Assembly: GCF_020564355.1 (NCBI RefSeq)
Contig: NZ_JAJCRR010000007.1
Location: forward strand, 138,455 to 202,454
Reading direction: 5' to 3'
Origin: Lachnospira pectinoschiza
GTDB taxonomy: Bacteria; Bacillota; Clostridia; Lachnospirales; Lachnospiraceae
DNA length: 64,000 nucleotides
The position numbers and the translations under genes were made by a program. The notes under the pieces were generated by a model. The model searched no databases. It was not told the DNA's origin and saw only the letters and a program-made list of their open reading frames with translations. Below, piece after piece: positions 1 to 64,000 of the stretch. How positions within the stretch are numbered: position 1 is the stretch's first letter; every line of letters begins with the position of its first letter.

Positions 1-6
1 TGCAGC

Positions 7-906
7 ATGGCGGAAAAAGATTATAAAAATGTAATGCACCTCGGAAATCCCACCAATACAATCGCCGTATTGAACCGCTACGGATTTTCATTTCAGAAGA
101 AGTTCGGACAGAATTTCTTAATTGATGAAAATGTGGTCGAAAAAATTGTGCGCGATGCCGGTGTGACAAAAGACGACTTTGTACTGGAAATCGGACCGGG
201 TATCGGAACGATGACACAGATTTTATGTGAAAATGCAAGAGAAGTCGTTGCTGTTGAAATTGACGATAAACTCATTCCGATTCTGACGGAGGATACGCTT
301 TCGTGGTATGACAATGTTACGGTTATTCACGAAGACATTTTAAAGCTGGATATTGTAAAGCTTGCCAATGAGCGTAACGGCGGAAAGCCGATTAAGGTCG
401 TTGCCAATCTTCCGTATTATATCACAACGCCGATTATTATGGGGCTGTTTGAAAGCCATGTGCCGTTAGACAGCATTACGATTATGGTGCAGAAGGAAGT
501 GGCAGATCGTATGCAGGTCGGACCGGGAACGAAGGATTACGGTGCGCTTTCGCTTGCGGTGCAGTATTATGCAAAGCCGCAGATTTTATTAAATGTTCCG
601 GCAAGCTGTTTTATGCCGCGTCCGAATGTGGACTCCGCTGTTATCCAGCTTACGCGTTATGAAAAGCCGCCGGTGGAAGTTGCTGACGAGCATCTGATGT
701 TTCGTTTAATCCGTGCATCTTTCAATCAGCGCAGAAAGACGATGACAAACAGTGTCGGGAACAGTCCGGAGCTGTCCGTGTCCAAAGAACAGATGGCAGC
801 AGCCCTTGAAAAATGCGGGCTTTCTGCAACCGTGCGCGGAGAAGCACTGACCCTTGAGCAGTTTGCCGAACTTGCAAATGTGCTTTCGGAAGATACTGGG
901 AAGTAA
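7..906 (+). CDS. rsmA: 16S rRNA (adenine(1518)-N(6)/adenine(1519)-N(6))-dimethyltransferase
   Basis: This enzyme dimethylates two adjacent adenines in the 3'-terminal hairpin of 16S rRNA during small-subunit assembly, using S-adenosylmethionine. The 299-residue protein has the family N-terminal motif KKFGQNFL (31-38), the SAM-binding loop EIGPGIG (61-67) and the catalytic NLPYYI (134-139), and its length is normal for KsgA/RsmA. The start is only 6 bases from the window edge, so its ribosome binding site cannot be judged; a later ATG at residue 10 is possible. Everything upstream is outside the window. Identification is secure. Confidence 0.96.
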   Translation: MAEKDYKNVMHLGNPTNTIAVLNRYGFSFQKKFGQNFLIDENVVEKIVRDAGVTKDDFVLEIGPGIGTMTQILCENAREVVAVEIDDKLIPILTEDTLSWYDNVTVIHEDILKLDIVKLANERNGGKPIKVVANLPYYITTPIIMGLFESHVPLDSITIMVQKEVADRMQVGPGTKDYGALSLAVQYYAKPQILLNVPASCFMPRPNVDSAVIQLTRYEKPPVEVADEHLMFRLIRASFNQRRKTMTNSVGNSPELSVSKEQMAAALEKCGLSATVRGEALTLEQFAELANVLSEDTGK

Positions 907-939
907 TGTGAAGTATAAAAATCCGTCATATTTTAAAAA

Positions 940-1001
940 TCCAATTCATAAGGTTGCGTTAGGAGTTCACTGCAAGCAGTCTATTAATAGTATGAATTGG
1001 A
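940..1001 (+). promoter_or_regulatory. Leader stem-loop masking the RBS of the next gene
   Basis: An 11-bp perfect inverted repeat (TCCAATTCATA at 940-950, TATGAATTGGA at 991-1001) encloses a smaller palindrome ACTGCAAGCAGT (969-980). The 3' arm runs into the Shine-Dalgarno sequence GGAGG (999-1003) ahead of the ATG at 1008, so the fold would partly hide the ribosome binding site. A regulatory role is inferred. Confidence 0.5.
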
Positions 1002-1007
1002 GGAAAT

Positions 1008-2180
1008 ATGGCGGATTATAAAAGACTGGTTTCATATATTTATGCGTACCCGGGCGGTGTCCGGGATAAAAATGTTGGGTTTGCCAAAGCGGAGGTCAGA
1101 AACGGACAGTTTAAGCTGACAGTTTCCGTAAAAGGTGTCTATACAGATACCCCTGAGTTATTTGGCGTTTATGTGATGGTTGATGGAAAGAAACATCAGC
1201 CGGGCGGGTTTACCCTGCTAAAAACAGGAACAGTCATGGTCAATCAGGGAATCGGACAGTATCAGGATTTATTCAATCCAATGAATATCAATCAATCAGG
1301 TTATACATTTGAAGATATCAGCGGCATTGCGCTTGCGAGAGAAAATGAGGACTTTTACCGTATGTTCAGTCTGTGGGAGGATTGTATACTGAATACAGAG
1401 GACATTACATTTGCACAGCCGGAAGCGGCGGCGGCTTCAAATCCGGTGGCGCAGGCAGATTCAGAGGAAGTGTCTGTGAAAGAACAGGTAAACCGGACAA
1501 CAGGGCAGGAGGCGGAGAGAAAATCCGCGGAAATGTCCGGGAATGTGCGTGAATCTGAAACAGTGCGGCGGAACGCGGAAGATGTTTCAGAAAATGAGGT
1601 AGAAGAAGCGGCGGTAACATCAAAGCCGGCAACACCCGAATCCGCACAGTCAGCCGGTCAGCAGGCGGATTTGCAACAGGAAACGGCACAGATGAAGGCA
1701 CAGCAGGTACGCGCCATGGAAGCGGTGCAGGAGTTATTGTTCCGGAATACAAATCCGCAAGGCACAATGCCACAAAATACAAAACTGCAAGACACAACGC
1801 CGCAAAATGCAAAGCCACAAGAGGAAATGCCGGCATTTGAAAAAGTATTTATCAACCGGGATTTTATAGATGCGTTTGAAGATGACTACTTTTATGACTG
1901 TGTGGAAGTGACACCGGAGCTTTTAAAGCAGCTTCCGATTGAGGACGACGCTGTTGTAAACAACAGCTTTCTAGTGCATGGATATTATAATTTTAAGCAT
2001 ATTCTTTTTGGAAAAGTCTGTGAAAATGACAATAACACCCGGTATTTTATCGGAGTTCCGGGAATGTACTGCAACCGGGAGCGGTTTATGGCATCGATGT
2101 TTGGCTTTTGCAACTTCAAAAAGAGCCACAGAAGCGACTATTCCAATCCATATTTCGGATACTGGTATCAGGAAATATAG
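1008..2180 (+). CDS. DUF6128-like protein with a low-complexity middle
   Basis: A 390-residue protein of unknown function. I recognise the N-terminal part (about 1-140, with VSYIYAYPGGVRDKNVGFAK) and the C-terminal part (about 276-390, ending CNRERFMASMFGF and FGYWYQEI) as resembling DUF6128 proteins of Lachnospiraceae; this assignment is from memory. The middle (about 143-275) is rich in Glu, Ala, Gln and Thr and contains a short tandem repeat. There is no signal peptide or membrane segment, so it should be cytoplasmic. A good SD (GGAGG) precedes the ATG. It ends 13 bp inside the 3' end of the convergent acetyltransferase gene. Confidence 0.8.
   Translation: MADYKRLVSYIYAYPGGVRDKNVGFAKAEVRNGQFKLTVSVKGVYTDTPELFGVYVMVDGKKHQPGGFTLLKTGTVMVNQGIGQYQDLFNPMNINQSGYTFEDISGIALARENEDFYRMFSLWEDCILNTEDITFAQPEAAAASNPVAQADSEEVSVKEQVNRTTGQEAERKSAEMSGNVRESETVRRNAEDVSENEVEEAAVTSKPATPESAQSAGQQADLQQETAQMKAQQVRAMEAVQELLFRNTNPQGTMPQNTKLQDTTPQNAKPQEEMPAFEKVFINRDFIDAFEDDYFYDCVEVTPELLKQLPIEDDAVVNNSFLVHGYYNFKHILFGKVCENDNNTRYFIGVPGMYCNRERFMASMFGFCNFKKSHRSDYSNPYFGYWYQEI
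1755..1832 (+). repeat. 30-bp tandem repeat inside the DUF6128-like gene
   Basis: About 2.6 copies of a 30-bp unit (1755-1784, 1785-1814, then a partial) encode a Pro/Gln/Thr-rich linker with PQ-x-x-x-PQN-x-K periodicity. Because the unit is a multiple of three, gain or loss of copies would keep the frame. It probably acts as a length-variable spacer. Confidence 0.7.
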
Positions 2181-2710
2181 ACAAAGCGCAGGTGGTCTTC
2201 CCATTTGCCACGCAGATATACATAAGAGTAAGCAGTGCCTTCCGGAATAAATCCAAGCTTTGTGGCAAGTGAAATGGAAGCGGTGTTCTGCGGTGCAATA
2301 TAGGCTTCTACGCGGTGCATGTGCATTTCCGTGACAAGAATTTTTAAAGCCATGGTCAGCATACGCCGTCCGTAACCTAAATGCTGGAATTCTTTGTCAA
2401 TTTTATAACCGGTGGTGCAGGAACAAAATGCTCCCTTTTTGATGTCAGAAAAGGACACCGTTCCGATAATCTTGTCGGGGAAATTCGTATCAAACAAAAA
2501 GAAGCGGATGTGTTTTCCGGCAACAAAAGCGTTGTATTCCGCAGTTAAAAGGGACTGGATAAATGCTTTGGTGTAAAAATGGTCCGGCTTATCCGTTTCA
2601 TAAATATCAAACTGTTCCCGGTTGCGCCGGTAAAAAGAAAGCACGGCATCGGCATATTCGGCGGTGAGAACGCGCAGTATCAGATGATTGTTTTTGTACT
2701 CAAATTTCAC
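2168..2710 (-). CDS. GNAT family N-acetyltransferase (RimJ/RimL-like)
   Basis: A 180-residue single-domain acetyltransferase that would transfer acetyl from acetyl-CoA to an amine. The RimJ/RimL-type layout is visible: an early beta strand and helix, IIGTVSFSDI, the acetyl-CoA loop HLGYGRRML, then VEAYIAPQNTASISLATKLGF, the usual motif of ribosomal-protein and Spd-like acetyltransferases. The substrate is unknown. The gene overlaps the end of tadA by 4 bases, which points to translational coupling in a two-gene operon. Its 3' end overlaps the convergent gene by 13 bp. Confidence 0.85.
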   Translation of the reverse strand: MKFEYKNNHLILRVLTAEYADAVLSFYRRNREQFDIYETDKPDHFYTKAFIQSLLTAEYNAFVAGKHIRFFLFDTNFPDKIIGTVSFSDIKKGAFCSCTTGYKIDKEFQHLGYGRRMLTMALKILVTEMHMHRVEAYIAPQNTASISLATKLGFIPEGTAYSYVYLRGKWEDHLRFVYIS

Positions 2711-3189
2711 GATGGTTCCCTCCGCTTTGCTTTTTCCTGACGTAACTGTTTAAAAAAGGAAGAAAGCATGGTGGAACATTCTTCTTCCAGTACACCGCGG
2801 GTCACTTCACAGCGGTGGTTAAACTGCTCCATTTGAAGAATATTTAACACAGAACCGCCGCACCCGGCTTTCGGGTTCATCGAGCCGATAACAACCCTTG
2901 GAATCCGTGCCTGTACAATCGCCCCGGCGCACATCTGGCACGGTTCAAGTGTAATATAAATCGTACAGTCTTCCAGCCGCCAGTCGCCGATAACGCGGCT
3001 GGCTTTTTTGATTGCGGTAATTTCTGCATGTCCGAGTGTGGTCTTGTCGGTATTTCTGCGGTTGTACCCGCGCGCAATAATTTTGTCCTGATAGACAATG
3101 ACACAGCCAATCGGGACTTCTTTTAATTTTAACGCTTTCTTAGCCTGTTTTATGGCTTCTTTCATATATTTGGTATCTAATTCATTCAT
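2707..3189 (-). CDS. tadA: tRNA-specific adenosine deaminase
   Basis: This zinc enzyme converts adenosine-34 of tRNA-Arg(ACG) to inosine. The 160-residue protein carries HAE (54-56, zinc ligand and catalytic Glu) and PCQMC (83-87, two zinc cysteines). The N-terminus with YMKEAIKQAKKA is typical of TadA. No Shine-Dalgarno sequence is visible before the ATG, and a -10-like TATAAT ends only 9 bases from it, so the mRNA may be nearly leaderless. It is the first gene of an operon with the downstream GNAT gene. Confidence 0.95.
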   Translation of the reverse strand: MNELDTKYMKEAIKQAKKALKLKEVPIGCVIVYQDKIIARGYNRRNTDKTTLGHAEITAIKKASRVIGDWRLEDCTIYITLEPCQMCAGAIVQARIPRVVIGSMNPKAGCGGSVLNILQMEQFNHRCEVTRGVLEEECSTMLSSFFKQLRQEKAKRREPS

Positions 3190-3198
3190 AATAGAATT

Positions 3199-3227
3199 AT
3201 TATAGTATATTTGACGGGAGATTGCCA
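3199..3227 (-). promoter_or_regulatory. Candidate promoter of tadA
   Basis: On the minus strand a perfect -10 box TATAAT (3199-3204) lies 17 bp from a weak -35 TGGCAA (3222-3227). The ATG follows the -10 after only 9 bases, so transcription would start within a few bases of the start codon. Confidence 0.45.
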
Positions 3228-3245
3228 GTGGGGAGAAGATAAAAA

Positions 3246-3278
3246 AGGACAGCCGTTCTAAAAACCAACAGCTGTCCT
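3246..3278 (-). terminator. Terminator after the LemA operon
   Basis: AGGACAGC pairs with GCTGTCCT across a 17-base loop. On the minus strand it is followed by a run of T, giving a typical rho-independent terminator between lemA and tadA. Confidence 0.8.
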
Positions 3279-3306
3279 AAAAATATGTGAATAAATTTTT
3301 TATATC

Positions 3307-3879
3307 TTACTGAAACATATTCGCATTAATATGTACTGCCTGACGTTCTTCTTCAGAGGCGGCTAAAAGGTCTTTCTGGCGGAAGCCGAACAGTCCCGCA
3401 AAGATAGAACGCGGAAACATCATAATAGCGGTATTGTACTTTGTAACCGTATCATTGTAAAACTGGCGCGCCATAACGATTTTATTTTCCGTTTCCTTTA
3501 ACTCCGACTGGAGCTGTAAGAAATTCTGGTTGGCCTTTAATTCCGGATACTGTTCACCCACAGCAAGAATGTGGGAAATTTCCCTGCCGAGTGCATTTCC
3601 GGCTTCAAAAGATTCTGCGGCAGAAGACGCATTTAAAACACGGCTTCTTAATTCGGTGATTTTTGATAAGGTTTCCTGCTCGTAGTGGGCGTAACCTTTG
3701 GTAGTTTCAAGTAAATTCGGAATCAGGTCGGCGCGGCGCTTTAACTGCACTTCAATCTGAGCCCCCTGATTGTCGACACGGTTTCTTAAAACAACCATGT
3801 GGTTATAAGTTTTGATAACGGCAATAATCAGCAGTATTACAACGACTGCGATGATACCTCCGATAAATGATGCATTCAT
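3307..3879 (-). CDS. lemA: LemA family protein
   Basis: A 190-residue membrane-anchored protein with one N-terminal transmembrane helix (about 6-24), then the LemA helical bundle: NRVDNQGAQIEVQLKRRADLIP and a later segment ending FNDTVTKYNTAIMMFP-like (here FYNDTVTKYNTAIMMFPRSI). LemA proteins are widespread, with the bulk on one side of the membrane; their biochemical role is not settled. The start codon overlaps the stop of the upstream gene by 4 bases, so the two are co-translated. The pairing of LemA with a large membrane partner is typical. Confidence 0.92.
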   Translation of the reverse strand: MNASFIGGIIAVVVILLIIAVIKTYNHMVVLRNRVDNQGAQIEVQLKRRADLIPNLLETTKGYAHYEQETLSKITELRSRVLNASSAAESFEAGNALGREISHILAVGEQYPELKANQNFLQLQSELKETENKIVMARQFYNDTVTKYNTAIMMFPRSIFAGLFGFRQKDLLAASEEERQAVHINANMFQ

Positions 3880-5015
3880 AATGATTTCCTCCTTTTAATA
3901 ATGTCATTGACAATCTGCTGGTTTTCTTCGAGAACAACAGCATAAACTAAATAATCGTCCCACAAAACCAATTCATTTTGTGTGGCTTCACTTAAATTTG
4001 AAAAATCGTGAATAAAATTTTTCATGCCGTAAATGTATTCGGTCATCTGATTTCCAAGGGTTGTCCGCTTAAAATGCGCTTTTGTAAATCCTGAACTAAT
4101 CGTTCCTACAAAGACAAGCAGCGGAATAATAAGGCACAGGAAAAACAGCAAAACCATAATCATCAGGCCTGCCAGTACGGGGAGGTATTCCGGGTACTGA
4201 AGCAGATAATTGGTCTGTTCCCCAAAGGAAGCCGTTTCGGGAAGCGCATCTAAAATTTCAAAATAAGCATTTACACGGTCTTTGAAGGCGTAAAATACAA
4301 AGCTCATAATGACAATAAAAATAAGCGGTGCCGAACAGCCTAATACACAGCGGCTGCAGGTGGAAGTGGTTTCTTTCTGCTTGTCGGTGGAAGAGAGGCG
4401 GCTGGTTAAATAACCGTCTGCCACGGCTTCCTTTTGTAACATATAAATCCAGTTGCCTTCCTTCTGGGCGTTAAAAGTACCGTTGCATAAAGCATTTAAA
4501 AGAAAACGGTCACTCTCCCGTAGAGAAGCAAATTCGGGAACATCGGTATTGACGATATAGCGGTTTTCTTCCATTTTAAGAATTCCCATATTTTCATATT
4601 TTAAAATACAGGCGGCACGGTCTTTTTTCGGCTCGATTTTTAAATCCGTTAAAAGGCTGATTGTGCCGGGAGAAAGTCCGGTGAGCTTATCCCGGTAATA
4701 GTCCAGATCCTCAACGGTAATAAAGGAGTTATTTCGCATAATCTGTTTTCTTGCAAAATGAAAAAGCACCTTTGCAAGCAGAAACCAGAATCCGGCCTGC
4801 AAAGCGGTAACAAAAAGTATAGCAATAATTAAAGCTATAATGACCGCAGGGGAAGGGGAATCGTGTAAAACTTCCTCGATTTCAGAGTGTGTGTAAATGA
4901 TTTCGCGCACAATAAATCCGACAGGAATCAGCCATGTCAGCCGTTCCAGCACAGTCAGCCGGTTCAAAGCCTGACTGTGAAAAGTCTTTTTACGGTTTGA
5001 ATCAAACATAATCAT
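3876..5015 (-). CDS. Membrane protein paired with LemA (DUF2207-like)
   Basis: A 379-residue membrane protein: two N-terminal helices (about 27-45 and 58-82), a soluble segment (about 90-215) that looks like small helical modules, then two more helices (about 225-245 and 285-312) and a helical C-terminal tail. The position directly before lemA and the general plan suggest the DUF2207 type of LemA partner, but it lacks the long N-terminal extracytoplasmic domain of classical DUF2207 proteins, so the family call is tentative. First gene of a two-gene operon. Confidence 0.6.
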   Translation of the reverse strand: MIMFDSNRKKTFHSQALNRLTVLERLTWLIPVGFIVREIIYTHSEIEEVLHDSPSPAVIIALIIAILFVTALQAGFWFLLAKVLFHFARKQIMRNNSFITVEDLDYYRDKLTGLSPGTISLLTDLKIEPKKDRAACILKYENMGILKMEENRYIVNTDVPEFASLRESDRFLLNALCNGTFNAQKEGNWIYMLQKEAVADGYLTSRLSSTDKQKETTSTCSRCVLGCSAPLIFIVIMSFVFYAFKDRVNAYFEILDALPETASFGEQTNYLLQYPEYLPVLAGLMIMVLLFFLCLIIPLLVFVGTISSGFTKAHFKRTTLGNQMTEYIYGMKNFIHDFSNLSEATQNELVLWDDYLVYAVVLEENQQIVNDIIKRRKSL

Positions 5016-5131
5016 CCTCGTTTCTGGGTAATTTATTTTTTATACAATTTTAAGTGTATTTTAATATAGTATAATGGAAAAAGGAAGTATTTGGCAATGG
5101 TACTTTGTGTGCATTTTATATACAAATGGTA

Positions 5132-5160
5132 TTGAATCATGTGGAAAGCTGTAGTATAAT
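5132..5160 (+). promoter_or_regulatory. Promoter of the GH5 gene
   Basis: A -35 TTGAAT (5132-5137) and a perfect -10 TATAAT (5155-5160) are separated by 17 bp. It lies about 100 bp upstream of the GH5 start at 5258, so the hairpin repeat at 5196-5257 would be the mRNA leader. Confidence 0.75.
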
Positions 5161-5195
5161 TATTACTATAGTGAACGTAATACTAAAAATAAACA

Positions 5196-5257
5196 GCAGA
5201 CTTTTGCGAATTTTTTATCGCCTCTTCGCAACAAGTTGCTCAGAAATGAGGAATACC
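5196..5257 (+). repeat. Hairpin-RBS repeat, copy A (short form)
   Basis: Carries the 3' half of the dispersed element: a TCGCCTCTTC segment, the palindrome GCAACAAGTTGC, then CTCAGAAATGAGGA immediately before the start codon. The GAGGA is the ribosome binding site. The same segment precedes murG, where upstream translation of both copies reads TSCSEMR. Confidence 0.8.
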
Positions 5258-6895
5258 ATGGATAAAAAGAAAAAGATACTGATTGGAGCAGTGCTTACGG
5301 TGGTTATTCTGCTGGCAGGTGTGATGGCAGGATTTTTGATTGCCAATGCAGAAAAAAAAGGAAGCAGTCCGCAAAATGTTGAAAACGGTGCGCTGACAAA
5401 TAACGAAAGACCTGTTTACGATGAAAAGGAAAGCACCGAAAGTCCAAAGAATCAGGAGGCACAGGCGCAGTTTACGCCGGGCAATGCATGGGAATCGGAC
5501 GGGCGGAAGTACATACAGTATGAGTTAAATATTTTCAGTACCGGCAAAAAGAATATTGAAAGCTGGAAGATTACATTTCCGGCGGGAAGCGGTACAGTGA
5601 TGGAGCAGAGCTGGAACTGCGGCGTTGAGAGCAGTACGGCAGAGGACGGAACGGTTTCATTTACATTATCGCCGGTGGACTATAACCGGGAGATTCCGGC
5701 GGGAGAACATACGCAGGGAATCGGTTTTATCATCAGCCGGACGGAAAACTATGAATTAAAGGCGTATCAACTGGAAGCTGTGATTGAAGGCGTTGCGGTT
5801 ACGGTAACAGATGACGGACAGTCAGGGGACAGTCTGGCAGAGCAGGGGCAGGATAACCATCAGAGTGATGACAGTCAGACAGGTATTATAAAGGAAGAAA
5901 CACAAAATGGACAGACAGGCGGCTCATCAGACGGTTCGCAAAATTCAGACAGTTCAGGTAAATCCGGCGGTTCATCGGGAACGGGGGGCAGTCCACGGCC
6001 GGCATCAGGCGGACTGCGGGTTTCCGGTACAATGCTTACCGATGCTTCCGGCAATGCCGTACAGCTTCGCGGTGTCAGCACACACGGACTGGCGTGGTTT
6101 CCTGAATATGTCAATAAAGAAGCATTTGAAACACTGCGGGACGACTGGGGCGCCAATGTAGTGCGCCTTGCGATGTATACCGAAGAATATGGCGGATACT
6201 GTAACGGCGGTGATAAGGAAGCTTTAAAACAGCTCATTGATGACGGTGTATCCTATGCGACAGAGCTTGGCATGTACGTCATTATTGACTGGCATATTTT
6301 AAGTGACGGGAATCCGAACCGGAATAAGGAAGAAGCCAAAGCATTTTTCTCAGAAATGGCAGATAAATATGCAGGGCATAACAATGTAATTTATGAAATC
6401 TGCAATGAACCGCAGAATTCTGACTGGAACGGCCAGATTAAACCGTATGCCGAGGACGTGATTTCCTGTATCCGGCAGTATGACAGCAGTGCGCTGATAC
6501 TGGTGGGAACGAATACATGGTCGCAGGATATTGACGCAGTAGCGGGAAATGAGCTGGATGACGATAATGTGATGTACGTGCTTCATTTTTACGCGGGCAC
6601 ACATAAAGCTTCCCTGCGCAGTAAACTGGAGTCTGCGTTAAATGCTGGTGTGCCGGTATTTGTCAGTGAATGCAGTATTTGTGATGCTTCGGGAAACGGC
6701 GGCATTGATTATGATTCGGCACAAAGCTGGCTGGATTTGTTAAATGACAGAGGTGTCAGCTTCTTAGCATGGAGTCTTTCCAATAAAAATGAAACATCGG
6801 CACTCATCCAGCCGGGCTGTAGTAAAACCGGCGGCTGGACAGAAGATGATTTATCGGAAACCGGACGGTGGTTTAGAAAAGCAATACAGGGATAA
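5258..6895 (+). CDS. Membrane-anchored glycoside hydrolase family 5 endoglucanase with CBM-like domain
   Basis: A 545-residue cell-surface enzyme that probably cleaves beta-1,4-glucan or a related plant polysaccharide. An uncleaved signal or anchor helix (about 7-29) is followed by a beta-rich domain (about 60-180, with NCGVESS and GIGFIISR) resembling a family-2-type cellulose-binding module, a Gly/Ser/Asp linker, and the GH5 catalytic barrel (about 255-545). The acid/base Glu is in EICNEPQNS and the nucleophile Glu in PVFVSECS. The ATG at 5258 was preferred to an upstream in-frame start at 5105 because GAGGA sits directly before it and the extra N-terminus would only translate the repeat. 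Confidence 0.92.
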   Translation: MDKKKKILIGAVLTVVILLAGVMAGFLIANAEKKGSSPQNVENGALTNNERPVYDEKESTESPKNQEAQAQFTPGNAWESDGRKYIQYELNIFSTGKKNIESWKITFPAGSGTVMEQSWNCGVESSTAEDGTVSFTLSPVDYNREIPAGEHTQGIGFIISRTENYELKAYQLEAVIEGVAVTVTDDGQSGDSLAEQGQDNHQSDDSQTGIIKEETQNGQTGGSSDGSQNSDSSGKSGGSSGTGGSPRPASGGLRVSGTMLTDASGNAVQLRGVSTHGLAWFPEYVNKEAFETLRDDWGANVVRLAMYTEEYGGYCNGGDKEALKQLIDDGVSYATELGMYVIIDWHILSDGNPNRNKEEAKAFFSEMADKYAGHNNVIYEICNEPQNSDWNGQIKPYAEDVISCIRQYDSSALILVGTNTWSQDIDAVAGNELDDDNVMYVLHFYAGTHKASLRSKLESALNAGVPVFVSECSICDASGNGGIDYDSAQSWLDLLNDRGVSFLAWSLSNKNETSALIQPGCSKTGGWTEDDLSETGRWFRKAIQG

Positions 6896-6926
6896 GGGCG
6901 GCAGAGCCGTTTGGGAAAGGAGTAGC

Positions 6927-7418
6927 ATGGCAAATTTATTTACACGGGTCAGTATCCGTAAATTTCAGGATAGAAAAATAGAAAAGAAAGATTTGGAATA
7001 TATCCTGCGCGCGGCAATGGCGGCGCCGTCTGCGGGCAACCAGCAGCCGTGGGAGTTTTATGTCACGGACGATAAGATGCTTTTGCAGGAGCTTTCAAAG
7101 ACAAGTCCATATGCAGGACTGCTTGCAGATGCACCGCAGGCAATTATCACGGCATACCGGAAAGATTGTAAAATACCGGAATATGCGCAGATTGATATGA
7201 GTATCGCCATGGAAAATATGTGGCTTGCGACTGATGAAATCGGACTGGGCGGCGTGTGGATCGGCATTGCGCCGGTTAAAGAGCGTATGCAGGCGGTAGA
7301 AGCAATTTTAAAACTGCCGGAAGACCAAAGTGCGTTTGGCATTTTTGCACTGGGATATCCGGCAGAAGAAAAGAAGCAGGAAGACCGGTATGACAGTGCA
7401 AGGGTACATTTTGTATAA
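6927..7418 (+). CDS. Nitroreductase family protein
   Basis: A 163-residue FMN-dependent oxidoreductase. The N-terminus has SIRKFQDRKI and the family FMN-binding motif AAPSAGNQQPW; the later segment IDMSIAMENMWLATDEIGLGGVWIG matches the dimer interface and flavin loop of small nitroreductases. The length is at the short end of the family. The ATG at 6927 has GGGAAAGGAG upstream; an upstream extension in the same frame would lie inside the GH5 gene. It follows GH5 by 31 bp and could be cotranscribed. The electron acceptor is unknown. Confidence 0.88.
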   Translation: MANLFTRVSIRKFQDRKIEKKDLEYILRAAMAAPSAGNQQPWEFYVTDDKMLLQELSKTSPYAGLLADAPQAIITAYRKDCKIPEYAQIDMSIAMENMWLATDEIGLGGVWIGIAPVKERMQAVEAILKLPEDQSAFGIFALGYPAEEKKQEDRYDSARVHFV

Positions 7419-7457
7419 AAAACAGACAGATTAAGTTGTCAGAAAGAAAGGATTCGT

Positions 7458-7856
7458 ATGAATAAACACGTTGAAAAAGCAATGGAACTTAGAAATGAAA
7501 CACCGATGGTTAATAACTGTGCGCAGACGATTATGCGGGTTTACGCCGATGAACTGGGGATTGACGAAAATCTCTGTGCGGCGATTGGCTGTAATTTTGG
7601 TGGCGGCATGAAATGCGGCGGTACATGCGGTGCAATTACGGCAGGACTTATGGTGCTTGGCGCAAAGGGCGTTGATTCGCCTATGGCAGTCCAGCAATTC
7701 AGAAAAGGAATCGCAGAGAAACACGACGGCATGACAGATTGTGCGGATTTGTTAAGAGCCAATGCACAAAAAGGCGGGGATAAAAAGACCCACTGTGATA
7801 AAATGATTCAGGAAGCGATTGAACTGGCAGATAAGCTGATAGATGAAAAGCAGTAA
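7458..7856 (+). CDS. C_GCAxxG_C_C family redox protein
   Basis: A 132-residue protein of the C-GCAxxG-C-C family, known for conserved cysteines in a helical domain and often proposed to take part in redox or metal chemistry. The visible pattern is NNCAQTI, then CAAIGCNFGGGMKCGGTCGA and, further on, a C in TDCADLL and one in THCDKM. The start has AGAAAGGA at a good distance. It lies 39 bp after the nitroreductase, in the same direction, suggesting a small redox operon that ends at the hairpin at 7874. Confidence 0.85.
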   Translation: MNKHVEKAMELRNETPMVNNCAQTIMRVYADELGIDENLCAAIGCNFGGGMKCGGTCGAITAGLMVLGAKGVDSPMAVQQFRKGIAEKHDGMTDCADLLRANAQKGGDKKTHCDKMIQEAIELADKLIDEKQ

Positions 7857-7873
7857 AAAAGTAAAATGCAAAA

Positions 7874-7905
7874 AAGGATAGACAGTCCAACGGCTATCTA
7901 TCCTT
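7874..7905. terminator. Bidirectional terminator
   Basis: AAGGATAGA (7874-7882) pairs with TCTATCCTT (7897-7905), with A-rich sequence on the left and T-rich sequence on the right. It lies between two convergent genes and can serve both. Confidence 0.75.
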
Positions 7906-7944
7906 AAAAATTCTTATTTTAAGCTGTTTCCGGCAAACTCTTAA

Positions 7945-8484
7945 TTAACCGAAGTATCTTTTTAAAAGACCCTCAAAAGCCTTTCCGTGTCTAGCTTCAT
8001 CGCGTGCCATTTCATGCACGGTATCGTGGATAGCATCCAGATTTGCAGCCTTAGCACGCTTTGCTAAATCAGTCTTACCGGCAGTTGCGCCGTTTTCAGC
8101 TTCAACTCTCATTTCAAGGTTCTTCTTTGTGCTGTCTGTTACAACTTCACCAAGCAGTTCTGCGAATTTTGCAGCGTGTTCAGCTTCTTCATAAGCAGCC
8201 TTTTCATAGTACATACCGATTTCAGGATAGCCTTCTCTGTGAGCAACTCTTGCCATAGCAAGGTACATGCCGACTTCTGAACATTCACCTTCAAAGTTTG
8301 CTCTTAAATCAGCTAAGATGTCTTCGCTGACACCCTGTGCAACACCAACAACGTGTTCGGCAGCCCATGTCTTTTCGCCGGACTGGGCAACAAACTTGTC
8401 AGCGCCTGCATGACAGACCGGACATTCAGCCGGTGCAGCTTCTCCTTCATAAACGTAACCACAAATAGAACATACAAATTTCAT
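7945..8484 (-). CDS. Reverse rubrerythrin (rubredoxin domain first)
   Basis: A 179-residue peroxide-detoxifying protein. The N-terminal rubredoxin-like Fe(Cys)4 domain ([23 protein letters not shown] split over residues 5-27) precedes the four-helix diiron domain with [27 protein letters not shown] and [14 protein letters not shown]. This domain order, reversed from classical rubrerythrin, is typical of the peroxide- and oxygen-induced proteins of clostridia that take electrons from NADH via other carriers. A strong promoter and a PerR-like site lie upstream, and a PerR/Fur gene is next in the same direction, so peroxide-responsive control is likely. Confidence 0.93.
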
Positions 8485-8518
8485 AGCTTTAATCTCCTTT
8501 GCTTTTTTATTTTTAAAA

Positions 8519-8533
8519 TAGTAATCATTATTG
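8519..8533 (-). promoter_or_regulatory. Candidate PerR box
   Basis: TAGTAATCATTATTG has a perfect palindromic core TAATCATTA and matches 11 of 15 positions of the PerR consensus TTATAATNATTATAA. It lies just downstream of the expected transcription start of the rubrerythrin gene, a position where a bound repressor would block transcription. Confidence 0.55.
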
Positions 8534-8548
8534 TTTTGCTGTGACTAT

Positions 8549-8577
8549 AATATATCATGCGCCAAGTCATTTGTCAA
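8549..8577 (-). promoter_or_regulatory. Promoter of reverse rubrerythrin
   Basis: On the minus strand: -35 TTGACA (8572-8577), 17-bp spacer, -10 TATATT (8549-8554). This is close to the sigma-A consensus and leads into a leader of about 60 bases. Confidence 0.75.
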
Positions 8578-8684
8578 TAGAAAATAATAATAATTCCTAT
8601 TTTTAATTCCTGCTTATAGTATGCCCGGTTTTTCGGGACATCATTAAAGCTTATTTGATATTTTATCAAAAATTTTAAAAGCGT

Positions 8685-9089
8685 TTACTGCTCGTTTTTA
8701 TGTGCGCAGGAAGGGCATTTTCCGTAAAAGAAAGTGACGTTGCCCTCAATCTGTCCGTCGAAATTGCTGGCGGCGGCAGTACAGAACTGTCTGCTTTCTT
8801 CTGAACCGTCAAAATCCAGATCAATTACTGCACCACATTCTGTACATTGAAAATGATAATGCGGCATGACATTTCCGTCAAAGTGGACAGAGCCGTCTTC
8901 ACAAGGAACTTTGACTGCCTGACCGTTATCAACCAGAAAAGAAAGATTGCGGTAAACTGTTCCAAGGCTGATATTCGGAAAAGCCTTTAAAACATGTTCA
9001 TATACAACCTCAGCAGTCGGGTGGTCCTTGCGGGACATTAAAAAATTCTTAATCGCCTCACGCTGTCTGCTATATTTAACCGTAGCCAT
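8685..9089 (-). CDS. perR: Fur-family regulator, probably PerR
   Basis: A 134-residue metal-dependent repressor. The N-terminal winged helix contains HPTAEVVYEHVLKAFPNISLGTVYRNL; the C-terminal dimerisation part has HFDGNVMPHYHF (regulatory-metal His/Asp residues) and two CxxC pairs, CTECG and CPSCA, that bind structural zinc. An Asp follows the first CxxC region (VIDLD) where PerR proteins have Asp rather than the Glu of Fur, and the neighbour is a peroxide-reducing rubrerythrin, so PerR is the best reading. Its own promoter overlaps an AT-rich partly palindromic stretch, suggesting autoregulation. Confidence 0.85.
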   Translation of the reverse strand: MATVKYSRQREAIKNFLMSRKDHPTAEVVYEHVLKAFPNISLGTVYRNLSFLVDNGQAVKVPCEDGSVHFDGNVMPHYHFQCTECGAVIDLDFDGSEESRQFCTAAASNFDGQIEGNVTFFYGKCPSCAHKNEQ

Positions 9090-9112
9090 AAATCCTCCTT
9101 GTTTTACAAAAT

Positions 9113-9163
9113 TCTAGTAACTATTCCTATTATTAGTCTAGTGCATTTTTATGGGAAAGTCAA
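9113..9163 (-). promoter_or_regulatory. Promoter and possible operator of the PerR-like gene
   Basis: On the minus strand: -35 TTGACT (9158-9163), 17-bp spacer, -10 TAGACT (9135-9140). Immediately downstream lies CTAATAATAGGAATAG, partly palindromic and AT-rich, a loose PerR-box candidate for self-control. Confidence 0.5.
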
Positions 9164-9290
9164 GTGACATTTGAACAGGAAAAAACGACAGTTCACGGAT
9201 TATGTGTTGTTTTTTGGCAAGGTTGCGATATATTTAAGAAAATAAAAGAGAGTGTATCAGACACTTTATCAAAGAAATGGGGCGAGGGTA

Positions 9291-10319
9291 ATGAAAAAAG
9301 AAATGATAAAGCGGGCAGGTGCGGGCATATTATCCGGGGTAATTTTAGCAGCGGCATTATCGTGCAGTCTGAGCGGGTGTAACACCGTACAAAATCAAAC
9401 CGAACACCAAACAGAGCAAAAAACAGAACAAGAAGTGTCACAGGCGGCGCAGGGAGAAAATCAGGTTTCCGGCATCGAATTCAGACTACAATATCCGCAG
9501 GCAATGTGGCAGGGATTGAATCTGACATATGCCGATTATGGAAATGAGGAAGAATTTGAAAGAAAATTTCATAATGCGGTGCAGAAAATTACCGGGCTGA
9601 CAGGAAATGCGGACTGGTATACAAAATACAATCCGAAGGCGGTTTATATCCGTGTTCTTATAAAAATAGCGGATATGAGTTACCGGAGCATAGGTGGACA
9701 ATGTGATTTGCCGATAGTGGATGCGGCGGACGGGCTGTTTACGACCGTTTATATGGATAAAGATATGCAGGAGGCAGGTCAGCCGACCCTTGAACATGAA
9801 CTGACACATATGATATGCGGCGAAACATTTTCAAACAGCCTTATGGACGGACTGGCAGAATACTGTGAACGGCAGGTTACGGGAAAAAGCAACAGCACTT
9901 TCAGCGTATATCCGGCAGATGATTTGTTAAAGGTTATAGAAAAGTATAACGCGGCAGAGGAGGAAGCGGGTGTGACAGGAAAGATTTCCCTAGAGGAAAT
10001 CATGGACAAAATCGGAGCAGGCGAGAAAGAATATCCGTATAAAGATGTGAGTAAAGAGGCAAATCATCTGTGGTACATTTACAGTGAGTCTTTTGTGACG
10101 TGGCTCATAAACACATACGGTATGGAAAAAGTTATGGATTTATACAATAACGGACAATCCGAAGAAGATTATGAAAAACTTGAGACAGGCGGTTATGCGG
10201 CGGTGAAGGAAAAATGGAAAACGTATCTTTCAGAGTATGAGCAGCAAAATAGCACAGAGGATATTTTAGCGGAGCAGGAAGTCATTGCACAGCAGATAAA
10301 GGAAATCAAACTGCGTTGA
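9291..10319 (+). CDS. Lipoprotein with zinc metallopeptidase motif (peptidase MA-like)
   Basis: A 342-residue secreted lipoprotein. The N-terminus is a lipoprotein signal peptide with lipobox LSGC. After a Gln/Glu-rich spacer the protein contains HELTH (an HExxH zinc motif, near residue 175) and, about 25 residues later, GLAEYCE, which would supply the third zinc ligand as in gluzincin-type peptidases. A peptidase MA family assignment is inferred from this pattern; the target is unknown. The ATG at 9291 was chosen over an earlier in-frame start because of the SD GGCGAGGG and because it gives a clean signal peptide. Confidence 0.82.
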   Translation: MKKEMIKRAGAGILSGVILAAALSCSLSGCNTVQNQTEHQTEQKTEQEVSQAAQGENQVSGIEFRLQYPQAMWQGLNLTYADYGNEEEFERKFHNAVQKITGLTGNADWYTKYNPKAVYIRVLIKIADMSYRSIGGQCDLPIVDAADGLFTTVYMDKDMQEAGQPTLEHELTHMICGETFSNSLMDGLAEYCERQVTGKSNSTFSVYPADDLLKVIEKYNAAEEEAGVTGKISLEEIMDKIGAGEKEYPYKDVSKEANHLWYIYSESFVTWLINTYGMEKVMDLYNNGQSEEDYEKLETGGYAAVKEKWKTYLSEYEQQNSTEDILAEQEVIAQQIKEIKLR

Positions 10320-10360
10320 CGGCAAAGCTGTTTAAACCGTCAAAAATAAAATTTAAAATA

Positions 10361-10416
10361 AAAACAGAGTGTGATAAAAGCGGCAGTTCCGCAATCCAAT
10401 TGTCACACTCTGTTTT
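10361..10416. terminator. Bidirectional terminator between lipoprotein gene and murG
   Basis: A 14-bp perfect stem, AAAACAGAGTGTGA (10361-10374) with TCACACTCTGTTTT (10403-10416), and an inner GCGG/CCGC. A or T tracts on both sides let it stop transcription from both convergent genes. Confidence 0.9.
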
Positions 10417-10432
10417 ATATAGTTTTATAAAA

Positions 10433-11497
10433 TTACTTGGAATTTGCCGTAATCAGTTCCATGATTTTGCCGATAGCGTCATTCTGCTCGCTTAAAGCCA
10501 TGTTATTGACATAAGTCATGCGCTTCTGATACAGGTCGCGCACGGCCGCAAGCAGTGTTTCCGGTGTAATGTCTTCTTCCATTAAAACAGCGGAGTAGCC
10601 GTGTTTTTTAAAGGAGTTGGCATTTAAAATCTGGTCGCCGCGGCTTGCATTGGCAGAAAGCGGAATCAAAAGATTCGGCTTCTTTAAGGCAAGCAGTTCG
10701 CAGATTGCATTGGCACCGGCACGCGAAATGACAATATCGCTCATTGCAAATAAATCGCGCATTTCCTTGCTGATATATTCAAACTGGACATAGCCTTCTT
10801 TATTTTCAAAGCTTTTATCGGTTTTGCCCTTGCCGCACAGATGAACCACCTGGAAATCCTTTAACAGCTCCGGTAAAATGGCACGCACGGCATTGTTGAC
10901 CTTTACGGCGCCGGTGCTTCCGCCGACAACAAGAATAACCGGTTTTTCTGTGTTAAAATGACACAGATTCAGTCCGGCAAGTTTATTGCCCTGTAACAGT
11001 TCCTTCCGGATAGGAGAACCGGTAAGCACAGCTTTCTGCTGTGGGAGATACTGAACCGTTTCCGGGAAATTACAGCAAATTTTCGTTGCGGAACGCATGG
11101 CAATTTTATTGGCAAGTCCCGGTGTCATATCAGATTCGTGGATAATAACCGGAATCCGCTTATGTCCTGCCGCTAAAACAACCGGCACGGATACAAAACC
11201 GCCTTTGGAAAAGACGATATCCGGCTTGATTTTGCGCATCAGCGTCCTTGCCTGAAAATACCCTTTGAGAACGCGGAACGGGTCGGAAAGGTTTTTAAGG
11301 CTTTTGTAGCGTCTTAATTTTCCGGAAGAAATGCCGTAATACGGGATTTCAAGGTCTTCAATCAGCTGTTTTTCAATGCCGGTATAAGAACCGATGTAAA
11401 AAACTTCATATCCGGCTTCCTTTAAGCTCGGAAGCAGTGCAATATTCGGTGTAACGTGTCCGGCAGTACCGCCGCCGGTAAGTACAATCCGTTTCAT
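10433..11497 (-). CDS. murG: UDP-GlcNAc:undecaprenyl-PP-MurNAc-pentapeptide GlcNAc transferase
   Basis: This enzyme makes lipid II by adding GlcNAc to lipid I on the inner face of the membrane, the last cytoplasmic step of peptidoglycan synthesis. The 354-residue GT-B protein begins with the family motif TGGGTAGHVTPN; VFSKGGFVSVP and VVGGSTGA, then ISRAGANAICELLALKKPNLLIPL, match the MurG donor and acceptor sites. The ATG at 11497 was chosen because GAGGA lies before it; an upstream in-frame extension would only translate the hairpin repeat. It stands alone, away from the usual division cluster. Confidence 0.96.
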   Translation of the reverse strand: MKRIVLTGGGTAGHVTPNIALLPSLKEAGYEVFYIGSYTGIEKQLIEDLEIPYYGISSGKLRRYKSLKNLSDPFRVLKGYFQARTLMRKIKPDIVFSKGGFVSVPVVLAAGHKRIPVIIHESDMTPGLANKIAMRSATKICCNFPETVQYLPQQKAVLTGSPIRKELLQGNKLAGLNLCHFNTEKPVILVVGGSTGAVKVNNAVRAILPELLKDFQVVHLCGKGKTDKSFENKEGYVQFEYISKEMRDLFAMSDIVISRAGANAICELLALKKPNLLIPLSANASRGDQILNANSFKKHGYSAVLMEEDITPETLLAAVRDLYQKRMTYVNNMALSEQNDAIGKIMELITANSK

Positions 11498-11629
11498 AAT
11501 AATCCTCATTTCTGAGCAGCTTGTTGTAAAGAGGCGATGAGAAATTTGCGAAAGCGGTTTTTCATCTGCCATCATAGCTATTTGTTTTTGCTCATAAACA
11601 ATATAGCCAACGTCAAGCTACGCTTGCCG
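11498..11629 (-). repeat. Hairpin-RBS repeat, copy B (full form) before murG
   Basis: Read on the minus strand: GCAAGCGTAGCTTGAC, then hairpin 2 (GGCTATATTGTTT, loop ATGAGCA, AAAACAAATAGCT), GATGGCAGATGAAAAA and its returning arm TTTCTCATC, then ACAACAAGCTGCTCAGAAATGAGGA next to the murG ATG. It is close to copy F over most of its length. Confidence 0.85.
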
Positions 11630-11656
11630 TGTAAAAAATAAATAATCCGTTAAATA

Positions 11657-12460
11657 CTACATTTTATGGGAAAAACGTTCTTTAAAGCTGCAATGCTGGC
11701 ACAGTGGTTCAACGGCACGTTTGGCACGGAAGCCTTCTATAAAACGCACACTCCGTTCCCCGGCAAGAATGTCCTTTAGCGGTGTTGTAAAAATATTGCC
11801 GAGCGCCATGGCGGCATTGCCGTCTAAGCAGCACGGAACGACCGTTCCGTCACTTAAAACCGCCATATGCTGGCGCAGTCCCTGACAAAAGCCCCTGTCG
11901 TTGCAGTACGCATTATCAAGTGCAGGCCATTCAAAAGGTGACTGCACATTGACGTACAAATGTCGTTTAATTACGCAGTTTTTTTCTCCGAACAGTGTTG
12001 GAACACCGGTGGTATTCCACAGCCGCAGGGAAATCTCAGTATCCGTCTGTGCAAGCAGTGTTTCACAGGAGGCAAATAACTGCGCAATGTAAGTATCCAT
12101 GTCAATGCAGTCATTGTCGTCTGCGCTGTGCAGGGAAACATTCATCTGGTGGGGAGGCTGTGCAAGCAGTAAGGGAAGTTTTTGCGCAAGCAGTGTCCCG
12201 TTTGTTGTAAGATTTACGGTTACACCTGCCCTGCGGCACAGCGCAAGAATTTCATCAAGCTGCGGATGCAGCAGCGGTTCGCCCTTTACATGCAGATAAA
12301 TGTAGTTGGTGTACGGACGGATCTGCTGTAAGGTATGTGCAAATTCATCGACAGACATAAAATGCGGACTGCGCAGGGTTTCCTGACAAAAAGAACATTT
12401 TAAATTACAGGAACTGGTGATTTCTATATAAATGCGCTTAAAACGCGCCACATTTCCCAT
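11657..12460 (-). CDS. Radical SAM / SPASM domain protein
   Basis: A 267-residue iron-sulfur enzyme or maturase. CNLKCSFC (18-25) is the radical SAM CxxxCxxC cluster motif; the C-terminal half has CCLDGNAAMALGNIF and a final CQHC, the pattern of a short SPASM-type auxiliary cluster region. SPASM proteins often modify peptides or act as activating enzymes, but no precursor peptide gene is visible beside it, so the substrate is unknown. It begins 2 bp after the stop of the TSCPD gene, so the two form an operon. Confidence 0.88.
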   Translation of the reverse strand: MGNVARFKRIYIEITSSCNLKCSFCQETLRSPHFMSVDEFAHTLQQIRPYTNYIYLHVKGEPLLHPQLDEILALCRRAGVTVNLTTNGTLLAQKLPLLLAQPPHQMNVSLHSADDNDCIDMDTYIAQLFASCETLLAQTDTEISLRLWNTTGVPTLFGEKNCVIKRHLYVNVQSPFEWPALDNAYCNDRGFCQGLRQHMAVLSDGTVVPCCLDGNAAMALGNIFTTPLKDILAGERSVRFIEGFRAKRAVEPLCQHCSFKERFSHKM

Positions 12461-12462
12461 AA

Positions 12463-12711
12463 TTAATTCTGAGCCTTATACTGCTTTAAAGCCGTTGCAA
12501 GCTGGTCCGGGCAGGAAGTAGACTTAAATCCGCAGCGGATACCTTCCATACGGCGGATGGCTTCATCAATATCCATGCCTTCTACTAAAGCAGCAACACC
12601 CTGTGTATTGCCGGAGCAGCCGCCCTCAAAAGCTACATTGGTTACTTTATTATCAACAACATCAAAATGAATGGCGCGTGAACAGACGCCCTGTGTTTTA
12701 TAATTCATCAT
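12463..12711 (-). CDS. TSCPD domain protein (TIGR03905-like)
   Basis: An 82-residue protein with GVCSRAIHFDVVDNKVTN, FEGGCSGNTQG and the defining motif TSCPDQLA near the C-terminus. The TSCPD domain also occurs at the end of some class II ribonucleotide reductases and may bind metal through its cysteines; the function of the stand-alone form is not known to me. GGAGAGAAAATG gives a good start. First gene of an operon with the radical SAM protein. Confidence 0.88.
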   Translation of the reverse strand: MMNYKTQGVCSRAIHFDVVDNKVTNVAFEGGCSGNTQGVAALVEGMDIDEAIRRMEGIRCGFKSTSCPDQLATALKQYKAQN

Positions 12712-12831
12712 TTTCTCTCCTTTGTTTTTTGCATTGTCATGGTATCATAAAATGAAGCGGGATACAAGAAAATTTATCTAAACAAAGGATAATTGTGCCA
12801 TGATGTCCGGTAAGGAATCAACAGGATAAAG

Positions 12832-12860
12832 TTGCAAATTACGAGTGGTATGGGTATAAT
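12832..12860 (+). promoter_or_regulatory. Promoter of the transglutaminase-like gene
   Basis: -35 TTGCAA (12832-12837), 17-bp spacer, -10 TATAAT (12855-12860). The leader of about 100 bases contains two hairpins: GCGG/CCGC right after the start and CTATGAG/CTCATAG (12911-12917 with 12938-12944) before the SD. Confidence 0.65.
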
Positions 12861-12967
12861 TATTAATATGCGGTAAAAGCCGCACAATGAAGAAAAATTT
12901 GTATAAAATGCTATGAGTGTCAAATCTACATTTTCCGCTCATAGAAGGATTGAAAACGGAGTAGCAA

Positions 12968-14044
12968 ATGGCACGGAAAAAGAAGAAAAAACGACGCCTG
13001 AAAAAGGGGGCTGCACTCGTTTTAAAATGGTCCATTGCAATGATTATCATAGGAACTGCCGCATTTTTTCTGATGAATATGGTATATAACCGGGGCATTT
13101 ATGTAAAGACACACCCGCTGGTACTCGATATGGAAGAAGATGTATCGGCAGAGGATTTTATTGAAACGTATGATGACACAGAGGTGTTGGTCACTTTTGT
13201 AGATATGCCGGTGCATCAGATTGGAAAGCAGACGGTTGAGTTTGTAGTGGAAAATAAAAAGGGAAGAAGTAAAAAATATACACAGACACTCGAATGGGTG
13301 CATAAAGATAAAACAGCGCCGCAGATTAACGGTGTACATAACATCACAGTGACCATCGGGGATACTGTTTCATATCTGGACGGGGTCAGTGCCGTGGATG
13401 ATGTGGACGGACCGGTGAATGTAACGGTTGAAAAGGTGTCTGTCAATACAAGACAGACGGGAACGTACCCTATCGCTTATCTGGCAACAGACAGTGCGGG
13501 CAATCTGGCAAAGGTCAATGCAAGCGTAACCGTGGTGGAACGCGCACAGGACTGGCAGGAGGCATATGCGCTGGTTGACAGTGTACTGGCAAAGATTACA
13601 ACACCGCAGATGTCACTCGGACAAAAGGCAAAAGCCATTTTTGATTATGCGCATAACAATATTACGTATGCGGGCGTGCGCCTTGCAGATGACTGGGATG
13701 CGGAATGGTATGCAGGACTTCAGAATATTGAGCAGAACGGCACGACAGGCGGCGACTGCTATACGTATTATGCTGTTGCAAATGTGCTGTTACAGCGTGC
13801 CGGAGCGGAAACCATGCGTGTGGAGCGGCAGAACGCAGGGGACGGCAGCCACCACTACTGGATTTTGTGTAATGTTGGGACAGGCTGGTATCATTTTGAT
13901 GCCACACAGATTTCCAACGGATTTACGTGTTTTATGCTGACGGATAAGCAGGTGCGCGACTTTACACAGATAAAGCCGAATTTCTATGATTTTGCCGCAG
14001 ACCGGTATCCTGCAACACCGCAGACGGAATTTGTCCTGCAATAA
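12968..14044 (+). CDS. Membrane-anchored transglutaminase-like protein with Ig-like domain
   Basis: A 358-residue protein with a very basic N-terminus (ARKKKKKRRLKK), one transmembrane helix (about 17-40), an extracytoplasmic Ig-like region (about 100-180, with VTIGDTVSYLDGVSAVDD, DUF5011-like) and a C-terminal transglutaminase-like domain. The Cys-His-Asp triad can be placed at GGDCYTYY, SHHYW and YHFDAT. Such domains act as peptidases or crosslinkers at the cell surface; the substrate is not known. It is followed 30 bp later by the racemase gene in the same direction. Confidence 0.85.
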   Translation: MARKKKKKRRLKKGAALVLKWSIAMIIIGTAAFFLMNMVYNRGIYVKTHPLVLDMEEDVSAEDFIETYDDTEVLVTFVDMPVHQIGKQTVEFVVENKKGRSKKYTQTLEWVHKDKTAPQINGVHNITVTIGDTVSYLDGVSAVDDVDGPVNVTVEKVSVNTRQTGTYPIAYLATDSAGNLAKVNASVTVVERAQDWQEAYALVDSVLAKITTPQMSLGQKAKAIFDYAHNNITYAGVRLADDWDAEWYAGLQNIEQNGTTGGDCYTYYAVANVLLQRAGAETMRVERQNAGDGSHHYWILCNVGTGWYHFDATQISNGFTCFMLTDKQVRDFTQIKPNFYDFAADRYPATPQTEFVLQ

Positions 14045-14074
14045 GCAATCCGTTTATTATGGAAGGAAAAGAAA

Positions 14075-14806
14075 ATGAAGACACTGGGAATTTTAGGCGG
14101 AATGGGACCGATGGCGACTGCCTGTTTTATGGAACGGATAACCGCAATGACAGCGGCAGATACCGACCAGGAGCAGATACCGGTGATTGTATACAGCAAT
14201 ACACAGATTCCTGACAGAAGTGCGTATCTTTTAGACAGACCGCAGGCGGAAAATCCTTTGACGGCATTACGGCAGACGGCGCATTTTTTAGACGGTGCAT
14301 GTGATTATATTGCAATGCCGTGTGTGACAGCACATGCGTTTTATACGCAGATACAACAGGAACTTTCCCATGCCGTGCTTTTCAATATGGTTGAACTGAC
14401 GGTGCAGTCCTTAAAGGCACAGAACATAAAAAAAGCGGGACTGCTGGCAACGGACGGCACGATTGCAGGCGGTGTATTTAAAGAAAGTTTAAAAAATGCA
14501 GGAATCGAGAGTGTTCTGCCGGGTGCGCTGTCACAAAAAAGCCTTATGGCGCTGATTTACCGGATAAAAGCGGGAAAAGAGCCGGATATGGCGGCGTTTA
14601 ACCGCATTTTACAGGAACTCGTATCCGGCGGCGCAGAAAGAATCGTACTTGGCTGTACGGAAATTTCCATTTTAAATTTAAAAGAAAAATGTCCGTGTGC
14701 CGTACCGTATACAGACTGTATGGAACTGCTGGCGGAGGCGGCGGTGGCAGCGTGCGGCGGACAAGTCGCTCAGAAATGGAGGCAAATGCGAAAATCCATA
14801 AATTAA
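14075..14806 (+). CDS. Aspartate/glutamate racemase family protein
   Basis: A 243-residue cofactor-independent racemase that inverts an acidic amino acid through two cysteines. Both are present: MPCVTAH (first) and LGCTEI (second), with the N-terminal GILGGMGP. Aspartate is the likely substrate, supplying D-Asp for the cell wall, but this is inferred. SD GGAAGGAAAAG precedes the start. The last 15 or so codons (from GGQVAQKW) are encoded by the first unit of the hairpin-RBS repeat, so the C-terminus has apparently been rewritten by repeat insertion. Confidence 0.88.
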   Translation: MKTLGILGGMGPMATACFMERITAMTAADTDQEQIPVIVYSNTQIPDRSAYLLDRPQAENPLTALRQTAHFLDGACDYIAMPCVTAHAFYTQIQQELSHAVLFNMVELTVQSLKAQNIKKAGLLATDGTIAGGVFKESLKNAGIESVLPGALSQKSLMALIYRIKAGKEPDMAAFNRILQELVSGGAERIVLGCTEISILNLKEKCPCAVPYTDCMELLAEAAVAACGGQVAQKWRQMRKSIN

Positions 14807-15083
14807 AGATTTTCGCACATCAAGCGTAGCTTGATGTTTCACTTTGTGCCGCAGGCGTCACAAAGTCGTTTTATCGCAGAGCCAAATAAGATTTGGCTCG
14901 CGATTCTTCCAGCATTAAAATGCCTGCGGAATGAGGAAAATGCGAAAAATATGCTTGAGAGCATATTTTCACACGGAGATTTGTTTCTGAGCGAAAACAA
15001 ATCTCTCTGATTGCAGATGAGAAATCGCCTGCGCGAATTTCTCATCGCAGCTTCGCGACAAAGTCGCTTAGGAATGAGGTAGT
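14752..15083 (+). repeat. Hairpin-RBS repeat, composite copy C
   Basis: A train of hairpins: TGCGAAAAT/ATTTTCGCA, CATCAAGC/GCTTGATG (3-base loop), ACTTTGTG/CACAAAGT, GAGCCAAAT/ATTTGGCTC extended by ATCGC/GCGAT, AATATGCT/AGCATATT, GAGATTTGTTT/AAAACAAATCTC, GATGAGAAAT/ATTTCTCATC and GCGAC/GTCGC. CAGAAATGGAGG, GGAATGAGGA and AGGAATGAGG occur three times, the last serving as RBS of the next gene. It looks like nested or tandem units. No gene lies within it. Confidence 0.85.
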
Positions 15084-16592
15084 ATGAGAAATGTATTAGA
15101 ATATCTGGAAGCGGCATATCTGAAAGCACCGGAAAAGACGGCATATGCCAGTGAAACGGACAGCCTTACGTTCCGGCAGGTTTATATGCAGGCGCGGTCT
15201 GTCGGAACAGTGCTTTTAAAAGATGGATTGTATAAAAAGCCGGTGGTGGTTTTTATGGAAAAAAGCCCGCAGACGATTACTGCATTTTTAGGTGTGGTTT
15301 ATGCGGGGTGCTATTATGTGCCGGTTGATGAGGAAATGCCGTCTTACAGAATGGAACTGATTTTTAAGACACTTTCGCCGCAGGCGGTAATCTGCGATAA
15401 AGCAACAACAGATAGGCTTTACAAAATGGGCTATCAGGGACAAGTATATTTATATGAGCAGATATCAGCTACACCGCAGGATACGAAAGCACTGTCGGCA
15501 GTCCGTGAAAAAAGCATTGATACCGATGCACTGTATATTGTATTCACATCGGGTTCAACAGGCATCCCAAAAGGTGTTGTAGCCTGCCACCGTTCAGTCA
15601 TTGATTATATTGAAAATCTTTCAGCAGTGTTGCAGGTATCGGAGGATACCGTGTTTGGCAATCAGGCACCGCTGTATGTCGATGCCTGTTTAAAGGAAAT
15701 ATATCCGACCTTAAAATTTGCGGCAACGGCATACCTGATACCAAAGCAGTTATTTATGTTTCCGGTGAAGCTTGTTGAATTTATCAATGCTCATCAGATT
15801 AATACCATCTGCTGGGTTGTTCCGGCACTGACGATGATATCGGGACTGGGCGCATTTGAAAAAGCAGTGCCGTCATCTTTAAAGACGATTGCATTCGGCA
15901 GTGAAGTGTTTCCGGCAAGACAGCTTGCACTCTGGAGAAAATATGTCCCCAATGCACGGTACATCAATCTGTACGGACCGACGGAAGCAACCGGAATGTC
16001 CTGCTACTATGTTGTGGACAGGGAATTTAAGGAAGACGAAGTGATTCCGATTGGCAGACCGTTTCCCAATACCGGCATTCTGCTTTTAAATGAAGATGGA
16101 AAAGAAGTAACGCAGGGAGAAAAGGGCGAAATCTGTATCCGTGGAACGGCGGTGACCATGGGATATTACCGCCAGCCGGAAAAGACTGCCGGGAATTTTG
16201 TGCAGAATCCGCTCAATAAGGACTATCCGGAGATTATTTATAAGACCGGAGATTTGGGTTATTATAATGACCGCGGAGAATTAATGTTTGCTTCCCGTAA
16301 GGATTATCAGATTAAACATATGGGACATCGTATTGAACTTGGTGAAATTGAAGGCAGTGTAAACTGCATGGAAAAAATCGCAGGCGGCTGTTGTATTTAT
16401 GATGAGGAAAAGAAAAAAATTGTATTATTTTATGCGGGAGAAGTACAGCCGGCAGAGGTGCTTGCCTTTTTAAAGGAGCGTCTTCCACGCTACATGGTGC
16501 CGGGCGTTTTACGACAGGTGGATAGATTGCCGCTGACCTTAAACGGCAAAGTCGACCGCATGAAATTAAAAGAGATGTATGCTGGAGAATAG
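15084..16592 (+). CDS. DltA-like adenylation enzyme (amino acid--carrier protein ligase)
   Basis: A 502-residue ANL-superfamily enzyme expected to activate an amino acid with ATP and load it on the adjacent carrier protein. Visible motifs are the P-loop TSGSTGIPKGV, GPTEAT, TGDLG and the C-terminal lysine in LNGKVDR. Gene order (adenylation, carrier, MBOAT, SGNH) matches the D-alanylation system for teichoic acids. However, the stretch that reads FCGEV in D-alanine-specific DltA is FGSEV here (about 271-276), so the substrate may not be D-alanine. The repeat's GAATGAGG provides the RBS. Confidence 0.88.
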   Translation: MRNVLEYLEAAYLKAPEKTAYASETDSLTFRQVYMQARSVGTVLLKDGLYKKPVVVFMEKSPQTITAFLGVVYAGCYYVPVDEEMPSYRMELIFKTLSPQAVICDKATTDRLYKMGYQGQVYLYEQISATPQDTKALSAVREKSIDTDALYIVFTSGSTGIPKGVVACHRSVIDYIENLSAVLQVSEDTVFGNQAPLYVDACLKEIYPTLKFAATAYLIPKQLFMFPVKLVEFINAHQINTICWVVPALTMISGLGAFEKAVPSSLKTIAFGSEVFPARQLALWRKYVPNARYINLYGPTEATGMSCYYVVDREFKEDEVIPIGRPFPNTGILLLNEDGKEVTQGEKGEICIRGTAVTMGYYRQPEKTAGNFVQNPLNKDYPEIIYKTGDLGYYNDRGELMFASRKDYQIKHMGHRIELGEIEGSVNCMEKIAGGCCIYDEEKKKIVLFYAGEVQPAEVLAFLKERLPRYMVPGVLRQVDRLPLTLNGKVDRMKLKEMYAGE

Positions 16593-16599
16593 AAGAAAT

Positions 16600-16827
16600 A
16601 TGGAACAATTAATTGAAATTTTAAAAGAACTGCACCCGGATGTGGATTATGAAAACTGTACCACATTGATTACGGATAAGATTTTGGATTCGTTTGACAT
16701 GATTACGATTATCGCCGAGGTGCATAACCGGTTTGATGTTGTCATTCCGGCAGATGAATTAGGACCGGAAAACTTTAATTCGGCACGGGCGCTGTATGCG
16801 CTGATTACACGTTTAGAGGATGAATAA
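16600..16827 (+). CDS. DltC-like acyl carrier protein
   Basis: A 75-residue carrier protein. The phosphopantetheine attachment serine is in ILDSFDM (about 28-34), followed by the recognition helix IIAEVHNRFDVVIP. An ATG 21 bases earlier (16579) would overlap the adenylation gene; the start at 16600 gives the usual carrier length. It would carry the activated amino acid from the DltA-like enzyme to the membrane acyltransferase encoded next. Length and position agree with DltC. Confidence 0.9.
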   Translation: MEQLIEILKELHPDVDYENCTTLITDKILDSFDMITIIAEVHNRFDVVIPADELGPENFNSARALYALITRLEDE

Positions 16828-16829
16828 CC

Positions 16830-18422
16830 ATGCTTTTTACATCATTTGAATTTGTGGCATTTCTAGCGTGTGTGCTGGTGCTGTATTATCTGATTCCGGT
16901 GCGGTTTCAGTGGATTTTACTGCTTGTTGCAAATGTATTTTTTTACGCATGTTCCGGGCTTTATGGGCTGCTGTTTATGGGAGTTACGATTGTGACCTCA
17001 TATGCCGCCGCCCGTATCATGTCTGCGGTGCAGTACCACATGGATGACACGGTAAAGGCACACAAAGAAGTCTGGTCAAAGCAGGAGCGCAAAGCGTACA
17101 AACAGCAGATAAAGCGTAAAAAGCGCATGATTTTTATAGGTTGTCTTCTTGTGAATCTTGGAATTCTTGCGGTTTTAAAATATACGAATTTTGCGATTGC
17201 CAATGTAAACGGCATTGCGGCGCTGTTTACCGGTAGACACTCCATTGCCCGTGTGAATCTGGTACTGCCGCTTGGCATTTCCTTTTATACGTTTCAGACA
17301 ATGGGATATGTGATTGACGTTTACCGCGGTAAGGCCGAAGCAGAAAAAAATATTTTTAAAATGGCGCTGTTTACGTCCTTTTTTCCGCAGCTGATACAGG
17401 GACCTATCAGTCGTTTCGGCGAACTGTCACAGACATTGTATGCGCCGCACCGGTTTGATTTCAGGACGGTGTGGTTCGGGCTGGAGCGTGTGCTGTGGGG
17501 CTATTTTAAAAAGCTGGTCATCGCAGACCGTATCGTGGTGGCGGTCAATGCCATTGTGGGACAGCCGGATATTTACAGCGGATTCTACGTATTTTGCGGC
17601 ATGCTTTTTTATGCGGCAGAATTATATGCCGACTTTACCGGTGGCATTGATATTACAATCGGTATTGCGCAGATGTTTGGCATACAGCTTGCCGAAAACT
17701 TTGAACGACCGTATTTTTCAAAAAATATTGCGGAATACTGGCGCAGATGGCACATTACCATGGGAACGTGGTTTAAGGATTATCTGTTTTATCCGCTGTC
17801 TGCGTCCATGCCGGTGCTGTCGATGTCTACATTCTGCCGGAGACATTTCGGCGCGGCGGCAGGCAGGCGGATTCCGGTGTATTTTGTAACACTGGTGGTA
17901 TGGTTTGCCACGGGAATCTGGCACGGTGCAAGCTGGAATTTCATTGTGTGGGGGCTGTTAAATGCCGTAGTCATTCTGCTTTCACAGGAATGTCGTCCGC
18001 TTTATGAAAAATTTCACGCACATTTTCCTGGCATACAAAAAAAATATGCCTACCGTATTTTTCAGGTGGTGCGCACGGTGCTTTTGATGTCCTCACTGCG
18101 TATGCTGGACTGTTATCGGAATGTCGGGCTGACTTTTAAAATGTTTGGGACGATGTTTACGGACTGGAATATGACAGCGGCGATGAAGGGACTGTTACAG
18201 CTCGGTCTGACAGCGGCGGATTATGCGGTTGTGGCAGTGGCAGTTGTTCTGGTGCTGTGTGTCAGCTTAAAACAGCGGAGAGGCAGTATCCGGGAGCGGC
18301 TTTATGAAAGAACAGCGGCAGTGCAGTATCTTGTCGTTTTTGCGCTTTTATTTGCCATTTTAATTTTCGGCGCGTACGGAATCGGGTACGATGCGAATCA
18401 GTTCATATATAACCAGTTTTAA
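16830..18422 (+). CDS. MBOAT family O-acyltransferase (DltB/AlgI-like)
   Basis: A 530-residue polytopic membrane protein that would move the acyl group across the membrane or onto a surface polymer. Characteristic MBOAT residues are seen in PQLIQGPISRF, WRRWHITMGTWFKDYLFYPL and GIWHGASWN, which contains the invariant His. About ten hydrophobic segments are visible. The start is 2 bp after the carrier gene, with GAGGATG as SD, showing tight coupling. Whether it acts as DltB on lipoteichoic acid or on another glycopolymer is not shown by the sequence. Confidence 0.92.
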   Translation: MLFTSFEFVAFLACVLVLYYLIPVRFQWILLLVANVFFYACSGLYGLLFMGVTIVTSYAAARIMSAVQYHMDDTVKAHKEVWSKQERKAYKQQIKRKKRMIFIGCLLVNLGILAVLKYTNFAIANVNGIAALFTGRHSIARVNLVLPLGISFYTFQTMGYVIDVYRGKAEAEKNIFKMALFTSFFPQLIQGPISRFGELSQTLYAPHRFDFRTVWFGLERVLWGYFKKLVIADRIVVAVNAIVGQPDIYSGFYVFCGMLFYAAELYADFTGGIDITIGIAQMFGIQLAENFERPYFSKNIAEYWRRWHITMGTWFKDYLFYPLSASMPVLSMSTFCRRHFGAAAGRRIPVYFVTLVVWFATGIWHGASWNFIVWGLLNAVVILLSQECRPLYEKFHAHFPGIQKKYAYRIFQVVRTVLLMSSLRMLDCYRNVGLTFKMFGTMFTDWNMTAAMKGLLQLGLTAADYAVVAVAVVLVLCVSLKQRRGSIRERLYERTAAVQYLVVFALLFAILIFGAYGIGYDANQFIYNQF

Positions 18423-18505
18423 AAAATGTTTGTACATAAAGAGGTTTGGGAAGACACGGCGGTTTCATGCTTTAAACCGTGTATTATAATGAAGAAAGGA
18501 CAGAA

Positions 18506-19534
18506 ATGGTACGTAGTAAAATAAAAACTTTAGGCATTGTGGCAGTTCTTATGGTGCTTTCTGTCCTTGCCCTGTACTTTGCCCAGGCACTGCTCATGCC
18601 AAAGTATATGTCAAATGTAAAGGAAGGCGCACTCATTGCCGAGTATTATAAAGCACCGAAAAACAATGATGTCATATTTATCGGGGACTGTGAGGTTTAT
18701 GAAAATATTTCTCCGGTTACACTCTGGCAGGAATACGGCATTACAAGCTATATCCGCGGCAGCGCGCAGCAGCTGATCTGGCAGTCGTATTATTTATTGG
18801 AAGAAACCCTGCGGTATGAAACACCAAAGGCGGTCGTGTTTAACGTGCTGTCCATGAAGTACAATGAACCGCAGAATGAAGCGTATAACCGCATGACCTT
18901 AGACGGCATGAAGTGGTCGGACAGCAAGGCGGCATCCATACGGGCTTCCATGACAGAAAAAGAAAGTTTTATAAGCTATGTATTTCCACTGCTTCGGTTT
19001 CATTCGCGGTGGAGTGCATTGACAAAAGAAGATTTCCGGTATATGTTTTCAAAAGATATGGTTTCGTATAACGGATATTTATTGCAGACGGAGAGAAAGG
19101 GTGTGACGACACAGCCGAGAAAGACGCCGCTTGCCGATTATTCGTTTGGTGAAAATGCGTGGGACTATCTGGATAAAATCACGCAGCTTTGCAAGGAAAA
19201 AAATATCCGTCTGGTGCTGATGAAAGCACCGACAATTTATCCGGTGTGGTATGATGAATGGGAAGAACAGATCAAAGATTATGCCGCGCAGAAGGATTTG
19301 CCGTATTACAATTTTCTGGAGTCCATTCAGGAATCCGGGATTGATTTGACAACCGATACTTATGATGCGGGACTGCACTTAAATGTGTGGGGAGCGGAAA
19401 AGCTTTCCCGCTATTTCGGACAGATTCTGCGGACAGAATGTGATCTGCCTGATCACAGGCAGGACAGTGCGGTTTTATCCTACTGGCAGGAAATGGAAGA
19501 ACGATATGAAGCAGAGAAAGGAACAGCAGATTGA
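18506..19534 (+). CDS. DltD-position SGNH-like protein with Cys at the nucleophile site
   Basis: A 342-residue protein with one N-terminal membrane anchor (about 9-30) and an extracytoplasmic SGNH-hydrolase-like domain. The block I motif, usually GDS or GSS, is GDCE (60-63), so the serine appears to be replaced by cysteine. The block V His lies in DAGLHLNVWG near residue 295. It occupies the DltD position of the operon. The ATG at 18506 has GAAGAAAGGA upstream and was preferred to an earlier in-frame start at 18479. Its stop overlaps the start of the next gene. Confidence 0.8.
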   Translation: MVRSKIKTLGIVAVLMVLSVLALYFAQALLMPKYMSNVKEGALIAEYYKAPKNNDVIFIGDCEVYENISPVTLWQEYGITSYIRGSAQQLIWQSYYLLEETLRYETPKAVVFNVLSMKYNEPQNEAYNRMTLDGMKWSDSKAASIRASMTEKESFISYVFPLLRFHSRWSALTKEDFRYMFSKDMVSYNGYLLQTERKGVTTQPRKTPLADYSFGENAWDYLDKITQLCKEKNIRLVLMKAPTIYPVWYDEWEEQIKDYAAQKDLPYYNFLESIQESGIDLTTDTYDAGLHLNVWGAEKLSRYFGQILRTECDLPDHRQDSAVLSYWQEMEERYEAEKGTAD

Positions 19535-20037
19535 TGAAAAAATTTTGGATAACGGCGCTGTGTATTGCAGTGACCGTAATTTCACTTGCAGGCTGCGGCA
19601 CAGCATCCGGCAGCAGTGCAAAAAATCAGCAGAGCGGTTACATTTTTACCACAGGTGACCAGCAGATTTATATTAATGAAGATGCCCAGACGGTAACAGA
19701 TGCACTTGGAGCACCGTCCGGCGGCACATATGAGGCATTAAGCTGTGCATTCGAAGGAAAAGATACATTTTACTATTATGACGGCTTTACCTTACAGACG
19801 TATGAAAAAGACGGCAAAAAGTATATCTATACAATTACGCTCGAAGATGATACAGTAAATACGGCAGAAGGTATTAAAATCGGTGACAGCTTTGCGGCAG
19901 TGACAAAGGCATACGGCACGGATTACGTTGCAGCAGGCAACACCTATGCGTATTCTAAGGATAAAATGACCCTGACATTTGTCATGAATAACGATAAAGT
20001 CAGCACGATTTCATATTCACTGCTGACAAGTAAATAA
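19534..20037 (+). CDS. Small lipoprotein of the Dlt-like operon
   Basis: A 167-residue lipoprotein: signal peptide of about 20 residues with lipobox LAGC, then a beta-rich domain including TDALGAPSGGTYEALSC and a segment IKIGDSFAAVTKAYG that resembles SmpA/BLIP-like modules (inferred). ATG at 19534 shares a base with the preceding stop (TGATG), and a TTG three bases earlier is possible. Operon position suggests a surface accessory role in the acylation system, but no direct functional motif is present. Confidence 0.75.
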   Translation: MKKFWITALCIAVTVISLAGCGTASGSSAKNQQSGYIFTTGDQQIYINEDAQTVTDALGAPSGGTYEALSCAFEGKDTFYYYDGFTLQTYEKDGKKYIYTITLEDDTVNTAEGIKIGDSFAAVTKAYGTDYVAAGNTYAYSKDKMTLTFVMNNDKVSTISYSLLTSK

Positions 20038-20050
20038 AAAGGAGAATATT

Positions 20051-20746
20051 ATGATAGGAATTATCGGAGCAATGGATGAAGAAGTGGAACAGATTGTAGC
20101 AGTCATGGACATTGAACGCGAGGAAACAAAGGCGCAGATGACATTTAAAGCCGGAAAGCTTGCCGGAAAAGATGTTGTCATTGTAAGAAGTGGTATCGGT
20201 AAGGTCAATGCGGCGGTCTGCACACAGATTTTAGTGGACGATTTCGGCGTGGATTATGTGATTAATACAGGCATTGCCGGTTCTTTAAAAAATGAAATTA
20301 ACATTGCAGACATTGTTATTTCGGATGATGTACTGCATCACGATATGGATGCAACAGGCTTTGGCTATGCACCCGGTCAGATTCCGAGAATGGATACGCT
20401 CTCATTTAAGGCCGATGCAAAACTGATTGAGCTGGCAAAGGAAAGCTGTGCAAAGGTTGTGCCGCAGATTGGCGTGCATGTGGGCAGAGTTGTCAGCGGC
20501 GATCAGTTTATTTCAGACAAGGCGGTAAAGGAAAGAATCAGTGCCAATTTTGACGGTTACTGCACGGAAATGGAGGGCGCAGCGATTGCACAGGCTGCAT
20601 ATTTAAACGGTGTGCCGTTTGTCATCTTACGTGCAATTTCCGATAAGGCAGATGACAGCGCGACCATGGATTATCCGACATTTGAAAAACAGGCAATCCA
20701 CAACTCTGTTCTTTTATTAAAGGAACTTGTTTCCCGCATTGCCTAG
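20051..20746 (+). CDS. mtnN: 5'-methylthioadenosine/S-adenosylhomocysteine nucleosidase
   Basis: A 231-residue enzyme that removes adenine from methylthioadenosine and S-adenosylhomocysteine, recycling products of SAM-dependent reactions. GIIGAMDEEV, NTGIAGSL, EMEGAAIAQ (active-site Glu) and the late RAISDKADD (catalytic Asp) are all present, and the length matches the family. SD AAAAGGAGA. It lies 13 bp after the lipoprotein gene and may be the last gene of that operon, though it is unlikely to share its function. Confidence 0.95.
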   Translation: MIGIIGAMDEEVEQIVAVMDIEREETKAQMTFKAGKLAGKDVVIVRSGIGKVNAAVCTQILVDDFGVDYVINTGIAGSLKNEINIADIVISDDVLHHDMDATGFGYAPGQIPRMDTLSFKADAKLIELAKESCAKVVPQIGVHVGRVVSGDQFISDKAVKERISANFDGYCTEMEGAAIAQAAYLNGVPFVILRAISDKADDSATMDYPTFEKQAIHNSVLLLKELVSRIA

Positions 20747-20797
20747 TCGCAAAAGCTTAAAATAAGACGAATATCCCCGATATTTGACGAACGATTT

Positions 20798-20834
20798 ATC
20801 GCAGAAATGCTTTTCAATTTAGCATTTCTGCGAT
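20798..20834 (+). terminator. Strong hairpin after mtnN
   Basis: ATCGCAGAAATGCT (20798-20811) pairs perfectly with AGCATTTCTGCGAT (20821-20834) over a 9-base loop. No long T run follows, so termination is likely but not certain. The arm contains CAGAAATG, the core of the hairpin-RBS repeat. Confidence 0.6.
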
Positions 20835-20885
20835 ATTATTATGTTACGTAATTGAAAGGCAGTATGGCTTATGGGAAAGGAGTGT

Positions 20886-20941
20886 AAACAAGCCTTAAAT
20901 GAAAGCTTGTTTGCAACAAGTTGTTCAGAAATGGGGGAAGT
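20886..20941 (+). repeat. Hairpin-RBS repeat, copy D
   Basis: AAACAAGC...GCTTGTTT forms an 8-bp stem, followed by GCAACAAGTTGTTCAGAAATGGGGGA directly before the ATG at 20942. The 3' box and the small palindrome match copy A; the upstream hairpin is different. Confidence 0.75.
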
Positions 20942-21529
20942 ATGAAAATAATAGTAGTGTTGATGGCAGTGGTGTTTATGGCGGGGATGGCTATCTGGCT
21001 GTTTTTATTTAAAAATTGCTATGAGATGATACAGGATATCCGCAGCGGAACAAGAAAAGTGCCGGTGATCCGCAAGGCAGTCGACAAGTATGATGACTGC
21101 TGTAAGCTGGAGATTGCGGTGAATAACACCGAAGTTTTTGTGGAAAAGATTATCGAAAATGAGAAAATTTGTGGACTGCGCATGAAAGCATGGCAGCGGA
21201 TTGCGGGAATGGTCAAATATGGGATTGCTTTACTGGGAATATTTTCGGCGGTTCTTTTTAAGGGAAATACAGATGAAGTCTATATCTGTGCGGCGGTCGC
21301 GGCGATGTGCTGTGTGTCCCTGCATTTTATGGACTGTATGGCAGATGTGGACGGCTATTTAAAGGATACGGTCGTGGAACTGGTGGATTATCTGGAAAAC
21401 AGTGGCGCCGTGCGCAGTGAAGCGGGAAAAGTGATGGCTGCAAAATTAAAAGGGAAAGCCGCCAGTGAGTTTATGAAAATGAACAGAAGATATGATAAAA
21501 TCTGTGCGGCAAAAGGACATTTTTCTTGA
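20942..21529 (+). CDS. Membrane protein of unknown function
   Basis: A 195-residue protein with an N-terminal transmembrane helix (about 2-22), a Lys/Glu-rich stretch, two more hydrophobic segments (about 90-108 and 113-130), and a soluble Lys/Ala-rich C-terminus. No family is recognised. The ATG at 20942 was chosen because the GGGGGA of the repeat is its SD; an upstream in-frame TTG at 20921 lies inside the repeat. It stands alone between mtnN and a dehydrogenase. Confidence 0.65.
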   Translation: MKIIVVLMAVVFMAGMAIWLFLFKNCYEMIQDIRSGTRKVPVIRKAVDKYDDCCKLEIAVNNTEVFVEKIIENEKICGLRMKAWQRIAGMVKYGIALLGIFSAVLFKGNTDEVYICAAVAAMCCVSLHFMDCMADVDGYLKDTVVELVDYLENSGAVRSEAGKVMAAKLKGKAASEFMKMNRRYDKICAAKGHFS

Positions 21530-21599
21530 AAAAACAACGTCAAATGTTATAATTTGATTAATAAAAGAACTGTACAAACAGACGAAAGGAGTTTTGACA

Positions 21600-22562
21600 A
21601 TGAAGATACTGATACTGGATTCAATTACTTTGGGAGATGACATTTCACTGGATAAGTTAAAGGAACTCGGCGAAGTGATTACATATCCGCAAAGCAGCAG
21701 GGAAGAAGCAAAACAGCGGATTACAGAACACAATCCGGAAGTCATTATTACCAATAAAGTTGTGATTGACGAAGCGGTATTATCCGGTGCACCGGCGGTA
21801 AAAATGATTGCAGAAACCGCCACAGGCTATAACAACATTGACCTTGCCTATGCAAAGGCACATGGCATAACGGTTGCCAATGTTGCGGGATATTCCACAC
21901 AGTCTGTCATTCAGCATACCTTTGCGCTGTGTTTCTATCTGCTTGAAAAGTTGAGCTATTATGATAACTATGTAAAATCCGGTGCATATATTAACAGTCC
22001 GTGTTTTACGCATTTTGATGCAAAATTCCATGAACTTGCAGGCAAGACATGGGGCATTATCGGACTCGGTGCTATCGGCAGGGGTGTGGCAAAAATTGCA
22101 GAAAGCTTTGGCTGCAAGGTGATTTATTATTCAGCAAGCGGACATACTTATGATGTACCGTATGAGCGTGTTGAATTTGATGAAATTTTAGCGCAGTCAG
22201 ACATTTTATCCATTCATGCACCGCTGAATCAGAATACGGAAAATCTGATGAATAAGGCGGCATTTGAGAAGATGAAAAACAGCGCCATTTTAATTAATGT
22301 CGGACGTGGTCCGATTGTAAATGATGCGGATCTGGTAGCCGCTTTGAATGAAAATCAGATTGCGGCAGCAGGACTGGATGTGCTGACAAAAGAACCGGTT
22401 GAAGCAGACAATCCGCTCAATTCCGTAAAAGACAGTACAAAACTCATTGTAACGCCGCACATTGCCTGGGCAACCGTAGAAGCCCGTACAAGACTGATGG
22501 ATGAGGTCTATGAAAATGTTAAGGCATTTACGGAAGGCAAGGCACGCAATGTTGTCGGATAA
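21600..22562 (+). CDS. D-2-hydroxyacid dehydrogenase (glycerate dehydrogenase type)
   Basis: A 320-residue NAD(P)-dependent dehydrogenase that interconverts a D-2-hydroxyacid and its 2-oxoacid, such as glycerate and hydroxypyruvate. The Rossmann motif GLGAIGRG and the catalytic Arg (NVGRGPIV), Glu (LTKEPVE) and His (TPHIAWAT) are visible. No C-terminal ACT domain is present, so it is not a classical SerA. The ATG at 21600 was chosen with CGAAAGGAG upstream; a TTG at 21594 is the alternative. A hairpin follows the gene. Confidence 0.9.
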   Translation: MKILILDSITLGDDISLDKLKELGEVITYPQSSREEAKQRITEHNPEVIITNKVVIDEAVLSGAPAVKMIAETATGYNNIDLAYAKAHGITVANVAGYSTQSVIQHTFALCFYLLEKLSYYDNYVKSGAYINSPCFTHFDAKFHELAGKTWGIIGLGAIGRGVAKIAESFGCKVIYYSASGHTYDVPYERVEFDEILAQSDILSIHAPLNQNTENLMNKAAFEKMKNSAILINVGRGPIVNDADLVAALNENQIAAAGLDVLTKEPVEADNPLNSVKDSTKLIVTPHIAWATVEARTRLMDEVYENVKAFTEGKARNVVG

Positions 22563-22584
22563 ATTTTAATTGTTAAATGGAAAA

Positions 22585-22621
22585 CGGCTGTTCACCCGGA
22601 TTGCAGGAGTGGACAGCCGTA
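22585..22621 (+). terminator. Terminator after the dehydrogenase
   Basis: ACGGCTGTTCAC pairs with GTGGACAGCCGT (12 bp, one G-U) over a 13-base loop. The downstream sequence is AT-rich but not a pure T run. Confidence 0.65.
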
Positions 22622-22947
22622 TATATAAAAATGAATACGGATTGACTTCCTCATCGCAGTCCGTTCTTTTTTATATTGCAAATAAAATAAAAGGATGCTA
22701 TCTTATTAATAGAATATATTCTAAAACTAAGTTTTAAAGCATGATTTTTATAAATCAGTATGTCTTTAAAATCTAAAATTTTCAGTTGAATGTGTATTTA
22801 ATATTCAGACTGAAATTTCTATTGGCATTTTCTGAGGATTTTTATACGAAAAAATCCGGGCTGAATCCAATAAAATATTCAAAAAATCAGCAAAAAATCT
22901 TGCCGGCAGTTCCACAAGTCCAGTATAATAAAAGAAAGGAAGAATGC
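22622..22947. other. AT-rich gap without a gene
   Basis: About 325 bp of AT-rich sequence between the terminator and the pseudogene. I see no convincing coding frame or RNA gene. AAAGAAAGGA just before 22948 is the old ribosome binding site of the pseudogene. Confidence 0.6.
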
Positions 22948-23327
22948 ATGGATAATACACCATACGATGACGTATTCCGTACACTTTTAACCGACTGTAC
23001 GGAGTTAATGATTCCGGTTGTGAATGAAATTTTTCATACAAAATATACCGGAGAAGAAACTATCTGCCTGCTTCAAAACGAGCATTTCATCAAGATGCCG
23101 GACGGCAGCATGAATTAAAAATAAAGCGATACACCGTCAACGAACTGTTTGAGAAAAAACTGTTCTTTCTGATACCGTTTCATATCTTTGTGTATGAAAA
23201 GGATTTTAAAGAACTCGAAGAAAATAAGAAAAAGTTAAAACAGCTGGAGGAAGAATATGCCGCAATCCGTGAACGGCTTGAAATTGCCTGCCAGAAGAAA
23301 CAGTTGAGAAGCTGGCACGGTCGATGA
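22948..23327 (+). pseudogene. Remnant of a Rpn/PD-(D/E)XK nuclease-type transposase-like gene
   Basis: The first part (ATG at 22948, MDNTPYDDVFRTLLTDC, then FHTKYTGEET) is the N-terminus of a family I know from Lachnospiraceae as PD-(D/E)XK or Rpn-like nucleases, and stops at 23116-23118. From about 23127 another frame resumes with NELFEKKLFFLIPFHIF and YEKDFKELEENKK, matching the later part of the same family, and stops at 23327. The whole catalytic middle is missing and the halves are in different frames, so this is an internally deleted, frameshifted pseudogene. Confidence 0.85.
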
Positions 23328-23374
23328 ATCAGACAAAACGCTGATACACAGATATTTTTGTTACAGTCTAAAAA

Positions 23375-23414
23375 GTTCCAATACACATTTACAAAAATAA
23401 ATGTGTATTGGAAC
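23375..23414 (-). terminator. 17-bp perfect hairpin (terminator)
   Basis: GTTCCAATACACATTTA (23375-23391) pairs with TAAATGTGTATTGGAAC (23398-23414) across a 6-base loop. On the minus strand it is followed at once by TTTTT, so it should terminate the minus-strand gene ending at 23456. Confidence 0.8.
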
Positions 23415-23455
23415 TGTATTTATTAAAAAAATTATTGCAAGAATAGTCTTTTGTA

Positions 23456-23728
23456 TTAGTCTTCTTCAATCACCTGAATTTCCATATAAGAAAAGTCAAT
23501 GCTGTCAATAAAATTATCCTGATAGAAACGGACTTTGGAATGACGTTTAAACTCCGCAACATTGGAATCCAGCCAGATAGGCTCGCTTAAATCAAAGGCA
23601 TAGCAGGCACTGTGGATACCGTCAAAAATTTTTCGGGTACGGTTTGTGGCCGCATCATCATTTTCCACCACCATATCCTTGAGCAGATGATTGCTGTCAT
23701 CAAATAATTTACACCATAATCGGAACAT
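23456..23728 (-). CDS. Small conserved-looking protein of unknown function
   Basis: A 90-residue acidic protein starting MFRLWCKLFDDS, with a central FDGIHSACYAFDLSEPIWLDS and FIDSIDFSYMEIQVIEED at the end. I do not name a family. The ATG at 23728 has GAAAGGCGGG upstream; starting further upstream would run into dtd. It begins 1 bp after the dtd stop and is probably translated from the same transcript. Confidence 0.75.
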   Translation of the reverse strand: MFRLWCKLFDDSNHLLKDMVVENDDAATNRTRKIFDGIHSACYAFDLSEPIWLDSNVAEFKRHSKVRFYQDNFIDSIDFSYMEIQVIEED

Positions 23729-23729
23729 C

Positions 23730-24209
23730 TTAATTTTCCCGCCTTTCATTTGAGGATTCTTTGAAAAAATCACGGCTGTCTAAGACAACGGTAAACGGAC
23801 CGTCATTTTCAAGGTCAACACGCATATGTGCACCGAAGCTTCCGGTTTCTACTTTGGTGACTTTTTCGCGGCACAATGCAACAAATTTCTCGTATAAAGC
23901 ATCGGCACGGTCCGGTTCAAGGGCATCAAAAAAGCTTGGACGGTTTCCCTTGCGGCAGTCTGCGTAAAGTGTAAACTGGCTTACGACAAGCAGTTCGCCA
24001 CCTACGTCCAAAAGGGAAAGATTGATTTTGTCATTTTCATCAGAGAAAATCCGCAGCTTTGTGATTTTATCCACAAACTTTGGCAGCATTTCTTCAGTAT
24101 CTCCTTTTCCGGCGCCGAATAAAATCAGCAGTCCTTTACCGATAGAACCGACCGTTTGACCGTCAACGGTGACACTTGCGTGATTGACACGCTGTATTAC
24201 AAATTTCAT
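23730..24209 (-). CDS. dtd: D-aminoacyl-tRNA deacylase
   Basis: A 159-residue enzyme that removes D-amino acids mischarged on tRNA. The family motif [17 protein letters not shown] and an N-terminus [18 protein letters not shown] are clear; a cross-subunit Gly-cisPro motif follows in GPFTV ([14 protein letters not shown]). The C-terminal tail is about 10 residues longer than usual and Glu/Arg-rich. ATG at 24209 with GGAG upstream was chosen over an earlier in-frame start. A hairpin ACAGCCG/CGGCTGT (24234-24265) lies in the leader. Confidence 0.95.
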
Positions 24210-24369
24210 TTTTAAATCTCCATTCTTCAAAAAACAGCCGGCAGTCCGTTAAAAGAAGCGGCTGTCCGTGTATGTTTATATTTTTAGGATACAGTGATTG
24301 TAATGGATAATCGGGAGAATGACAAGGGGAAGAACAAAAAATTATTATATTGGAAAAATTTAAAAATAA

Positions 24370-24408
24370 AAATCCCCGGTCAGCCGAGACACGGGTTTCC
24401 GGGGATTT
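24370..24408 (-). terminator. Terminator of the phosphofructokinase gene
   Basis: AAATCCCCGG pairs with CCGGGGATTT (10 bp). On the minus strand a T-rich stretch follows. It lies just downstream of the stop at 24430. Confidence 0.85.
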
Positions 24409-24429
24409 CACCTAAAATGTTATTCAGTT

Positions 24430-25653
24430 TTAGAAATTGACATTTAAATGTCTTGGAAGACCGTCAACCATAATTGGTGAAAGTTCAGCCTGAATGAGTG
24501 GTCTGATATAGTGAATCAGATCATCTGTAACATAGTCGTCATCTGTAATCCATTCTAACGGAATCTTCTTTTCCACATTGGCAATATCATGAACATCATG
24601 TGTTTCTGTAATGCACATATATGGGTCATCAGAAATTCTCTTTAAGACAACAACCTGTCCTGTAGCACCCTCAAAAGCTGCCTTTACAGCTGCACCACCT
24701 ACGTTGAAGGCCTCTGTGATATCCGTACGGGAAGTCATGTGTGCGGCACAACGCTGCATGGTAGAAAGTTCAATTGCTCTTGTCTTGATGCCGAGTTCAG
24801 AACCAATCTTGTTTGCAAGGAACTTTGCAGAACCTGCTAACTGCTTGTGTCCGAATGCATCGACAAATTCTACGTGGTCAGAAAGTTCAAATACATATCT
24901 GCCGTCAGCAACCTTAATACCTTCTGAAATCGCAATAACCATAGAACGACCCTGTTCGCTTAAAGATTTTACTCTTGCCATGAACTTGTCAATATCAAAT
25001 ACCTTTTCAGGAAGGTAAATCATATCTACGCCTTCACAGTCTTCGCCCTTTGCGAGAGCAGCAGCAGCAGTCAGCCATCCGGCATTACGTCCCATGATTT
25101 CAACAATTGTGATTGTCGGATAATCATAAACAAGACCATCACGGATAATTTCTTTCATCGTTGCCGCAATATACTTGGCAGCACTACCGTAACCCGGTGT
25201 GTGGTCAGTAACAGCGAGGTCATTATCGATAGTTTTTGGAACACCCATAAATTTAATGTCACTGTTTACAAGATTTGCATAATCGGAAAGCTTCTTAATA
25301 GTATCCATGGAATCGTTACCACCGATGTAGAAGAAGTATTTTACTTCCAAATCTTCAAGTGTCTTAAAGATTTTTTCATATACAGCTTTATCTTCATTTA
25401 CCTCCGGCAGTTTGTAACGACAGGAACCCAGATAAGAAGATGGGGTTCTCTTTAACAAATCGATGTCAATATCAGTCTTAATCTTTTCAGAAAGGTCAAC
25501 ATACTGTCCGTCCAGCAGCCCCTTGATGCCGTGAAGCATACCGTATACTTTTTTTGCCCCTCTGTCACGTGCAGTTTTGTATACACCTACCAGACTTGAG
25601 TTAATTACTGATGTTGGACCACCAGACTGACCAACGATTACATTTCCAATCAT
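24430..25653 (-). CDS. pfp: 6-phosphofructokinase, probably PPi-dependent
   Basis: A 407-residue enzyme that phosphorylates fructose 6-phosphate. QSGGPTSVIN (9-18) and MGRNAGW (187-193) define the PFK family. The phosphoryl-donor site reads GGNDS (111-115) and the catalytic loop PKTIDND (139-145). ATP-dependent enzymes have GGDGS and PGTIDND; an Asp after the third position together with Lys in PKT is the pattern of pyrophosphate-dependent enzymes. PPi use, making the step reversible, is therefore inferred. ATG at 25653 has GGAGGA upstream. A long leader precedes it. Confidence 0.88.
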   Translation of the reverse strand: MIGNVIVGQSGGPTSVINSSLVGVYKTARDRGAKKVYGMLHGIKGLLDGQYVDLSEKIKTDIDIDLLKRTPSSYLGSCRYKLPEVNEDKAVYEKIFKTLEDLEVKYFFYIGGNDSMDTIKKLSDYANLVNSDIKFMGVPKTIDNDLAVTDHTPGYGSAAKYIAATMKEIIRDGLVYDYPTITIVEIMGRNAGWLTAAAALAKGEDCEGVDMIYLPEKVFDIDKFMARVKSLSEQGRSMVIAISEGIKVADGRYVFELSDHVEFVDAFGHKQLAGSAKFLANKIGSELGIKTRAIELSTMQRCAAHMTSRTDITEAFNVGGAAVKAAFEGATGQVVVLKRISDDPYMCITETHDVHDIANVEKKIPLEWITDDDYVTDDLIHYIRPLIQAELSPIMVDGLPRHLNVNF

Positions 25654-25786
25654 AAAATCCTCCATTCCTCCGCATTTGCGGTAATATCATCGTGGGACGA
25701 CACAACTTTAAAAGGCATAAAACCCCCTTGGAAAGGCGGAAAATATGTAATCTTTTCTATGATGTTCCACGAATTCTTATAATTGC

Positions 25787-25815
25787 ATTGTAGCATAAAT
25801 AAATAAGATGTACAA
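25787..25815 (-). promoter_or_regulatory. Promoter of the phosphofructokinase gene
   Basis: On the minus strand: -35 TTGTAC (25810-25815), 17-bp spacer, -10 TACAAT (25787-25792). It predicts an untranslated leader of about 125 bases with CGTGG and CCACG arms that could pair. Confidence 0.65.
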
Positions 25816-26009
25816 GTAGCATAAAATAGAACTAAAAAAAATAAAAATTTAATAAAAACTCAAAAAAGACAGAAAATAAAAACAATTGTAACCACAGGGA
25901 TTTAATACAACCCCCATTTGTGGTAAAATGTGCGTAAGCAATGAGCCGTGCCGGTTAAAAGCGGAAAGAAGTGCCGTGCTTGCACAAGGCGGCAGAAATG
26001 GAGAGAAAT

Positions 26010-26720
26010 ATGTATTTAGATAAAGAAAAAGCTGTAAAAGCATTTATGGGAACGGGAGAAAAAAACGCAGCCGGAGAAGATTTAGTCACATTTTTGGAAA
26101 AATATGACCCGCATAAATACCAGAATCCGTGCAATACCGTAGATATGGCGGTATTTGCCTACAATGAATCCGAAAAGAAAGTGACCAAAGTACTGCTGAT
26201 TCAGCGGGGAAACCACCCAAGCATCGGATGGTGGGCGCTGCCGGGCGGATTTGTGGAGTACAGGGAAAATCTCGAAACGGCGGCAGCAAGAGAATTACAG
26301 GAAGAAACAGGAATTGAGCATTTAAGCTTTGAACAGTTAAAAACATATGGTGCATATGACAGGGACCCGCGTACGCGGATTATCACAACTGCCTATATTG
26401 CGCTGGTGCCGGAGGGACTTCTGCATGAAAAAGCTGGCGATGATGCTAAAAATGCAGGCTGGTTTACAATAAAAGATACCGAAATTTCAAGAAAAAACAA
26501 CGCAGACGGTACAGTCTGCGCGACGCATCGGTTATGCCTTGAAAATAAGGAACTGGCAGTCCGCACGGAATCCCAGGTCCGTGTAGAGTGGAGTCCGGGT
26601 GCGGTACTTGAAAATAAAACCTATACGATGGAACACACGACCCTGCTGGCTTCTGACCACAGTGCCGTCATTCTGGAAGGATATGAGTATCTGGTAAAAA
26701 GACTGGCGGACAGACCGTAG
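26010..26720 (+). CDS. Nudix hydrolase
   Basis: A 236-residue protein with the Nudix box GFVEYRENLETAAARELQ followed by EETGIE (GX5EX7REUXEEXGU), which binds Mg2+ and cleaves nucleoside diphosphates linked to another group. The N-terminal DMAVFAYNESEKKVTKVLLI and WWALPGGFVEY, with the long C-terminal part, resemble ADP-ribose or NrtR-like Nudix proteins; the substrate is not determined. ATG at 26010 was chosen with GGAGAG upstream; 25998 is an alternative. It lies over the 3' end of the convergent DUF6512 gene. Confidence 0.9.
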   Translation: MYLDKEKAVKAFMGTGEKNAAGEDLVTFLEKYDPHKYQNPCNTVDMAVFAYNESEKKVTKVLLIQRGNHPSIGWWALPGGFVEYRENLETAAARELQEETGIEHLSFEQLKTYGAYDRDPRTRIITTAYIALVPEGLLHEKAGDDAKNAGWFTIKDTEISRKNNADGTVCATHRLCLENKELAVRTESQVRVEWSPGAVLENKTYTMEHTTLLASDHSAVILEGYEYLVKRLADRP

Positions 26721-27322
26721 CTGCCATTTTGCGGGTCGGAAAAAAGACCGATGTGCGGTGGATAAAAGGTAAAAAGCATGAATAAAAATGTCACAAATAC
26801 CAGTACAAAAACAGGCAGAATCAGCGGAACCGGACGATGCGGTTTGTGGTAGGAAAATGTATTATAATATGGAAGACACGCATACCGGTAAAAGGTATAG
26901 TGGGCGTATAAAACAGCAATAAAATAAATAGCGATGTTTACCCAGTCCAGATTAAAGCCTAAAATGCCGTTGATGCCGTAAAATAAGACGACAACGGCCG
27001 CCATGCCGCAGAGTTCGCCAAATGCCGCGCCGTCCCAGTAGCAGGATAAAAACATTTTTTTCAGACTGCGGTTGGAAATAGGTGCATTGCCGCCTGCAAT
27101 ACCGGCAAAACAGCCGATTACAAGCAGTAAAAGAAACGGAAAAAACAATAGCTTTAAATGTTCCCATGTAGACTCATTGACAGGAACAAAAGGGGCAATC
27201 AGACGGCTCTCACCGAAAAAATCAAAGGCAAAGTGACAGGCAGTGCCAAGCGCCGCAGTAAGGATAAAAGAAACTGCGGTAAATATTTTTAAGCGCGTAA
27301 GTTTCTGGGTGACAGTATTCAT
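26621..27322 (-). CDS. DUF6512-like membrane protein
   Basis: A 233-residue integral membrane protein with about six hydrophobic helices. FVPVNESTWEHLKLLFFP and PPHIGLFSDPQNGSYGL are the features I associate with DUF6512; function unknown. The family usually ends soon after that last motif; here about 29 more residues follow that are antisense to the end of the Nudix gene, so the normal stop was probably lost. ATG at 27322 with GGAG upstream was chosen over an earlier start at 27457. Confidence 0.8.
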   Translation of the reverse strand: MNTVTQKLTRLKIFTAVSFILTAALGTACHFAFDFFGESRLIAPFVPVNESTWEHLKLLFFPFLLLLVIGCFAGIAGGNAPISNRSLKKMFLSCYWDGAAFGELCGMAAVVVLFYGINGILGFNLDWVNIAIYFIAVLYAHYTFYRYACLPYYNTFSYHKPHRPVPLILPVFVLVFVTFLFMLFTFYPPHIGLFSDPQNGSYGLSASLFTRYSYPSRMTALWSEASRVVCSIV

Positions 27323-27450
27323 AAAACTCCAATCCGCCGGAATACGGCATATACAAAGGTTTGATGATGACATCATAAGATAGTGTATCCATAAAAGAAT
27401 GCAAATATAACACAGAAACCGAATACAAAAATCAGAAAGGACATTTAAAA

Positions 27451-28131
27451 ATGGCAAAACAGACGTGGAAACCGGGAAATATGTTATATCCCGTACCGGC
27501 AGTGATGGTGAGCTGCCAGCGCGAGGGCGGAAAACCGAATATTATTACCGTGGCATGGGCAGGAACAATCTGTTCAGATCCGGCAATGCTTTCAATTTCC
27601 GTAAGGAAAAACCGATATTCCTATGACATTATAAAGGAAACAAAAGAATTTGTTGTAAATCTGACGACAAAGCAGTTATGCCGTGCAACCGATTACTGTG
27701 GTGTGCGTTCCGGCAGGGATGTTGATAAGTTTCAGGAAATGCACCTGACACCGCAGCCGTCAGAAAAGGTAAAAGCACCGGGCATTGCGGAAAGTCCGGT
27801 CAATATAGAGTGCCGTGTGACACAGGTGCTTGAACTGGGCACACACGATATGTTTCTGGCAGAAGTCGTGGCGGTGCGGGTTGATGATGATTACATGGAT
27901 GAAAAAGGCAGATTTGACTTAAATGCGGCAGATTTAGTGACATATTCCCACGGTGAATATTTTACACTGGGTAAAAAGATTGGCACATTCGGATACTCCG
28001 TAGCAAAAAACAAACCCCAAAGCATTGCCGGAAACAACCCGAAACACAAGTCTAAAAGCAGCACAAAAAAAGGTGTAAAAGCGAAAGGCAGAAGCGGTAA
28101 ACATACCCGAAAAGAAAAAGGAAAAAAGTAA
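27451..28131 (+). CDS. Flavin reductase family protein with Lys-rich tail
   Basis: A 226-residue FMN-binding split-barrel protein. PGNMLYPVPAVMVSCQ, TVAWAGTICSDPAMLSISV and FVVNLTT are typical of small flavin reductase-like proteins. The barrel ends near 190; the remaining 35 residues are rich in Lys, Ser and Gly (for example KSKSSTKKGVKAKGRSGK), an unstructured basic tail that could bind nucleic acid or membrane. SD AGAAAGGA. The promoter region is shared with the divergent DUF6512 gene. Confidence 0.88.
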   Translation: MAKQTWKPGNMLYPVPAVMVSCQREGGKPNIITVAWAGTICSDPAMLSISVRKNRYSYDIIKETKEFVVNLTTKQLCRATDYCGVRSGRDVDKFQEMHLTPQPSEKVKAPGIAESPVNIECRVTQVLELGTHDMFLAEVVAVRVDDDYMDEKGRFDLNAADLVTYSHGEYFTLGKKIGTFGYSVAKNKPQSIAGNNPKHKSKSSTKKGVKAKGRSGKHTRKEKGKK

Positions 28132-28152
28132 GACAAAAAGGGGGCATTTTCG

Positions 28153-30024
28153 TTGAAAATTACACAGTTGTCCATTAAAAATTTTAAATCCGTAGAGGAA
28201 CTGGTAATCCGCGATATTGAAGACGTACTTATTTTAGTCGGAAGAAACAATGCCGGAAAATCTGTCATGCTTGATGCAATCCGCGCGGTATCCGGCGATT
28301 ATGCCATATCCGAAGCGGATTTTCACCACCGGGACGGCAATATTACCATCGGCATACAGCTTCTGATTACAGATGAAGATTTAGAGTATCTGCATCAGAA
28401 CGGCATTGTCGGTAATTTCAAGCAGTTCTCACTGTGGAAAGAAAATTTTTGTAAAAAGCTGCCGTCCTATCAGGAAACGGAGGATGGCGGCACGCTTGAA
28501 TTTGAATACATTTACGGCAGAAACGGCATCGTACGCTATAAAGACGGTTATTTTAAAAACAACCGTTATATCAAAAGTATTTTTCCGAAAATCTATTTCG
28601 TGGACCAGTACCGTGACAAAGAAGATATCAGTCAGGATTTGATTTTATTACAGCAGGATACCGGACTGCAGGCACTGCGGGACGACCGGTGCATTTTTGA
28701 TGAAAAACGCAAATGCCACCAGTGCTTTGAATGTATCGGCGTAATCCAGAAAAAAACGCCGGAACAGCTGACACTGATGGAAACGAGCCGCCTGTTGCAG
28801 TACAAATTATTTACGTGTAATTTAAACCGGTTGTCAGAGCGTTTAAACTACTATTTCAGCCGCAACGGCGGGCAGTCCCATGAAATTCATTATGAGATTA
28901 AATTTGATGCGGACGAACTGTTTAAAATTGATACCGTTGTGCGTATGCGCGGCAGCAAAAAAGAGGGCGGACTGGATGCGCTCGGTGAAGGCTTAAAAAG
29001 CATTTACATTTTATCCCTGCTTCAGACCTATGTGGATACAAAAAACACAGCACCGTATATTATTATGGTAGATACACCGGAAATTTATCTGCACCCGCAG
29101 TTAAAAAAGGTTGCGAGTGAAATCCTTTACCGGCTGTCCAAAAAGAATCAGGTTATATTTTCCACGCACGAGCCGGAGATGCTGTTTAACTTTACATCGG
29201 GACAGATTCGTCAGGTGTATTCCGACAGCAGGTACAATACGTGTGTACGTGAAGACACCGACTTGGATGCCATTTTAAATGATCTGGGCTATACGGCAAA
29301 TGACTTGATGAATGTGAGCTTTGTCTTTATTGTTGAGGGTAAGCAGGATAAGAGCCGCCTGCCGCTGCTGCTTAAAAAATATTATTCCGAGGTCTATGAT
29401 GAGTCCGGACAGCTCAAGCGCATTGCGATTATTTCCACCAACAGCTGTACGAATATCAAGACATATGCCAATTTAAAATACATCAATTCTGTTTATTTAA
29501 AGGACAGTTTTATGATGATCCGGGACAGCGACGGCAAAAACAGGATGCAGTTAGGACAGCAGCTCTGCAAATATTACGGCGACCGGTCACATGAAGATAA
29601 AGGCAATCTTCCACGGGTTACGGAGAAAAATGTGCTGATTTTAAAATATTATTCGTTTGAAAATTATTTTCTGTTTCCGGAAGTCATGGCGCAGATTGGT
29701 GTTGTAAAAAGTGTCGATGCGTTTTACGACATTTTGTGGAGTAAATATCAGGAATATCTCTATAAATTAACAAGTGTGAAAGCCATGTTAAAAAAAACGG
29801 GGATAAAGATACAGTCCCGTCAGGACATTGTGGATAACATTGAAAATATCCGGATTTACGTGCGCGGTCACAACCTGTACGACATTTTCTACGGCCGTTA
29901 TAAAAAGCAGGAAAATGAAATCCTGACGAAATACATTGAAGCTGCGCCGCGGGAAATTTTCGCGGATATTCTTGAAAAAATAGATGCGTTTGTCTACTTT
30001 GATTCGCGTAAAAAAGAAGAATAA
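28153..30024 (+). CDS. OLD-family ATPase with TOPRIM nuclease domain
   Basis: A 623-residue protein. The N-terminal ABC/SMC-like ATPase has KNFKSVEEL, Walker A GRNNAGKS (30-37), a signature-like GEGLKS and Walker B VDTPEIYLHP; it contains an inserted CxxCxxC (CHQCFEC). The C-terminal TOPRIM domain has FIVEGKQDK and IRDSDGK, the acidic metal-binding residues. OLD proteins are nucleases, and several act in phage defence. It starts with TTG, supported by GGGGG upstream and by the family N-terminus MKITQLSIKNFKS. No UvrD-like GajB partner is adjacent, so it would be a class 1 OLD. Confidence 0.88.
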   Translation: MKITQLSIKNFKSVEELVIRDIEDVLILVGRNNAGKSVMLDAIRAVSGDYAISEADFHHRDGNITIGIQLLITDEDLEYLHQNGIVGNFKQFSLWKENFCKKLPSYQETEDGGTLEFEYIYGRNGIVRYKDGYFKNNRYIKSIFPKIYFVDQYRDKEDISQDLILLQQDTGLQALRDDRCIFDEKRKCHQCFECIGVIQKKTPEQLTLMETSRLLQYKLFTCNLNRLSERLNYYFSRNGGQSHEIHYEIKFDADELFKIDTVVRMRGSKKEGGLDALGEGLKSIYILSLLQTYVDTKNTAPYIIMVDTPEIYLHPQLKKVASEILYRLSKKNQVIFSTHEPEMLFNFTSGQIRQVYSDSRYNTCVREDTDLDAILNDLGYTANDLMNVSFVFIVEGKQDKSRLPLLLKKYYSEVYDESGQLKRIAIISTNSCTNIKTYANLKYINSVYLKDSFMMIRDSDGKNRMQLGQQLCKYYGDRSHEDKGNLPRVTEKNVLILKYYSFENYFLFPEVMAQIGVVKSVDAFYDILWSKYQEYLYKLTSVKAMLKKTGIKIQSRQDIVDNIENIRIYVRGHNLYDIFYGRYKKQENEILTKYIEAAPREIFADILEKIDAFVYFDSRKKEE

Positions 30025-30040
30025 CACTACAGGCTTAAAA

Positions 30041-30069
30041 GGGCGGACATCAAAGATGCCCGCTCTTTA
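30041..30069 (+). terminator. Terminator after the OLD gene
   Basis: GGGCGGACATC pairs with GATGCCCGCTC across AAA (one mismatch, one G-U), followed by TTT. Confidence 0.65.
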
Positions 30070-30198
30070 CAAATTGCTCCGGATATGGTAACATGACAAA
30101 TATTACAAAAGTGTTACAAAACAGTAAACTACACAGTTTATCGATTATGTTATAGATTATGATAGAAATGCCGTCACACGGCAGAAATGGAGAGAGTC

Positions 30199-31695
30199 AT
30201 GTCACATTTTACCAAATATGGGAAAAGAATGAGACTGATGCTGCTGACAGCAATGTTTGTTGCCAGTATGGTATGCTTATTTGCAATACCGTTTGTAGAA
30301 AAGAATCTTTTAAATAATCAGGTAGCGTATTACCGTATAGAAGTAAACGGAACAGAAGTCGGGGCTGCCAATTCCCGCGCAGATGCGGCAAAAGCGCTTG
30401 CAGATGCAAGAGGACGGCTTTCCGGCATTTATCCTGATGTTGTATATATGGAGCCGGAGTATACGGTAATTAAAGAGAGCCATCTTACGGCGGAACGCAT
30501 GAGTGAGGAAGAACTCTCAGACAGTATCTATAGTGCATTATTTTCCAGTATAACAGATGTGAATTCACAGATTGCCTATATGGTCAGAATGGACGATGCA
30601 ACGGTTACACTTGCGAGTCTGGATGATGTGTATACGCTGCTTTCCCGTGTGGAACAGCAGTATGACACCCAAAAAGAGTATACGGTGCAGTTAAATGCCA
30701 CAGGCAGCAGCGGAGATTATACTGTCAGCTTTGAAAAGACCCAGACGGATGCCAGCAAAGACATCGTATCTGCGGTACTAAGCGGACAGGCATCCACGAC
30801 ACAGGAAGACGGAACGGTCGTGCATGACGGGATTACATCCATTGATTTTGCGCAGAATGTAACTGTCAGCGAAGTGCTTCTTGCAAAGACCGGGATTGTC
30901 AATGTGGACACGGCTTACGAAGCAGTGACAAAATCATCAGAAAACCGTGTGTTATATGAAGTAAAGGCGGGAGAAACCGTTGAATCCGTCGCTTCCGATT
31001 ACAGAATTGATAAAGAACAGATTTACGAATGGAATACGCAGCTGGATACGGATTCGGTGCTTGCAGAGGGTGAGATGATAACACTTTCTGTACCGGAAAC
31101 CCTGCTGTCTGTTGTGATGACAAAGCGTGAAACATATGATGAGGCGTATCGTGCAACACCGCAGTATATACAGGATGAGGAAGCACAGAAGGGTAAGAAT
31201 ACGATAGAGGAAGAAGGAAGCACAGGAACCAGAAAGGTTACGGCAGAGGTTTCCTATATTAATGGAAGACGGACAGATACGAAGATTATAGATGAAAAAG
31301 TCCAGACAGAATCGCAGCCACAGGTGATTTCAGTGGGTACGCAGTCAGACAGTGCGTATGGGTTACCGGTTTCCGGACAGTTTGGCGGAAATGTAAATAA
31401 CGGTGTCATCTGGCTTGCAAAAGAGCGGACATCTGTTTATGCGGCAGCAGAGGGTACGGTGACACGTACCGGATGGTATGCAGATTACGGATATTGTATT
31501 GACATTACACATAAAGACGGCTCCGTAACAAGATATGGACACCTTGATGCAATTGGTGTGGTAAAAGGGCAGAATGTGACAGCAGGACAGCTGATTGCCA
31601 ACAGCGGCAGTACCGGAAACTGCGATGAACCGTGTCTGTATTTTGAGCTGTGGATAAACGGCAGCACCGTAAATCCACTGCGCTTTATTCAGTAA
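30199..31695 (+). CDS. Membrane-anchored LysM-G5-LytM(M23-like) protein with degenerate active site
   Basis: A 498-residue cell-wall protein: transmembrane anchor (about 12-31), repeat-like N-terminal region, LysM (about 250-300, VKAGETVESVASDYRI), G5-type region (about 300-380, TRKVTAEVSYINGRR) and a C-terminal LytM domain (about 390-498, ending YFELWINGSTVNPLRF). In the M23 zinc motifs H-x3-D has become N-G-V-I (NNGVIWLA) and H-x-H has become CLY; only YGHL keeps its His. It is probably a regulatory or structural pseudopeptidase. ATG at 30199 has GGAGAG; 30187 is possible. Upstream lies a hairpin GCCGT/ACGGC with CAGAAATGGAG. Confidence 0.88.
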   Translation: MSHFTKYGKRMRLMLLTAMFVASMVCLFAIPFVEKNLLNNQVAYYRIEVNGTEVGAANSRADAAKALADARGRLSGIYPDVVYMEPEYTVIKESHLTAERMSEEELSDSIYSALFSSITDVNSQIAYMVRMDDATVTLASLDDVYTLLSRVEQQYDTQKEYTVQLNATGSSGDYTVSFEKTQTDASKDIVSAVLSGQASTTQEDGTVVHDGITSIDFAQNVTVSEVLLAKTGIVNVDTAYEAVTKSSENRVLYEVKAGETVESVASDYRIDKEQIYEWNTQLDTDSVLAEGEMITLSVPETLLSVVMTKRETYDEAYRATPQYIQDEEAQKGKNTIEEEGSTGTRKVTAEVSYINGRRTDTKIIDEKVQTESQPQVISVGTQSDSAYGLPVSGQFGGNVNNGVIWLAKERTSVYAAAEGTVTRTGWYADYGYCIDITHKDGSVTRYGHLDAIGVVKGQNVTAGQLIANSGSTGNCDEPCLYFELWINGSTVNPLRFIQ

Positions 31696-31735
31696 AAGAT
31701 AGTTCTTATGTATCAGATAAAGCATATACTGTAAA

Positions 31736-31777
31736 TGCGCCTTTGCAAAACAAAGCTATTTTCGCAAGGTTTTTTTG
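31736..31777 (+). terminator. Probable terminator after the LytM gene
   Basis: A stem formed by CCTTTGC and GCAAGG, with a smaller CTTTG/CAAAG inside, is followed by a run of eight T (31770-31777). Confidence 0.55.
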
Positions 31778-31786
31778 GCTATACTC

Positions 31787-31814
31787 TTTACAAATGTGAT
31801 GTTTATGTTATAAT
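31787..31814 (+). promoter_or_regulatory. Promoter of murA
   Basis: -35 TTTACA (31787-31792), 16-bp spacer, -10 TATAAT (31809-31814), about 60 bp before the murA start. Confidence 0.65.
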
Positions 31815-31875
31815 TTAACAGAATATGTTGAAAATAATAATGAAGTTGATATAGATAAGATAGAGGTGCATAACA

Positions 31876-33168
31876 ATGGAACAGTATGTGATTAAGGGTG
31901 GAGTACGCCTTCAAGGAGAAGTTTCCATAGGTGGAGCAAAGAATGCAGCACTCGGCATTCTCGCTGCTGCGATTATGACAGATGAAACGGTAACGATAGA
32001 AAACGTGCCGAATGTACGGGATATTCGTGTACTTTTACAGGCAATTGAGGGGATTGGTGCAAAGGTTACTTATGTATACAATAATTCCGTTCAGATTAAC
32101 GGTGGTTCTATCAGTGATATTAATGTAGATTACGAATATATTAAGAAAATCAGGGCGTCATATTATTTACTGGGCGCACTGCTTGGAAAGTATAAGGAAT
32201 CCCAGGTGGCTCTTCCGGGCGGATGTAATATCGGAAGCCGTCCGATTGACCAGCACATCAAGGGCTTTAAGGCTCTGGGTGCGGAAGTGGATATTTCCTA
32301 CGGAAAGATTCATACAAAGGCAGAAAAGCTTGTGGGCAGCCACATTTATTTTGATGTCGTGACAGTCGGCGCAACAATTAACCTGATGTTAGCTTCCTGC
32401 ATGGCAGAAGGCGATACGATTCTTGAAAATGCAGCAAAAGAGCCGCATATCGTAGATGTAGCGAACTTCTTAAATGCAATGGGCGCGAATATCAAAGGGG
32501 CCGGAACAGACGTTATCCGTATTAAAGGCGTTTCCCGTCTGCACGGTACGACGTATTCGATTATTCCGGATCAGATTGAAGCGGGAACATTTATGTTTGC
32601 GGCAGCAGCAACCAAAGGTGATATTACGGTAAGAGATGTCATTCCAAAACATCTGGAATCTTTATCTGCAAAGCTGCTTGAAATCGGATGTCAGGTCATT
32701 GAAGGTGATGACAGCGTACGTGTTATTGGCAGTGAAGAATTAAAATCTACCAATGTAAAGACACTCCCGTATCCGGGATTTCCAACGGATATGCAGCCAC
32801 AGATGGCAGTTGTTCTTGCACTTGCCAACGGTTCAAGCATGGTAACGGAAAGCATTTTTGAAAACCGTTTTAAATATGTAGACGAATTAAACCGCATGGG
32901 CAGCAAGATTAAGGTAGAGGGTAACACCGCTTATATCGAAGGTGTATCCGGATTTACAGGCGCACAGCTTGCAGCACCGGATTTACGTGCGGGTGCGGCA
33001 CTTGTACTTGCAGCACTTGCAGCGGAAGGCATTTCCGAAATTGAGGACATTGAATATATTCAGAGAGGGTACGAAGATTTTGAAGGAAAGTTAAGAAGTC
33101 TTGGTGCTTTAATTGAACGTGTCGATTCAGAAAGAGATGTACAGAAATTTAAATTAAAAATCGGCTGA
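31876..33168 (+). CDS. murA: UDP-N-acetylglucosamine 1-carboxyvinyltransferase
   Basis: A 430-residue cytoplasmic enzyme that adds enolpyruvate to UDP-GlcNAc, the first committed step of peptidoglycan synthesis and the target of fosfomycin. GGAKNAALG binds the sugar nucleotide; LPGGCNIGSRPID contains the catalytic Cys, which is the fosfomycin-sensitive residue. RAGAALVLAAL near the end is also typical. The neighbour is a LytM-like protein, and in many Firmicutes a murA copy sits beside the SpoIIQ (LytM) gene, although here the order is reversed. Confidence 0.97.
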   Translation: MEQYVIKGGVRLQGEVSIGGAKNAALGILAAAIMTDETVTIENVPNVRDIRVLLQAIEGIGAKVTYVYNNSVQINGGSISDINVDYEYIKKIRASYYLLGALLGKYKESQVALPGGCNIGSRPIDQHIKGFKALGAEVDISYGKIHTKAEKLVGSHIYFDVVTVGATINLMLASCMAEGDTILENAAKEPHIVDVANFLNAMGANIKGAGTDVIRIKGVSRLHGTTYSIIPDQIEAGTFMFAAAATKGDITVRDVIPKHLESLSAKLLEIGCQVIEGDDSVRVIGSEELKSTNVKTLPYPGFPTDMQPQMAVVLALANGSSMVTESIFENRFKYVDELNRMGSKIKVEGNTAYIEGVSGFTGAQLAAPDLRAGAALVLAALAAEGISEIEDIEYIQRGYEDFEGKLRSLGALIERVDSERDVQKFKLKIG

Positions 33169-33174
33169 TGAAAA

Positions 33175-33225
33175 CTGGTATACACTGATGCGGAAACGTG
33201 GGTGTGTACCAGCCTTTTTACTTTT
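33175..33225 (+). terminator. Terminator after murA
   Basis: CTGGTATACAC pairs with GTGTGTACCAG (11 bp, one G-U), followed by CCTTTTTACTTTT. Confidence 0.75.
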
Positions 33226-33417
33226 ATTACTAATATTTAATAAAATTTATTGTTTGTTTTGATAAAAATAAGACAATTTGTGATATGATAAATTTGGTAT
33301 TTATCTATTTCACACACGCATTTTGTGTCCGTGCGCACAGAACACAAATTCATTATGCGGACCGGAATCATATAGGCTGCAGAATATAGCTAAAATAGAC
33401 GTAGGGCGTGCGCAGAA

Positions 33418-34971
33418 ATGAAGATGACAATGAAACTGAAAAATAAATTAATATTAACTTTTTGCATTATGAGTATTCTTCCGATGGTTCTGTGCGGACT
33501 GGTTATCTGCGGCATGTATAAAATCCATGCACAGAATATGTACCAGACCTATGAGATAGACAGTCAGACATTTCTGATTGATTTTTACTCGCCGATGGAG
33601 CTGATGGGAAAGATTACGGAAAATATTTATGACGATATCCGTGAAATTGCAGAGGAAAATCCGGAAAAGTTTAACGATGAAAGCTATCTGGAGCATATTG
33701 ATTACAGACTGTCAGAGAAGCTCTCAGAGCTGGTTGTCCGTAAAAACGGGGTCTATACATATCAGTCAGAGGTGCTTAAAGGAAAAAATATTGATGAGCT
33801 GCTTCCGGCATATGATGAAGATGAGAACATTTGTGATGTGGCACTTTATAAGGGCGGCGACTACCAGACACTGGTAAAGCAGATTAATTTTTCCGACAGT
33901 CAGGGCAATGAATACAGTGTATCCATTCTGACATCATTAAATCAGATTGTACCGCAGCTGAAAATGTTTGCAATCGAACTGTTTGCGGCAGTTTTTCTGA
34001 TACTAGTGATTACAAGCCTGATACTGAATCTGTGGATATATCGTTCCGTTGTGACACCGCTTAATAAGCTGAAGCTGGCGACACATAATATACAGGCGGG
34101 TAATTTTGATTTTGAAATGCCGAATGTCCCGAAAAATGAAATCGGTGATGTGTGCCGTGATTTTGAGGAAATGCGTGTCATTTTAAAGCAGTCGTCCGAA
34201 GACAAGATTCGTTCCGATATGGAAGAAAAAGAGCTGATCCGCAATATTTCACATGATTTAAAGACACCGCTGACGGCGATTAAAGGTTATGTGGAAGGGA
34301 TTCAGGACGGTATTGCGGATACACCGCAGAAGCAGGAAAAGTATTTGCGTACAATTGCCAATAAGGTCAATGATATGGACAAGCTGATTGATGAGCTAAC
34401 GATTTATTCCAAGTTAGATACCAACCGTGTGCCGTATTCCTTTGCAAAGATTCCGATTAAGGGATATTTTGATGACTGCTGTGAGGAGATTAAGATTGAC
34501 TTAGAAGCGCAGGGCATTGATCTGGATTACCGTTGTTATGCGGGGGATGATGTGTTTATCGTTGCAGATGCGGAACAGTTAAAGCGTGTCATCAACAATA
34601 TTGTCAGCAACTCCGTAAAATACCGCGACGAAAGCCGGAAAGAAAAAATTACAATTGCCGTTTATGACGAGGGTGATTATGTACACATTCTGCTGGCAGA
34701 CAACGGAAAAGGCATTGGGGCAAGAGAACTGCCGCGTATTTTTGAACGTTTTTACAGAACGGATTCATCAAGAAACAGCAGGCAGGGCGGAAGTGGTATC
34801 GGACTTGCCATTGTTAAAAAAATTATTGAAGACCACAAGGGAAAAATCTGGGCAGAAAGTGTGGAGGGCGAAGGAACAGCCATGCATATCAATCTGTTAA
34901 AATATAAAGATAATTCCCATTATTGTATAGAAGATAAAAGTGGAAAAAAGAGTGCAAAGGGACTCAGATAA
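33418..34971 (+). CDS. Sensor histidine kinase
   Basis: A 517-residue transmembrane kinase: two transmembrane helices (about 9-30 and 185-207) flank an extracytoplasmic sensing region; a HAMP linker follows (about 208-262). The phospho-acceptor His is H279 in NISHDLKTPLTAIKGY, and the ATP domain has NIVSNSVKY, LADNGKGIG, FERFYRTDSS and GGSGIGLAIVKKI. It pairs with the response regulator 40 bp downstream. The start could be 33418, 33424 or 33430; 33418 is kept. Just upstream is GCGTGCGCAGAAATGAAG, similar to the 3' end of the hairpin-RBS repeats. The stimulus is unknown. Confidence 0.93.
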   Translation: MKMTMKLKNKLILTFCIMSILPMVLCGLVICGMYKIHAQNMYQTYEIDSQTFLIDFYSPMELMGKITENIYDDIREIAEENPEKFNDESYLEHIDYRLSEKLSELVVRKNGVYTYQSEVLKGKNIDELLPAYDEDENICDVALYKGGDYQTLVKQINFSDSQGNEYSVSILTSLNQIVPQLKMFAIELFAAVFLILVITSLILNLWIYRSVVTPLNKLKLATHNIQAGNFDFEMPNVPKNEIGDVCRDFEEMRVILKQSSEDKIRSDMEEKELIRNISHDLKTPLTAIKGYVEGIQDGIADTPQKQEKYLRTIANKVNDMDKLIDELTIYSKLDTNRVPYSFAKIPIKGYFDDCCEEIKIDLEAQGIDLDYRCYAGDDVFIVADAEQLKRVINNIVSNSVKYRDESRKEKITIAVYDEGDYVHILLADNGKGIGARELPRIFERFYRTDSSRNSRQGGSGIGLAIVKKIIEDHKGKIWAESVEGEGTAMHINLLKYKDNSHYCIEDKSGKKSAKGLR

Positions 34972-35011
34972 AATGTAACACAGAAATGTAAAACAGAAAG
35001 GAAATTGGGGT

Positions 35012-35701
35012 ATGAGCAGAGTATTAATAGTAGAAGATGAAGAAGCCATTGCAGAAATTGAAAAAGATTATCTGGAATTAAGTGATTTTGAAGTTGTCAT
35101 TAAGTCAGACGGTACACAGGGACTGGCAACCGCTTTAAATGAAGATTTTGATATTATGATTTTAGATGTCATGCTGCCGGGAACGGACGGTTATGAAATC
35201 TGCCGTCAGGTCCGTGAAGTCAAAAACACACCGATTATCATGGTATCGGCAAAGAAAGAAGACATTGATAAAATCCGCGGACTGGGTGTCGGCGCAGATG
35301 ATTATATGACAAAGCCGTTCAGTCCAAGCGAACTGGTGGCAAGAGTAAAAGCACATCTGGCAAGATATGAGCGCTTGGTCAGCAGTGCAAAGCAGGAAAA
35401 TGATGTGATTGAAATCCGCGGCATTAAGATTGACAAGACGGCAAGACGTGTTTTTGTCAACGGCGAGGAAAAAGTTTTTACGACGAAGGAATTTGATCTG
35501 CTGACATTCCTTGCAGAGCACCCAAACCACGTATTTACAAAGGACGAACTGTTTAAAGAAATCTGGGATATGGATTCTATCGGTGATATTGCAACCGTTA
35601 CCGTGCATATCAAAAAGATTCGTGAAAAGATTGAGTATGATACGTCAAAGCCGCAGTATATTGAAACCATCTGGGGTGTCGGATACAGATTTAAAATGTA
35701 A
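35012..35701 (+). CDS. OmpR-family response regulator
   Basis: A 229-residue transcription regulator partnered with the upstream kinase. The receiver domain has the acidic pocket EDE (8-10), the phosphorylated Asp52 in MILDVMLPG, and the conserved Lys in SAKKED with MTKPFSP; the C-terminal winged helix has KEFDLLTFLAEHPNHVFTK and VTVHIKKIREKI ending in WGVGYRF. The target genes cannot be read from the window. SD AGAAAGGAA is clear. Confidence 0.95.
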   Translation: MSRVLIVEDEEAIAEIEKDYLELSDFEVVIKSDGTQGLATALNEDFDIMILDVMLPGTDGYEICRQVREVKNTPIIMVSAKKEDIDKIRGLGVGADDYMTKPFSPSELVARVKAHLARYERLVSSAKQENDVIEIRGIKIDKTARRVFVNGEEKVFTTKEFDLLTFLAEHPNHVFTKDELFKEIWDMDSIGDIATVTVHIKKIREKIEYDTSKPQYIETIWGVGYRFKM

Positions 35702-35770
35702 TATAGGGTATGATAACAGCCTGTGGTGTTTTGCATCATGGGCTTTTACTATGAAAATGAAGAAAAGGGT

Positions 35771-36994
35771 ATGGATAAAATGGCAAGGAAAACAAAATAT
35801 GAAATACGAACGTTAAAAACAGAAACAGATGATGTCAATCAGTATAATGCACTGCTTAGGTATGCTTTTCAGGTGACGGAGCAGGAACTGGCAGAAACCG
35901 GCTGGCGGGACGATGAGATTAAACAGTCCAAGTTCCCGGTGTTAGACCGTGCGGACGTGCTGGGCTGTTTTGACGGAAAGACACTGATTTCGCAGTTTGC
36001 GGTTTATCCGCTCAAAATGAATATTTACGACACGGTTTTTCAGATCGGATTTGTAACAAGTGTCTGCACCTATCCGGAGTATTCGGGACACGGCATTATG
36101 AAAAAACTCATGGTAAAGAGCCTGACCAATATGCGGCATAAGGGCCAGTCGTTTGCACTGTTGTATCCGTATTCCATTCCGCTGTATCACAAGCTTGGCT
36201 GGGAAATCGTATCCAATAAAATCTCCTATACGGTCAAAGACCGCCAGATACCGGCGAAAGCGACTGCGCCGGGGTATGTGCGCCGCGTGGACTGGGAAAA
36301 TGCGGATTTTATGAATCTTCATTCGACCTTTGCTTCCATCACACACGGCTGTCTGTTCCGCAATGCGCTGGCATGGGAAGAATACTGGCGCTGGGACGAG
36401 GACGACACCAACGTGGCAGTCTATTACAATGAAGCGGACAAGCCGTGCGGTTACATGGTTTATCTGATCAAGTCCGACATTATGCACATAAAAGAAATGA
36501 TTTATTTAAACCGTGAGGCACAGCAAGGCTTGTGGGAGTATATCCGTGCGCATGAATCCATGATTGATGAAGTCCGCGGAAACACCTATTTTAGCGAGCC
36601 GATAGCCTTTGAAATGGATGACGGCGATATCCGCGAAATGATTCGTCCGTACTGCATGGGCAGAATTGTCGATGTGGAGCAGTTCTTTGAAAATTATCCG
36701 TGTGACCCAGACGAAAAACCGGTGCGGATTGCATTTGAACTGCATGATGAACTGCTTTCATGGAATAATAAGACGGTGACGGTGCTGTTTGAGGACGGAC
36801 ACTGTAAAATTACAAAAGAACCCGCAGATTATACCTTAAAAATGAGCATTGCGACACTCACAACCCTGCTTTTAGGATACAAGACCGCAGAACGTCTGTA
36901 TGAAATGGAGCGGATAGAAGGCACGGAGGAAGCTGCAGAACATTTAGATGATGTATTGTTTCACAAGATTCCGTATATTTCGGATTATATTTAA
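35771..36994 (+). CDS. Eis-like GNAT acetyltransferase with SCP2-type C-terminus
   Basis: A 407-residue protein with the tripartite plan of Eis proteins: a GNAT domain (about 1-150, acetyl-CoA loop in VCTYPEYSGHGIMKKLM), a second GNAT-like domain (about 150-285), and a C-terminal SCP2-like domain (about 300-405). The family acetylates amines such as aminoglycosides or polyamines; the role in anaerobic gut bacteria is not established. Start at 35771; 35780 is an alternative. An unrelated SCP2 domain occurs in the gene at 53387. Confidence 0.85.
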   Translation: MDKMARKTKYEIRTLKTETDDVNQYNALLRYAFQVTEQELAETGWRDDEIKQSKFPVLDRADVLGCFDGKTLISQFAVYPLKMNIYDTVFQIGFVTSVCTYPEYSGHGIMKKLMVKSLTNMRHKGQSFALLYPYSIPLYHKLGWEIVSNKISYTVKDRQIPAKATAPGYVRRVDWENADFMNLHSTFASITHGCLFRNALAWEEYWRWDEDDTNVAVYYNEADKPCGYMVYLIKSDIMHIKEMIYLNREAQQGLWEYIRAHESMIDEVRGNTYFSEPIAFEMDDGDIREMIRPYCMGRIVDVEQFFENYPCDPDEKPVRIAFELHDELLSWNNKTVTVLFEDGHCKITKEPADYTLKMSIATLTTLLLGYKTAERLYEMERIEGTEEAAEHLDDVLFHKIPYISDYI

Positions 36995-37133
36995 TGAGAA
37001 TTTTATATTTAGCCAGTTCTGTCGGCAGCCTGAAAGATGCACTGCGTTTTTCCTTTGAAAACCGCACATAAAGAGGTGCCGGATTTAGACAGAGCCTAGG
37101 GAATATAAGAACAGGGGGAGTTGACAGCATTGG

Positions 37134-37139
37134 TATAAT
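37134..37139 (+). promoter_or_regulatory. Extended -10 before the CobW gene
   Basis: TGGTATAAT is an extended -10 element (TGN-TATAAT) about 50 bp upstream of the CobW start. A TTGACA exists nearby, but its spacing (7 bp) is too short to act as its -35. Confidence 0.4.
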
Positions 37140-37192
37140 AAAAGATAAGGAAAAGATTAGAACTTGCCGTAAAGGCAGAAAGGAAGATAATC

Positions 37193-38368
37193 ATGACAAA
37201 GGTAGATATTATTTCAGGATTTTTAGGTGCAGGAAAAACCACTTTAATCAGTAAATTATTAAAAGAAGCATTAAAGGACGAGCAGGTCGTTCTGATAGAA
37301 AACGAATTTGGCGAAATCGGTATTGACGGTGGATTTTTAAAGGATTCCGGCGTGGAAATCAGGGAAATGAATTCCGGCTGTATCTGCTGTTCACTGGTAG
37401 GCGACTTCGGTACATCTTTAAAGGAAGTTGTTGACAAGTACCATCCGGACAGAATCATCATCGAGCCGTCAGGTGTCGGCAAGCTCTCCGATGTCATTAA
37501 GGCAGTAAAGGACCTTCATATCGAAAATGAAATCCGCTTAAACAGTGCATCAACTGTAGCAGATGCTTCTAAAGTAAAAGTATACATGAAGAACTTCGGT
37601 GAATTCTTCAACAACCAGATTGAACATGCAGGCACAATCATTTTAAGCCGTACACAGAATGTCAGCGAAGACAAGTTAAAGAAGGCTATTGAACTGATTC
37701 GTACAGTCAATGCCAATGCACATATTATTACGACACCTTGGGATGACTTAGAGGGTACACAGATTTTAGGTGCCATGGAAAACGTAACGAACCTCGAACT
37801 GGAAATGCTTGCAGAAGCAGCTGAAAAAGCGCATGAAGAACATGAACACGAGCATCATCACCATCATGACGGCGAGGAGTGCTGCTGTGGTCATCATCAC
37901 GATGAGGACGAACACGACCACCATCATGACCACGATGAGGACGAACACGAACATCACCATCACGGAAATGACGAGGAATGTGGCTGCGGACATGACCATG
38001 ACCACGAGGAACATGAACATCATCATCACGACCATGATGGCGAATGTGGCTGCGGACATGACCATCACCATGAAGGACATCATCATGCAGATGACGTATT
38101 CTCAAGCTGGGGTACAGAAACACCGAATAAATACGACAAAGAAACACTTGAAGACATCTTAAAGAAGCTTGCCAATACAGAAGAATACGGTAAGATTCTG
38201 CGTTCAAAAGGTATGCTTCCTTGCACGGACGGCACATGGATGTATTTTGATTTAGTACCGGGAGAATACGAAATCCGTGACGGCAAGGCAGATTTTACAG
38301 GAAGAATCTGTGTCATCGGTGCCGAATTAAAAGAAGATGCGTTAAAAACATTATTTGAAATCGCCTAA
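37193..38368 (+). CDS. CobW/COG0523 GTPase metallochaperone with His-rich domain
   Basis: A 391-residue G3E GTPase that probably delivers a transition metal. P-loop GFLGAGKTT (9-17), the metal-site CxCC (CICC, 63-66), and ENEFGEIGIDGG are canonical. A central region (about 212-300) is extremely rich in His, Asp, Glu and Cys, with repeated Cys-x-Cys-Gly-His units, and should bind several metal ions. The C-terminal CobW_C-like domain follows. It is cotranscribed with a related GTPase 44 bp downstream. Zinc or nickel are the most likely metals; the sequence does not decide. Confidence 0.92.
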   Translation: MTKVDIISGFLGAGKTTLISKLLKEALKDEQVVLIENEFGEIGIDGGFLKDSGVEIREMNSGCICCSLVGDFGTSLKEVVDKYHPDRIIIEPSGVGKLSDVIKAVKDLHIENEIRLNSASTVADASKVKVYMKNFGEFFNNQIEHAGTIILSRTQNVSEDKLKKAIELIRTVNANAHIITTPWDDLEGTQILGAMENVTNLELEMLAEAAEKAHEEHEHEHHHHHDGEECCCGHHHDEDEHDHHHDHDEDEHEHHHHGNDEECGCGHDHDHEEHEHHHHDHDGECGCGHDHHHEGHHHADDVFSSWGTETPNKYDKETLEDILKKLANTEEYGKILRSKGMLPCTDGTWMYFDLVPGEYEIRDGKADFTGRICVIGAELKEDALKTLFEIA

Positions 38369-38412
38369 GCTCTGCGGCAATTCACAGGGACAGGAGTTGA
38401 AAGGAAGGACAC

Positions 38413-39360
38413 ATGGCAGAAGAAGAATACCAGATTCCGATATTTTTTATAAACGGACAGTTAGACAGCGGAAAGACCCGTTTTATAACAGAAACAATTG
38501 AGATGGGACAGTTTGCGGAAGCAAAAAATAAGCTGCTTATTGTATGCGAAGAAGGCGAGGAGGAGTACGATGAAAAAATGCTCAAAGATAACGGTGTGAG
38601 CATGGTTGTACTTGAAAAAGAAGATTTAACCGAAGAAAAGTTAAAAGAACTGGATAAGCAGTATGACCCATGGATTGTTATTGTCGAGTACAACGGCATG
38701 TGGGACCCGGCACTTTTAATGGGAACTGCAAAGCCGTTTGGCTGGCAGATTTACCAGTCCATTACACTGGTGAATGCAGAAACCTTCGGTGTACAGTGGG
38801 CAAATATGAAATCCATCATGGCTGAAATGGTAAAAAATGTAGATATGGTTATTTTTAACCGCTGCAGCAGCGGCATGGATCTTGGCAGCTACAGAAGAAG
38901 CATGAAAGCGTTAAATTCATATGTACAGATAGTCTTTGAAGACAAAAACGGCGATATGATGTCCATTGCAGAGCAGCTTCCGTATGATGTCAATGCAAAT
39001 GTGATTGAGGTCGATGACTGCGATTACGGCATCTGGTACATGGACGTTTCCGAGCGCCCTGAAGTGTATAAGGGTAAAACCGTACGCTTTAAGGGGCAGG
39101 TTTTAAAAAATAAATATTTTAAAGACAAAAATTTTGTACCGGGCAGAAAGGTCATGACCTGTTGTGCAGAGGATACTTCCTTTATCGGTTATATCAGCTT
39201 TTACGATAAAATATCTTCTCTTGAAAACAGACAGTGGATTACAGTAACGGCACAGATTGCATATGAGTTCCAGATGGCATATAAGAAAAAAGGTCCGGTT
39301 CTTTATGTGCAGAAGGTAGAGCCGGCAGAAGCACCGGCAGACGAACTGGTTTACTTCTAA
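38413..39360 (+). CDS. CobW-like GTPase fused to a DUF1980-like (YcgQ C-terminal) domain
   Basis: A 315-residue protein. The N-terminal half has a P-loop-like FINGQLDSGKTRF (about 11-23) and no CxCC motif; the C-terminal half (about 225-315) has VRFKGQVLKNKYF, FVPGRKVMTCCAEDTSFIGY, the Cys-Cys motif of the YcgQ/DUF1980 OB-like domain of metal transport proteins. Together with the upstream CobW protein it likely forms a metal-handling pair. SD GAAAGGA. The domain assignment is from motif recognition. Confidence 0.85.
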   Translation: MAEEEYQIPIFFINGQLDSGKTRFITETIEMGQFAEAKNKLLIVCEEGEEEYDEKMLKDNGVSMVVLEKEDLTEEKLKELDKQYDPWIVIVEYNGMWDPALLMGTAKPFGWQIYQSITLVNAETFGVQWANMKSIMAEMVKNVDMVIFNRCSSGMDLGSYRRSMKALNSYVQIVFEDKNGDMMSIAEQLPYDVNANVIEVDDCDYGIWYMDVSERPEVYKGKTVRFKGQVLKNKYFKDKNFVPGRKVMTCCAEDTSFIGYISFYDKISSLENRQWITVTAQIAYEFQMAYKKKGPVLYVQKVEPAEAPADELVYF

Positions 39361-39380
39361 ATAAAGAGAGGACAATACCG

Positions 39381-40283
39381 ATGATTCAGGATATTTTACC
39401 ACGCCATCTGGACAATCAGTTCAGGTGGCTGACACCGCAGAAAAGCGATATTATTCTTTTATTTGAGGGTTCCAGTGTGCTTGCAAAATGGCAGGATGAA
39501 AAAATTTATTATCCTGATTACGAAGAATTCTGCACACAGACAGATGCGGCAAAATACACGTTTATTTATGTATTGTCTGTCGATGAAATCCAGTATTTTC
39601 TGGCAATGCGCAAAGGAGAAGTGCTGGAGGGTAGCTTTCAGGGAGAGCTTTCCGATGCGAAAGTGCATGAGGAATATCAAAGCGAATTAGACGGCTATGA
39701 TTTTTTAGGTGTCAATATCTTCCGCAGTGCCGTACCGAAATACAGGGCATTTGCAGCGATTACGGCATATCATTTATATGGCTGGTACCGTGACAACCGT
39801 TTCTGCGGCAGATGCGGAAAACCGATGGTACACGATAAAAAGGAACGCATGGTGCGATGCATGTGCTGCAACAATATGGTGTTCCCGAAAATTTGTCCGG
39901 CGGTGATTATCGGCGTGACAGACGGGGACAGAATATTGCTCACCAAATATGCGGGAAGAACATATAAAAATTATGCGCTGGTTGCCGGATTTACGGAAAT
40001 CGGAGAAACGCTGGAACAGACCGTAGAGCGGGAAGTCATGGAAGAAGTAGGGCTTCACGTAAAAAATATCCGGTATTACAAGAGCCAGCCGTGGGCGTTA
40101 AGCGGTTCGCTGCTTGCGGGATTTTTTTGCGAACTGGACGGTGACGATACAATCAGCTTGCAGGAAGATGAGCTGTCTGTCGGGAAATGGGCCCATGCAG
40201 ATGACCTTGAACTCGAAGATGACGGCATCAGCCTGACAAGAGAAATGATTTTAAAATTTAAAGAAGAACACGCCAAAAGATAA
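39381..40283 (+). CDS. nudC: NAD+ diphosphatase (NADH pyrophosphatase)
   Basis: A 300-residue Nudix enzyme that hydrolyses NAD(H) to NMN and AMP and, in studied bacteria, removes NAD caps from RNA. The zinc ribbon (CGRCG and CMCCNNMVFP) lies mid-protein, the Nudix box begins at GFTEIGETLEQTVEREV and continues with MEEVGL, and the NudC-specific SQPW (YKSQPWALSGSLLAGF) follows. All diagnostic elements are intact. It lies 20 bp after the metallochaperone partner, in the same direction. Confidence 0.95.
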   Translation: MIQDILPRHLDNQFRWLTPQKSDIILLFEGSSVLAKWQDEKIYYPDYEEFCTQTDAAKYTFIYVLSVDEIQYFLAMRKGEVLEGSFQGELSDAKVHEEYQSELDGYDFLGVNIFRSAVPKYRAFAAITAYHLYGWYRDNRFCGRCGKPMVHDKKERMVRCMCCNNMVFPKICPAVIIGVTDGDRILLTKYAGRTYKNYALVAGFTEIGETLEQTVEREVMEEVGLHVKNIRYYKSQPWALSGSLLAGFFCELDGDDTISLQEDELSVGKWAHADDLELEDDGISLTREMILKFKEEHAKR

Positions 40284-40371
40284 ACGGATAACAGACATGC
40301 GGCAGAAAATTTACGCATATATTGAAGATGAATTTAGTATATTTCATGATTTCATGTGGAAATGGAGCAGC

Positions 40372-40950
40372 ATGTTAAATTATTTGTGGGCGGCAATGAT
40401 TGTAATCGGAATTGTATACGGCGCTTTTACCGGCAATATGACAGCTGTATCGGACGGAGCGCTCGATTCGGCAAAAGAAGCGGTTACGTTGTGCATTACC
40501 ATGCTTGGTGTGATGTCTCTTTGGACGGGGCTTATGGAAATTGCCAATCGCTCAGGACTGATTGATAAATGTACCAAAGCGATTCTGCCATTGATGCAGT
40601 GGCTGTTTCCGGGTGTACCAAAAGACCACGATGCGATGCAGCATATTACCACCAATGTCATCGCCAATTTTTTAGGGCTTGGCTGGGCGGCGACACCGGC
40701 GGGACTGCGTGCAATGAAAGCGCTTTCAGAGTTAAACGTGGAAAACAGCCGCGCCAGCACAGATATGTGTACCTTTCTTGTAATTAATATTTCTTCGATT
40801 CAGCTGATTCCGGTCAATATTATTGCATACCGCAGCCAGTACGGCAGTGTGAATCCGACGGCAATTGTAGCACCGGCAATTCTTGCGACCACAGTCAGTA
40901 CACTGGCTGCGATTGTATTTTGTAAGATAATGGCAGGAAAATCGGCATAA
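40372..40950 (+). CDS. spmA: Spore maturation protein A
   Basis: A 192-residue membrane protein of the nucleoside-recognition (Gate) family, involved in spore core dehydration. FGIVYGAF-like IVIGIVYGAFTGNM, MLGVMSLWTGLMEIANRSGL and NVIANFLGLGWAATPAGL are typical. The ATG at 40372 has GGAG upstream and gives the normal SpmA start; an in-frame start at 40297 would add 25 extra residues. It is followed by spmB, as in Bacillus. Confidence 0.93.
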   Translation: MLNYLWAAMIVIGIVYGAFTGNMTAVSDGALDSAKEAVTLCITMLGVMSLWTGLMEIANRSGLIDKCTKAILPLMQWLFPGVPKDHDAMQHITTNVIANFLGLGWAATPAGLRAMKALSELNVENSRASTDMCTFLVINISSIQLIPVNIIAYRSQYGSVNPTAIVAPAILATTVSTLAAIVFCKIMAGKSA

Positions 40951-41003
40951 CATTTGTACTGACGTCATATATTTATAATAATGTACAAAATGACGGTGGT
41001 TTC

Positions 41004-41531
41004 ATGGGATTTATCGTTGCAGTATCCGCATTTATTATTCCACTCATTATTTTTTATGTGGTTGTGGACGGAATCATACATCAGACGGATGTCTATGATG
41101 TATTTGTTGAAGGTGCAAAAGACGGCATGAAAACGGTGGTGTCCATTCTTCCGACACTGATTGGACTGATGATGGCAGTTGGAATTTTGCGGGCATCCGG
41201 TTTCCTTGCGTGGATTTCCGCAAAGATCGGAATACTGACAGACCTGTTTGGGATTCCCTCACAGATGATTCCTCTGATTATCGTCAGAATGTTCAGTTCT
41301 TCGGCGGCAACGGGGTTATCACTGGATTTGTTCCGGGAATATGGAACGGATTCTTACATAGGACTGATTACATCCATTATGATGAGCTGTACAGAAACGA
41401 TATTTTATACAATGTCGGTCTATTTTCTGGCGGCAAAGGTGCGAAAGACGCGGTGGACGCTTGCGGGAGCACTTGTATCGACAGCAGCGGGAATTGCAGC
41501 AAGTGTTTTTCTGGCACGCCTGATGAGTTAA
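41004..41531 (+). CDS. spmB: Spore maturation protein B
   Basis: A 175-residue membrane protein of the same superfamily as SpmA. GMKTVVSILPTLIGLMMAVGILRASGF, FGIPSQMIPL, RMFSSSAATGL and SCTETIFYT are diagnostic. The pair supports spore heat resistance through core dehydration and indicates a spore-forming organism. The SD is weak (ACGGTGG). It is followed 27 bp later by an aquaporin-family gene. Confidence 0.94.
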   Translation: MGFIVAVSAFIIPLIIFYVVVDGIIHQTDVYDVFVEGAKDGMKTVVSILPTLIGLMMAVGILRASGFLAWISAKIGILTDLFGIPSQMIPLIIVRMFSSSAATGLSLDLFREYGTDSYIGLITSIMMSCTETIFYTMSVYFLAAKVRKTRWTLAGALVSTAAGIAASVFLARLMS

Positions 41532-41558
41532 AAATAAAAAATGGAGGATTACAGGAAA

Positions 41559-42362
41559 ATGAAAAAATATCTGGCAGAATTTCTCGGCACATTTATCCTG
41601 ACATTTATGGTATGCGGGGCAGTCTCATTCACGGGTGGATATGCGGGGTATCTCGGTGTTGTCGGCATTGCGCTGACAGCCGGTTTTACGGTGGCGGTGC
41701 TGTTATACGTTTTTGGCACGGTATCGGGAGCACATTGTAATCCGGCAGTGTCGGCGGGCATGCTGATTGCCGGAAGGCTCAGTGTCGTGGATTTTATGGG
41801 TTATGTGGTATCACAGGTGTTTGGCGCACTTGCAGCGGCATTTGCCCTGTATGGATTGTCAAAGTCATTTGACGCACAGGTAATATCCCAGTATCAGTCC
41901 TATGGATATGATTTGGTCGGACTTGGCACAAATGGTTATGCAGATACATCAGCTTTCTTAAAAATTAATGTCTGGGGTGCATTTGTTACGGAGCTGCTCT
42001 TGACATTTGTCTTTGTGCTGGCATTTCTCTGTGTGACGGCGAAAACAGCGTACAAAAATGTGGCAGGGCTGGTAGCCGGTATGGCATTTTGCATGGCAGA
42101 ACTGTTTGGACTGGTACTTACAGGCGCAGGAATCAATCCGGCAAAAAGCTTTGGTACAGCCTTTGTAAAGGCAGTTTTTGGTGATGTAAAGGCTCTTTCA
42201 CAGGTCTGGGTATTTCTTGTGGCACCGCTTGCGGGCGGCCTGCTTGCGGGACTTTGCAGCCTTTATTTTTACGGAAAGCCAAGAAAAAAGATTTCCCGGA
42301 AGGAAACCGATGAAAAAGAAGCGCTGGAGCTTTTGGAAAAAGAAGAAACAACGGAACGGTAA
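41559..42362 (+). CDS. MIP/aquaporin family channel
   Basis: A 267-residue channel with six transmembrane helices and two NPA boxes, SGAHCNPAVSAG and GINPAKSFG. Water or small neutral solutes would pass; the second half lacks an obvious Asp after NPA of the glycerol-facilitator type, so an aquaporin or AqpZ-like protein is a reasonable guess. The C-terminal tail is Lys/Glu-rich. ATG at 41559; 41541 is a less likely start. Its position right after spmAB raises a possible link with water movement in sporulation. Confidence 0.9.
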   Translation: MKKYLAEFLGTFILTFMVCGAVSFTGGYAGYLGVVGIALTAGFTVAVLLYVFGTVSGAHCNPAVSAGMLIAGRLSVVDFMGYVVSQVFGALAAAFALYGLSKSFDAQVISQYQSYGYDLVGLGTNGYADTSAFLKINVWGAFVTELLLTFVFVLAFLCVTAKTAYKNVAGLVAGMAFCMAELFGLVLTGAGINPAKSFGTAFVKAVFGDVKALSQVWVFLVAPLAGGLLAGLCSLYFYGKPRKKISRKETDEKEALELLEKEETTER

Positions 42363-42373
42363 TAGGATAAATC

Positions 42374-42404
42374 AGGACAGATACGGTGTATCTGTCCTTT
42401 TTTC
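42374..42404 (+). terminator. Terminator after the aquaporin gene
   Basis: AGGACAGATAC pairs with GTATCTGTCCT (11 bp, 3-base loop) and is followed by a run of T. Confidence 0.92.
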
Positions 42405-42408
42405 ATGC

Positions 42409-42492
42409 AGGGATTTGTTTCTGAGCGAAAACAAATCTCTCTGATGGCAGATGAAAAATCTCCTGTGTCACAAAGTCATTCAGAAATATGGA
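42409..42492 (+). repeat. Hairpin-RBS repeat, copy E (orphan)
   Basis: GGGATTTGTTT, loop CTGAGCG, AAAACAAATCTC; then GATGGCAGATGAAAAA and TCACAAAGTCATTCAGAAATATGG. It is nearly identical to part of copy C but no gene starts after it on this strand; the next gene, DUF2508, runs in the opposite direction. Confidence 0.8.
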
Positions 42493-42590
42493 TTAGTGTA
42501 CAAAATTCCTATGATTATAATATACTCTAAAAATATAAGAATAAGTATTGACAAATAGATTCAAAAGGTGTATTATACGTATACAATACA

Positions 42591-42839
42591 TCATACATCT
42601 GCGATATGAACAGTCTTTGCAGATGATTTTTCATATTCTTTTGCTTTTTGCAGAAGATATTTATAACGCTTCTGTTCGGAGTTGACCTGATAGATATAGC
42701 AGTCAATCAGATCCGGGTCGGTAGCGTTGTCAAAGTTTGAATAAGCGGCGCTTAAAGCTCTCTTTGTCAGGGCGATTTCCTGCAAGAGGTACTGGTTTTC
42801 CTGCGTGACAGGCTTATTATTCTTTTTTAATAATTTCAC
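42591..42839 (-). CDS. DUF2508 family protein (YaaL-like)
   Basis: An 82-residue cytoplasmic helical protein. DPDLIDCYIYQVNSEQKRYKYLLQKAKE is the family signature; function unknown, often near recombination genes in Bacillus but not here. The start codon is GTG (complement of 42837-42839) with GAGGG 8 bases upstream. It is divergent from the pilus operon. Confidence 0.85.
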   Translation of the reverse strand: MKLLKKNNKPVTQENQYLLQEIALTKRALSAAYSNFDNATDPDLIDCYIYQVNSEQKRYKYLLQKAKEYEKSSAKTVHIADV

Positions 42840-42877
42840 TAAGAATCCCTCACTTTATAGTTCGTTAATAGAATGAT

Positions 42878-42905
42878 TTGCAAATATAATCGACGACTAT
42901 ATTAT
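42878..42905 (+). promoter_or_regulatory. Candidate promoter of the Tad operon
   Basis: -35 TTGCAA (42878-42883), 16-bp spacer, -10 TATTAT (42900-42905), about 70 bp before tadV. This is the only plausible promoter before the pilus cluster. Confidence 0.4.
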
Positions 42906-42972
42906 ATTTTCAGTATAGACAGACAGCCGTCTGAATATACAAAAAAAGGAAAAATTTTTAAGGAGGAACTGG

Positions 42973-43449
42973 ATGGTTTCGTATTTACCGGAAATCCGTG
43001 CAGGTATGGCATTGTTACTGGCATTTTGCGCCATGGTTCAGGATCTGCGGAATTTTAAAATCGGCAACCGGCAGATTTTAGTGGGGTTACTCGGGGCAGC
43101 AGGATGTATGGCGTATGAGTGGATGATGGGAGGTGTGTGTGCAGAACAACTGACAGCGGGATTTAGTGTATTGGGTGTATTGTATATGGTTTATCTGATT
43201 GGAGGTATCGGAGCAGGGGATGTAAAACTCCTTGCCGTGACAGGATTTATATGGGGCAGACCGGTCTGGAAGATTACGGTGCTTGCATTTTTAATCGCAT
43301 CCGGCATGGGGCTTGCAGGGATTTTAAGTGGAAAGCTTAAAAAACGTGAAATGAATGTGATGAATTGTACATCAGTCCGTCTGCATGTTATGCATTTTGG
43401 AGCAGCAGTTTTTGCGGCGGAGCTGGTAACGGGGTGGCTTATGTTTTAA
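42973..43449 (+). CDS. tadV: Prepilin peptidase TadV/CpaA (A24 family)
   Basis: A 158-residue membrane aspartyl peptidase that removes the leader of the Flp prepilin. The two catalytic aspartates lie in MVQDLRNFKI and in the GxGD motif GIGAGDVKLL. About five hydrophobic helices. AGGAGG makes an excellent ribosome binding site. First gene of the pilus cluster. Confidence 0.92.
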   Translation: MVSYLPEIRAGMALLLAFCAMVQDLRNFKIGNRQILVGLLGAAGCMAYEWMMGGVCAEQLTAGFSVLGVLYMVYLIGGIGAGDVKLLAVTGFIWGRPVWKITVLAFLIASGMGLAGILSGKLKKREMNVMNCTSVRLHVMHFGAAVFAAELVTGWLMF

Positions 43450-43580
43450 TAACACAGTCACAAAAAGTAAGAGGGGCACAAGACAGCAGGGAAAAACAGA
43501 GGAGTGAAAGGCGGGGTGAGAAAAGACCCCGGAGTAAAAAGACAAGGAAGCAGAGAAATAGCGGAAAGGAGAAGGTAGGT

Positions 43581-44600
43581 GTGCAGGAAAATTGTATTAT
43601 TTTTGATACGGATGAGCAGTATGGAAAGCGGTTGATGTGTGCCATCAGCAGACACAAAAATCTGCCGTTTGGCGTTCAGTTATTTACCCGTGCAGATGAA
43701 ATGGAGATTTATCTGGAGCATCATACGGCAGATATGATGGTTGTCAGTGAAACGTGCTGTGAATACGGCGCAGAAAAGCCGTGTGAAAAACAAGCAAAAA
43801 AAATGCTGGTGCTGACAGAAGAACAAAAGACAGCAGGGGAAAATAAATCCGGAAATACCACAGAAGTGCGGGAAATATACAAATACCAGCCAGCAGATTC
43901 AATTTTAAGGGAAATTATCCAGTTTTTGGGCGGAAAAGAACAAAAGCAGGAAGATGTTGAACTGATAGGCGTATATTCTCCGGTCTATGAACCTTTGCGG
44001 AGTGCATTTGCACTGAGTCTGACACAGGTAATGGCAGAAAGCGGCAGAACACTGTATTGTAATCTGGAAGCATTTTCGGGGCTTGAAGAAGTTCTTGCCG
44101 CACAGGACAGGGAAAACTTATCAGATATGATATATTACTACAGAAACGCGGGTGCAAAAGTGACAGAACAGATGAAACAGATGATTGTGAGTCTGCCGGG
44201 TTTTGATTATATTGCGCCGGTGGAATTTGCGCAGGATATCAGCAGTATGCAGACACAGGAACTGACGGAATTTTTCTTGAAAATTGCAAAGGAGTGCGGC
44301 TATCAGAAAGTTGTTCTGGAAATTTCGTCTGCGGTCGCATCACAGTGGAAAATGATTTTTGCGTGCAGCAGGGTCTATATGCCGGTCCGGCAGGATTATA
44401 TTTCGGTCAGAAAGGTGCAGGCATTTGAAAAGTATCTGCTGATGGCAGGAATGGAGCATTTGTGGAACCGGATTGAAAAAGTGGAACTGCCGCAGAATAA
44501 TCTGCAATTTAATGCGGCGTACATTGGAAGCAGGGAGGGAGAAGAAATGAATGGATTTGTTAGGGCATTATTTACAGGACAGGCAGCAAAAAATCCGTAA
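43581..44600 (+). CDS. TadZ/CpaE-like pilus protein, Walker A lost
   Basis: A 339-residue protein with a receiver-like N-terminal half (CIIFDTDEQYGKRLMCAI, MVVSETC) and a MinD/ParA-like C-terminal half, the TadZ/CpaE plan that places the pilus machine at a cell pole. The place of the P-loop reads IGVYSPVYEPLRSAF, without GKT, so ATP binding is doubtful. A GTG start at 43581 with AAGGAG was chosen; the open frame extends further upstream but that part is low-complexity Lys/Arg. It overlaps the start of cpaF. Confidence 0.8.
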   Translation: MQENCIIFDTDEQYGKRLMCAISRHKNLPFGVQLFTRADEMEIYLEHHTADMMVVSETCCEYGAEKPCEKQAKKMLVLTEEQKTAGENKSGNTTEVREIYKYQPADSILREIIQFLGGKEQKQEDVELIGVYSPVYEPLRSAFALSLTQVMAESGRTLYCNLEAFSGLEEVLAAQDRENLSDMIYYYRNAGAKVTEQMKQMIVSLPGFDYIAPVEFAQDISSMQTQELTEFFLKIAKECGYQKVVLEISSAVASQWKMIFACSRVYMPVRQDYISVRKVQAFEKYLLMAGMEHLWNRIEKVELPQNNLQFNAAYIGSREGEEMNGFVRALFTGQAAKNP

Positions 44601-45810
44601 AACAACAGATGGAATCAGAAGTGAAATTTATGAACAGTTAGACTGCGGAGAAGAAATTTCCGATGAACGGCTCGGACAGATAATTGATGAGAAGATCAGA
44701 CAGAAACAGGATATACAGCTTGCGCTTGAGGAGCGGGAAAGTATCCACCGAGAAATATTTGCCGCAATCCGTGGATTGGATGTATTACAGGAACTTTTGG
44801 AAGACGATTCCATTACAGAGATTATGGTCAACGGAACGCAGGATATTTTTCTGGAAAGGTGCGGCAGACTGGAACGGTGCAGTAAGCATTTTGAAAATAA
44901 GGCGCGGTTAAGTGATGTGGCACAGCGGATTGCGGCAGTGTCAAACAGACTGGTAAACGAATCTGTTCCGATACTGGACACCCATCTGGAGGACGGTTCA
45001 AGAGTGAGTATTGTACTGCCGCCGGTTGCGCTAAACGGGCCGGTCATTACAATTCGTAAATTTTACGACACACCGCTGACCATAGAACGCCTGACCGGTA
45101 TGGGAGCAATAACCAAAGAGGCGGCACAGTTTTTGGAAAAAGCGGTGCGTGCAGGTTACAATATCTTTATCAGCGGAGGTACAGGGTGTGGAAAAACAAC
45201 CTTTTTAAACGCACTGTCTAATTTTATTCCCAAAGATGAACGCATTATTACCATAGAAGATTCAGCAGAATTACAGATTAAAAATGCAGCAAATCTTGTG
45301 CGGCTGGAAGCAAGAAATGCCAATGTAGAGGGGAAAAACGAAGTGACTATCCGGGATTTGTTAAAGGCAAGCCTGCGTATGCGTCCGGACAGGATTATTG
45401 TTGGTGAAATCCGCGGGGCAGAGGCAATTGATATGCTTCAGGCAATGAATACGGGTCATGACGGAAGTCTTTCCACGGGACACAGCAACAGTGCAAAAGA
45501 TATGATTTCCAGACTGGAAACAATGGTGCTTATGGGAATGGATATGCCGTCGGCAGCCGTTAAACAGCAGATTGCATCAGCAATTGATTTGATTGTACAT
45601 CTGGGAAGAATGCGCGATAAATCAAGAAAAGTATTGCAGATTGCAGAAGTTTTAAATTTACAGAATGGAGAGATTCCGCTCCGGACAATTTATGAATTTG
45701 AGGAGCAGGGGAAAGGAGAAGATGGAAAAGTGGAAGGAAAATTGGTACGAAGGGCGGAAACGCTGGAAAACAATGCCAAAATGGCTGCGGCAGGAATTAC
45801 CGGATATTAA
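44551..45810 (+). CDS. cpaF: Pilus assembly ATPase CpaF/TadA
   Basis: A 419-residue secretion ATPase that powers Flp pilus assembly as a hexamer. Walker A GGTGCGKTT (about 209-217), ITIEDSAELQ (Asp box), RMRPDRIIVGEIRG (Walker B and its Arg) and TGHDGSLSTGHSN (His box) are all intact. The start lies inside the end of the preceding gene (50-bp overlap), with GGAGGGAG upstream, and its 3' end overlaps tadB, so the whole operon is tightly coupled. Confidence 0.95.
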   Translation: MDLLGHYLQDRQQKIRKTTDGIRSEIYEQLDCGEEISDERLGQIIDEKIRQKQDIQLALEERESIHREIFAAIRGLDVLQELLEDDSITEIMVNGTQDIFLERCGRLERCSKHFENKARLSDVAQRIAAVSNRLVNESVPILDTHLEDGSRVSIVLPPVALNGPVITIRKFYDTPLTIERLTGMGAITKEAAQFLEKAVRAGYNIFISGGTGCGKTTFLNALSNFIPKDERIITIEDSAELQIKNAANLVRLEARNANVEGKNEVTIRDLLKASLRMRPDRIIVGEIRGAEAIDMLQAMNTGHDGSLSTGHSNSAKDMISRLETMVLMGMDMPSAAVKQQIASAIDLIVHLGRMRDKSRKVLQIAEVLNLQNGEIPLRTIYEFEEQGKGEDGKVEGKLVRRAETLENNAKMAAAGITGY

Positions 45811-46567
45811 GAAAAGTACCGCAGCCGCATGGATTTACAGACGTTATGACATTTCTTTAAGGGATTTTTTAAAGATTACCCTGTCTGGCATTGGTTTGTT
45901 ATTGATAACAGCCGATATCTTTTATCACAATTTACTGGCAGCAGCAGTGCTGTGTCCGTATTTGCATTTCCGTTTAAAAATCAAATCGGAAGAACTGCAT
46001 AAACAGCGCAGGGAGCGGCTGAAAATGCAGTTTAAGGACGGAATGCAGTCAGTGGCTTTTTCTTTAAATTCAGGGTACTCCATAGAAAATGCGTGGAAAG
46101 AAGCAATTGTGGAAATGCGTCTTTTATATGGGGAAAACAGTGAAATCGTTACGGAATTCCAAAGAATTATCAATCGTCTGGAGAGAAATGAAAATATCGA
46201 AGATGTTTTAGAGGAATTCGCTAAAAAAAGCGGAGTCGCAGACATTGAGTATTTTGCGGCAGTATTCCGGTATGCCAAACGGTATGGCGGTGATTTAATT
46301 GCAATTATCCGTCATACGGCAGAAACCATTCGTGAAAAAAATGAAACCTATAATGAAATACAGACCATCATCAGCGGAAAGAAGATGGAACAGAAGGTCA
46401 TGAGTGCCGTTCCGTTTTTTCTGCTGGTGTATATGAAACTGACAGCGTGGGATTTTATCTGCCCACTATACGGAAATCCGGCAGGTGTGCTGATGATGAG
46501 TATTTCTCTTATGGTATATATAGGAGCGGATTATATTGCAGGAAAAATTGTCGAAATTGAAGTATAA
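45722..46567 (+). CDS. tadB: Pilus platform protein TadB
   Basis: A 281-residue T2SF-family membrane protein. Two helices (about 60-92), a cytoplasmic bundle with MQFKDGMQSVAFSLNSGYSIENAW and AVFRYAKRYGGDL, and a final membrane pair. Together with TadC it forms the inner-membrane platform on which CpaF acts. ATG at 45722 with AAAGGAG was chosen; it overlaps cpaF by 89 bp. Its C-terminus overlaps the TTG start of tadC. Confidence 0.88.
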   Translation: MEKWKENWYEGRKRWKTMPKWLRQELPDIKKSTAAAWIYRRYDISLRDFLKITLSGIGLLLITADIFYHNLLAAAVLCPYLHFRLKIKSEELHKQRRERLKMQFKDGMQSVAFSLNSGYSIENAWKEAIVEMRLLYGENSEIVTEFQRIINRLERNENIEDVLEEFAKKSGVADIEYFAAVFRYAKRYGGDLIAIIRHTAETIREKNETYNEIQTIISGKKMEQKVMSAVPFFLLVYMKLTAWDFICPLYGNPAGVLMMSISLMVYIGADYIAGKIVEIEV

Positions 46568-47801
46568 GTTTAAGACAGAAGTAAAATCCGGAAAGTCAGG
46601 TTATATGCTGTATGCGGCAGTGCTGGCGGGGATACTCTGTATTGCGATTTTAAAGACAGGCGGAAAAGAGCAGTCGCAGACACAGACAATTGTACGGCCG
46701 GATTATACAGACAGTGCAGACAATATCGAACTGGAGGTGCTTGCAGAAGGAGAGGAAAAGCCTTTTTTGATGGAACTGGAGGTATCACCCAGACAGTATG
46801 ATGCACAGCAGATAGAAGGTATTTTTGATACAGTGTATGAACAGATTTTACAGGAAATGGTTTCCGGCAATGAAAGTCTTTCCTGTGTGCGGCAGAATTT
46901 AAAACTTGTGACAGAATCACAGGACTATCCGGTAACGGCAGAGTGGTATTCAGAGGATACTGCGGTTATTGATACAGATGGAACCGTGTACAATACAGAA
47001 TTTGAGCCGGGACAAAAAGAAACAGTCCGGTTAGTTCTGATATTAAAATACGGAGAGTACCGGTGTGAATATCCGATAGAGGCAGTTGTATGGGAAGCAC
47101 AGTATGATACGGCAGAACAAAAGCAGACAGGAATTGTAAATGTACTGACACAGCTTGAAAAGAACTCACAAGAGGAGGTACTTACACTGCCGGATACCAT
47201 ACACGGCATGAAGGTAACTTATCAGAGCAGTCCGGTACAGAAATCCGGCATTTTAGGATTATGCGGACTGCTGCTTGTACCGCTGTTATTAAGCTTTCGT
47301 AAAAAAGAACAGAAGATGCAGGCTGAAAAGAGAAGAAAGGAGCAGCTTACGTATGACTATGCCGAAGTGATTTCAAAGCTGGTGCTGCTTGCAGGAGCGG
47401 GAATGACGATTCGCAGGGCATGGGAAAAAATTGCCGGTGATTATCAGAAAAAACCATGCGGCGGAAAAAGGTATGTTTATGAAGAAATGGTAAGAACTTG
47501 TGCAGAGATGAATACGGGAGTCCCGGAACGAAGCGCATATGAGCGGTTTGCAAGGAGGTGTGATACAAAAGAATACTTAAAACTGGCATCGCTTTTGTCC
47601 CAGAATGTAAAAAAAGGAACGACAGATATTTTAAAGCTTTTAGAGCAGGAGTCGCAGTCGGCATTTGAGCAGCACAAAAATCTGGCAAAGAAAAAAGGTG
47701 AAGAAGCAGGGACAAAACTCCTGTTTCCAATGATTCTTATGCTGATGACAGTAATGGCGATGCTGATGTTTCCGGCAATAGTGTCTTTTCAGACATTTTA
47801 A
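46536..47801 (+). CDS. tadC: TadC-like platform protein with extracytoplasmic N-terminal extension
   Basis: A 421-residue protein. The C-terminal part (about 270-421) is the T2SF domain of TadC, with SKLVLLAGAGMTIRRAW and KKGTTDILKLLEQES. In front are a membrane helix (about 24-42), an extracytoplasmic region of roughly 190 residues that is beta-rich (VTAEWYSEDTAVIDTDGTVY, like a bacterial Ig-like fold), and a second helix (about 235-252). Ordinary TadC lacks this extension. TTG start at 46536 with AGGAG upstream. Confidence 0.8.
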   Translation: MQEKLSKLKYKFKTEVKSGKSGYMLYAAVLAGILCIAILKTGGKEQSQTQTIVRPDYTDSADNIELEVLAEGEEKPFLMELEVSPRQYDAQQIEGIFDTVYEQILQEMVSGNESLSCVRQNLKLVTESQDYPVTAEWYSEDTAVIDTDGTVYNTEFEPGQKETVRLVLILKYGEYRCEYPIEAVVWEAQYDTAEQKQTGIVNVLTQLEKNSQEEVLTLPDTIHGMKVTYQSSPVQKSGILGLCGLLLVPLLLSFRKKEQKMQAEKRRKEQLTYDYAEVISKLVLLAGAGMTIRRAWEKIAGDYQKKPCGGKRYVYEEMVRTCAEMNTGVPERSAYERFARRCDTKEYLKLASLLSQNVKKGTTDILKLLEQESQSAFEQHKNLAKKKGEEAGTKLLFPMILMLMTVMAMLMFPAIVSFQTF

Positions 47802-47836
47802 AATAAACATAGGCCAAACGGCGGAAAGGAGCAGTT

Positions 47837-48007
47837 ATGAAACGGGGATTTAAAACATTTTTAAAAGAGGAAGATGGTATGGGAGTAGTAGAAATCATAC
47901 TTATTATCGTAGTACTGGTGAGTCTTGTGGCGATTTTTAAGAAAGAGATTACAAGCGTTGTAAACACAATCTTAAAAAAGATATCATCGCAGGCAAAGGT
48001 AATTTAA
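47837..48007 (+). CDS. flp: Flp-type pilin (Flp1 family)
   Basis: A 56-residue pilin: a short basic leader (MKRGFKTFLKEED), a processing site followed by GMGVVEIILIIVVLVSLVAIF, with Glu at about position 5 of the mature part as in type IVb pilins, then a short amphipathic tail. It would be cleaved by TadV and polymerised by the Tad machine. SD GGAAAGGAG. It lies in the middle of the operon, between tadC and a DUF5702 protein. Confidence 0.9.
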   Translation: MKRGFKTFLKEEDGMGVVEIILIIVVLVSLVAIFKKEITSVVNTILKKISSQAKVI

Positions 48008-48024
48008 ATAGGAGTGCAGACCGG

Positions 48025-49989
48025 ATGAACAAAAAAGTAAAAGCACAGATTACAGTTTATGCGGCACTTTCAGTTTTTCTTGTCATAACACTTATTTGCA
48101 CCTGTATCCGGTCGGCGGCAGTGTCTGCCGGCCGGGTAAGAGTGGAAATGGCATCAGTGCTTTCCATGGAAGCTGTATTTGCAGGGTATTCAAGTGAATT
48201 ACTGGAAGAATTTGACATCTTTGCTCTGCAGGAAAGTGAACAGTTACAAAGTGTATTTTTACAGTATTTAAAGAAAAATACACAGACCGCAGAGGGACAA
48301 AAAAATGTACAGCCGGGCAGCCGGACGCGTGTGACTGCGGGCAGTCTGGATTCATTTACTTATATGACAGATGACGCCGGGGAATGTATCAATCAGGAAA
48401 TTCTGTCTTACATGAAGTATGGTGTTTACAATATACCGCAGGAAAAGATTTTACAGCAGCAGGAGCTGGAAAAGCAGAAGAAGCAGTCGGAAGCCCTTAA
48501 TGAAATAACACAGGAAATCGGAAAATGTGAGGAAGTATTTTGTGAACAAGAGGAAGCGGTGCTGGGGATAATAGAACGGACCGGACAAATTTCTGTGGAT
48601 AACGCACTGCAGTATGTGTCGGATGTAAAAGAGGATATCGATCTATATGAGGAAGTATCAGACGAGGAAGAACCACAGGATGTACAGGATTTTTATAAAA
48701 GAAACCGGACCGCATTAAATAACGAACTGGAAGAAATACAGGAAAAAATACAGGCGGCACTGGAACAGACAGAAGTGTATGAAAACCAGCGGGAAAAGGT
48801 ACAAAAGCAGGCAGAATTTTGTAAAAGTAAGGCAGAGCAAAAAAAAGAACAGTTCAGTGATGATTTATATAATGGGCTAATGCAGGACATAGATTCTTTT
48901 ATCAGGAATGATGACAGGAACGGGCAGTGTGATATAGAAGCAGTTAAAAATGCACTCTATGCAGACAAAGAGGGGATAGAGACAGTCAGAGAGCAGATGC
49001 ATGGCCTGCCAAAAGAACTTACACAGGAAAACAGTATGCAGGTAGAGGAGGTGCTTTACAATCTGGAAGAATGTCTGCCGGATTTGAATGGAGAAGAACT
49101 GGTTTCACAGTATTCAGCAATCAATGTGCCGCAGAATGCAGAAGGATTAAAAAGTGTGCGGAATGTATTCAAGCAGTTAAAGAGCACAATGGTGGAACGG
49201 ATAACGGGTCAGCAGGTTTCGGATAAAGAAATCACTTATGAAAATCTTGCAGATACATTATATCAGCGCGGGGCGCAGAAAAAATCAGAAAGTATCTCCA
49301 ATAAGGTTTTATACAACGAATATCTGTTTATGGAATTTGCATCGTATACAGACTATCTCAAAGAAGATAAAACACTTGAAACACAAACGCAGAAGCAGCT
49401 TGATTATATGCTTGAGTATATTTTATACGGAAAAACCTCTGATAAGGAAAACTTACAGCAGGGAATGACAGAACTGTCCCTGATGCGTGAAGGCGTGAAT
49501 ATGGCATATCTGCTTACCGATTCAGAAAAAAAGGCAGAAGCTTATGCAGTTGCTACGTCGCTGGTCGGATTTACAGGAAATATGGCGGCAGTAAAAGCGG
49601 CGCAGTATGTCATTTTAGGTGTATGGGCATATGGGGAGAGTATTGTGGAATTAAAACAGCTGTACCGGGGCGGCAACATTGAACCGGTGAAGACAAGACA
49701 AAACTGGAAGCTGTCCTTACAGGAACTGCTGTCTGTGGATTTGAACCAGGAATACAGTGATGAGAAAGGGTTGTCATATGAAGAATATTTAAAAATGCTG
49801 TTTTTACTGCAAAATGAACAAAAAAAATATTACCGGACAATGTCAGCCATGGAAATCAGAATGATAGAACTGGGAAATACGGACTTTCGCCTGAAAAACT
49901 ATATTTACGGTGCACAAAGCAGGGCGGCTTTTAAAATCGGAACAATACCGCACAGCTATGAAAAAACGTGCAGTTATCATTACGGTTAA
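48025..49989 (+). CDS. DUF5702-type pilus-associated protein
   Basis: A 654-residue protein with one N-terminal membrane helix (about 10-30) in a TadE/TadG-like context (AQITVYAALSVFLVITLICTCIRSAA), followed by long Glu/Gln-rich coiled-coil segments (about 140-330) and a mixed C-terminal domain with a second hydrophobic stretch (about 510-535). I recognise DUF5702 from memory. Placement in the Tad operon suggests a minor pseudopilin or a surface adhesin presented by the machine. Confidence 0.8.
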   Translation: MNKKVKAQITVYAALSVFLVITLICTCIRSAAVSAGRVRVEMASVLSMEAVFAGYSSELLEEFDIFALQESEQLQSVFLQYLKKNTQTAEGQKNVQPGSRTRVTAGSLDSFTYMTDDAGECINQEILSYMKYGVYNIPQEKILQQQELEKQKKQSEALNEITQEIGKCEEVFCEQEEAVLGIIERTGQISVDNALQYVSDVKEDIDLYEEVSDEEEPQDVQDFYKRNRTALNNELEEIQEKIQAALEQTEVYENQREKVQKQAEFCKSKAEQKKEQFSDDLYNGLMQDIDSFIRNDDRNGQCDIEAVKNALYADKEGIETVREQMHGLPKELTQENSMQVEEVLYNLEECLPDLNGEELVSQYSAINVPQNAEGLKSVRNVFKQLKSTMVERITGQQVSDKEITYENLADTLYQRGAQKKSESISNKVLYNEYLFMEFASYTDYLKEDKTLETQTQKQLDYMLEYILYGKTSDKENLQQGMTELSLMREGVNMAYLLTDSEKKAEAYAVATSLVGFTGNMAAVKAAQYVILGVWAYGESIVELKQLYRGGNIEPVKTRQNWKLSLQELLSVDLNQEYSDEKGLSYEEYLKMLFLLQNEQKKYYRTMSAMEIRMIELGNTDFRLKNYIYGAQSRAAFKIGTIPHSYEKTCSYHYG

Positions 49990-50137
49990 AATATGGGAAT
50001 TTAAAATCCGGATAAAACACACAGGCAGGAGGTGGTAGACATGCCCTTTTATTACCGTACATCAATTTAAGAAAAATAAAAAAGAAAAGGATAAACGGAT
50101 AGTCCTGACTGTATTTGCGCCAAAACGGAGTAAAAGG

Positions 50138-50935
50138 GTGTTTTTACCGGCTTCTGCAACAGTGGAAGCGTCACTTGTTATTCCACTCTATATCTATGCG
50201 GTGCTGGCAGTTGCTTATGTTATTCAGATTATAGGAATTAAAAGCACAATGTATAAGGCAATGTATAACAGTACAAGACAGCTTGCAGCATACGCTTATG
50301 CAGTAGAAAGGACAGAGCGTTTTTCCGGTGCAACAGCTAAAAAAGCAGTGACTTCGGCGCTTGCAAAGCAGTATTTATTAAGCAGTCTGCCCGGAGAGTA
50401 TATAAGTCAGAACAGAATCAGCCGGGGACAGTCCGGCATACGGGTTTATGCAGGGTTCTCGGAAGAATTGAATAATGAAATCAGCATAAAAGTGTCATAT
50501 CAGTTAAATAATCCGTTTGATGTGTTTGGCATTGGAACGGTAGATATTACCCAGCAGTGTTCAAGTGCAGCGTGGCTGGGGCAGACATCAGGAGAAGATT
50601 TTGCGGATACAGACAGCAGTAAAGAGCGGGTGTATATTACGGCGCAGGGAACTGTTTATCACAAGAGCCGTCAGTGTACATACCTGAATCCGTCCATACG
50701 GCAGATTACACAGGAACAGCTGGATACAGCGCGTAACAGTTCCGGAGCAAAGTATTATCTGTGTGAACGGTGTGGAAAAAGAAGCGGCAGCGGTATTTAT
50801 ATTACAGATTATGGAGAAAAGTACCATTATGATAAAAACTGCAGTGGCTTAAAAAGAAGCATTTTTTCCGTACCACTGTCAGAAGTGCAGGATAAAAGCG
50901 CCTGCTCAAAGTGTGCGGGATATAATTCCGGATAA
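50138..50935 (+). CDS. TadE-like pseudopilin with C-terminal zinc-ribbon-like repeats; start disrupted
   Basis: At least 265 residues: a TadE-type N-terminal helix (ASATVEASLVIPLYIYAVLAV), a mixed middle, and two similar C-terminal modules with YHKSRQCTYLNPS / YLCERCG and YHYDKNCSGLKRS / ACSKC, likely metal-binding. No good ATG precedes this frame. A strong SD (AGGAGG at 50027-50032) with ATG at 50041 lies in the other frame and would be joined if the TTTT at 50047-50050 had one T fewer, adding about 33 residues. A GTG at 50138 is the only conventional in-frame start. Confidence 0.75.
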   Translation: MFLPASATVEASLVIPLYIYAVLAVAYVIQIIGIKSTMYKAMYNSTRQLAAYAYAVERTERFSGATAKKAVTSALAKQYLLSSLPGEYISQNRISRGQSGIRVYAGFSEELNNEISIKVSYQLNNPFDVFGIGTVDITQQCSSAAWLGQTSGEDFADTDSSKERVYITAQGTVYHKSRQCTYLNPSIRQITQEQLDTARNSSGAKYYLCERCGKRSGSGIYITDYGEKYHYDKNCSGLKRSIFSVPLSEVQDKSACSKCAGYNSG

Positions 50936-50982
50936 AGGGAAAATCGGAAAGAAATACAGGATGAAGGAGGGAGAAGTGGTAA

Positions 50983-51396
50983 ATGGCAGGTGTAATTATG
51001 GTAGTGCTCGGACTGCTGGCAGCAGAGGATTTAAAATATAAGGCAGTAACGGTGTGGAAGCTGGTGCTGTTTGGACTGGTGTGTACCATACAGGCAGTCC
51101 GGACCGGCATTTTAAGACAGTCGATAGAAGCAGATACATTTCTGGGTGTGTTGTTTGGTATTATGGTACTGCTTATTTGTGTATGGACAAAACAGCTGGG
51201 AGCAGCGGACGGTATTATTATATTGTTTTTGGGGCTTGTGGGCGGAATTGTCCGTATACTGGGCATATTTCTTGCGGCTTTACTGCTGATGGGGCTTTGC
51301 GGGCTGATTCTGATGATGACTGGAAGAGTGGACAAAAAGACGTCAATGCCGGTCATTCCGTTTGTCTTTCTGGCAGTAGTCTGGAGGGGATTGTAA
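50983..51396 (+). CDS. Second A24-type prepilin-peptidase-like protein
   Basis: A 137-residue membrane protein with four or five helices. The first aspartate fits LAAEDLKYK and the second the motif LGAADG, where the family consensus is GxGD, so the motif is altered (GAAD). Either a second leader peptidase for another pilin or an inactive relative. Start ATG 50983. Its stop overlaps the ATG of the next gene by one base. Confidence 0.78.
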   Translation: MAGVIMVVLGLLAAEDLKYKAVTVWKLVLFGLVCTIQAVRTGILRQSIEADTFLGVLFGIMVLLICVWTKQLGAADGIIILFLGLVGGIVRILGIFLAALLLMGLCGLILMMTGRVDKKTSMPVIPFVFLAVVWRGL

Positions 51397-51875
51397 TGCA
51401 AAGCAGCGTAGAGCTAAAGAAGCAGTTTAAAAGGCCGGGGGCAAGGGTGCGGGCATCTTTTACACTTGAAAATGTATTTTTAATTCCGCTATTTACAATG
51501 ATAATTGTCTTTCTAATGGGAGCAGGGCTGTATCTGCATGACAATATAATCATAAAAAATGCACTCATTCAGGGAACGGTTATTTTAGAGAAAAATATTT
51601 TAAAAGAAGCAGGGGAAGAACAGACGGGAAAGCAGCAGCTTTGCGGACAGATGCAGTCCTATATTTTAGAAAAAGCAGTCATGCTTGAAAATGTCAATAT
51701 ATCCTTTCATGTAACGGGAGAAGAAATTGAGGCGGAGTGCGGTGCGCGGTTTCAGCTGACATTTGTGCCGGGACTGGGAAAAAATATTTGTAGAAAGGAA
51801 AAGCTGAAAAGAAGTTATCCACCGGATGATATCCGCAGACTGCGGGCAGTAAAAAAGATGCTGGGGGATTCATAG
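51396..51875 (+). CDS. TadE-like minor pilin
   Basis: A 159-residue protein: basic N-terminus, then ASFTLENVFLIPLFTMIIVFLMG, the hydrophobic helix with Glu at +5 typical of TadE/TadF pseudopilins, and a soluble C-terminal domain with two cysteines. It starts at ATG 51396 (TAATG overlap with the preceding stop, GGAGGGG upstream). Small pseudopilins of this type initiate pilus assembly. Confidence 0.82.
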   Translation: MQSSVELKKQFKRPGARVRASFTLENVFLIPLFTMIIVFLMGAGLYLHDNIIIKNALIQGTVILEKNILKEAGEEQTGKQQLCGQMQSYILEKAVMLENVNISFHVTGEEIEAECGARFQLTFVPGLGKNICRKEKLKRSYPPDDIRRLRAVKKMLGDS

Positions 51876-51889
51876 GCGGGGAAATGAAT

Positions 51890-53221
51890 ATGGATAAAAT
51901 CGGATATGAATATGAAAATAATACAAGTTATCTTACAATACAGGCGATGGAAAATCAAAAAACGGGGTATCAGATTAAAATGCTGTTGAATAACGATATT
52001 CCGGGGCTGTTAGATATCAGTATGAGAAGTATAAATAACCAGACTTATTATTATTATGATGTCACGTTCAAAAAGCCGCTTTCAAAGCTATATGAGTTTG
52101 GAAAGATGACATGGGAAGATATTGTGTGTATTTGTAAAAGTATTGATACGCTTACAAAAGCGGTGGATATGTATCTTTTGGATATCAGCTGTGTTTTGAT
52201 TCTGCCGGAGTATATGTATCTGAATGTATCGGATAAAGAGATACGGTATGTATACTGCCCGGATGCCAACAGGGAATTCCAGACGATGTTAAAAGGATTG
52301 TTTGAATTTATCCTGGAGCATTATCAGCATGGAACAGATTGTAAGAATCAGATGAGAGTTTATGAAATCTATCAGAAAATTATAGACGGTAATTATAAAA
52401 TACACTGTCTGGAGCAGCTTACAAAAGAAAGCAGTCATTTACCGGAAAAAGAAAAGACAATTGAATTTCCGCATATACAGCAGGATGAACCGGTAGTAAT
52501 TGAAGAGGTTGCACCGGAGCGTGTAGTGACAGAAGAAGAAAAGCAGCCGGTTCACAAGATATGGGGAATAGAAGTGGGTATAGGTATCTGTGCAGTACTG
52601 ACGGTTTATGCGGCAGCAGTGCTGTTGTTTCCGGAAATGGCAGTTATTGATATGAGCGTATATTTTTGTGTCTTTTTAATTCTGGCAGGTTGTGCGGGAG
52701 GTGTTTTCCTGCAGAAAAAAAGAAAAAAATTAAAAGAAATGGGAGAACTTACGCAGCTTACACAGGAAAAGAAATATTCATTTGTTCCTGAGGAGGAAGA
52801 AGAGCCGAAAAATAATGAAAAAGGGCAGAAACCGTATGAACCTCCAAAAGAAGCAGCGGGAAGCAATACGATACTGCTTTCCGATTATCTGCAGAAAAAG
52901 AAAGATCTGAATCTTACACTGGTGCTTCAAAACGGACAGGAACTGGAAAGCTATTATGAAGAACGCCTTTTGCCGGATACATTTCCGTGTGCAATCGGAA
53001 ATATGGCGGCATATTGCAGTATAGTGATTCACAGTGAATTAATAAGCAGGCTTCATGCGTGTATTTACAGAGAAGACGGTGCTTTCTATCTGGAAGATAT
53101 GAACTCTACAAACGGCACATTTTTAAACGGCAGACGGCTTTTGCCAAAGGAACGGCAGCTTTTATCTGACGGAGATATGGTAGGTTTTGCAAACCTCCTG
53201 TACAAGGTTGAAAAAAGCTAG
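51890..53221 (+). CDS. DUF6382-FHA domain protein
   Basis: A 443-residue membrane protein. The N-terminal DUF6382 domain (about 1-180, with SYLTIQAMENQKTGYQ and MYLLDISCVLILPEYMYLN) is followed by two membrane helices (about 230-275) and a C-terminal FHA domain (about 345-443) with SRLHACIYR and DMNSTNGTFLNG, which binds phosphothreonine. In these bacteria it closes the Tad operon; it may link pilus assembly to a Ser/Thr kinase. ATG at 51890 has GGCGGGG at the right spacing; 51884 is possible. Confidence 0.88.
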   Translation: MDKIGYEYENNTSYLTIQAMENQKTGYQIKMLLNNDIPGLLDISMRSINNQTYYYYDVTFKKPLSKLYEFGKMTWEDIVCICKSIDTLTKAVDMYLLDISCVLILPEYMYLNVSDKEIRYVYCPDANREFQTMLKGLFEFILEHYQHGTDCKNQMRVYEIYQKIIDGNYKIHCLEQLTKESSHLPEKEKTIEFPHIQQDEPVVIEEVAPERVVTEEEKQPVHKIWGIEVGIGICAVLTVYAAAVLLFPEMAVIDMSVYFCVFLILAGCAGGVFLQKKRKKLKEMGELTQLTQEKKYSFVPEEEEEPKNNEKGQKPYEPPKEAAGSNTILLSDYLQKKKDLNLTLVLQNGQELESYYEERLLPDTFPCAIGNMAAYCSIVIHSELISRLHACIYREDGAFYLEDMNSTNGTFLNGRRLLPKERQLLSDGDMVGFANLLYKVEKS

Positions 53222-53261
53222 TATTTATGCTATATTCTCCATAGTTGTGCTGCATTTAAAA

Positions 53262-53386
53262 GCAGTAACTTGATGTTGGCTATATTGTTTTTGGGCGAAA
53301 GCAGATAGCCCTGATGGCAGATGAAAAACGGGCGGAGTTTTTTCATGGATGCATTGTGACAGGTTCGCTCAGGAATGGAGAATTTG
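53262..53386 (+). repeat. Hairpin-RBS repeat, copy F
   Basis: AACTTGATGTTGGCTATATTGTTT, loop TTGGGCG, AAAGCAGATAGCC, then TGATGGCAGATGAAAAA and TTTTTTCAT, then GTGACAGGTTCGCTCAGGAATGGAG immediately upstream of the SCP2 gene. Closely similar to copy B before murG, split here into its parts. Confidence 0.85.
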
Positions 53387-54379
53387 ATGAAAGTTAATAT
53401 TTATTATGGCGGCAGGGGTATGGTAGATGACCCTACAATTTTTGTAATGGGTAAAATCCAGGAAGTATTAGAAGAACTCAATGTAAATGTTACAAGATAC
53501 AATCTCTACGAGATGAAAAATACAATTACGACATTGTCACAGACAGTCACGGAAGCAGATGCAGTCGTACTGGCAACAACAGTTGAATGGCTTGGAATGG
53601 GCGGATATATGCAGAGTTTTCTGGATTCCTGCTGGCTGTATGGGGATAAGGACCAGATTGGAAAGGTCTACATGTTCCCGGTTGTTATGGCAAAGACATA
53701 TGGCGAACGTGAGGTTTCGCTTGCTCTTGCAAATTCGTGGGAAATTATCGGCGGACGGGTAGCACCGGCGCTGAATGCCTATGTAGATGATACGACGGAA
53801 TTTGAATTTAATTCAGATTATGTGGGGATTATCGAAAATTATGCGGAAACAATCTACAGAACAGTTTCACAGAAAAGAAAAGGACTGCCGACAAGCAGCC
53901 AGGCAATTAAAAATAATGTTATTAAAGATACGATTAATTTTACACCACAGGAAAGTGAACAGCTGTCAAAGTATGCATCAGATGATGAATTTGTACAGAC
54001 ACAGAAAAAAGATATTGAATCACTTGCAAGCATATACAAAGAACTGCTGACCGATGAGAAAAACGGCGGGGATCATTATTATATTGATTCTTTTATGCAG
54101 CATGTTAATCCGCAGTGCCGTGTTAACAGTTCGTATATGCTGACAATTACAGATAAGAACAAGAATATTCTGATTGATGCGTCAGGCGGACGGGTCAATG
54201 TATCATTTGGTGAAAATCCGGCAGCAGATGTAATCTGCAGAATGGATAAAGATACTTTTGATAAATTGATTGACGGAAGAAGTTCATTCCACAAAGCCTT
54301 TATGACAGGTGAGATGACAGCAAGAGGTAATTTAAAAACACTTCGTATGTTAGATGAATTATTTACTTTTACCGCCTAG
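53387..54379 (+). CDS. Flavodoxin-like reductase fused to an SCP2 lipid-binding domain
   Basis: A 330-residue protein. The first half is a flavodoxin/NADPH-FMN-reductase-like Rossmann domain (MKVNIYYGGRGMVDD, then VVLATTVEWLGMGGYMQSFLD), the last 110 residues an SCP2-type domain (NSSYMLTITDKNKNILIDASG, FMTGEMTARGNLKTLRMLDELF), which binds lipids in a pocket. The combination suggests redox chemistry on a lipophilic substrate, but this is inferred. The ATG at 53387 uses the repeat's GGAG as SD; an in-frame start at 53375 lies in the repeat. Confidence 0.85.
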   Translation: MKVNIYYGGRGMVDDPTIFVMGKIQEVLEELNVNVTRYNLYEMKNTITTLSQTVTEADAVVLATTVEWLGMGGYMQSFLDSCWLYGDKDQIGKVYMFPVVMAKTYGEREVSLALANSWEIIGGRVAPALNAYVDDTTEFEFNSDYVGIIENYAETIYRTVSQKRKGLPTSSQAIKNNVIKDTINFTPQESEQLSKYASDDEFVQTQKKDIESLASIYKELLTDEKNGGDHYYIDSFMQHVNPQCRVNSSYMLTITDKNKNILIDASGGRVNVSFGENPAADVICRMDKDTFDKLIDGRSSFHKAFMTGEMTARGNLKTLRMLDELFTFTA

Positions 54380-54393
54380 ACCCAAACTTGTGT

Positions 54394-55194
54394 TTAAATG
54401 GTATTACGCATATCATCCATTGCAAGAATCGGAAAAGTGATGCCGGCAGTTGTAAAGCCGTTCCGGCTGTAAAGTTCAAATCCTGCGTGATGTGTGTGGC
54501 AGACCTGGGCTACAATGGACAGACCAAGACCGGCGTGATTTTCTTTTGTGCTGAAAAATGGAGTGCTAAGCTGTGCGGTCAGCGGTGCATCAGCATCAAT
54601 CAGCGGATTGGTCTGCATTTCACTTGGATTAATTTCAGAAAGACTGCCCTTTCCGGTGACAGATACTGTCACCGTATGACCACAGGCATTGACATGGGAA
54701 TGAATCTGTATACTGCCGCAGGAATTGTCTGCTTCGGCGGCATTGGAAAGCAGTTCCAAAAATGCGGACAACAGTCGTTTGGAATCGGCACAGATAAAGA
54801 TATTGCGTGTATCCGTATCAAACTGAAAGGCATTTGCGCGGTTTGGGAATTGTTCATCAAAGACATCAGGTAGTGAATAAAGAAATTCCGTAAGATTTAA
54901 TTTTGCAGGAACATATTTAAAACTATAACGGTACAGACCGGTGCGTTCCATATAAGAAATGATGTGGTTTACAGCATCGCCCAGTTCTGCCCAGAACGGA
55001 AAGTCTTTGGTTTCCGGGTGCTTTTTGGAAATCAGCTGATAGGAACTCCTGATAAACGAGAGCTGGTTATTGATTTCGTGAGAAGCAAAGGAAAGTTCAC
55101 TGTGGCACTGTTCTGAGAGATGATTGATAAAATCAAAGGTTTCAGGCTGTGTTTTTTCTAATGTGTCCATGTAAAAAGAATCTTCTTTGTTCAT
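54394..55194 (-). CDS. Soluble histidine kinase
   Basis: A 266-residue kinase without membrane segments. The His box is SFASHEINNQLSFI, with AsN preceding Q instead of the usual Lys/Arg-Pro; the ATPase part has ELLSNAAEA and GLGLSIVAQV. There is no N-terminal sensor domain, and no response regulator is adjacent. It may sense an internal signal or act as a phosphodonor or anti-sigma-type switch. ATG at 55194 has AAGGAG; an upstream in-frame start at 55338 would add a poorly coding stretch. Confidence 0.82.
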   Translation of the reverse strand: MNKEDSFYMDTLEKTQPETFDFINHLSEQCHSELSFASHEINNQLSFIRSSYQLISKKHPETKDFPFWAELGDAVNHIISYMERTGLYRYSFKYVPAKLNLTEFLYSLPDVFDEQFPNRANAFQFDTDTRNIFICADSKRLLSAFLELLSNAAEADNSCGSIQIHSHVNACGHTVTVSVTGKGSLSEINPSEMQTNPLIDADAPLTAQLSTPFFSTKENHAGLGLSIVAQVCHTHHAGFELYSRNGFTTAGITFPILAMDDMRNTI

Positions 55195-55382
55195 ATTATT
55201 ACTTTTCTCCTTGTTTTGCAGGTGCTTTTGGGAAATAATTTCAGGTTTATCGGTGTTTGGTGTAAAAATACATTGCGATAAATACTGGTTTACGTTATCA
55301 TAGTAAAGTATATACTTGTCGAAGAATCCTGTAAACAAAAGGATTTCGACAAAAAGTTACAAATTTTATGGAGGCAGGGACG

Positions 55383-55799
55383 ATGAAAAAAGACGATTGC
55401 ATATTTTGTAAGTTAAGCAATGGGGATATTCCAACCAATGCATTATATGAAGATGATGTAGTAAAAGTGATTTTTGATTTGAATCCAGCATCAAAAGGTC
55501 ATGTACTGATTCTGCCGAAGAATCATTTTGATGACATTTACTCAATGGACGATGCAACAGCAGCACATGTATTTCAGGTAGCGGTAAAAGTCGCAAAGGC
55601 AATGAAAGAAACACTGGGCTGTGAAGGTTTAAATATTGTACAGAATAATGGTGAAATTGCAGGACAGACAGTATTTCATTTCCATATGCACATTATTCCA
55701 AGATACAAGGGCGATACCGTAAACATTGGCTGGACTCCGGGCAAAGCAGACGCTGATGAAATCAACGAATTAAAGGAAAAAATTGCAGCAGGTCTGTAA
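55383..55799 (+). CDS. HIT family nucleotide hydrolase
   Basis: A 138-residue protein of the HINT/HIT type. CIFCKLSNGDIP (zinc-type N-terminal motif) and the HIT triad FHFHMHIIPRY are clear. It hydrolyses adenosine 5'-monophosphoramidates or similar nucleotides; the natural substrate is uncertain. ATG at 55383, with GGAGG upstream, was preferred to one 15 bases earlier. Confidence 0.93.
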   Translation: MKKDDCIFCKLSNGDIPTNALYEDDVVKVIFDLNPASKGHVLILPKNHFDDIYSMDDATAAHVFQVAVKVAKAMKETLGCEGLNIVQNNGEIAGQTVFHFHMHIIPRYKGDTVNIGWTPGKADADEINELKEKIAAGL

Positions 55800-55873
55800 G
55801 GTCTTGCACAAAAAAGATTTTGATAGTAAAATAATAGATATGAAGTTGTCAATTGACAGGAAAGAGGTAGAGA

Positions 55874-58165
55874 ATGATTGAATTAAGCAAAGGCGGCGCT
55901 TATCTTTTAAATGGTACAGAAATCATTGAAGATGGCAGCAATGCAGCAGCAGAACTCTCAGCAAAGCTGGGAAACGCAGCACCTTCTAAGGAAGAAGCAG
56001 CAAAGAATACAATTGCCTATGGTATTTTAAATGCACATAATACTTCCGGCAGCATGGACAAGTTAAAGATTAAGTTCGATAAAATGACATCCCATGATAT
56101 TACATTTGTCGGTATTATACAGACAGCAAGAGCATCAGGATTGGAAAAGTTCCCGATTCCTTATGTTTTAACCAACTGTCATAACAGTCTTTGTGCCGTT
56201 GGTGGAACAATTAATGAAGATGACCATATGTTTGGTCTGACCTGTGCAAAGAAGTACGGCGGAATTTATGTACCACCTCATCAGGCAGTTATCCACCAGT
56301 TTGCAAGAGAAATGCTGGCAGAAGGCGGTAAGATGATTTTAGGCTCTGACAGTCATACCCGTTATGGTGCATTAGGTACTATGGCAATGGGTGAAGGCGG
56401 TCCGGAACTTGTTAAGCAGCTGCTGAATAAGACTTATGATATTAATATGCCGGGTGTTGTGGCAATCTACCTGACAGGAGAACCGGCAAAGGGTGTAGGA
56501 CCTCAGGACGTTGCGCTTGCAATTATCGGTGCGGTATTCGGAAACGGCTATGTAAAGAATAAGGTTATGGAATTTGTAGGACCGGGTGTTTCTAATTTAA
56601 GCGCAGATTTCAGAATCGGTATTGATGTTATGACAACTGAAACAACATGTCTTTCTTCTATCTGGAGAACAGATGAAAAGATTCAGGAATTTTATGATAT
56701 TCACGGAAGAAGCGAAAGCTATAAGGAACTCAATCCAGGCAGTGTTGCGTACTATGATGGTGTAGTAAAGGTTGATTTAAGCAAGATTAAGCCGATGATT
56801 GCAATGCCGTTCCATCCAAGCAATACATATACAATTGATGAGCTCAATGCAAATCTTGAAGATATTCTCCACGACTGTGAAAAGAAGGCTCTTGTCAGCT
56901 TAGACGGACAGGTAGACTTTAAGCTGACAGACAAGATTCATGACGGTAAGCTGTATGTGGATCAGGGTATTATCGCGGGCTGTGCAGGCGGTGGTTTTGA
57001 AAACATCTGTGCGGCAGCAGATATTTTAAGAGGACGTTCTATCGGTGCAGACGAATTTACATTAAGTGTATATCCGGCAAGTACACCGATTTATATGGAA
57101 CTTGCACGGAACGGAAGACTTGCGGACTTAATGGCAACAGGTGCAATCGTAAAGACAGCATTCTGCGGACCGTGCTTCGGCGCAGGTGATACACCGGCAA
57201 ATAACGCATTCTCAATCAGACACTCTACAAGAAACTTCCCGAACAGAGAAGGTTCTAAGCTGCAGAAGGGACAGATTGCTTCCGTTGCATTAATGGATGC
57301 ACGTTCTATTGCGGCAACAGCAGCCAATAAGGGGTATCTTACAGCAGCAACGGATTGTGATGTGGAATTTACAGGTCCGACCTATCATTTTGATAAGACA
57401 ATTTATGCAAACCGCGTATTTGACAGCAAGGGTGTTGCAGATCCGGATCAGGAAATCCAGTTTGGACCAAACATCAAAGACTGGCCGGAAATGGTTGCAT
57501 TACCTGAAAATCTGATTATTAAAGTGGTTTCAGAAATTCACGACCCTGTTACAACAACAGATGAACTGATTCCTTCCGGAGAAACTTCTTCGTTCCGTTC
57601 TAACCCGTTAGGACTTGCGGAGTTTGCATTATCCAGAAAAGACCCAGCATATGTTGGCCGTGCAAAGGAAGTACAGAAGGCAGAAAAAGCAAGAGAAGCC
57701 GGACAGTGCATGGGCGAAGCTTTACCGGAGCTGCGTGATATTATGCACAAGATTAAAGAAACTTATGACGTATGTAAGGAAAATGTCGGTGTCGGAAGCA
57801 CTATCTTTGCGGTAAAACCGGGCGACGGTTCAGCAAGAGAACAGGCAGCATCCTGTCAGAAGGTTCTCGGCGGATGGGCAAATATCGCAAATGAATACGC
57901 TACAAAGAGATACCGTTCAAATCTGATTAACTGGGGTATGCTTCCATTTATTATTGATGAAGGCGGTCTTCCGTTTACAAATGGAGATTATATCTTTATT
58001 CCTGAAATTGCAAAGGCAGTAAAGGAAAAGACTTCGGAAGTAAAGGCATATGTTGTAAATAAAGAAATGAAAGAATTTACACTGCGTCTTGGTGAACTTA
58101 CAGATGATGAAAGACAGATTATTCTTGATGGATGTCTGATTAATTTCTATCGGAACCATCAGTAA
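55874..58165 (+). CDS. Aconitase-family hydratase (YbhJ-like)
   Basis: A 763-residue enzyme of the aconitase superfamily. GSDSHTRYG and the 4Fe-4S cysteines in the segments [11 protein letters not shown] and [13 protein letters not shown] are present; the swivel domain is at the C-terminal end (about 600-763). Length and architecture resemble the aconitase-like YbhJ group more than AcnA or AcnB. The substrate is not known; citrate/isocitrate is one possibility. No neighbouring TCA genes help. SD AGAGG. Confidence 0.88.
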
Positions 58166-58209
58166 TAGACGTTTAATCCATAAAGTAACGTGTAAGAATG
58201 GAGAAAATG

Positions 58210-59304
58210 ATGGCAGAGCAGAATATACTGGCTGGTGATGTAAATGTTCTTGACCAGATGATAAATGATTTAAATGTGCATAAAGAAACCATCGAGCGGC
58301 AGGGCAGACTGGCTGAAAGCATCGGGGATATTGCAAAGAACACAAAAGAAGCACAGCAGGCTGTACAGGATGAAATTGACAGCAGAGTCAAAGATAGTTC
58401 GGATGCAGTCTGCGCAGGCTTTGACAAGGCAATCGCAGGTGACAGGGAAAAGTTAAAGGAAGTCCAAAACAAGAGGGATAAAGCAAAGCTGGCAGGCGTA
58501 AAAGAACGCATTGCCGCGGAAACAGCACATATCCATAAGGAAAATGAAGCATTAAAAAATCAGGTAAAAGATGCATTTGCACAGGAAAACATACCGATGT
58601 TTTGTAACAGCCGCATTTATATTGCACTTTACAGAACAAAGCGCATGACAGATGTATTGATTTACCTGTTGTGTATCGCATTAGTATATGCGGCAGTTCC
58701 TTTTTTGTTAAGCGTAATACCACAGTTTCCGTTGTGGGGAATGATTTTGTACTATGTTGTAGTAATTTTAATCCAGTCCTTTACCAATAAGATGATTGTG
58801 GAAAAGACGCTTGTACGTCATGCGGAAACGATTGACATGGCAAAAAAACTCAAAGAACAGATACGCAGCAACCACAAAAAGATGAAGAAGATTGCAAAAA
58901 ATATCAAAACGGACAGTAATGAAGAAATGTATGGACTTCATGAGTTCGATGACAAAATGAACGAAATCCGAGAAGATATGAAGCGTATTGAACAGGAAAA
59001 GGAAAAGGCGCTGGAAGATTTTGAAATGACGGTGAAGCCGGATATCATTGCAGAAATCGAAGGCAGGGAGAATGAGCGGATTAATGCAATGAAGGCAGAG
59101 CTGGATAAAAAATCAGCCGAGAACTTAAAGCTGGAAAATCTGATAAAGGAACAGCGCATCTATATTTCATCGAATTATGAAGCATATCTTGGGAAAGAAT
59201 ATGTGACAGTTGAAAAACTGACGGAATTAAAACAGGTTATGATATCTGGCGGTGCAGCAACGGTTGCGCAGGCACTTGCAGTGTATCGGGAGAAGCATTT
59301 GTAA
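58210..59304 (+). CDS. Coiled-coil membrane protein of unknown function
   Basis: About 364 residues. A Lys/Glu-rich coiled-coil N-terminal part (about 1-140, LDQMINDLNVHKETIERQGR), two membrane helices (about 150-172 and 175-197), then a second coiled-coil (about 205-310) with NEIREDMKRIEQEKEKALEDFEM. No known family is recognised. Starts at 58198, 58207 or 58210 are possible; 58210 best fits the SD GGAG. It overlaps the 3' end of yyaC on the other strand by 68 bp. Confidence 0.7.
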   Translation: MAEQNILAGDVNVLDQMINDLNVHKETIERQGRLAESIGDIAKNTKEAQQAVQDEIDSRVKDSSDAVCAGFDKAIAGDREKLKEVQNKRDKAKLAGVKERIAAETAHIHKENEALKNQVKDAFAQENIPMFCNSRIYIALYRTKRMTDVLIYLLCIALVYAAVPFLLSVIPQFPLWGMILYYVVVILIQSFTNKMIVEKTLVRHAETIDMAKKLKEQIRSNHKKMKKIAKNIKTDSNEEMYGLHEFDDKMNEIREDMKRIEQEKEKALEDFEMTVKPDIIAEIEGRENERINAMKAELDKKSAENLKLENLIKEQRIYISSNYEAYLGKEYVTVEKLTELKQVMISGGAATVAQALAVYREKHL

Positions 59305-59830
59305 GAAATGTCTGAACCAGCGCAGCAGTAATCGTATCTGCCAGTGTCATAATCATGGATAAACGGGTTGTCTGAAGCAGGACATGATCTGTAGCGCCGG
59401 AATTGTTTACAATGCCGGTAATATGGATATCTCCTACTTCGGGCAGCTTTTTTTTAACCCCAAGTCCCGGTTTTAAAGGGCCTGTCCCGATGGTGATAAA
59501 ACCGATGTGTTCTTTTTTGCCAAGAGATGCATCTAAGGCGATGATAAAAGGGCGCGAGTGTTGCCTACGAATTTTATCAATGGCGGCAGAAAGGTTAGCT
59601 GCATGAATCGGTGACTGCAGACAGCCGTAAACATGTACATTTTCAAACGTAAATTTAGACAACTTATAGCCGACAAGCGGACCTAAACTGTCACCGGTAG
59701 AACGGTCGCTGCCAATGCACATTACAATGACAGGCTGACCGGGAAGTACATATTTTTTTAGCAGTATATTCAGGTGGAAACATATCGAATCAACAGCAGT
59801 TAAGCGGGAAGCGTCAAAGTAATGAATCAT
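59237..59830 (-). CDS. yyaC: Spore protease-like protein YyaC (DUF1256)
   Basis: A 197-residue protein of the YyaC/DUF1256 family, related to the Gpr spore protease. CIGSDRSTGDSLGPLVGYKL, ALDASLGKKEHIGFI and the GLGVKKKLPEVGDIHITGIVN block are diagnostic. It is expressed during sporulation in Bacillus; its function is not well defined. The final 22 residues overlap the coiled-coil gene on the opposite strand. Start 59830; SD GAAAGGACG. Confidence 0.92.
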   Translation of the reverse strand: MIHYFDASRLTAVDSICFHLNILLKKYVLPGQPVIVMCIGSDRSTGDSLGPLVGYKLSKFTFENVHVYGCLQSPIHAANLSAAIDKIRRQHSRPFIIALDASLGKKEHIGFITIGTGPLKPGLGVKKKLPEVGDIHITGIVNNSGATDHVLLQTTRLSMIMTLADTITAALVQTFLTNASPDTLQVPAQPLLHRQIS

Positions 59831-60007
59831 AAAAGTCGTCCTTTCACATAGAGAATATAACTTTAATGTATGTAATTTTTGAAAAATTTATGCGGCGAAA
59901 AAAGAAAAACAGAAAAAATTTTAGCGGGTGACAAAATGTGATAAGATTTTTGTTTTATCAGTGATAATATGCAGGATAGATACTGTATGGCAAAAGGAGG
60001 AGCCGCT

Positions 60008-61300
60008 ATGATAGAAATAATTTGTAATGGAGATGATGAAGCAAAAGAGAAAAACGAAAAAAATGAAAAAAATACGGCAATCAGAAGACCAAAAAACATT
60101 AAGCAGATTGGAGATGTCAGTTCAGACCGCAAAATTTATATAGAAGATTATGCTTTTACATATATTCGTTCAATTGCTTATGGAACACCGCAGGAAGAAC
60201 AATCGGGGGTACTCCTCGGAGAATGTCAGAAATCCGGTGAAGAAAAATGTCTGTTTATTAAAGGGGTTATTAAGGCAAGACATTCAGGGGAAGACGGCAG
60301 ACAGGATATCTATTTTGATGAAAAAGTGTGGAATGGCATTTATGCAGATGTTGAGAAATATTTTCCGAATTTGCAGGTTGTGGGCTGGTTTGCTGCGCTT
60401 CCGGATGTTACAACAGAACGGATGCAGTATCTGCGCCGTGTACATCTGGATAATTTTGCGGGAAACATGAAAACGATGTACCTTATTAATAAGGCAGAAA
60501 AAGATGAGAATTTTTATTTGTTTGAAAACGGAGATTTGAAAAAACAAAAAGGCTATGTGTGCTTTTATGAGAGGAATTATGAAATGCAGGAGTATATGCT
60601 GCAAAAACGCGGTGTAAAATCTGTGGAGGCGCCGGAAAAAGATAAAGTGATGAAATCAATCCGTGCCATTATTAACGAAAAAGAAGAACAGAAGCTTCAA
60701 AAGAAAAATGCCGTTTTTATGTACGGTATCAGTTCATTTATGGTGGTCGTGGTACTGGTAATCGGTATTAACCTGATGAACAGCTATGAAAAAATGAAAA
60801 ATCTGGATCAGTCATTAAGCAGTATTGCATTGCAGATGTCCAACATGAATGACAATGGCAGTGAGGGGGAGGATACAGCCGGAGGCGTTGTATCGGTAAA
60901 TAAACTGGATGGAAATGTATATCCGACCCGGCAGGCAGAGTCTGCACAGACGGATGTGCAGCAGCCGCCGGTACAGACAGAGGGAGTCGTGCCGGATACC
61001 CAGCCTTCCGGTCAGAGCAGTATAGCCGCAAATCCGGAAATTAATCATGCAGGCAGTGGACAGGTACAGAATGGACAGGCTGAGGAAACAGATACAGCAC
61101 CGCAGGTACAGACAGAAGCAGCACAGGATGTACAGGCTGGCGCTGCGTATGAAACTTATACGGTTCAGGATGGGGATACGGTCATGGGCATCTGCAAAAA
61201 ATATTATGGCAGCATTTCTAAATTCAGTGAGGTCATTGCGCTGAATCATTTAGAAGATGCGGACCAATTATATGTGGGACAAGAGATAAAACTTCCTTGA
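60008..61300 (+). CDS. JAB/MPN-like pseudoenzyme fused to membrane helix and LysM
   Basis: A 430-residue protein: an N-terminal JAB/MPN-like domain (about 40-210), a membrane helix (about 235-252), a long Gln/Thr/Glu-rich linker and a C-terminal LysM (about 385-430, YTVQDGDTVMGICKKYYGS) that would contact peptidoglycan. In active JAMM enzymes the metal site is HSHP; here it is FAALP in VVGWFAALPD, so zinc binding is not expected. ATG at 60008 has AAGGAGG 7 bases upstream. The gene is followed by DUF5711. Confidence 0.82.
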   Translation: MIEIICNGDDEAKEKNEKNEKNTAIRRPKNIKQIGDVSSDRKIYIEDYAFTYIRSIAYGTPQEEQSGVLLGECQKSGEEKCLFIKGVIKARHSGEDGRQDIYFDEKVWNGIYADVEKYFPNLQVVGWFAALPDVTTERMQYLRRVHLDNFAGNMKTMYLINKAEKDENFYLFENGDLKKQKGYVCFYERNYEMQEYMLQKRGVKSVEAPEKDKVMKSIRAIINEKEEQKLQKKNAVFMYGISSFMVVVVLVIGINLMNSYEKMKNLDQSLSSIALQMSNMNDNGSEGEDTAGGVVSVNKLDGNVYPTRQAESAQTDVQQPPVQTEGVVPDTQPSGQSSIAANPEINHAGSGQVQNGQAEETDTAPQVQTEAAQDVQAGAAYETYTVQDGDTVMGICKKYYGSISKFSEVIALNHLEDADQLYVGQEIKLP

Positions 61301-61371
61301 ATATTTTGTCTGATACTGTATAATAAATATCAGTATAGGGTGCAATGCCTTTGATAGAAAGGAATAATCGG

Positions 61372-62631
61372 ATGGCTGATATTATATCAGGAAAGTCCAG
61401 ATTTAATGGACAAAAAAAACAGACAGATTCTGGCAAGGTAATCCGGCTTAGAAGTCCGGAAGAAGAAAAAGATACATTGGATGAACAATATGTCAAGGAA
61501 AAAATAAAGCGGCACAGACGAAATGTACTGGTTGGCTGTCTGATTACGGCGGCAGCGGTTTTTATTCTTGTGCTTGCAGCATTGTTTTTGCTGGACGGAC
61601 GTACATATTCACAGTACACCGTGCTTCATTCTGTCAACAGGGATGATACAGAATCTGCAAAATATGAAGCTTTTGCAGATGGTTATATCCGGTACAGTAA
61701 TGATGGTGCGGCATATTATAATGCGAAAGGTATTGCGGAATGGAACCAGACATTTTCCATGCAGAATCCGCACATCAAAGTGTGTGGTGAATGGGCAGCC
61801 GTCGGAGATGTGAATGGAAGCACAATTTATATGTTTGGCGTGCAGGGGATGGTGGGTTCTGTAGATACATCGCTGTCAATTTCCCAGATAGAAGTTGCAA
61901 AGCAGGGAATTGTTGCGGCAGTATTAGAAGATACCACGGCAAATTATATCAATCTCTATAATACGGATGGCAGTAAGATTTACACTGTTAAGACCACGCT
62001 TGCAGGGGATGGATATCCGCTTGATATCAGTATTTCAGAAGATGCAACAAAACTGATTGCTTCATATCTGTATGTCAGCGGTGAAAGCATCAAGACCAAT
62101 GTCGTTTTTTACAACTTTTCGGAAGTCGGACAAAATGAAACGGAGCGTGTAGTAGGTGGATTTAACCATTATGACAGTACAATTGTCGGTGATGTTGAAT
62201 TTTTAAACAGTACGACAGCAGTTGCGGTTGGTGAAGATGTATTGAGCATTTATCATATTAAAGAGTATCCGTCGCTGACCAAAGAGATTCGGATTGACAG
62301 TGAAATCGAGCGGGTCTTTTTTGGAAACGGTTATATTGGGATTGTGTTAAAAAATTCTGATTCAGGGGATATTTATAAGCTGGTTGTTTATGATACATCC
62401 GCAAAAGAAGTTTGTGAAACAACATTTAATACACAATATGATACAATACAGTTTGACGGAAAAAGTGTATTGATGAGTAATGCATCTACTTTTTCGGTTA
62501 TGAATCTGAAAGGGAAAATGCTGACTACCCAGAATTTTGATCTGCCGATTGAATCCGTGCTGCCGATGGGAACGCGTGGCAGATATATTATGGTGAATTC
62601 TAAATATATTCAGGATATCCGGTTACAGTAG
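61372..62631 (+). CDS. DUF5711 family membrane protein
   Basis: A 419-residue protein with a Lys/Arg-rich cytoplasmic segment (about 1-50), one transmembrane helix (about 52-75) and a large extracytoplasmic beta-rich region (about 80-419) that looks like a propeller with repeated strand motifs (VGDVNGSTIYMF, LYNTDGSKIYTV). I recognise DUF5711. Function unknown. ATG at 61372 with GAAAGGA. The preceding JAB-LysM protein is cotranscribed in direction and spacing (71 bp). Confidence 0.85.
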   Translation: MADIISGKSRFNGQKKQTDSGKVIRLRSPEEEKDTLDEQYVKEKIKRHRRNVLVGCLITAAAVFILVLAALFLLDGRTYSQYTVLHSVNRDDTESAKYEAFADGYIRYSNDGAAYYNAKGIAEWNQTFSMQNPHIKVCGEWAAVGDVNGSTIYMFGVQGMVGSVDTSLSISQIEVAKQGIVAAVLEDTTANYINLYNTDGSKIYTVKTTLAGDGYPLDISISEDATKLIASYLYVSGESIKTNVVFYNFSEVGQNETERVVGGFNHYDSTIVGDVEFLNSTTAVAVGEDVLSIYHIKEYPSLTKEIRIDSEIERVFFGNGYIGIVLKNSDSGDIYKLVVYDTSAKEVCETTFNTQYDTIQFDGKSVLMSNASTFSVMNLKGKMLTTQNFDLPIESVLPMGTRGRYIMVNSKYIQDIRLQ

Positions 62632-62700
62632 AAGTCTGTTATAACTTATATGGCAAAAGTCTTACGGGAAATTCCGTACGAGGATTCTGACATAAAAATG

Positions 62701-62729
62701 TTGACAATCTATAAAAGACATTGTAAGAT
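62701..62729 (+). promoter_or_regulatory. Promoter of the DUF2798-like gene
   Basis: -35 TTGACA (62701-62706), 17-bp spacer, -10 TAAGAT (62724-62729). The leader of about 110 bases contains the hairpin CATTCT-CCTT-AGAATG (62773-62788) and a strong SD AAGGAGGA. Confidence 0.6.
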
Positions 62730-62846
62730 AACAGACGTTACAACAGAATAATTGGTTATATTGGAAACGACACATTCTCCTTAGAATGATAACGAACAAC
62801 ACAGAAATTCTGATGATGTACGTATTATTTTAAGGAGGATTTTTTT

Positions 62847-63347
62847 ATGCCAAAAACAAAGTTTCAGGAAGTAGTATTTACTATATTAATGGTGTTTGTC
62901 ATGGTATATGCCATGATCTGTTATAACATTGCATTAAATATAGGTGGAATGAGCAACGAGGTTTTTTTATCAGCTTTTCATGAACTGGTTATTATGGGAC
63001 CGGCTGCATTTGTATTGGATTTCTTTATTGTAGGAAATCTTGCAAAAAAGAAAGCGTTCCAAATTGTGCGTGTAGGACAGGACAATCCTTTTCATCTGGT
63101 GCTGGCAATTTCTGTAGTATCTGTAATATGGATGTGTCCGCTGATGAGTCTGGTGGCAACACTGTTATTTAAAAATGCCGGTTCACAGATTATTGCCGTG
63201 TGGTTAGAAACAACGGTATTGAACTTCCCGATGGCATTCTGCTGGCAGCTGTTTTTTGCCGGACCATTTGTACGTTTCCTGTTTAGAAATATCTTCAGGG
63301 AAAAAGAAGCAGAAAATGAAAATGTATATGCAGCGGATGCACAATAA
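62847..63347 (+). CDS. DUF2798-like membrane protein
   Basis: A 166-residue membrane protein with four helices (about 10-30, 42-62, 85-108, 115-140), arranged as two similar pairs, as in DUF2798 proteins. FTILMVFVMVYAMICYN and NFPMAFCWQLFFAGPFVRFLFR are typical. Function unknown. AAGGAGGA makes a strong ribosome binding site. The last gene before the rRNA operon; terminator follows. Confidence 0.82.
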   Translation: MPKTKFQEVVFTILMVFVMVYAMICYNIALNIGGMSNEVFLSAFHELVIMGPAAFVLDFFIVGNLAKKKAFQIVRVGQDNPFHLVLAISVVSVIWMCPLMSLVATLLFKNAGSQIIAVWLETTVLNFPMAFCWQLFFAGPFVRFLFRNIFREKEAENENVYAADAQ

Positions 63348-63382
63348 TATATAGAAGAAACACCAAGAATAAAATGATTTGG

Positions 63383-63426
63383 CAGACAACTAACGGGATG
63401 ATTTCCGGTAGTTGTCTGTTTTTTTA
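63383..63426 (+). terminator. Terminator before the rRNA operon
   Basis: CAGACAACTA (63383-63392) pairs with TAGTTGTCTG (63409-63418), followed by a run of seven or more T. It isolates the rRNA promoter from upstream transcription. Confidence 0.92.
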
Positions 63427-63463
63427 TGTAATAGGAAATTCCAATAGAATTCCCTATTACATA
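63425..63463. repeat. Inverted repeat between terminator and rRNA promoter
   Basis: TATGTAATAGG...AATTC pairs with GAATT...CCTATTACATA around a short loop, a near-perfect stem of about 16 bp. It directly follows the terminator. It could be a second terminator or the end of a small element; neither is proved. Confidence 0.55.
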
Positions 63464-63657
63464 AAAGGAATTATGTGCCGGTGATGCACACTCGCGCGAA
63501 GCTGTAGTTTGTCGCAAGTGGCCACGTCCGGCGAGGGAATGCGCTTTACACATTCGTTTTAAAAAAGTAAAAATACCGTAAACCCGCATAAACACTGGAA
63601 TTCTTGATGGCAAGGCAAAAACTTTCAAAAAAATAACAAAAAACTTGAAAAATAATG

Positions 63658-63686
63658 TTGACAACCTGTCCCATTGGTGATATTAT
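63658..63686 (+). promoter_or_regulatory. Promoter of the rRNA operon
   Basis: Perfect -35 TTGACA (63658-63663), 17-bp spacer, -10 TATTAT (63681-63686; an overlapping TATAAT follows). A leader of about 260 bases separates it from 16S. Confidence 0.85.
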
Positions 63687-63816
63687 AATCAAGTCGCCGC
63701 GAGCGAGGGCAACAAAACAGCCCGCAGCGGTAACAAAATAAAACAAATCAACAACGGCTTTTAAGCCGGCATTGATAAACGAACATTGATAACTGAACAG
63801 TAAAACAACCCTGAAA

Positions 63817-63829
63817 ATTCTTTGAAATT
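63817..63829 (+). promoter_or_regulatory. BoxA-like antitermination site
   Basis: ATTCTTTGAAA in the rRNA leader resembles the boxA consensus TGCTCTTTGAAA, bound by Nus factors to prevent Rho termination in rRNA operons. It sits within GAAAATTC...GAAATTTTC, which is partly palindromic. Confidence 0.55.
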
Positions 63830-63947
63830 TTCAATTTACGAACTGACATCAAATAAGAAATTATGAGATGTCGTCCTTTAAGACAGTAAGTTTTAACGGA
63901 AACTAAACTATTGAAGCTAGTTTGTTCAAAACTGGCGGACAAACACT

Positions 63948-64000
<53 letters not shown>

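Follow-up and report, generated by a model that had tools for sequence, protein, structure and literature searches.

In a 64,000-nucleotide stretch of the Lachnospira pectinoschiza genome (hereafter the window), several unrelated genes are preceded by what appears to be one and the same hairpin-rich repeat, the 3' end of which lies at the Shine–Dalgarno (SD) sequence of the gene behind it. The question raised by this arrangement is whether the repeat is there to control translation, or whether it is a mobile sequence that has come to rest at translation-initiation sites. The overall picture is that this Lachnospiraceae repeat family is real and mobile. In this regard, the explanation that we consider likely is a short non-autonomous mobile element of ~137 nt, without terminal inverted repeats, which targets translation-initiation sites; as part of the same explanation, it would go in behind the SD of a host gene and ahead of the start codon, pointing the same way as the gene. 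Direct support comes from the family itself, its fold, its position before genes, the duplication of the target, the presence or absence of copies in sister genomes and the lack of inverted ends.

A repeat family before start codons

The initial annotation had described six dispersed copies of a structured repeat before the start codons of unrelated genes. All six are found at those positions in the window sequence, and all six are recovered (each with E ≤ 9.2e-7) by an independent covariance model, R1, built from 33 copies in relatives and none from the window (Table 1). Five of the six stand directly before a gene, the products being a GH5 protein with CBM2, MurG, an AMP-binding enzyme, a 195-aa protein and an SCP2/FMN_red protein. 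Behind the decayed sixth copy, the list of open reading frames holds none of ≥100 aa that begins before 42973. A further R1 match at 33268-33431 (E = 0.27) was left out of the window count. The 12-base core by itself is within chance in the window, with 11 matches at ≤2 mismatches against 6.5 expected and 9 of 100 shuffles as high, and the case for a family in the window is made by the whole element.

The region 14752-15083, originally taken as one copy, does contain the element, but 14750-15083 reads as a stack of three generations at one site, in which the 3' remnant of an old copy is followed by one unit of the second subfamily and one of the first. The Asp/Glu racemase ORF (14075-14806) enters this stack, such that its final codons and stop are element sequence. 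Elsewhere in the window, degenerate tandem repeats rich in His, Asp and Glu codons lie at 37842-38044 inside the ORF 37193-38368, and perhaps encode a metal-binding stretch.

Table 1. Copies and parts of copies of the element in the window, with the genes behind them and the basis of each assignment.
Feature	Position	Strand	Parts present	Gene or context	Basis
5'-shortened copy	5206..5257	+	Rest of hairpin 3, hairpin 4, 3' end, SD GAGG 5248-5251	GH5/CBM2 gene, start 5258	Sequence; Pfam; R1 match 5141-5259 +, E = 2.4e-8
murG copy	11498..11639	-	Hairpins 2-4, 3' end, SD; hairpin 1 replaced by an extra small hairpin	Directly before murG (glycosyltransferase 28), start codon at 11497	Sequence; Pfam; R1 match 11496-11639 -, E = 5.5e-22
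3' remnant of an older copy	14750..14785	+	3' remnant with SD (CAGAAATGGAGG)	Within the 3' end of the Asp/Glu racemase ORF	Reading; 19-nt blastn match 14760-14778
Second-subfamily unit	14786..14939	+	Hairpin-2 loop CCGCAGGC, 3' end GCCTGCGG, right SD AATGAGG		Reading; blastn match 14843-15079 covers part
First-subfamily unit	14940..15083	+	Hairpin-2 loop TTTCTGAGCG, 3' end CGCTTAGGAA, SD GAGG 15076-15079	AMP-binding gene at 15084	Sequence; Pfam; R1 match 14932-15087 +, E = 2.6e-32
Short copy	20886..20941	+	Hairpin 4 and 3' end, SD GGGG	ORF of 195 aa, start 20942, without Pfam match	Sequence; R1 match 20790-20944 +, E = 9.2e-7, 5' part poorly aligned
Decayed copy	42399..42499	+	Hairpin 2 intact, SD lost (AATATGG)		Sequence; R1 match 42357-42499 +, E = 2.3e-11
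SCP2 copy	53262..53386	+	Hairpins 2-4, 3' end, SD GGAG	SCP2/FMN_red gene, start 53387	Sequence; Pfam; R1 match 53260-53388 +, E = 1.5e-13

The MurG protein of the window shares 90% identity with the one from Lachnospira sp. RGIG8490 (L001, genome G001), in which murG has no element upstream, yet AGAAATGGAG is present. Its identity to the proteins of L002-L015, from genomes mostly labelled Lachnospira or Eubacterium, is 75-83%. Two records of uncultured Bacteroides sp. (L013, L022) have a MurG 73-75% identical to that of the window, and the Bacteroides label looks wrong.

Genome-wide counts were made in the genomes of relatives, not in the window's own genome. At E ≤ 0.01, a 141-nt query has matches in 11 of 17 related genomes, G003 and G017 contributing 27 and 32, respectively; at E ≤ 1e-3, a second-subfamily query matches 13 of 22 genomes from the genus, one of them G003. 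A covariance search had been proposed at the outset, and with R1 at E ≤ 1e-4 it finds the family in at least 45 of 299 sampled Lachnospiraceae genomes, a count that includes G003 and G017 (both of which donated copies to the model) and that is a lower bound, since up to 10 candidates per genome were scored under strict filters. In a sample of 398 genomes across the phylum, scored with R1 at up to seven candidates per genome, only the reference genome G003 is positive.

The repeat had not been recognised as a described family, and the searches made here agree. No family of Rfam release 15 exceeds its gathering score in the window; across seven loci of relatives, the Rfam matches at E ≤ 1 are one SRP RNA adjoining an element and two chance-level matches that overlap the element of L117, both far below cut-off (25.1 bits against 48, and 20.5 bits against 57). 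Literature searches, with subscription journals mostly outside their coverage, found no publication on this Lachnospiraceae repeat. One element query gave no match in phage and plasmid records, and two hairpin-2 patterns gave no exact match in viral contigs. In G017, a large bacterial SRP RNA (L141 1118-1381, 177.8 bits) and a full copy of the element are ~180 bases apart.

The position before genes is best seen in G025, where R1 finds 47 copies at E ≤ 1e-3 in 1.38 Mb. Of the best 42 of these (E ≤ 6e-8), 38 run up to a start codon (34 ATG, 2 GTG and 2 TTG, in ORFs of ≥60 aa, shorter ones being allowed at a contig end), as against 1 of 42 at the opposite end on the opposite strand and 19% of positions drawn at random (20,000); the suspected enrichment at start codons is borne out. 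Copies of the family sample inspected by eye follow the same pattern, with 20 of 22 leading to ATG, one to GTG and one (L282) into a second copy.

Fold and ends of the element

Full copies, of ~137 nt, contain four hairpins together with a pairing between the loop of hairpin 2 and the 3' end, and compensatory changes are seen. The order in a complete copy is left SD and spacer, hairpins 1-4, 3' end (for example CTCAGAA or CTCCGG), right SD and start codon. Hairpin 1 (for example GTGTGAAAAATCA...TGATTTTTCACAC) begins at the left junction, and is followed by hairpin 2 (GGCTATTTG...CAAATAGCC), hairpin 3 (GATGAGAAACCGC...GCGGATTTCTCATC) and hairpin 4 (GCGACAAGTCGC). In place of the modular plan with optional upstream hairpins that was originally drawn, the complete element has all four hairpins and the loop pairing, and shorter copies look like decayed ones.

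Across 33 aligned copies, the fold that includes the pairing between loop 2 and the 3' end has 95.2% of its cells paired, against 86.3 ± 0.5% in shuffled and 37-44% in slid versions, and it contains 124 double-change cells against 38.6 ± 5.0 in shuffles (0 of 500 as high). The alternative fold, in which hairpin 4 replaces the loop pairing, has 94.5% of cells paired and 123 double-change cells; the two structures use common bases and may alternate. In this alignment, A1, the helix between loop 2 and the 3' end shows double changes at only one of its seven pairs (13 sequences), and the pairing is therefore argued mainly from the comparison of subfamilies, in which loop and 3' end occur as TTTCTGAGCG/CGCTCAGAAA, CCGGAGCGT/ACGCTCCGG, CCGCAGGCAC/GTGCCTGCGG and CCGAAGCGT/ACGCTTCGG. 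Over 65 copies (66 rows minus one without a recognisable loop) the longest such helix has a mean of 9.18 bp, compared with 6.59 ± 0.27 when loops and ends are re-paired between copies and 5.22 ± 0.12 when the loop letters are shuffled, and it reaches ≥8 bp in 53 of the 65. By contrast with these pairings, the GNRA-type hairpin CTCA-GAAA-TGAG of the initial annotation fails as a conserved SD hairpin, having 73.5% of its cells paired against 73.8% in shuffles and no double change in the 33 copies.

Terminal inverted repeats are absent, the match between ends being 3.74 against 4.07 in shuffles (73 copies). With a G+C of 0.467 in 73 full copies and 0.426 in the window, the element is not AT-rich relative to the window. 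Of 72 full copies, 57 open with ATG, GTG or TTG and then AA or GA. Two candidate features of the left end were rejected. A conserved small ORF from the left SD is not seen, as frames vary, lengths run from 3 codons to past the printed stretch and early stops are frequent; nor is the left arm of hairpin 1 a copy of the first codons of the target, with 3.81 against 3.72 of 8 bases agreeing in 67 copies and 100 of 1000 re-pairings as high. In some copies of the set of 57 of 72 (full copies such as L147 and L141), a small ORF from the left SD ends across the start codon of the gene.

Target duplication, empty sites and decay

The left and right flanks of a copy resemble each other. Over 87 copies, counting both members of orthologous copies in sister genomes, the longest common stretch has a mean of 7.95 nt, against 5.90 ± 0.18 in re-paired flanks (highest of 300, 6.38); over 28 copies of the family sample it is 7.18 nt against 5.53 ± 0.29 (highest of 1000, 6.64), a result diluted by four rows (L301, L302, L305, L306) that were taken from the wrong strand. 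Of 72 full copies, 62 have an SD-like 4-mer among the final 14 nt before the element and ten have none on that side; in sequence lying further upstream the count is 16 of 72. The 6-nt spacer also agrees copy by copy, at 3.63 of its bases compared with 3.11 after re-pairing (none of 1000 re-pairings as high); codons 2-4 show no such match (100 of 1000 re-pairings as high).

Further evidence comes from G003 and G025, which are sister genomes with 90-97% identity over matched stretches, one paralogue excepted. From 14 gap events between them, of which L119 and L364 are one site and six were dropped (L348, L350 and L354 as unclean or deletions; one of L238, one of L239, and L351 as other than the element), there result seven clean sites at which G003 carries the element and G025 lacks it: L116/L216, L364/L324, L171/L203, L234/L205, L238/L343, L239/L224 and L363/L330. 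The pattern would be the same had the element been lost from G025 by precise excision rather than gained by G003. A start codon is present in all seven empty sites, as is a stretch resembling an SD, that of L205 being weak. At L363/L330, AAAAGGTGAATAGTATGGAAAAT occurs once in the empty site and twice in the full one, the duplication being at least 15 and at most 23 nt long, a range due to short homologies. Similarly, GGAAATGGGGAATA stands on both sides of the element at L239/L224 and GAGGAATATTGTGA at L238/L343; the flanks of L234/L205 match only partly, and the empty sites L216 and L324 already carry the 3' remnant of an older copy. A separate difference is found at L343 of G025, where a 73-nt insertion with a hairpin (AACAGTTCAG...CTGAACTGTT), absent from L238 of G003, is not of this family and is perhaps another small repeat.

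The duplicated stretch contains the SD, and measures about 9-14 nt where it can be read and 15-23 nt at one site, a variability that is unusual for a classical transposase. These observations revise the proposal that the repeat supplies the SD of the gene behind it. From the left-flank SD, the spacer match and the presence of an SD in the empty sites, it follows that the gene-side SD is mainly the gene's own, duplicated; the part of the proposal that stands is that the bases just before the right SD (CAGAA or CCGG) come from the element.

Shortened copies mostly have no left SD, an SD-like 4-mer being found in 11 of 34, of which a few are complete copies misbinned. Moreover, from their sequences L348/L325 reads as a left-side deletion after insertion and L354/L346 as an internal deletion. 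On both counts, 5'-shortening was rejected as a mark of retrotransposition. At the 18 sites common to G003 and G025, the element diverges by 7.5% against 3.8% in the flanks, and nine full-length pairs differ at 0, 1, 1, 2, 2, 6, 14, 19 and 37 sites. In the pair with 19 differences (L209/L192) these are confined to the first half, and the pair with 37 (L200/L118) has two different subfamilies at one site, patterns which point to part exchange or to repeated insertion at one site. Constraint on shared copies was set aside as evidence, as conservation is seen in only five of the nine full-length pairs and not in the whole set.

Explanations and known repeats

A mobile element of this kind would act as follows. 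Insertion would duplicate a short, SD-containing stretch of the target, with one copy of the SD left of the element and the other before the gene, such that the ribosome-binding site would be kept; the gene behind an inserted element can probably still be read, its ribosome-binding site being copied. The feature shared by copies would be the fold, not inverted ends, and we infer that an enzyme supplied in trans may recognise the folded single strand (RNA or ssDNA) and open the target by a stagger around the SD. The fold would leave the SD about equally open, and insertions would be tolerated; old copies would decay via deletion and part exchange.

Four mobiliser families (RVT_1, Y1_Tnp, IS110 transposase and Cas1) were sought, and each is missing from several copy-rich genomes, most of the assemblies being MAGs of unstated completeness in which a single absence is weak evidence. 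RVT_1 is found in 9 of 26 genomes, with nothing at E ≤ 10 in G003, G025, G017, G005 and G002 and only E = 0.19 in G008. Y1_Tnp is found in 13 of 26, among them G003, G025, G005 and G012, with none at E ≤ 1e-4 in G017, G002, G008 and G013, where the element query has 32, 13, 6 and 8 matches, respectively. The IS110 transposase is present in G025, G005, G012 and others and absent from G003, G017, G008 and G013; Cas1 is present in G025, G012 and others and absent from G003, G017, G008, G013, G005 and G002. No element was found in the fetched flanks of Y1 or RT genes, and no autonomous copy with cargo came to light, either when 40 loci and the window were scanned narrowly for hairpin 1 or in the surroundings of the fetched RT/Y1 genes.

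These results bear directly on three other accounts of how copies spread. The initial annotation had considered a REP-like element spread by a transposase, and of this the mobile spread holds; a REP/BIME-type repeat that depends for its movement on a Y1 (RAYT/IS200-like) transposase, in favour of which stand hairpins, many copies per genome and the Y1 genes of G003, G025, G005 and G012, is nevertheless disfavoured as highly improbable, given the four copy-holding genomes without Y1, the empty flanks of the fetched Y1 and RT genes and the presence of a target duplication. A SINE-like retroelement, its RNA copied by a reverse transcriptase at a nicked target, would account for an RNA-like fold with a loop-to-3'-end pairing, for duplications of variable size and for the numerous 5'-shortened copies that keep their 3' end. 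It is very unlikely in view of the RVT_1 results above, and the shortened copies, mostly without a left SD, fit later deletion. Template switching in replication or repair at short homologies would dispense with a dedicated enzyme: the 5' end of the element resembles a gene start and its 3' end an SD, so that switching templates twice would both copy the element and double the intervening stretch. Junctions that fall in short homologies (for example L363), the variable duplication length, the exchange of parts between copies such as L209/L192 and the lack of any tested mobiliser family common to the copy-rich genomes all suit this account, which we regard as unlikely because it does not require a conserved fold and because the left arms of L300 and L239 are unlike a start codon, yet a left SD is present.

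A different kind of explanation is that the repeat is a cis-acting translational regulator whose fold, chiefly the loop-2 pairing beside the SD, controls the downstream gene, copies being kept for that reason. Compensatory changes that preserve the fold, copies directly before genes, the five of nine full-length G003/G025 pairs that differ at 0-2 of 130-141 sites, and the bases shared by hairpin 4 and the loop pairing, which could alternate, are all in keeping with regulation. Against it, the downstream genes are unrelated, the sites of the element differ between sister genomes, and the other four pairs differ at 6, 14, 19 and 37 sites, the 18 shared pairs together diverging more than their flanks. 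In nested folds of 52 copies, a model that excludes the pseudoknot, the computed probability that the SD is unpaired is 0.39 with the element and 0.47 in a stand-in empty site (p = 0.23), which is not a significant change in openness; with the letters of the element shuffled it falls to 0.26 (p = 0.0035). In these models the element fold looks closed on itself and tolerant for the SD. Regulation is therefore rather unlikely as the reason why copies are kept, although it is compatible with mobility and may hold on top of it.

If the mobile-element explanation is right, the repeat may, as a tentative and on balance doubtful extension, represent a new class of bacterial mobile element, defined by a fold (RNA or ssDNA), which homes to translation-initiation sites, restores the SD by duplicating its target and is mobilised by an enzyme or process that has yet to be connected with small repeats of bacteria; it would be reshaping the 5' leaders of numerous Lachnospiraceae genes. 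The element enters a gene at its most sensitive noncoding position, where copying of the SD seems to be what makes it tolerated. It raises the question of which agent mobilises a folded element of 137 nt that lacks inverted ends, provides in gut commensals a natural set of full and empty alleles for studying the effects of leaders on translation, and accounts for hairpin-rich leaders in Lachnospiraceae genomes that can be mistaken for riboswitch candidates.

Comparison with known repeats is by description. Of the features of MITEs, the element has the target site duplication, but neither the terminal inverted repeats nor the AT-richness. REP/BIME sequences are, like it, dispersed palindromes thought to be moved in trans, in their case with RAYT (PMC3733652), but are described as palindromic units of 20-40 bp that carry a GTAG or CGTC tag and lie for the most part behind coding regions (PMC3733652), whereas the element is ~137 nt long, lies before genes and has a target duplication; no GTAG or CGTC tag at a hairpin foot was spotted at its left ends in an uncounted inspection by eye. 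The TAACTGA repeats of Beggiatoaceae share the many copies, the orientation toward start codons and the position directly upstream (PMC4679880). They consist, however, of tandem heptamers lying over the place where an SD would be expected, and only ~10% of cases have one (PMC4679880), in contrast to a folded element with a duplicated SD. BOX of Streptococcus pneumoniae is, according to its description, modular and hairpin-rich, with 125 copies in one genome and target duplications, some copies forming ORFs (PMC3049150), and is alike in modularity, hairpins, copy number and target duplication; it differs in having terminal inverted repeats and in favouring sites between convergent genes, where BOX, RUP and SPRITE are all over-represented (PMC3049150), instead of sites before start codons. 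Closest in kind, as far as these descriptions go, is YPAL/RU-2 of Yersinia, a 168 bp mobile repeat with internal, not terminal, inverted repeats, variable target duplications of 3-26 bp, known filled and empty sites and an ORF that runs through it (PMC2229807). In other words, both are small and mobile, with internal inverted repeats, variable target duplication and filled and empty sites, and the difference lies in the target, which in Yersinia spans or adjoins a dyad symmetry (PMC2229807) and in the Lachnospiraceae is the SD.
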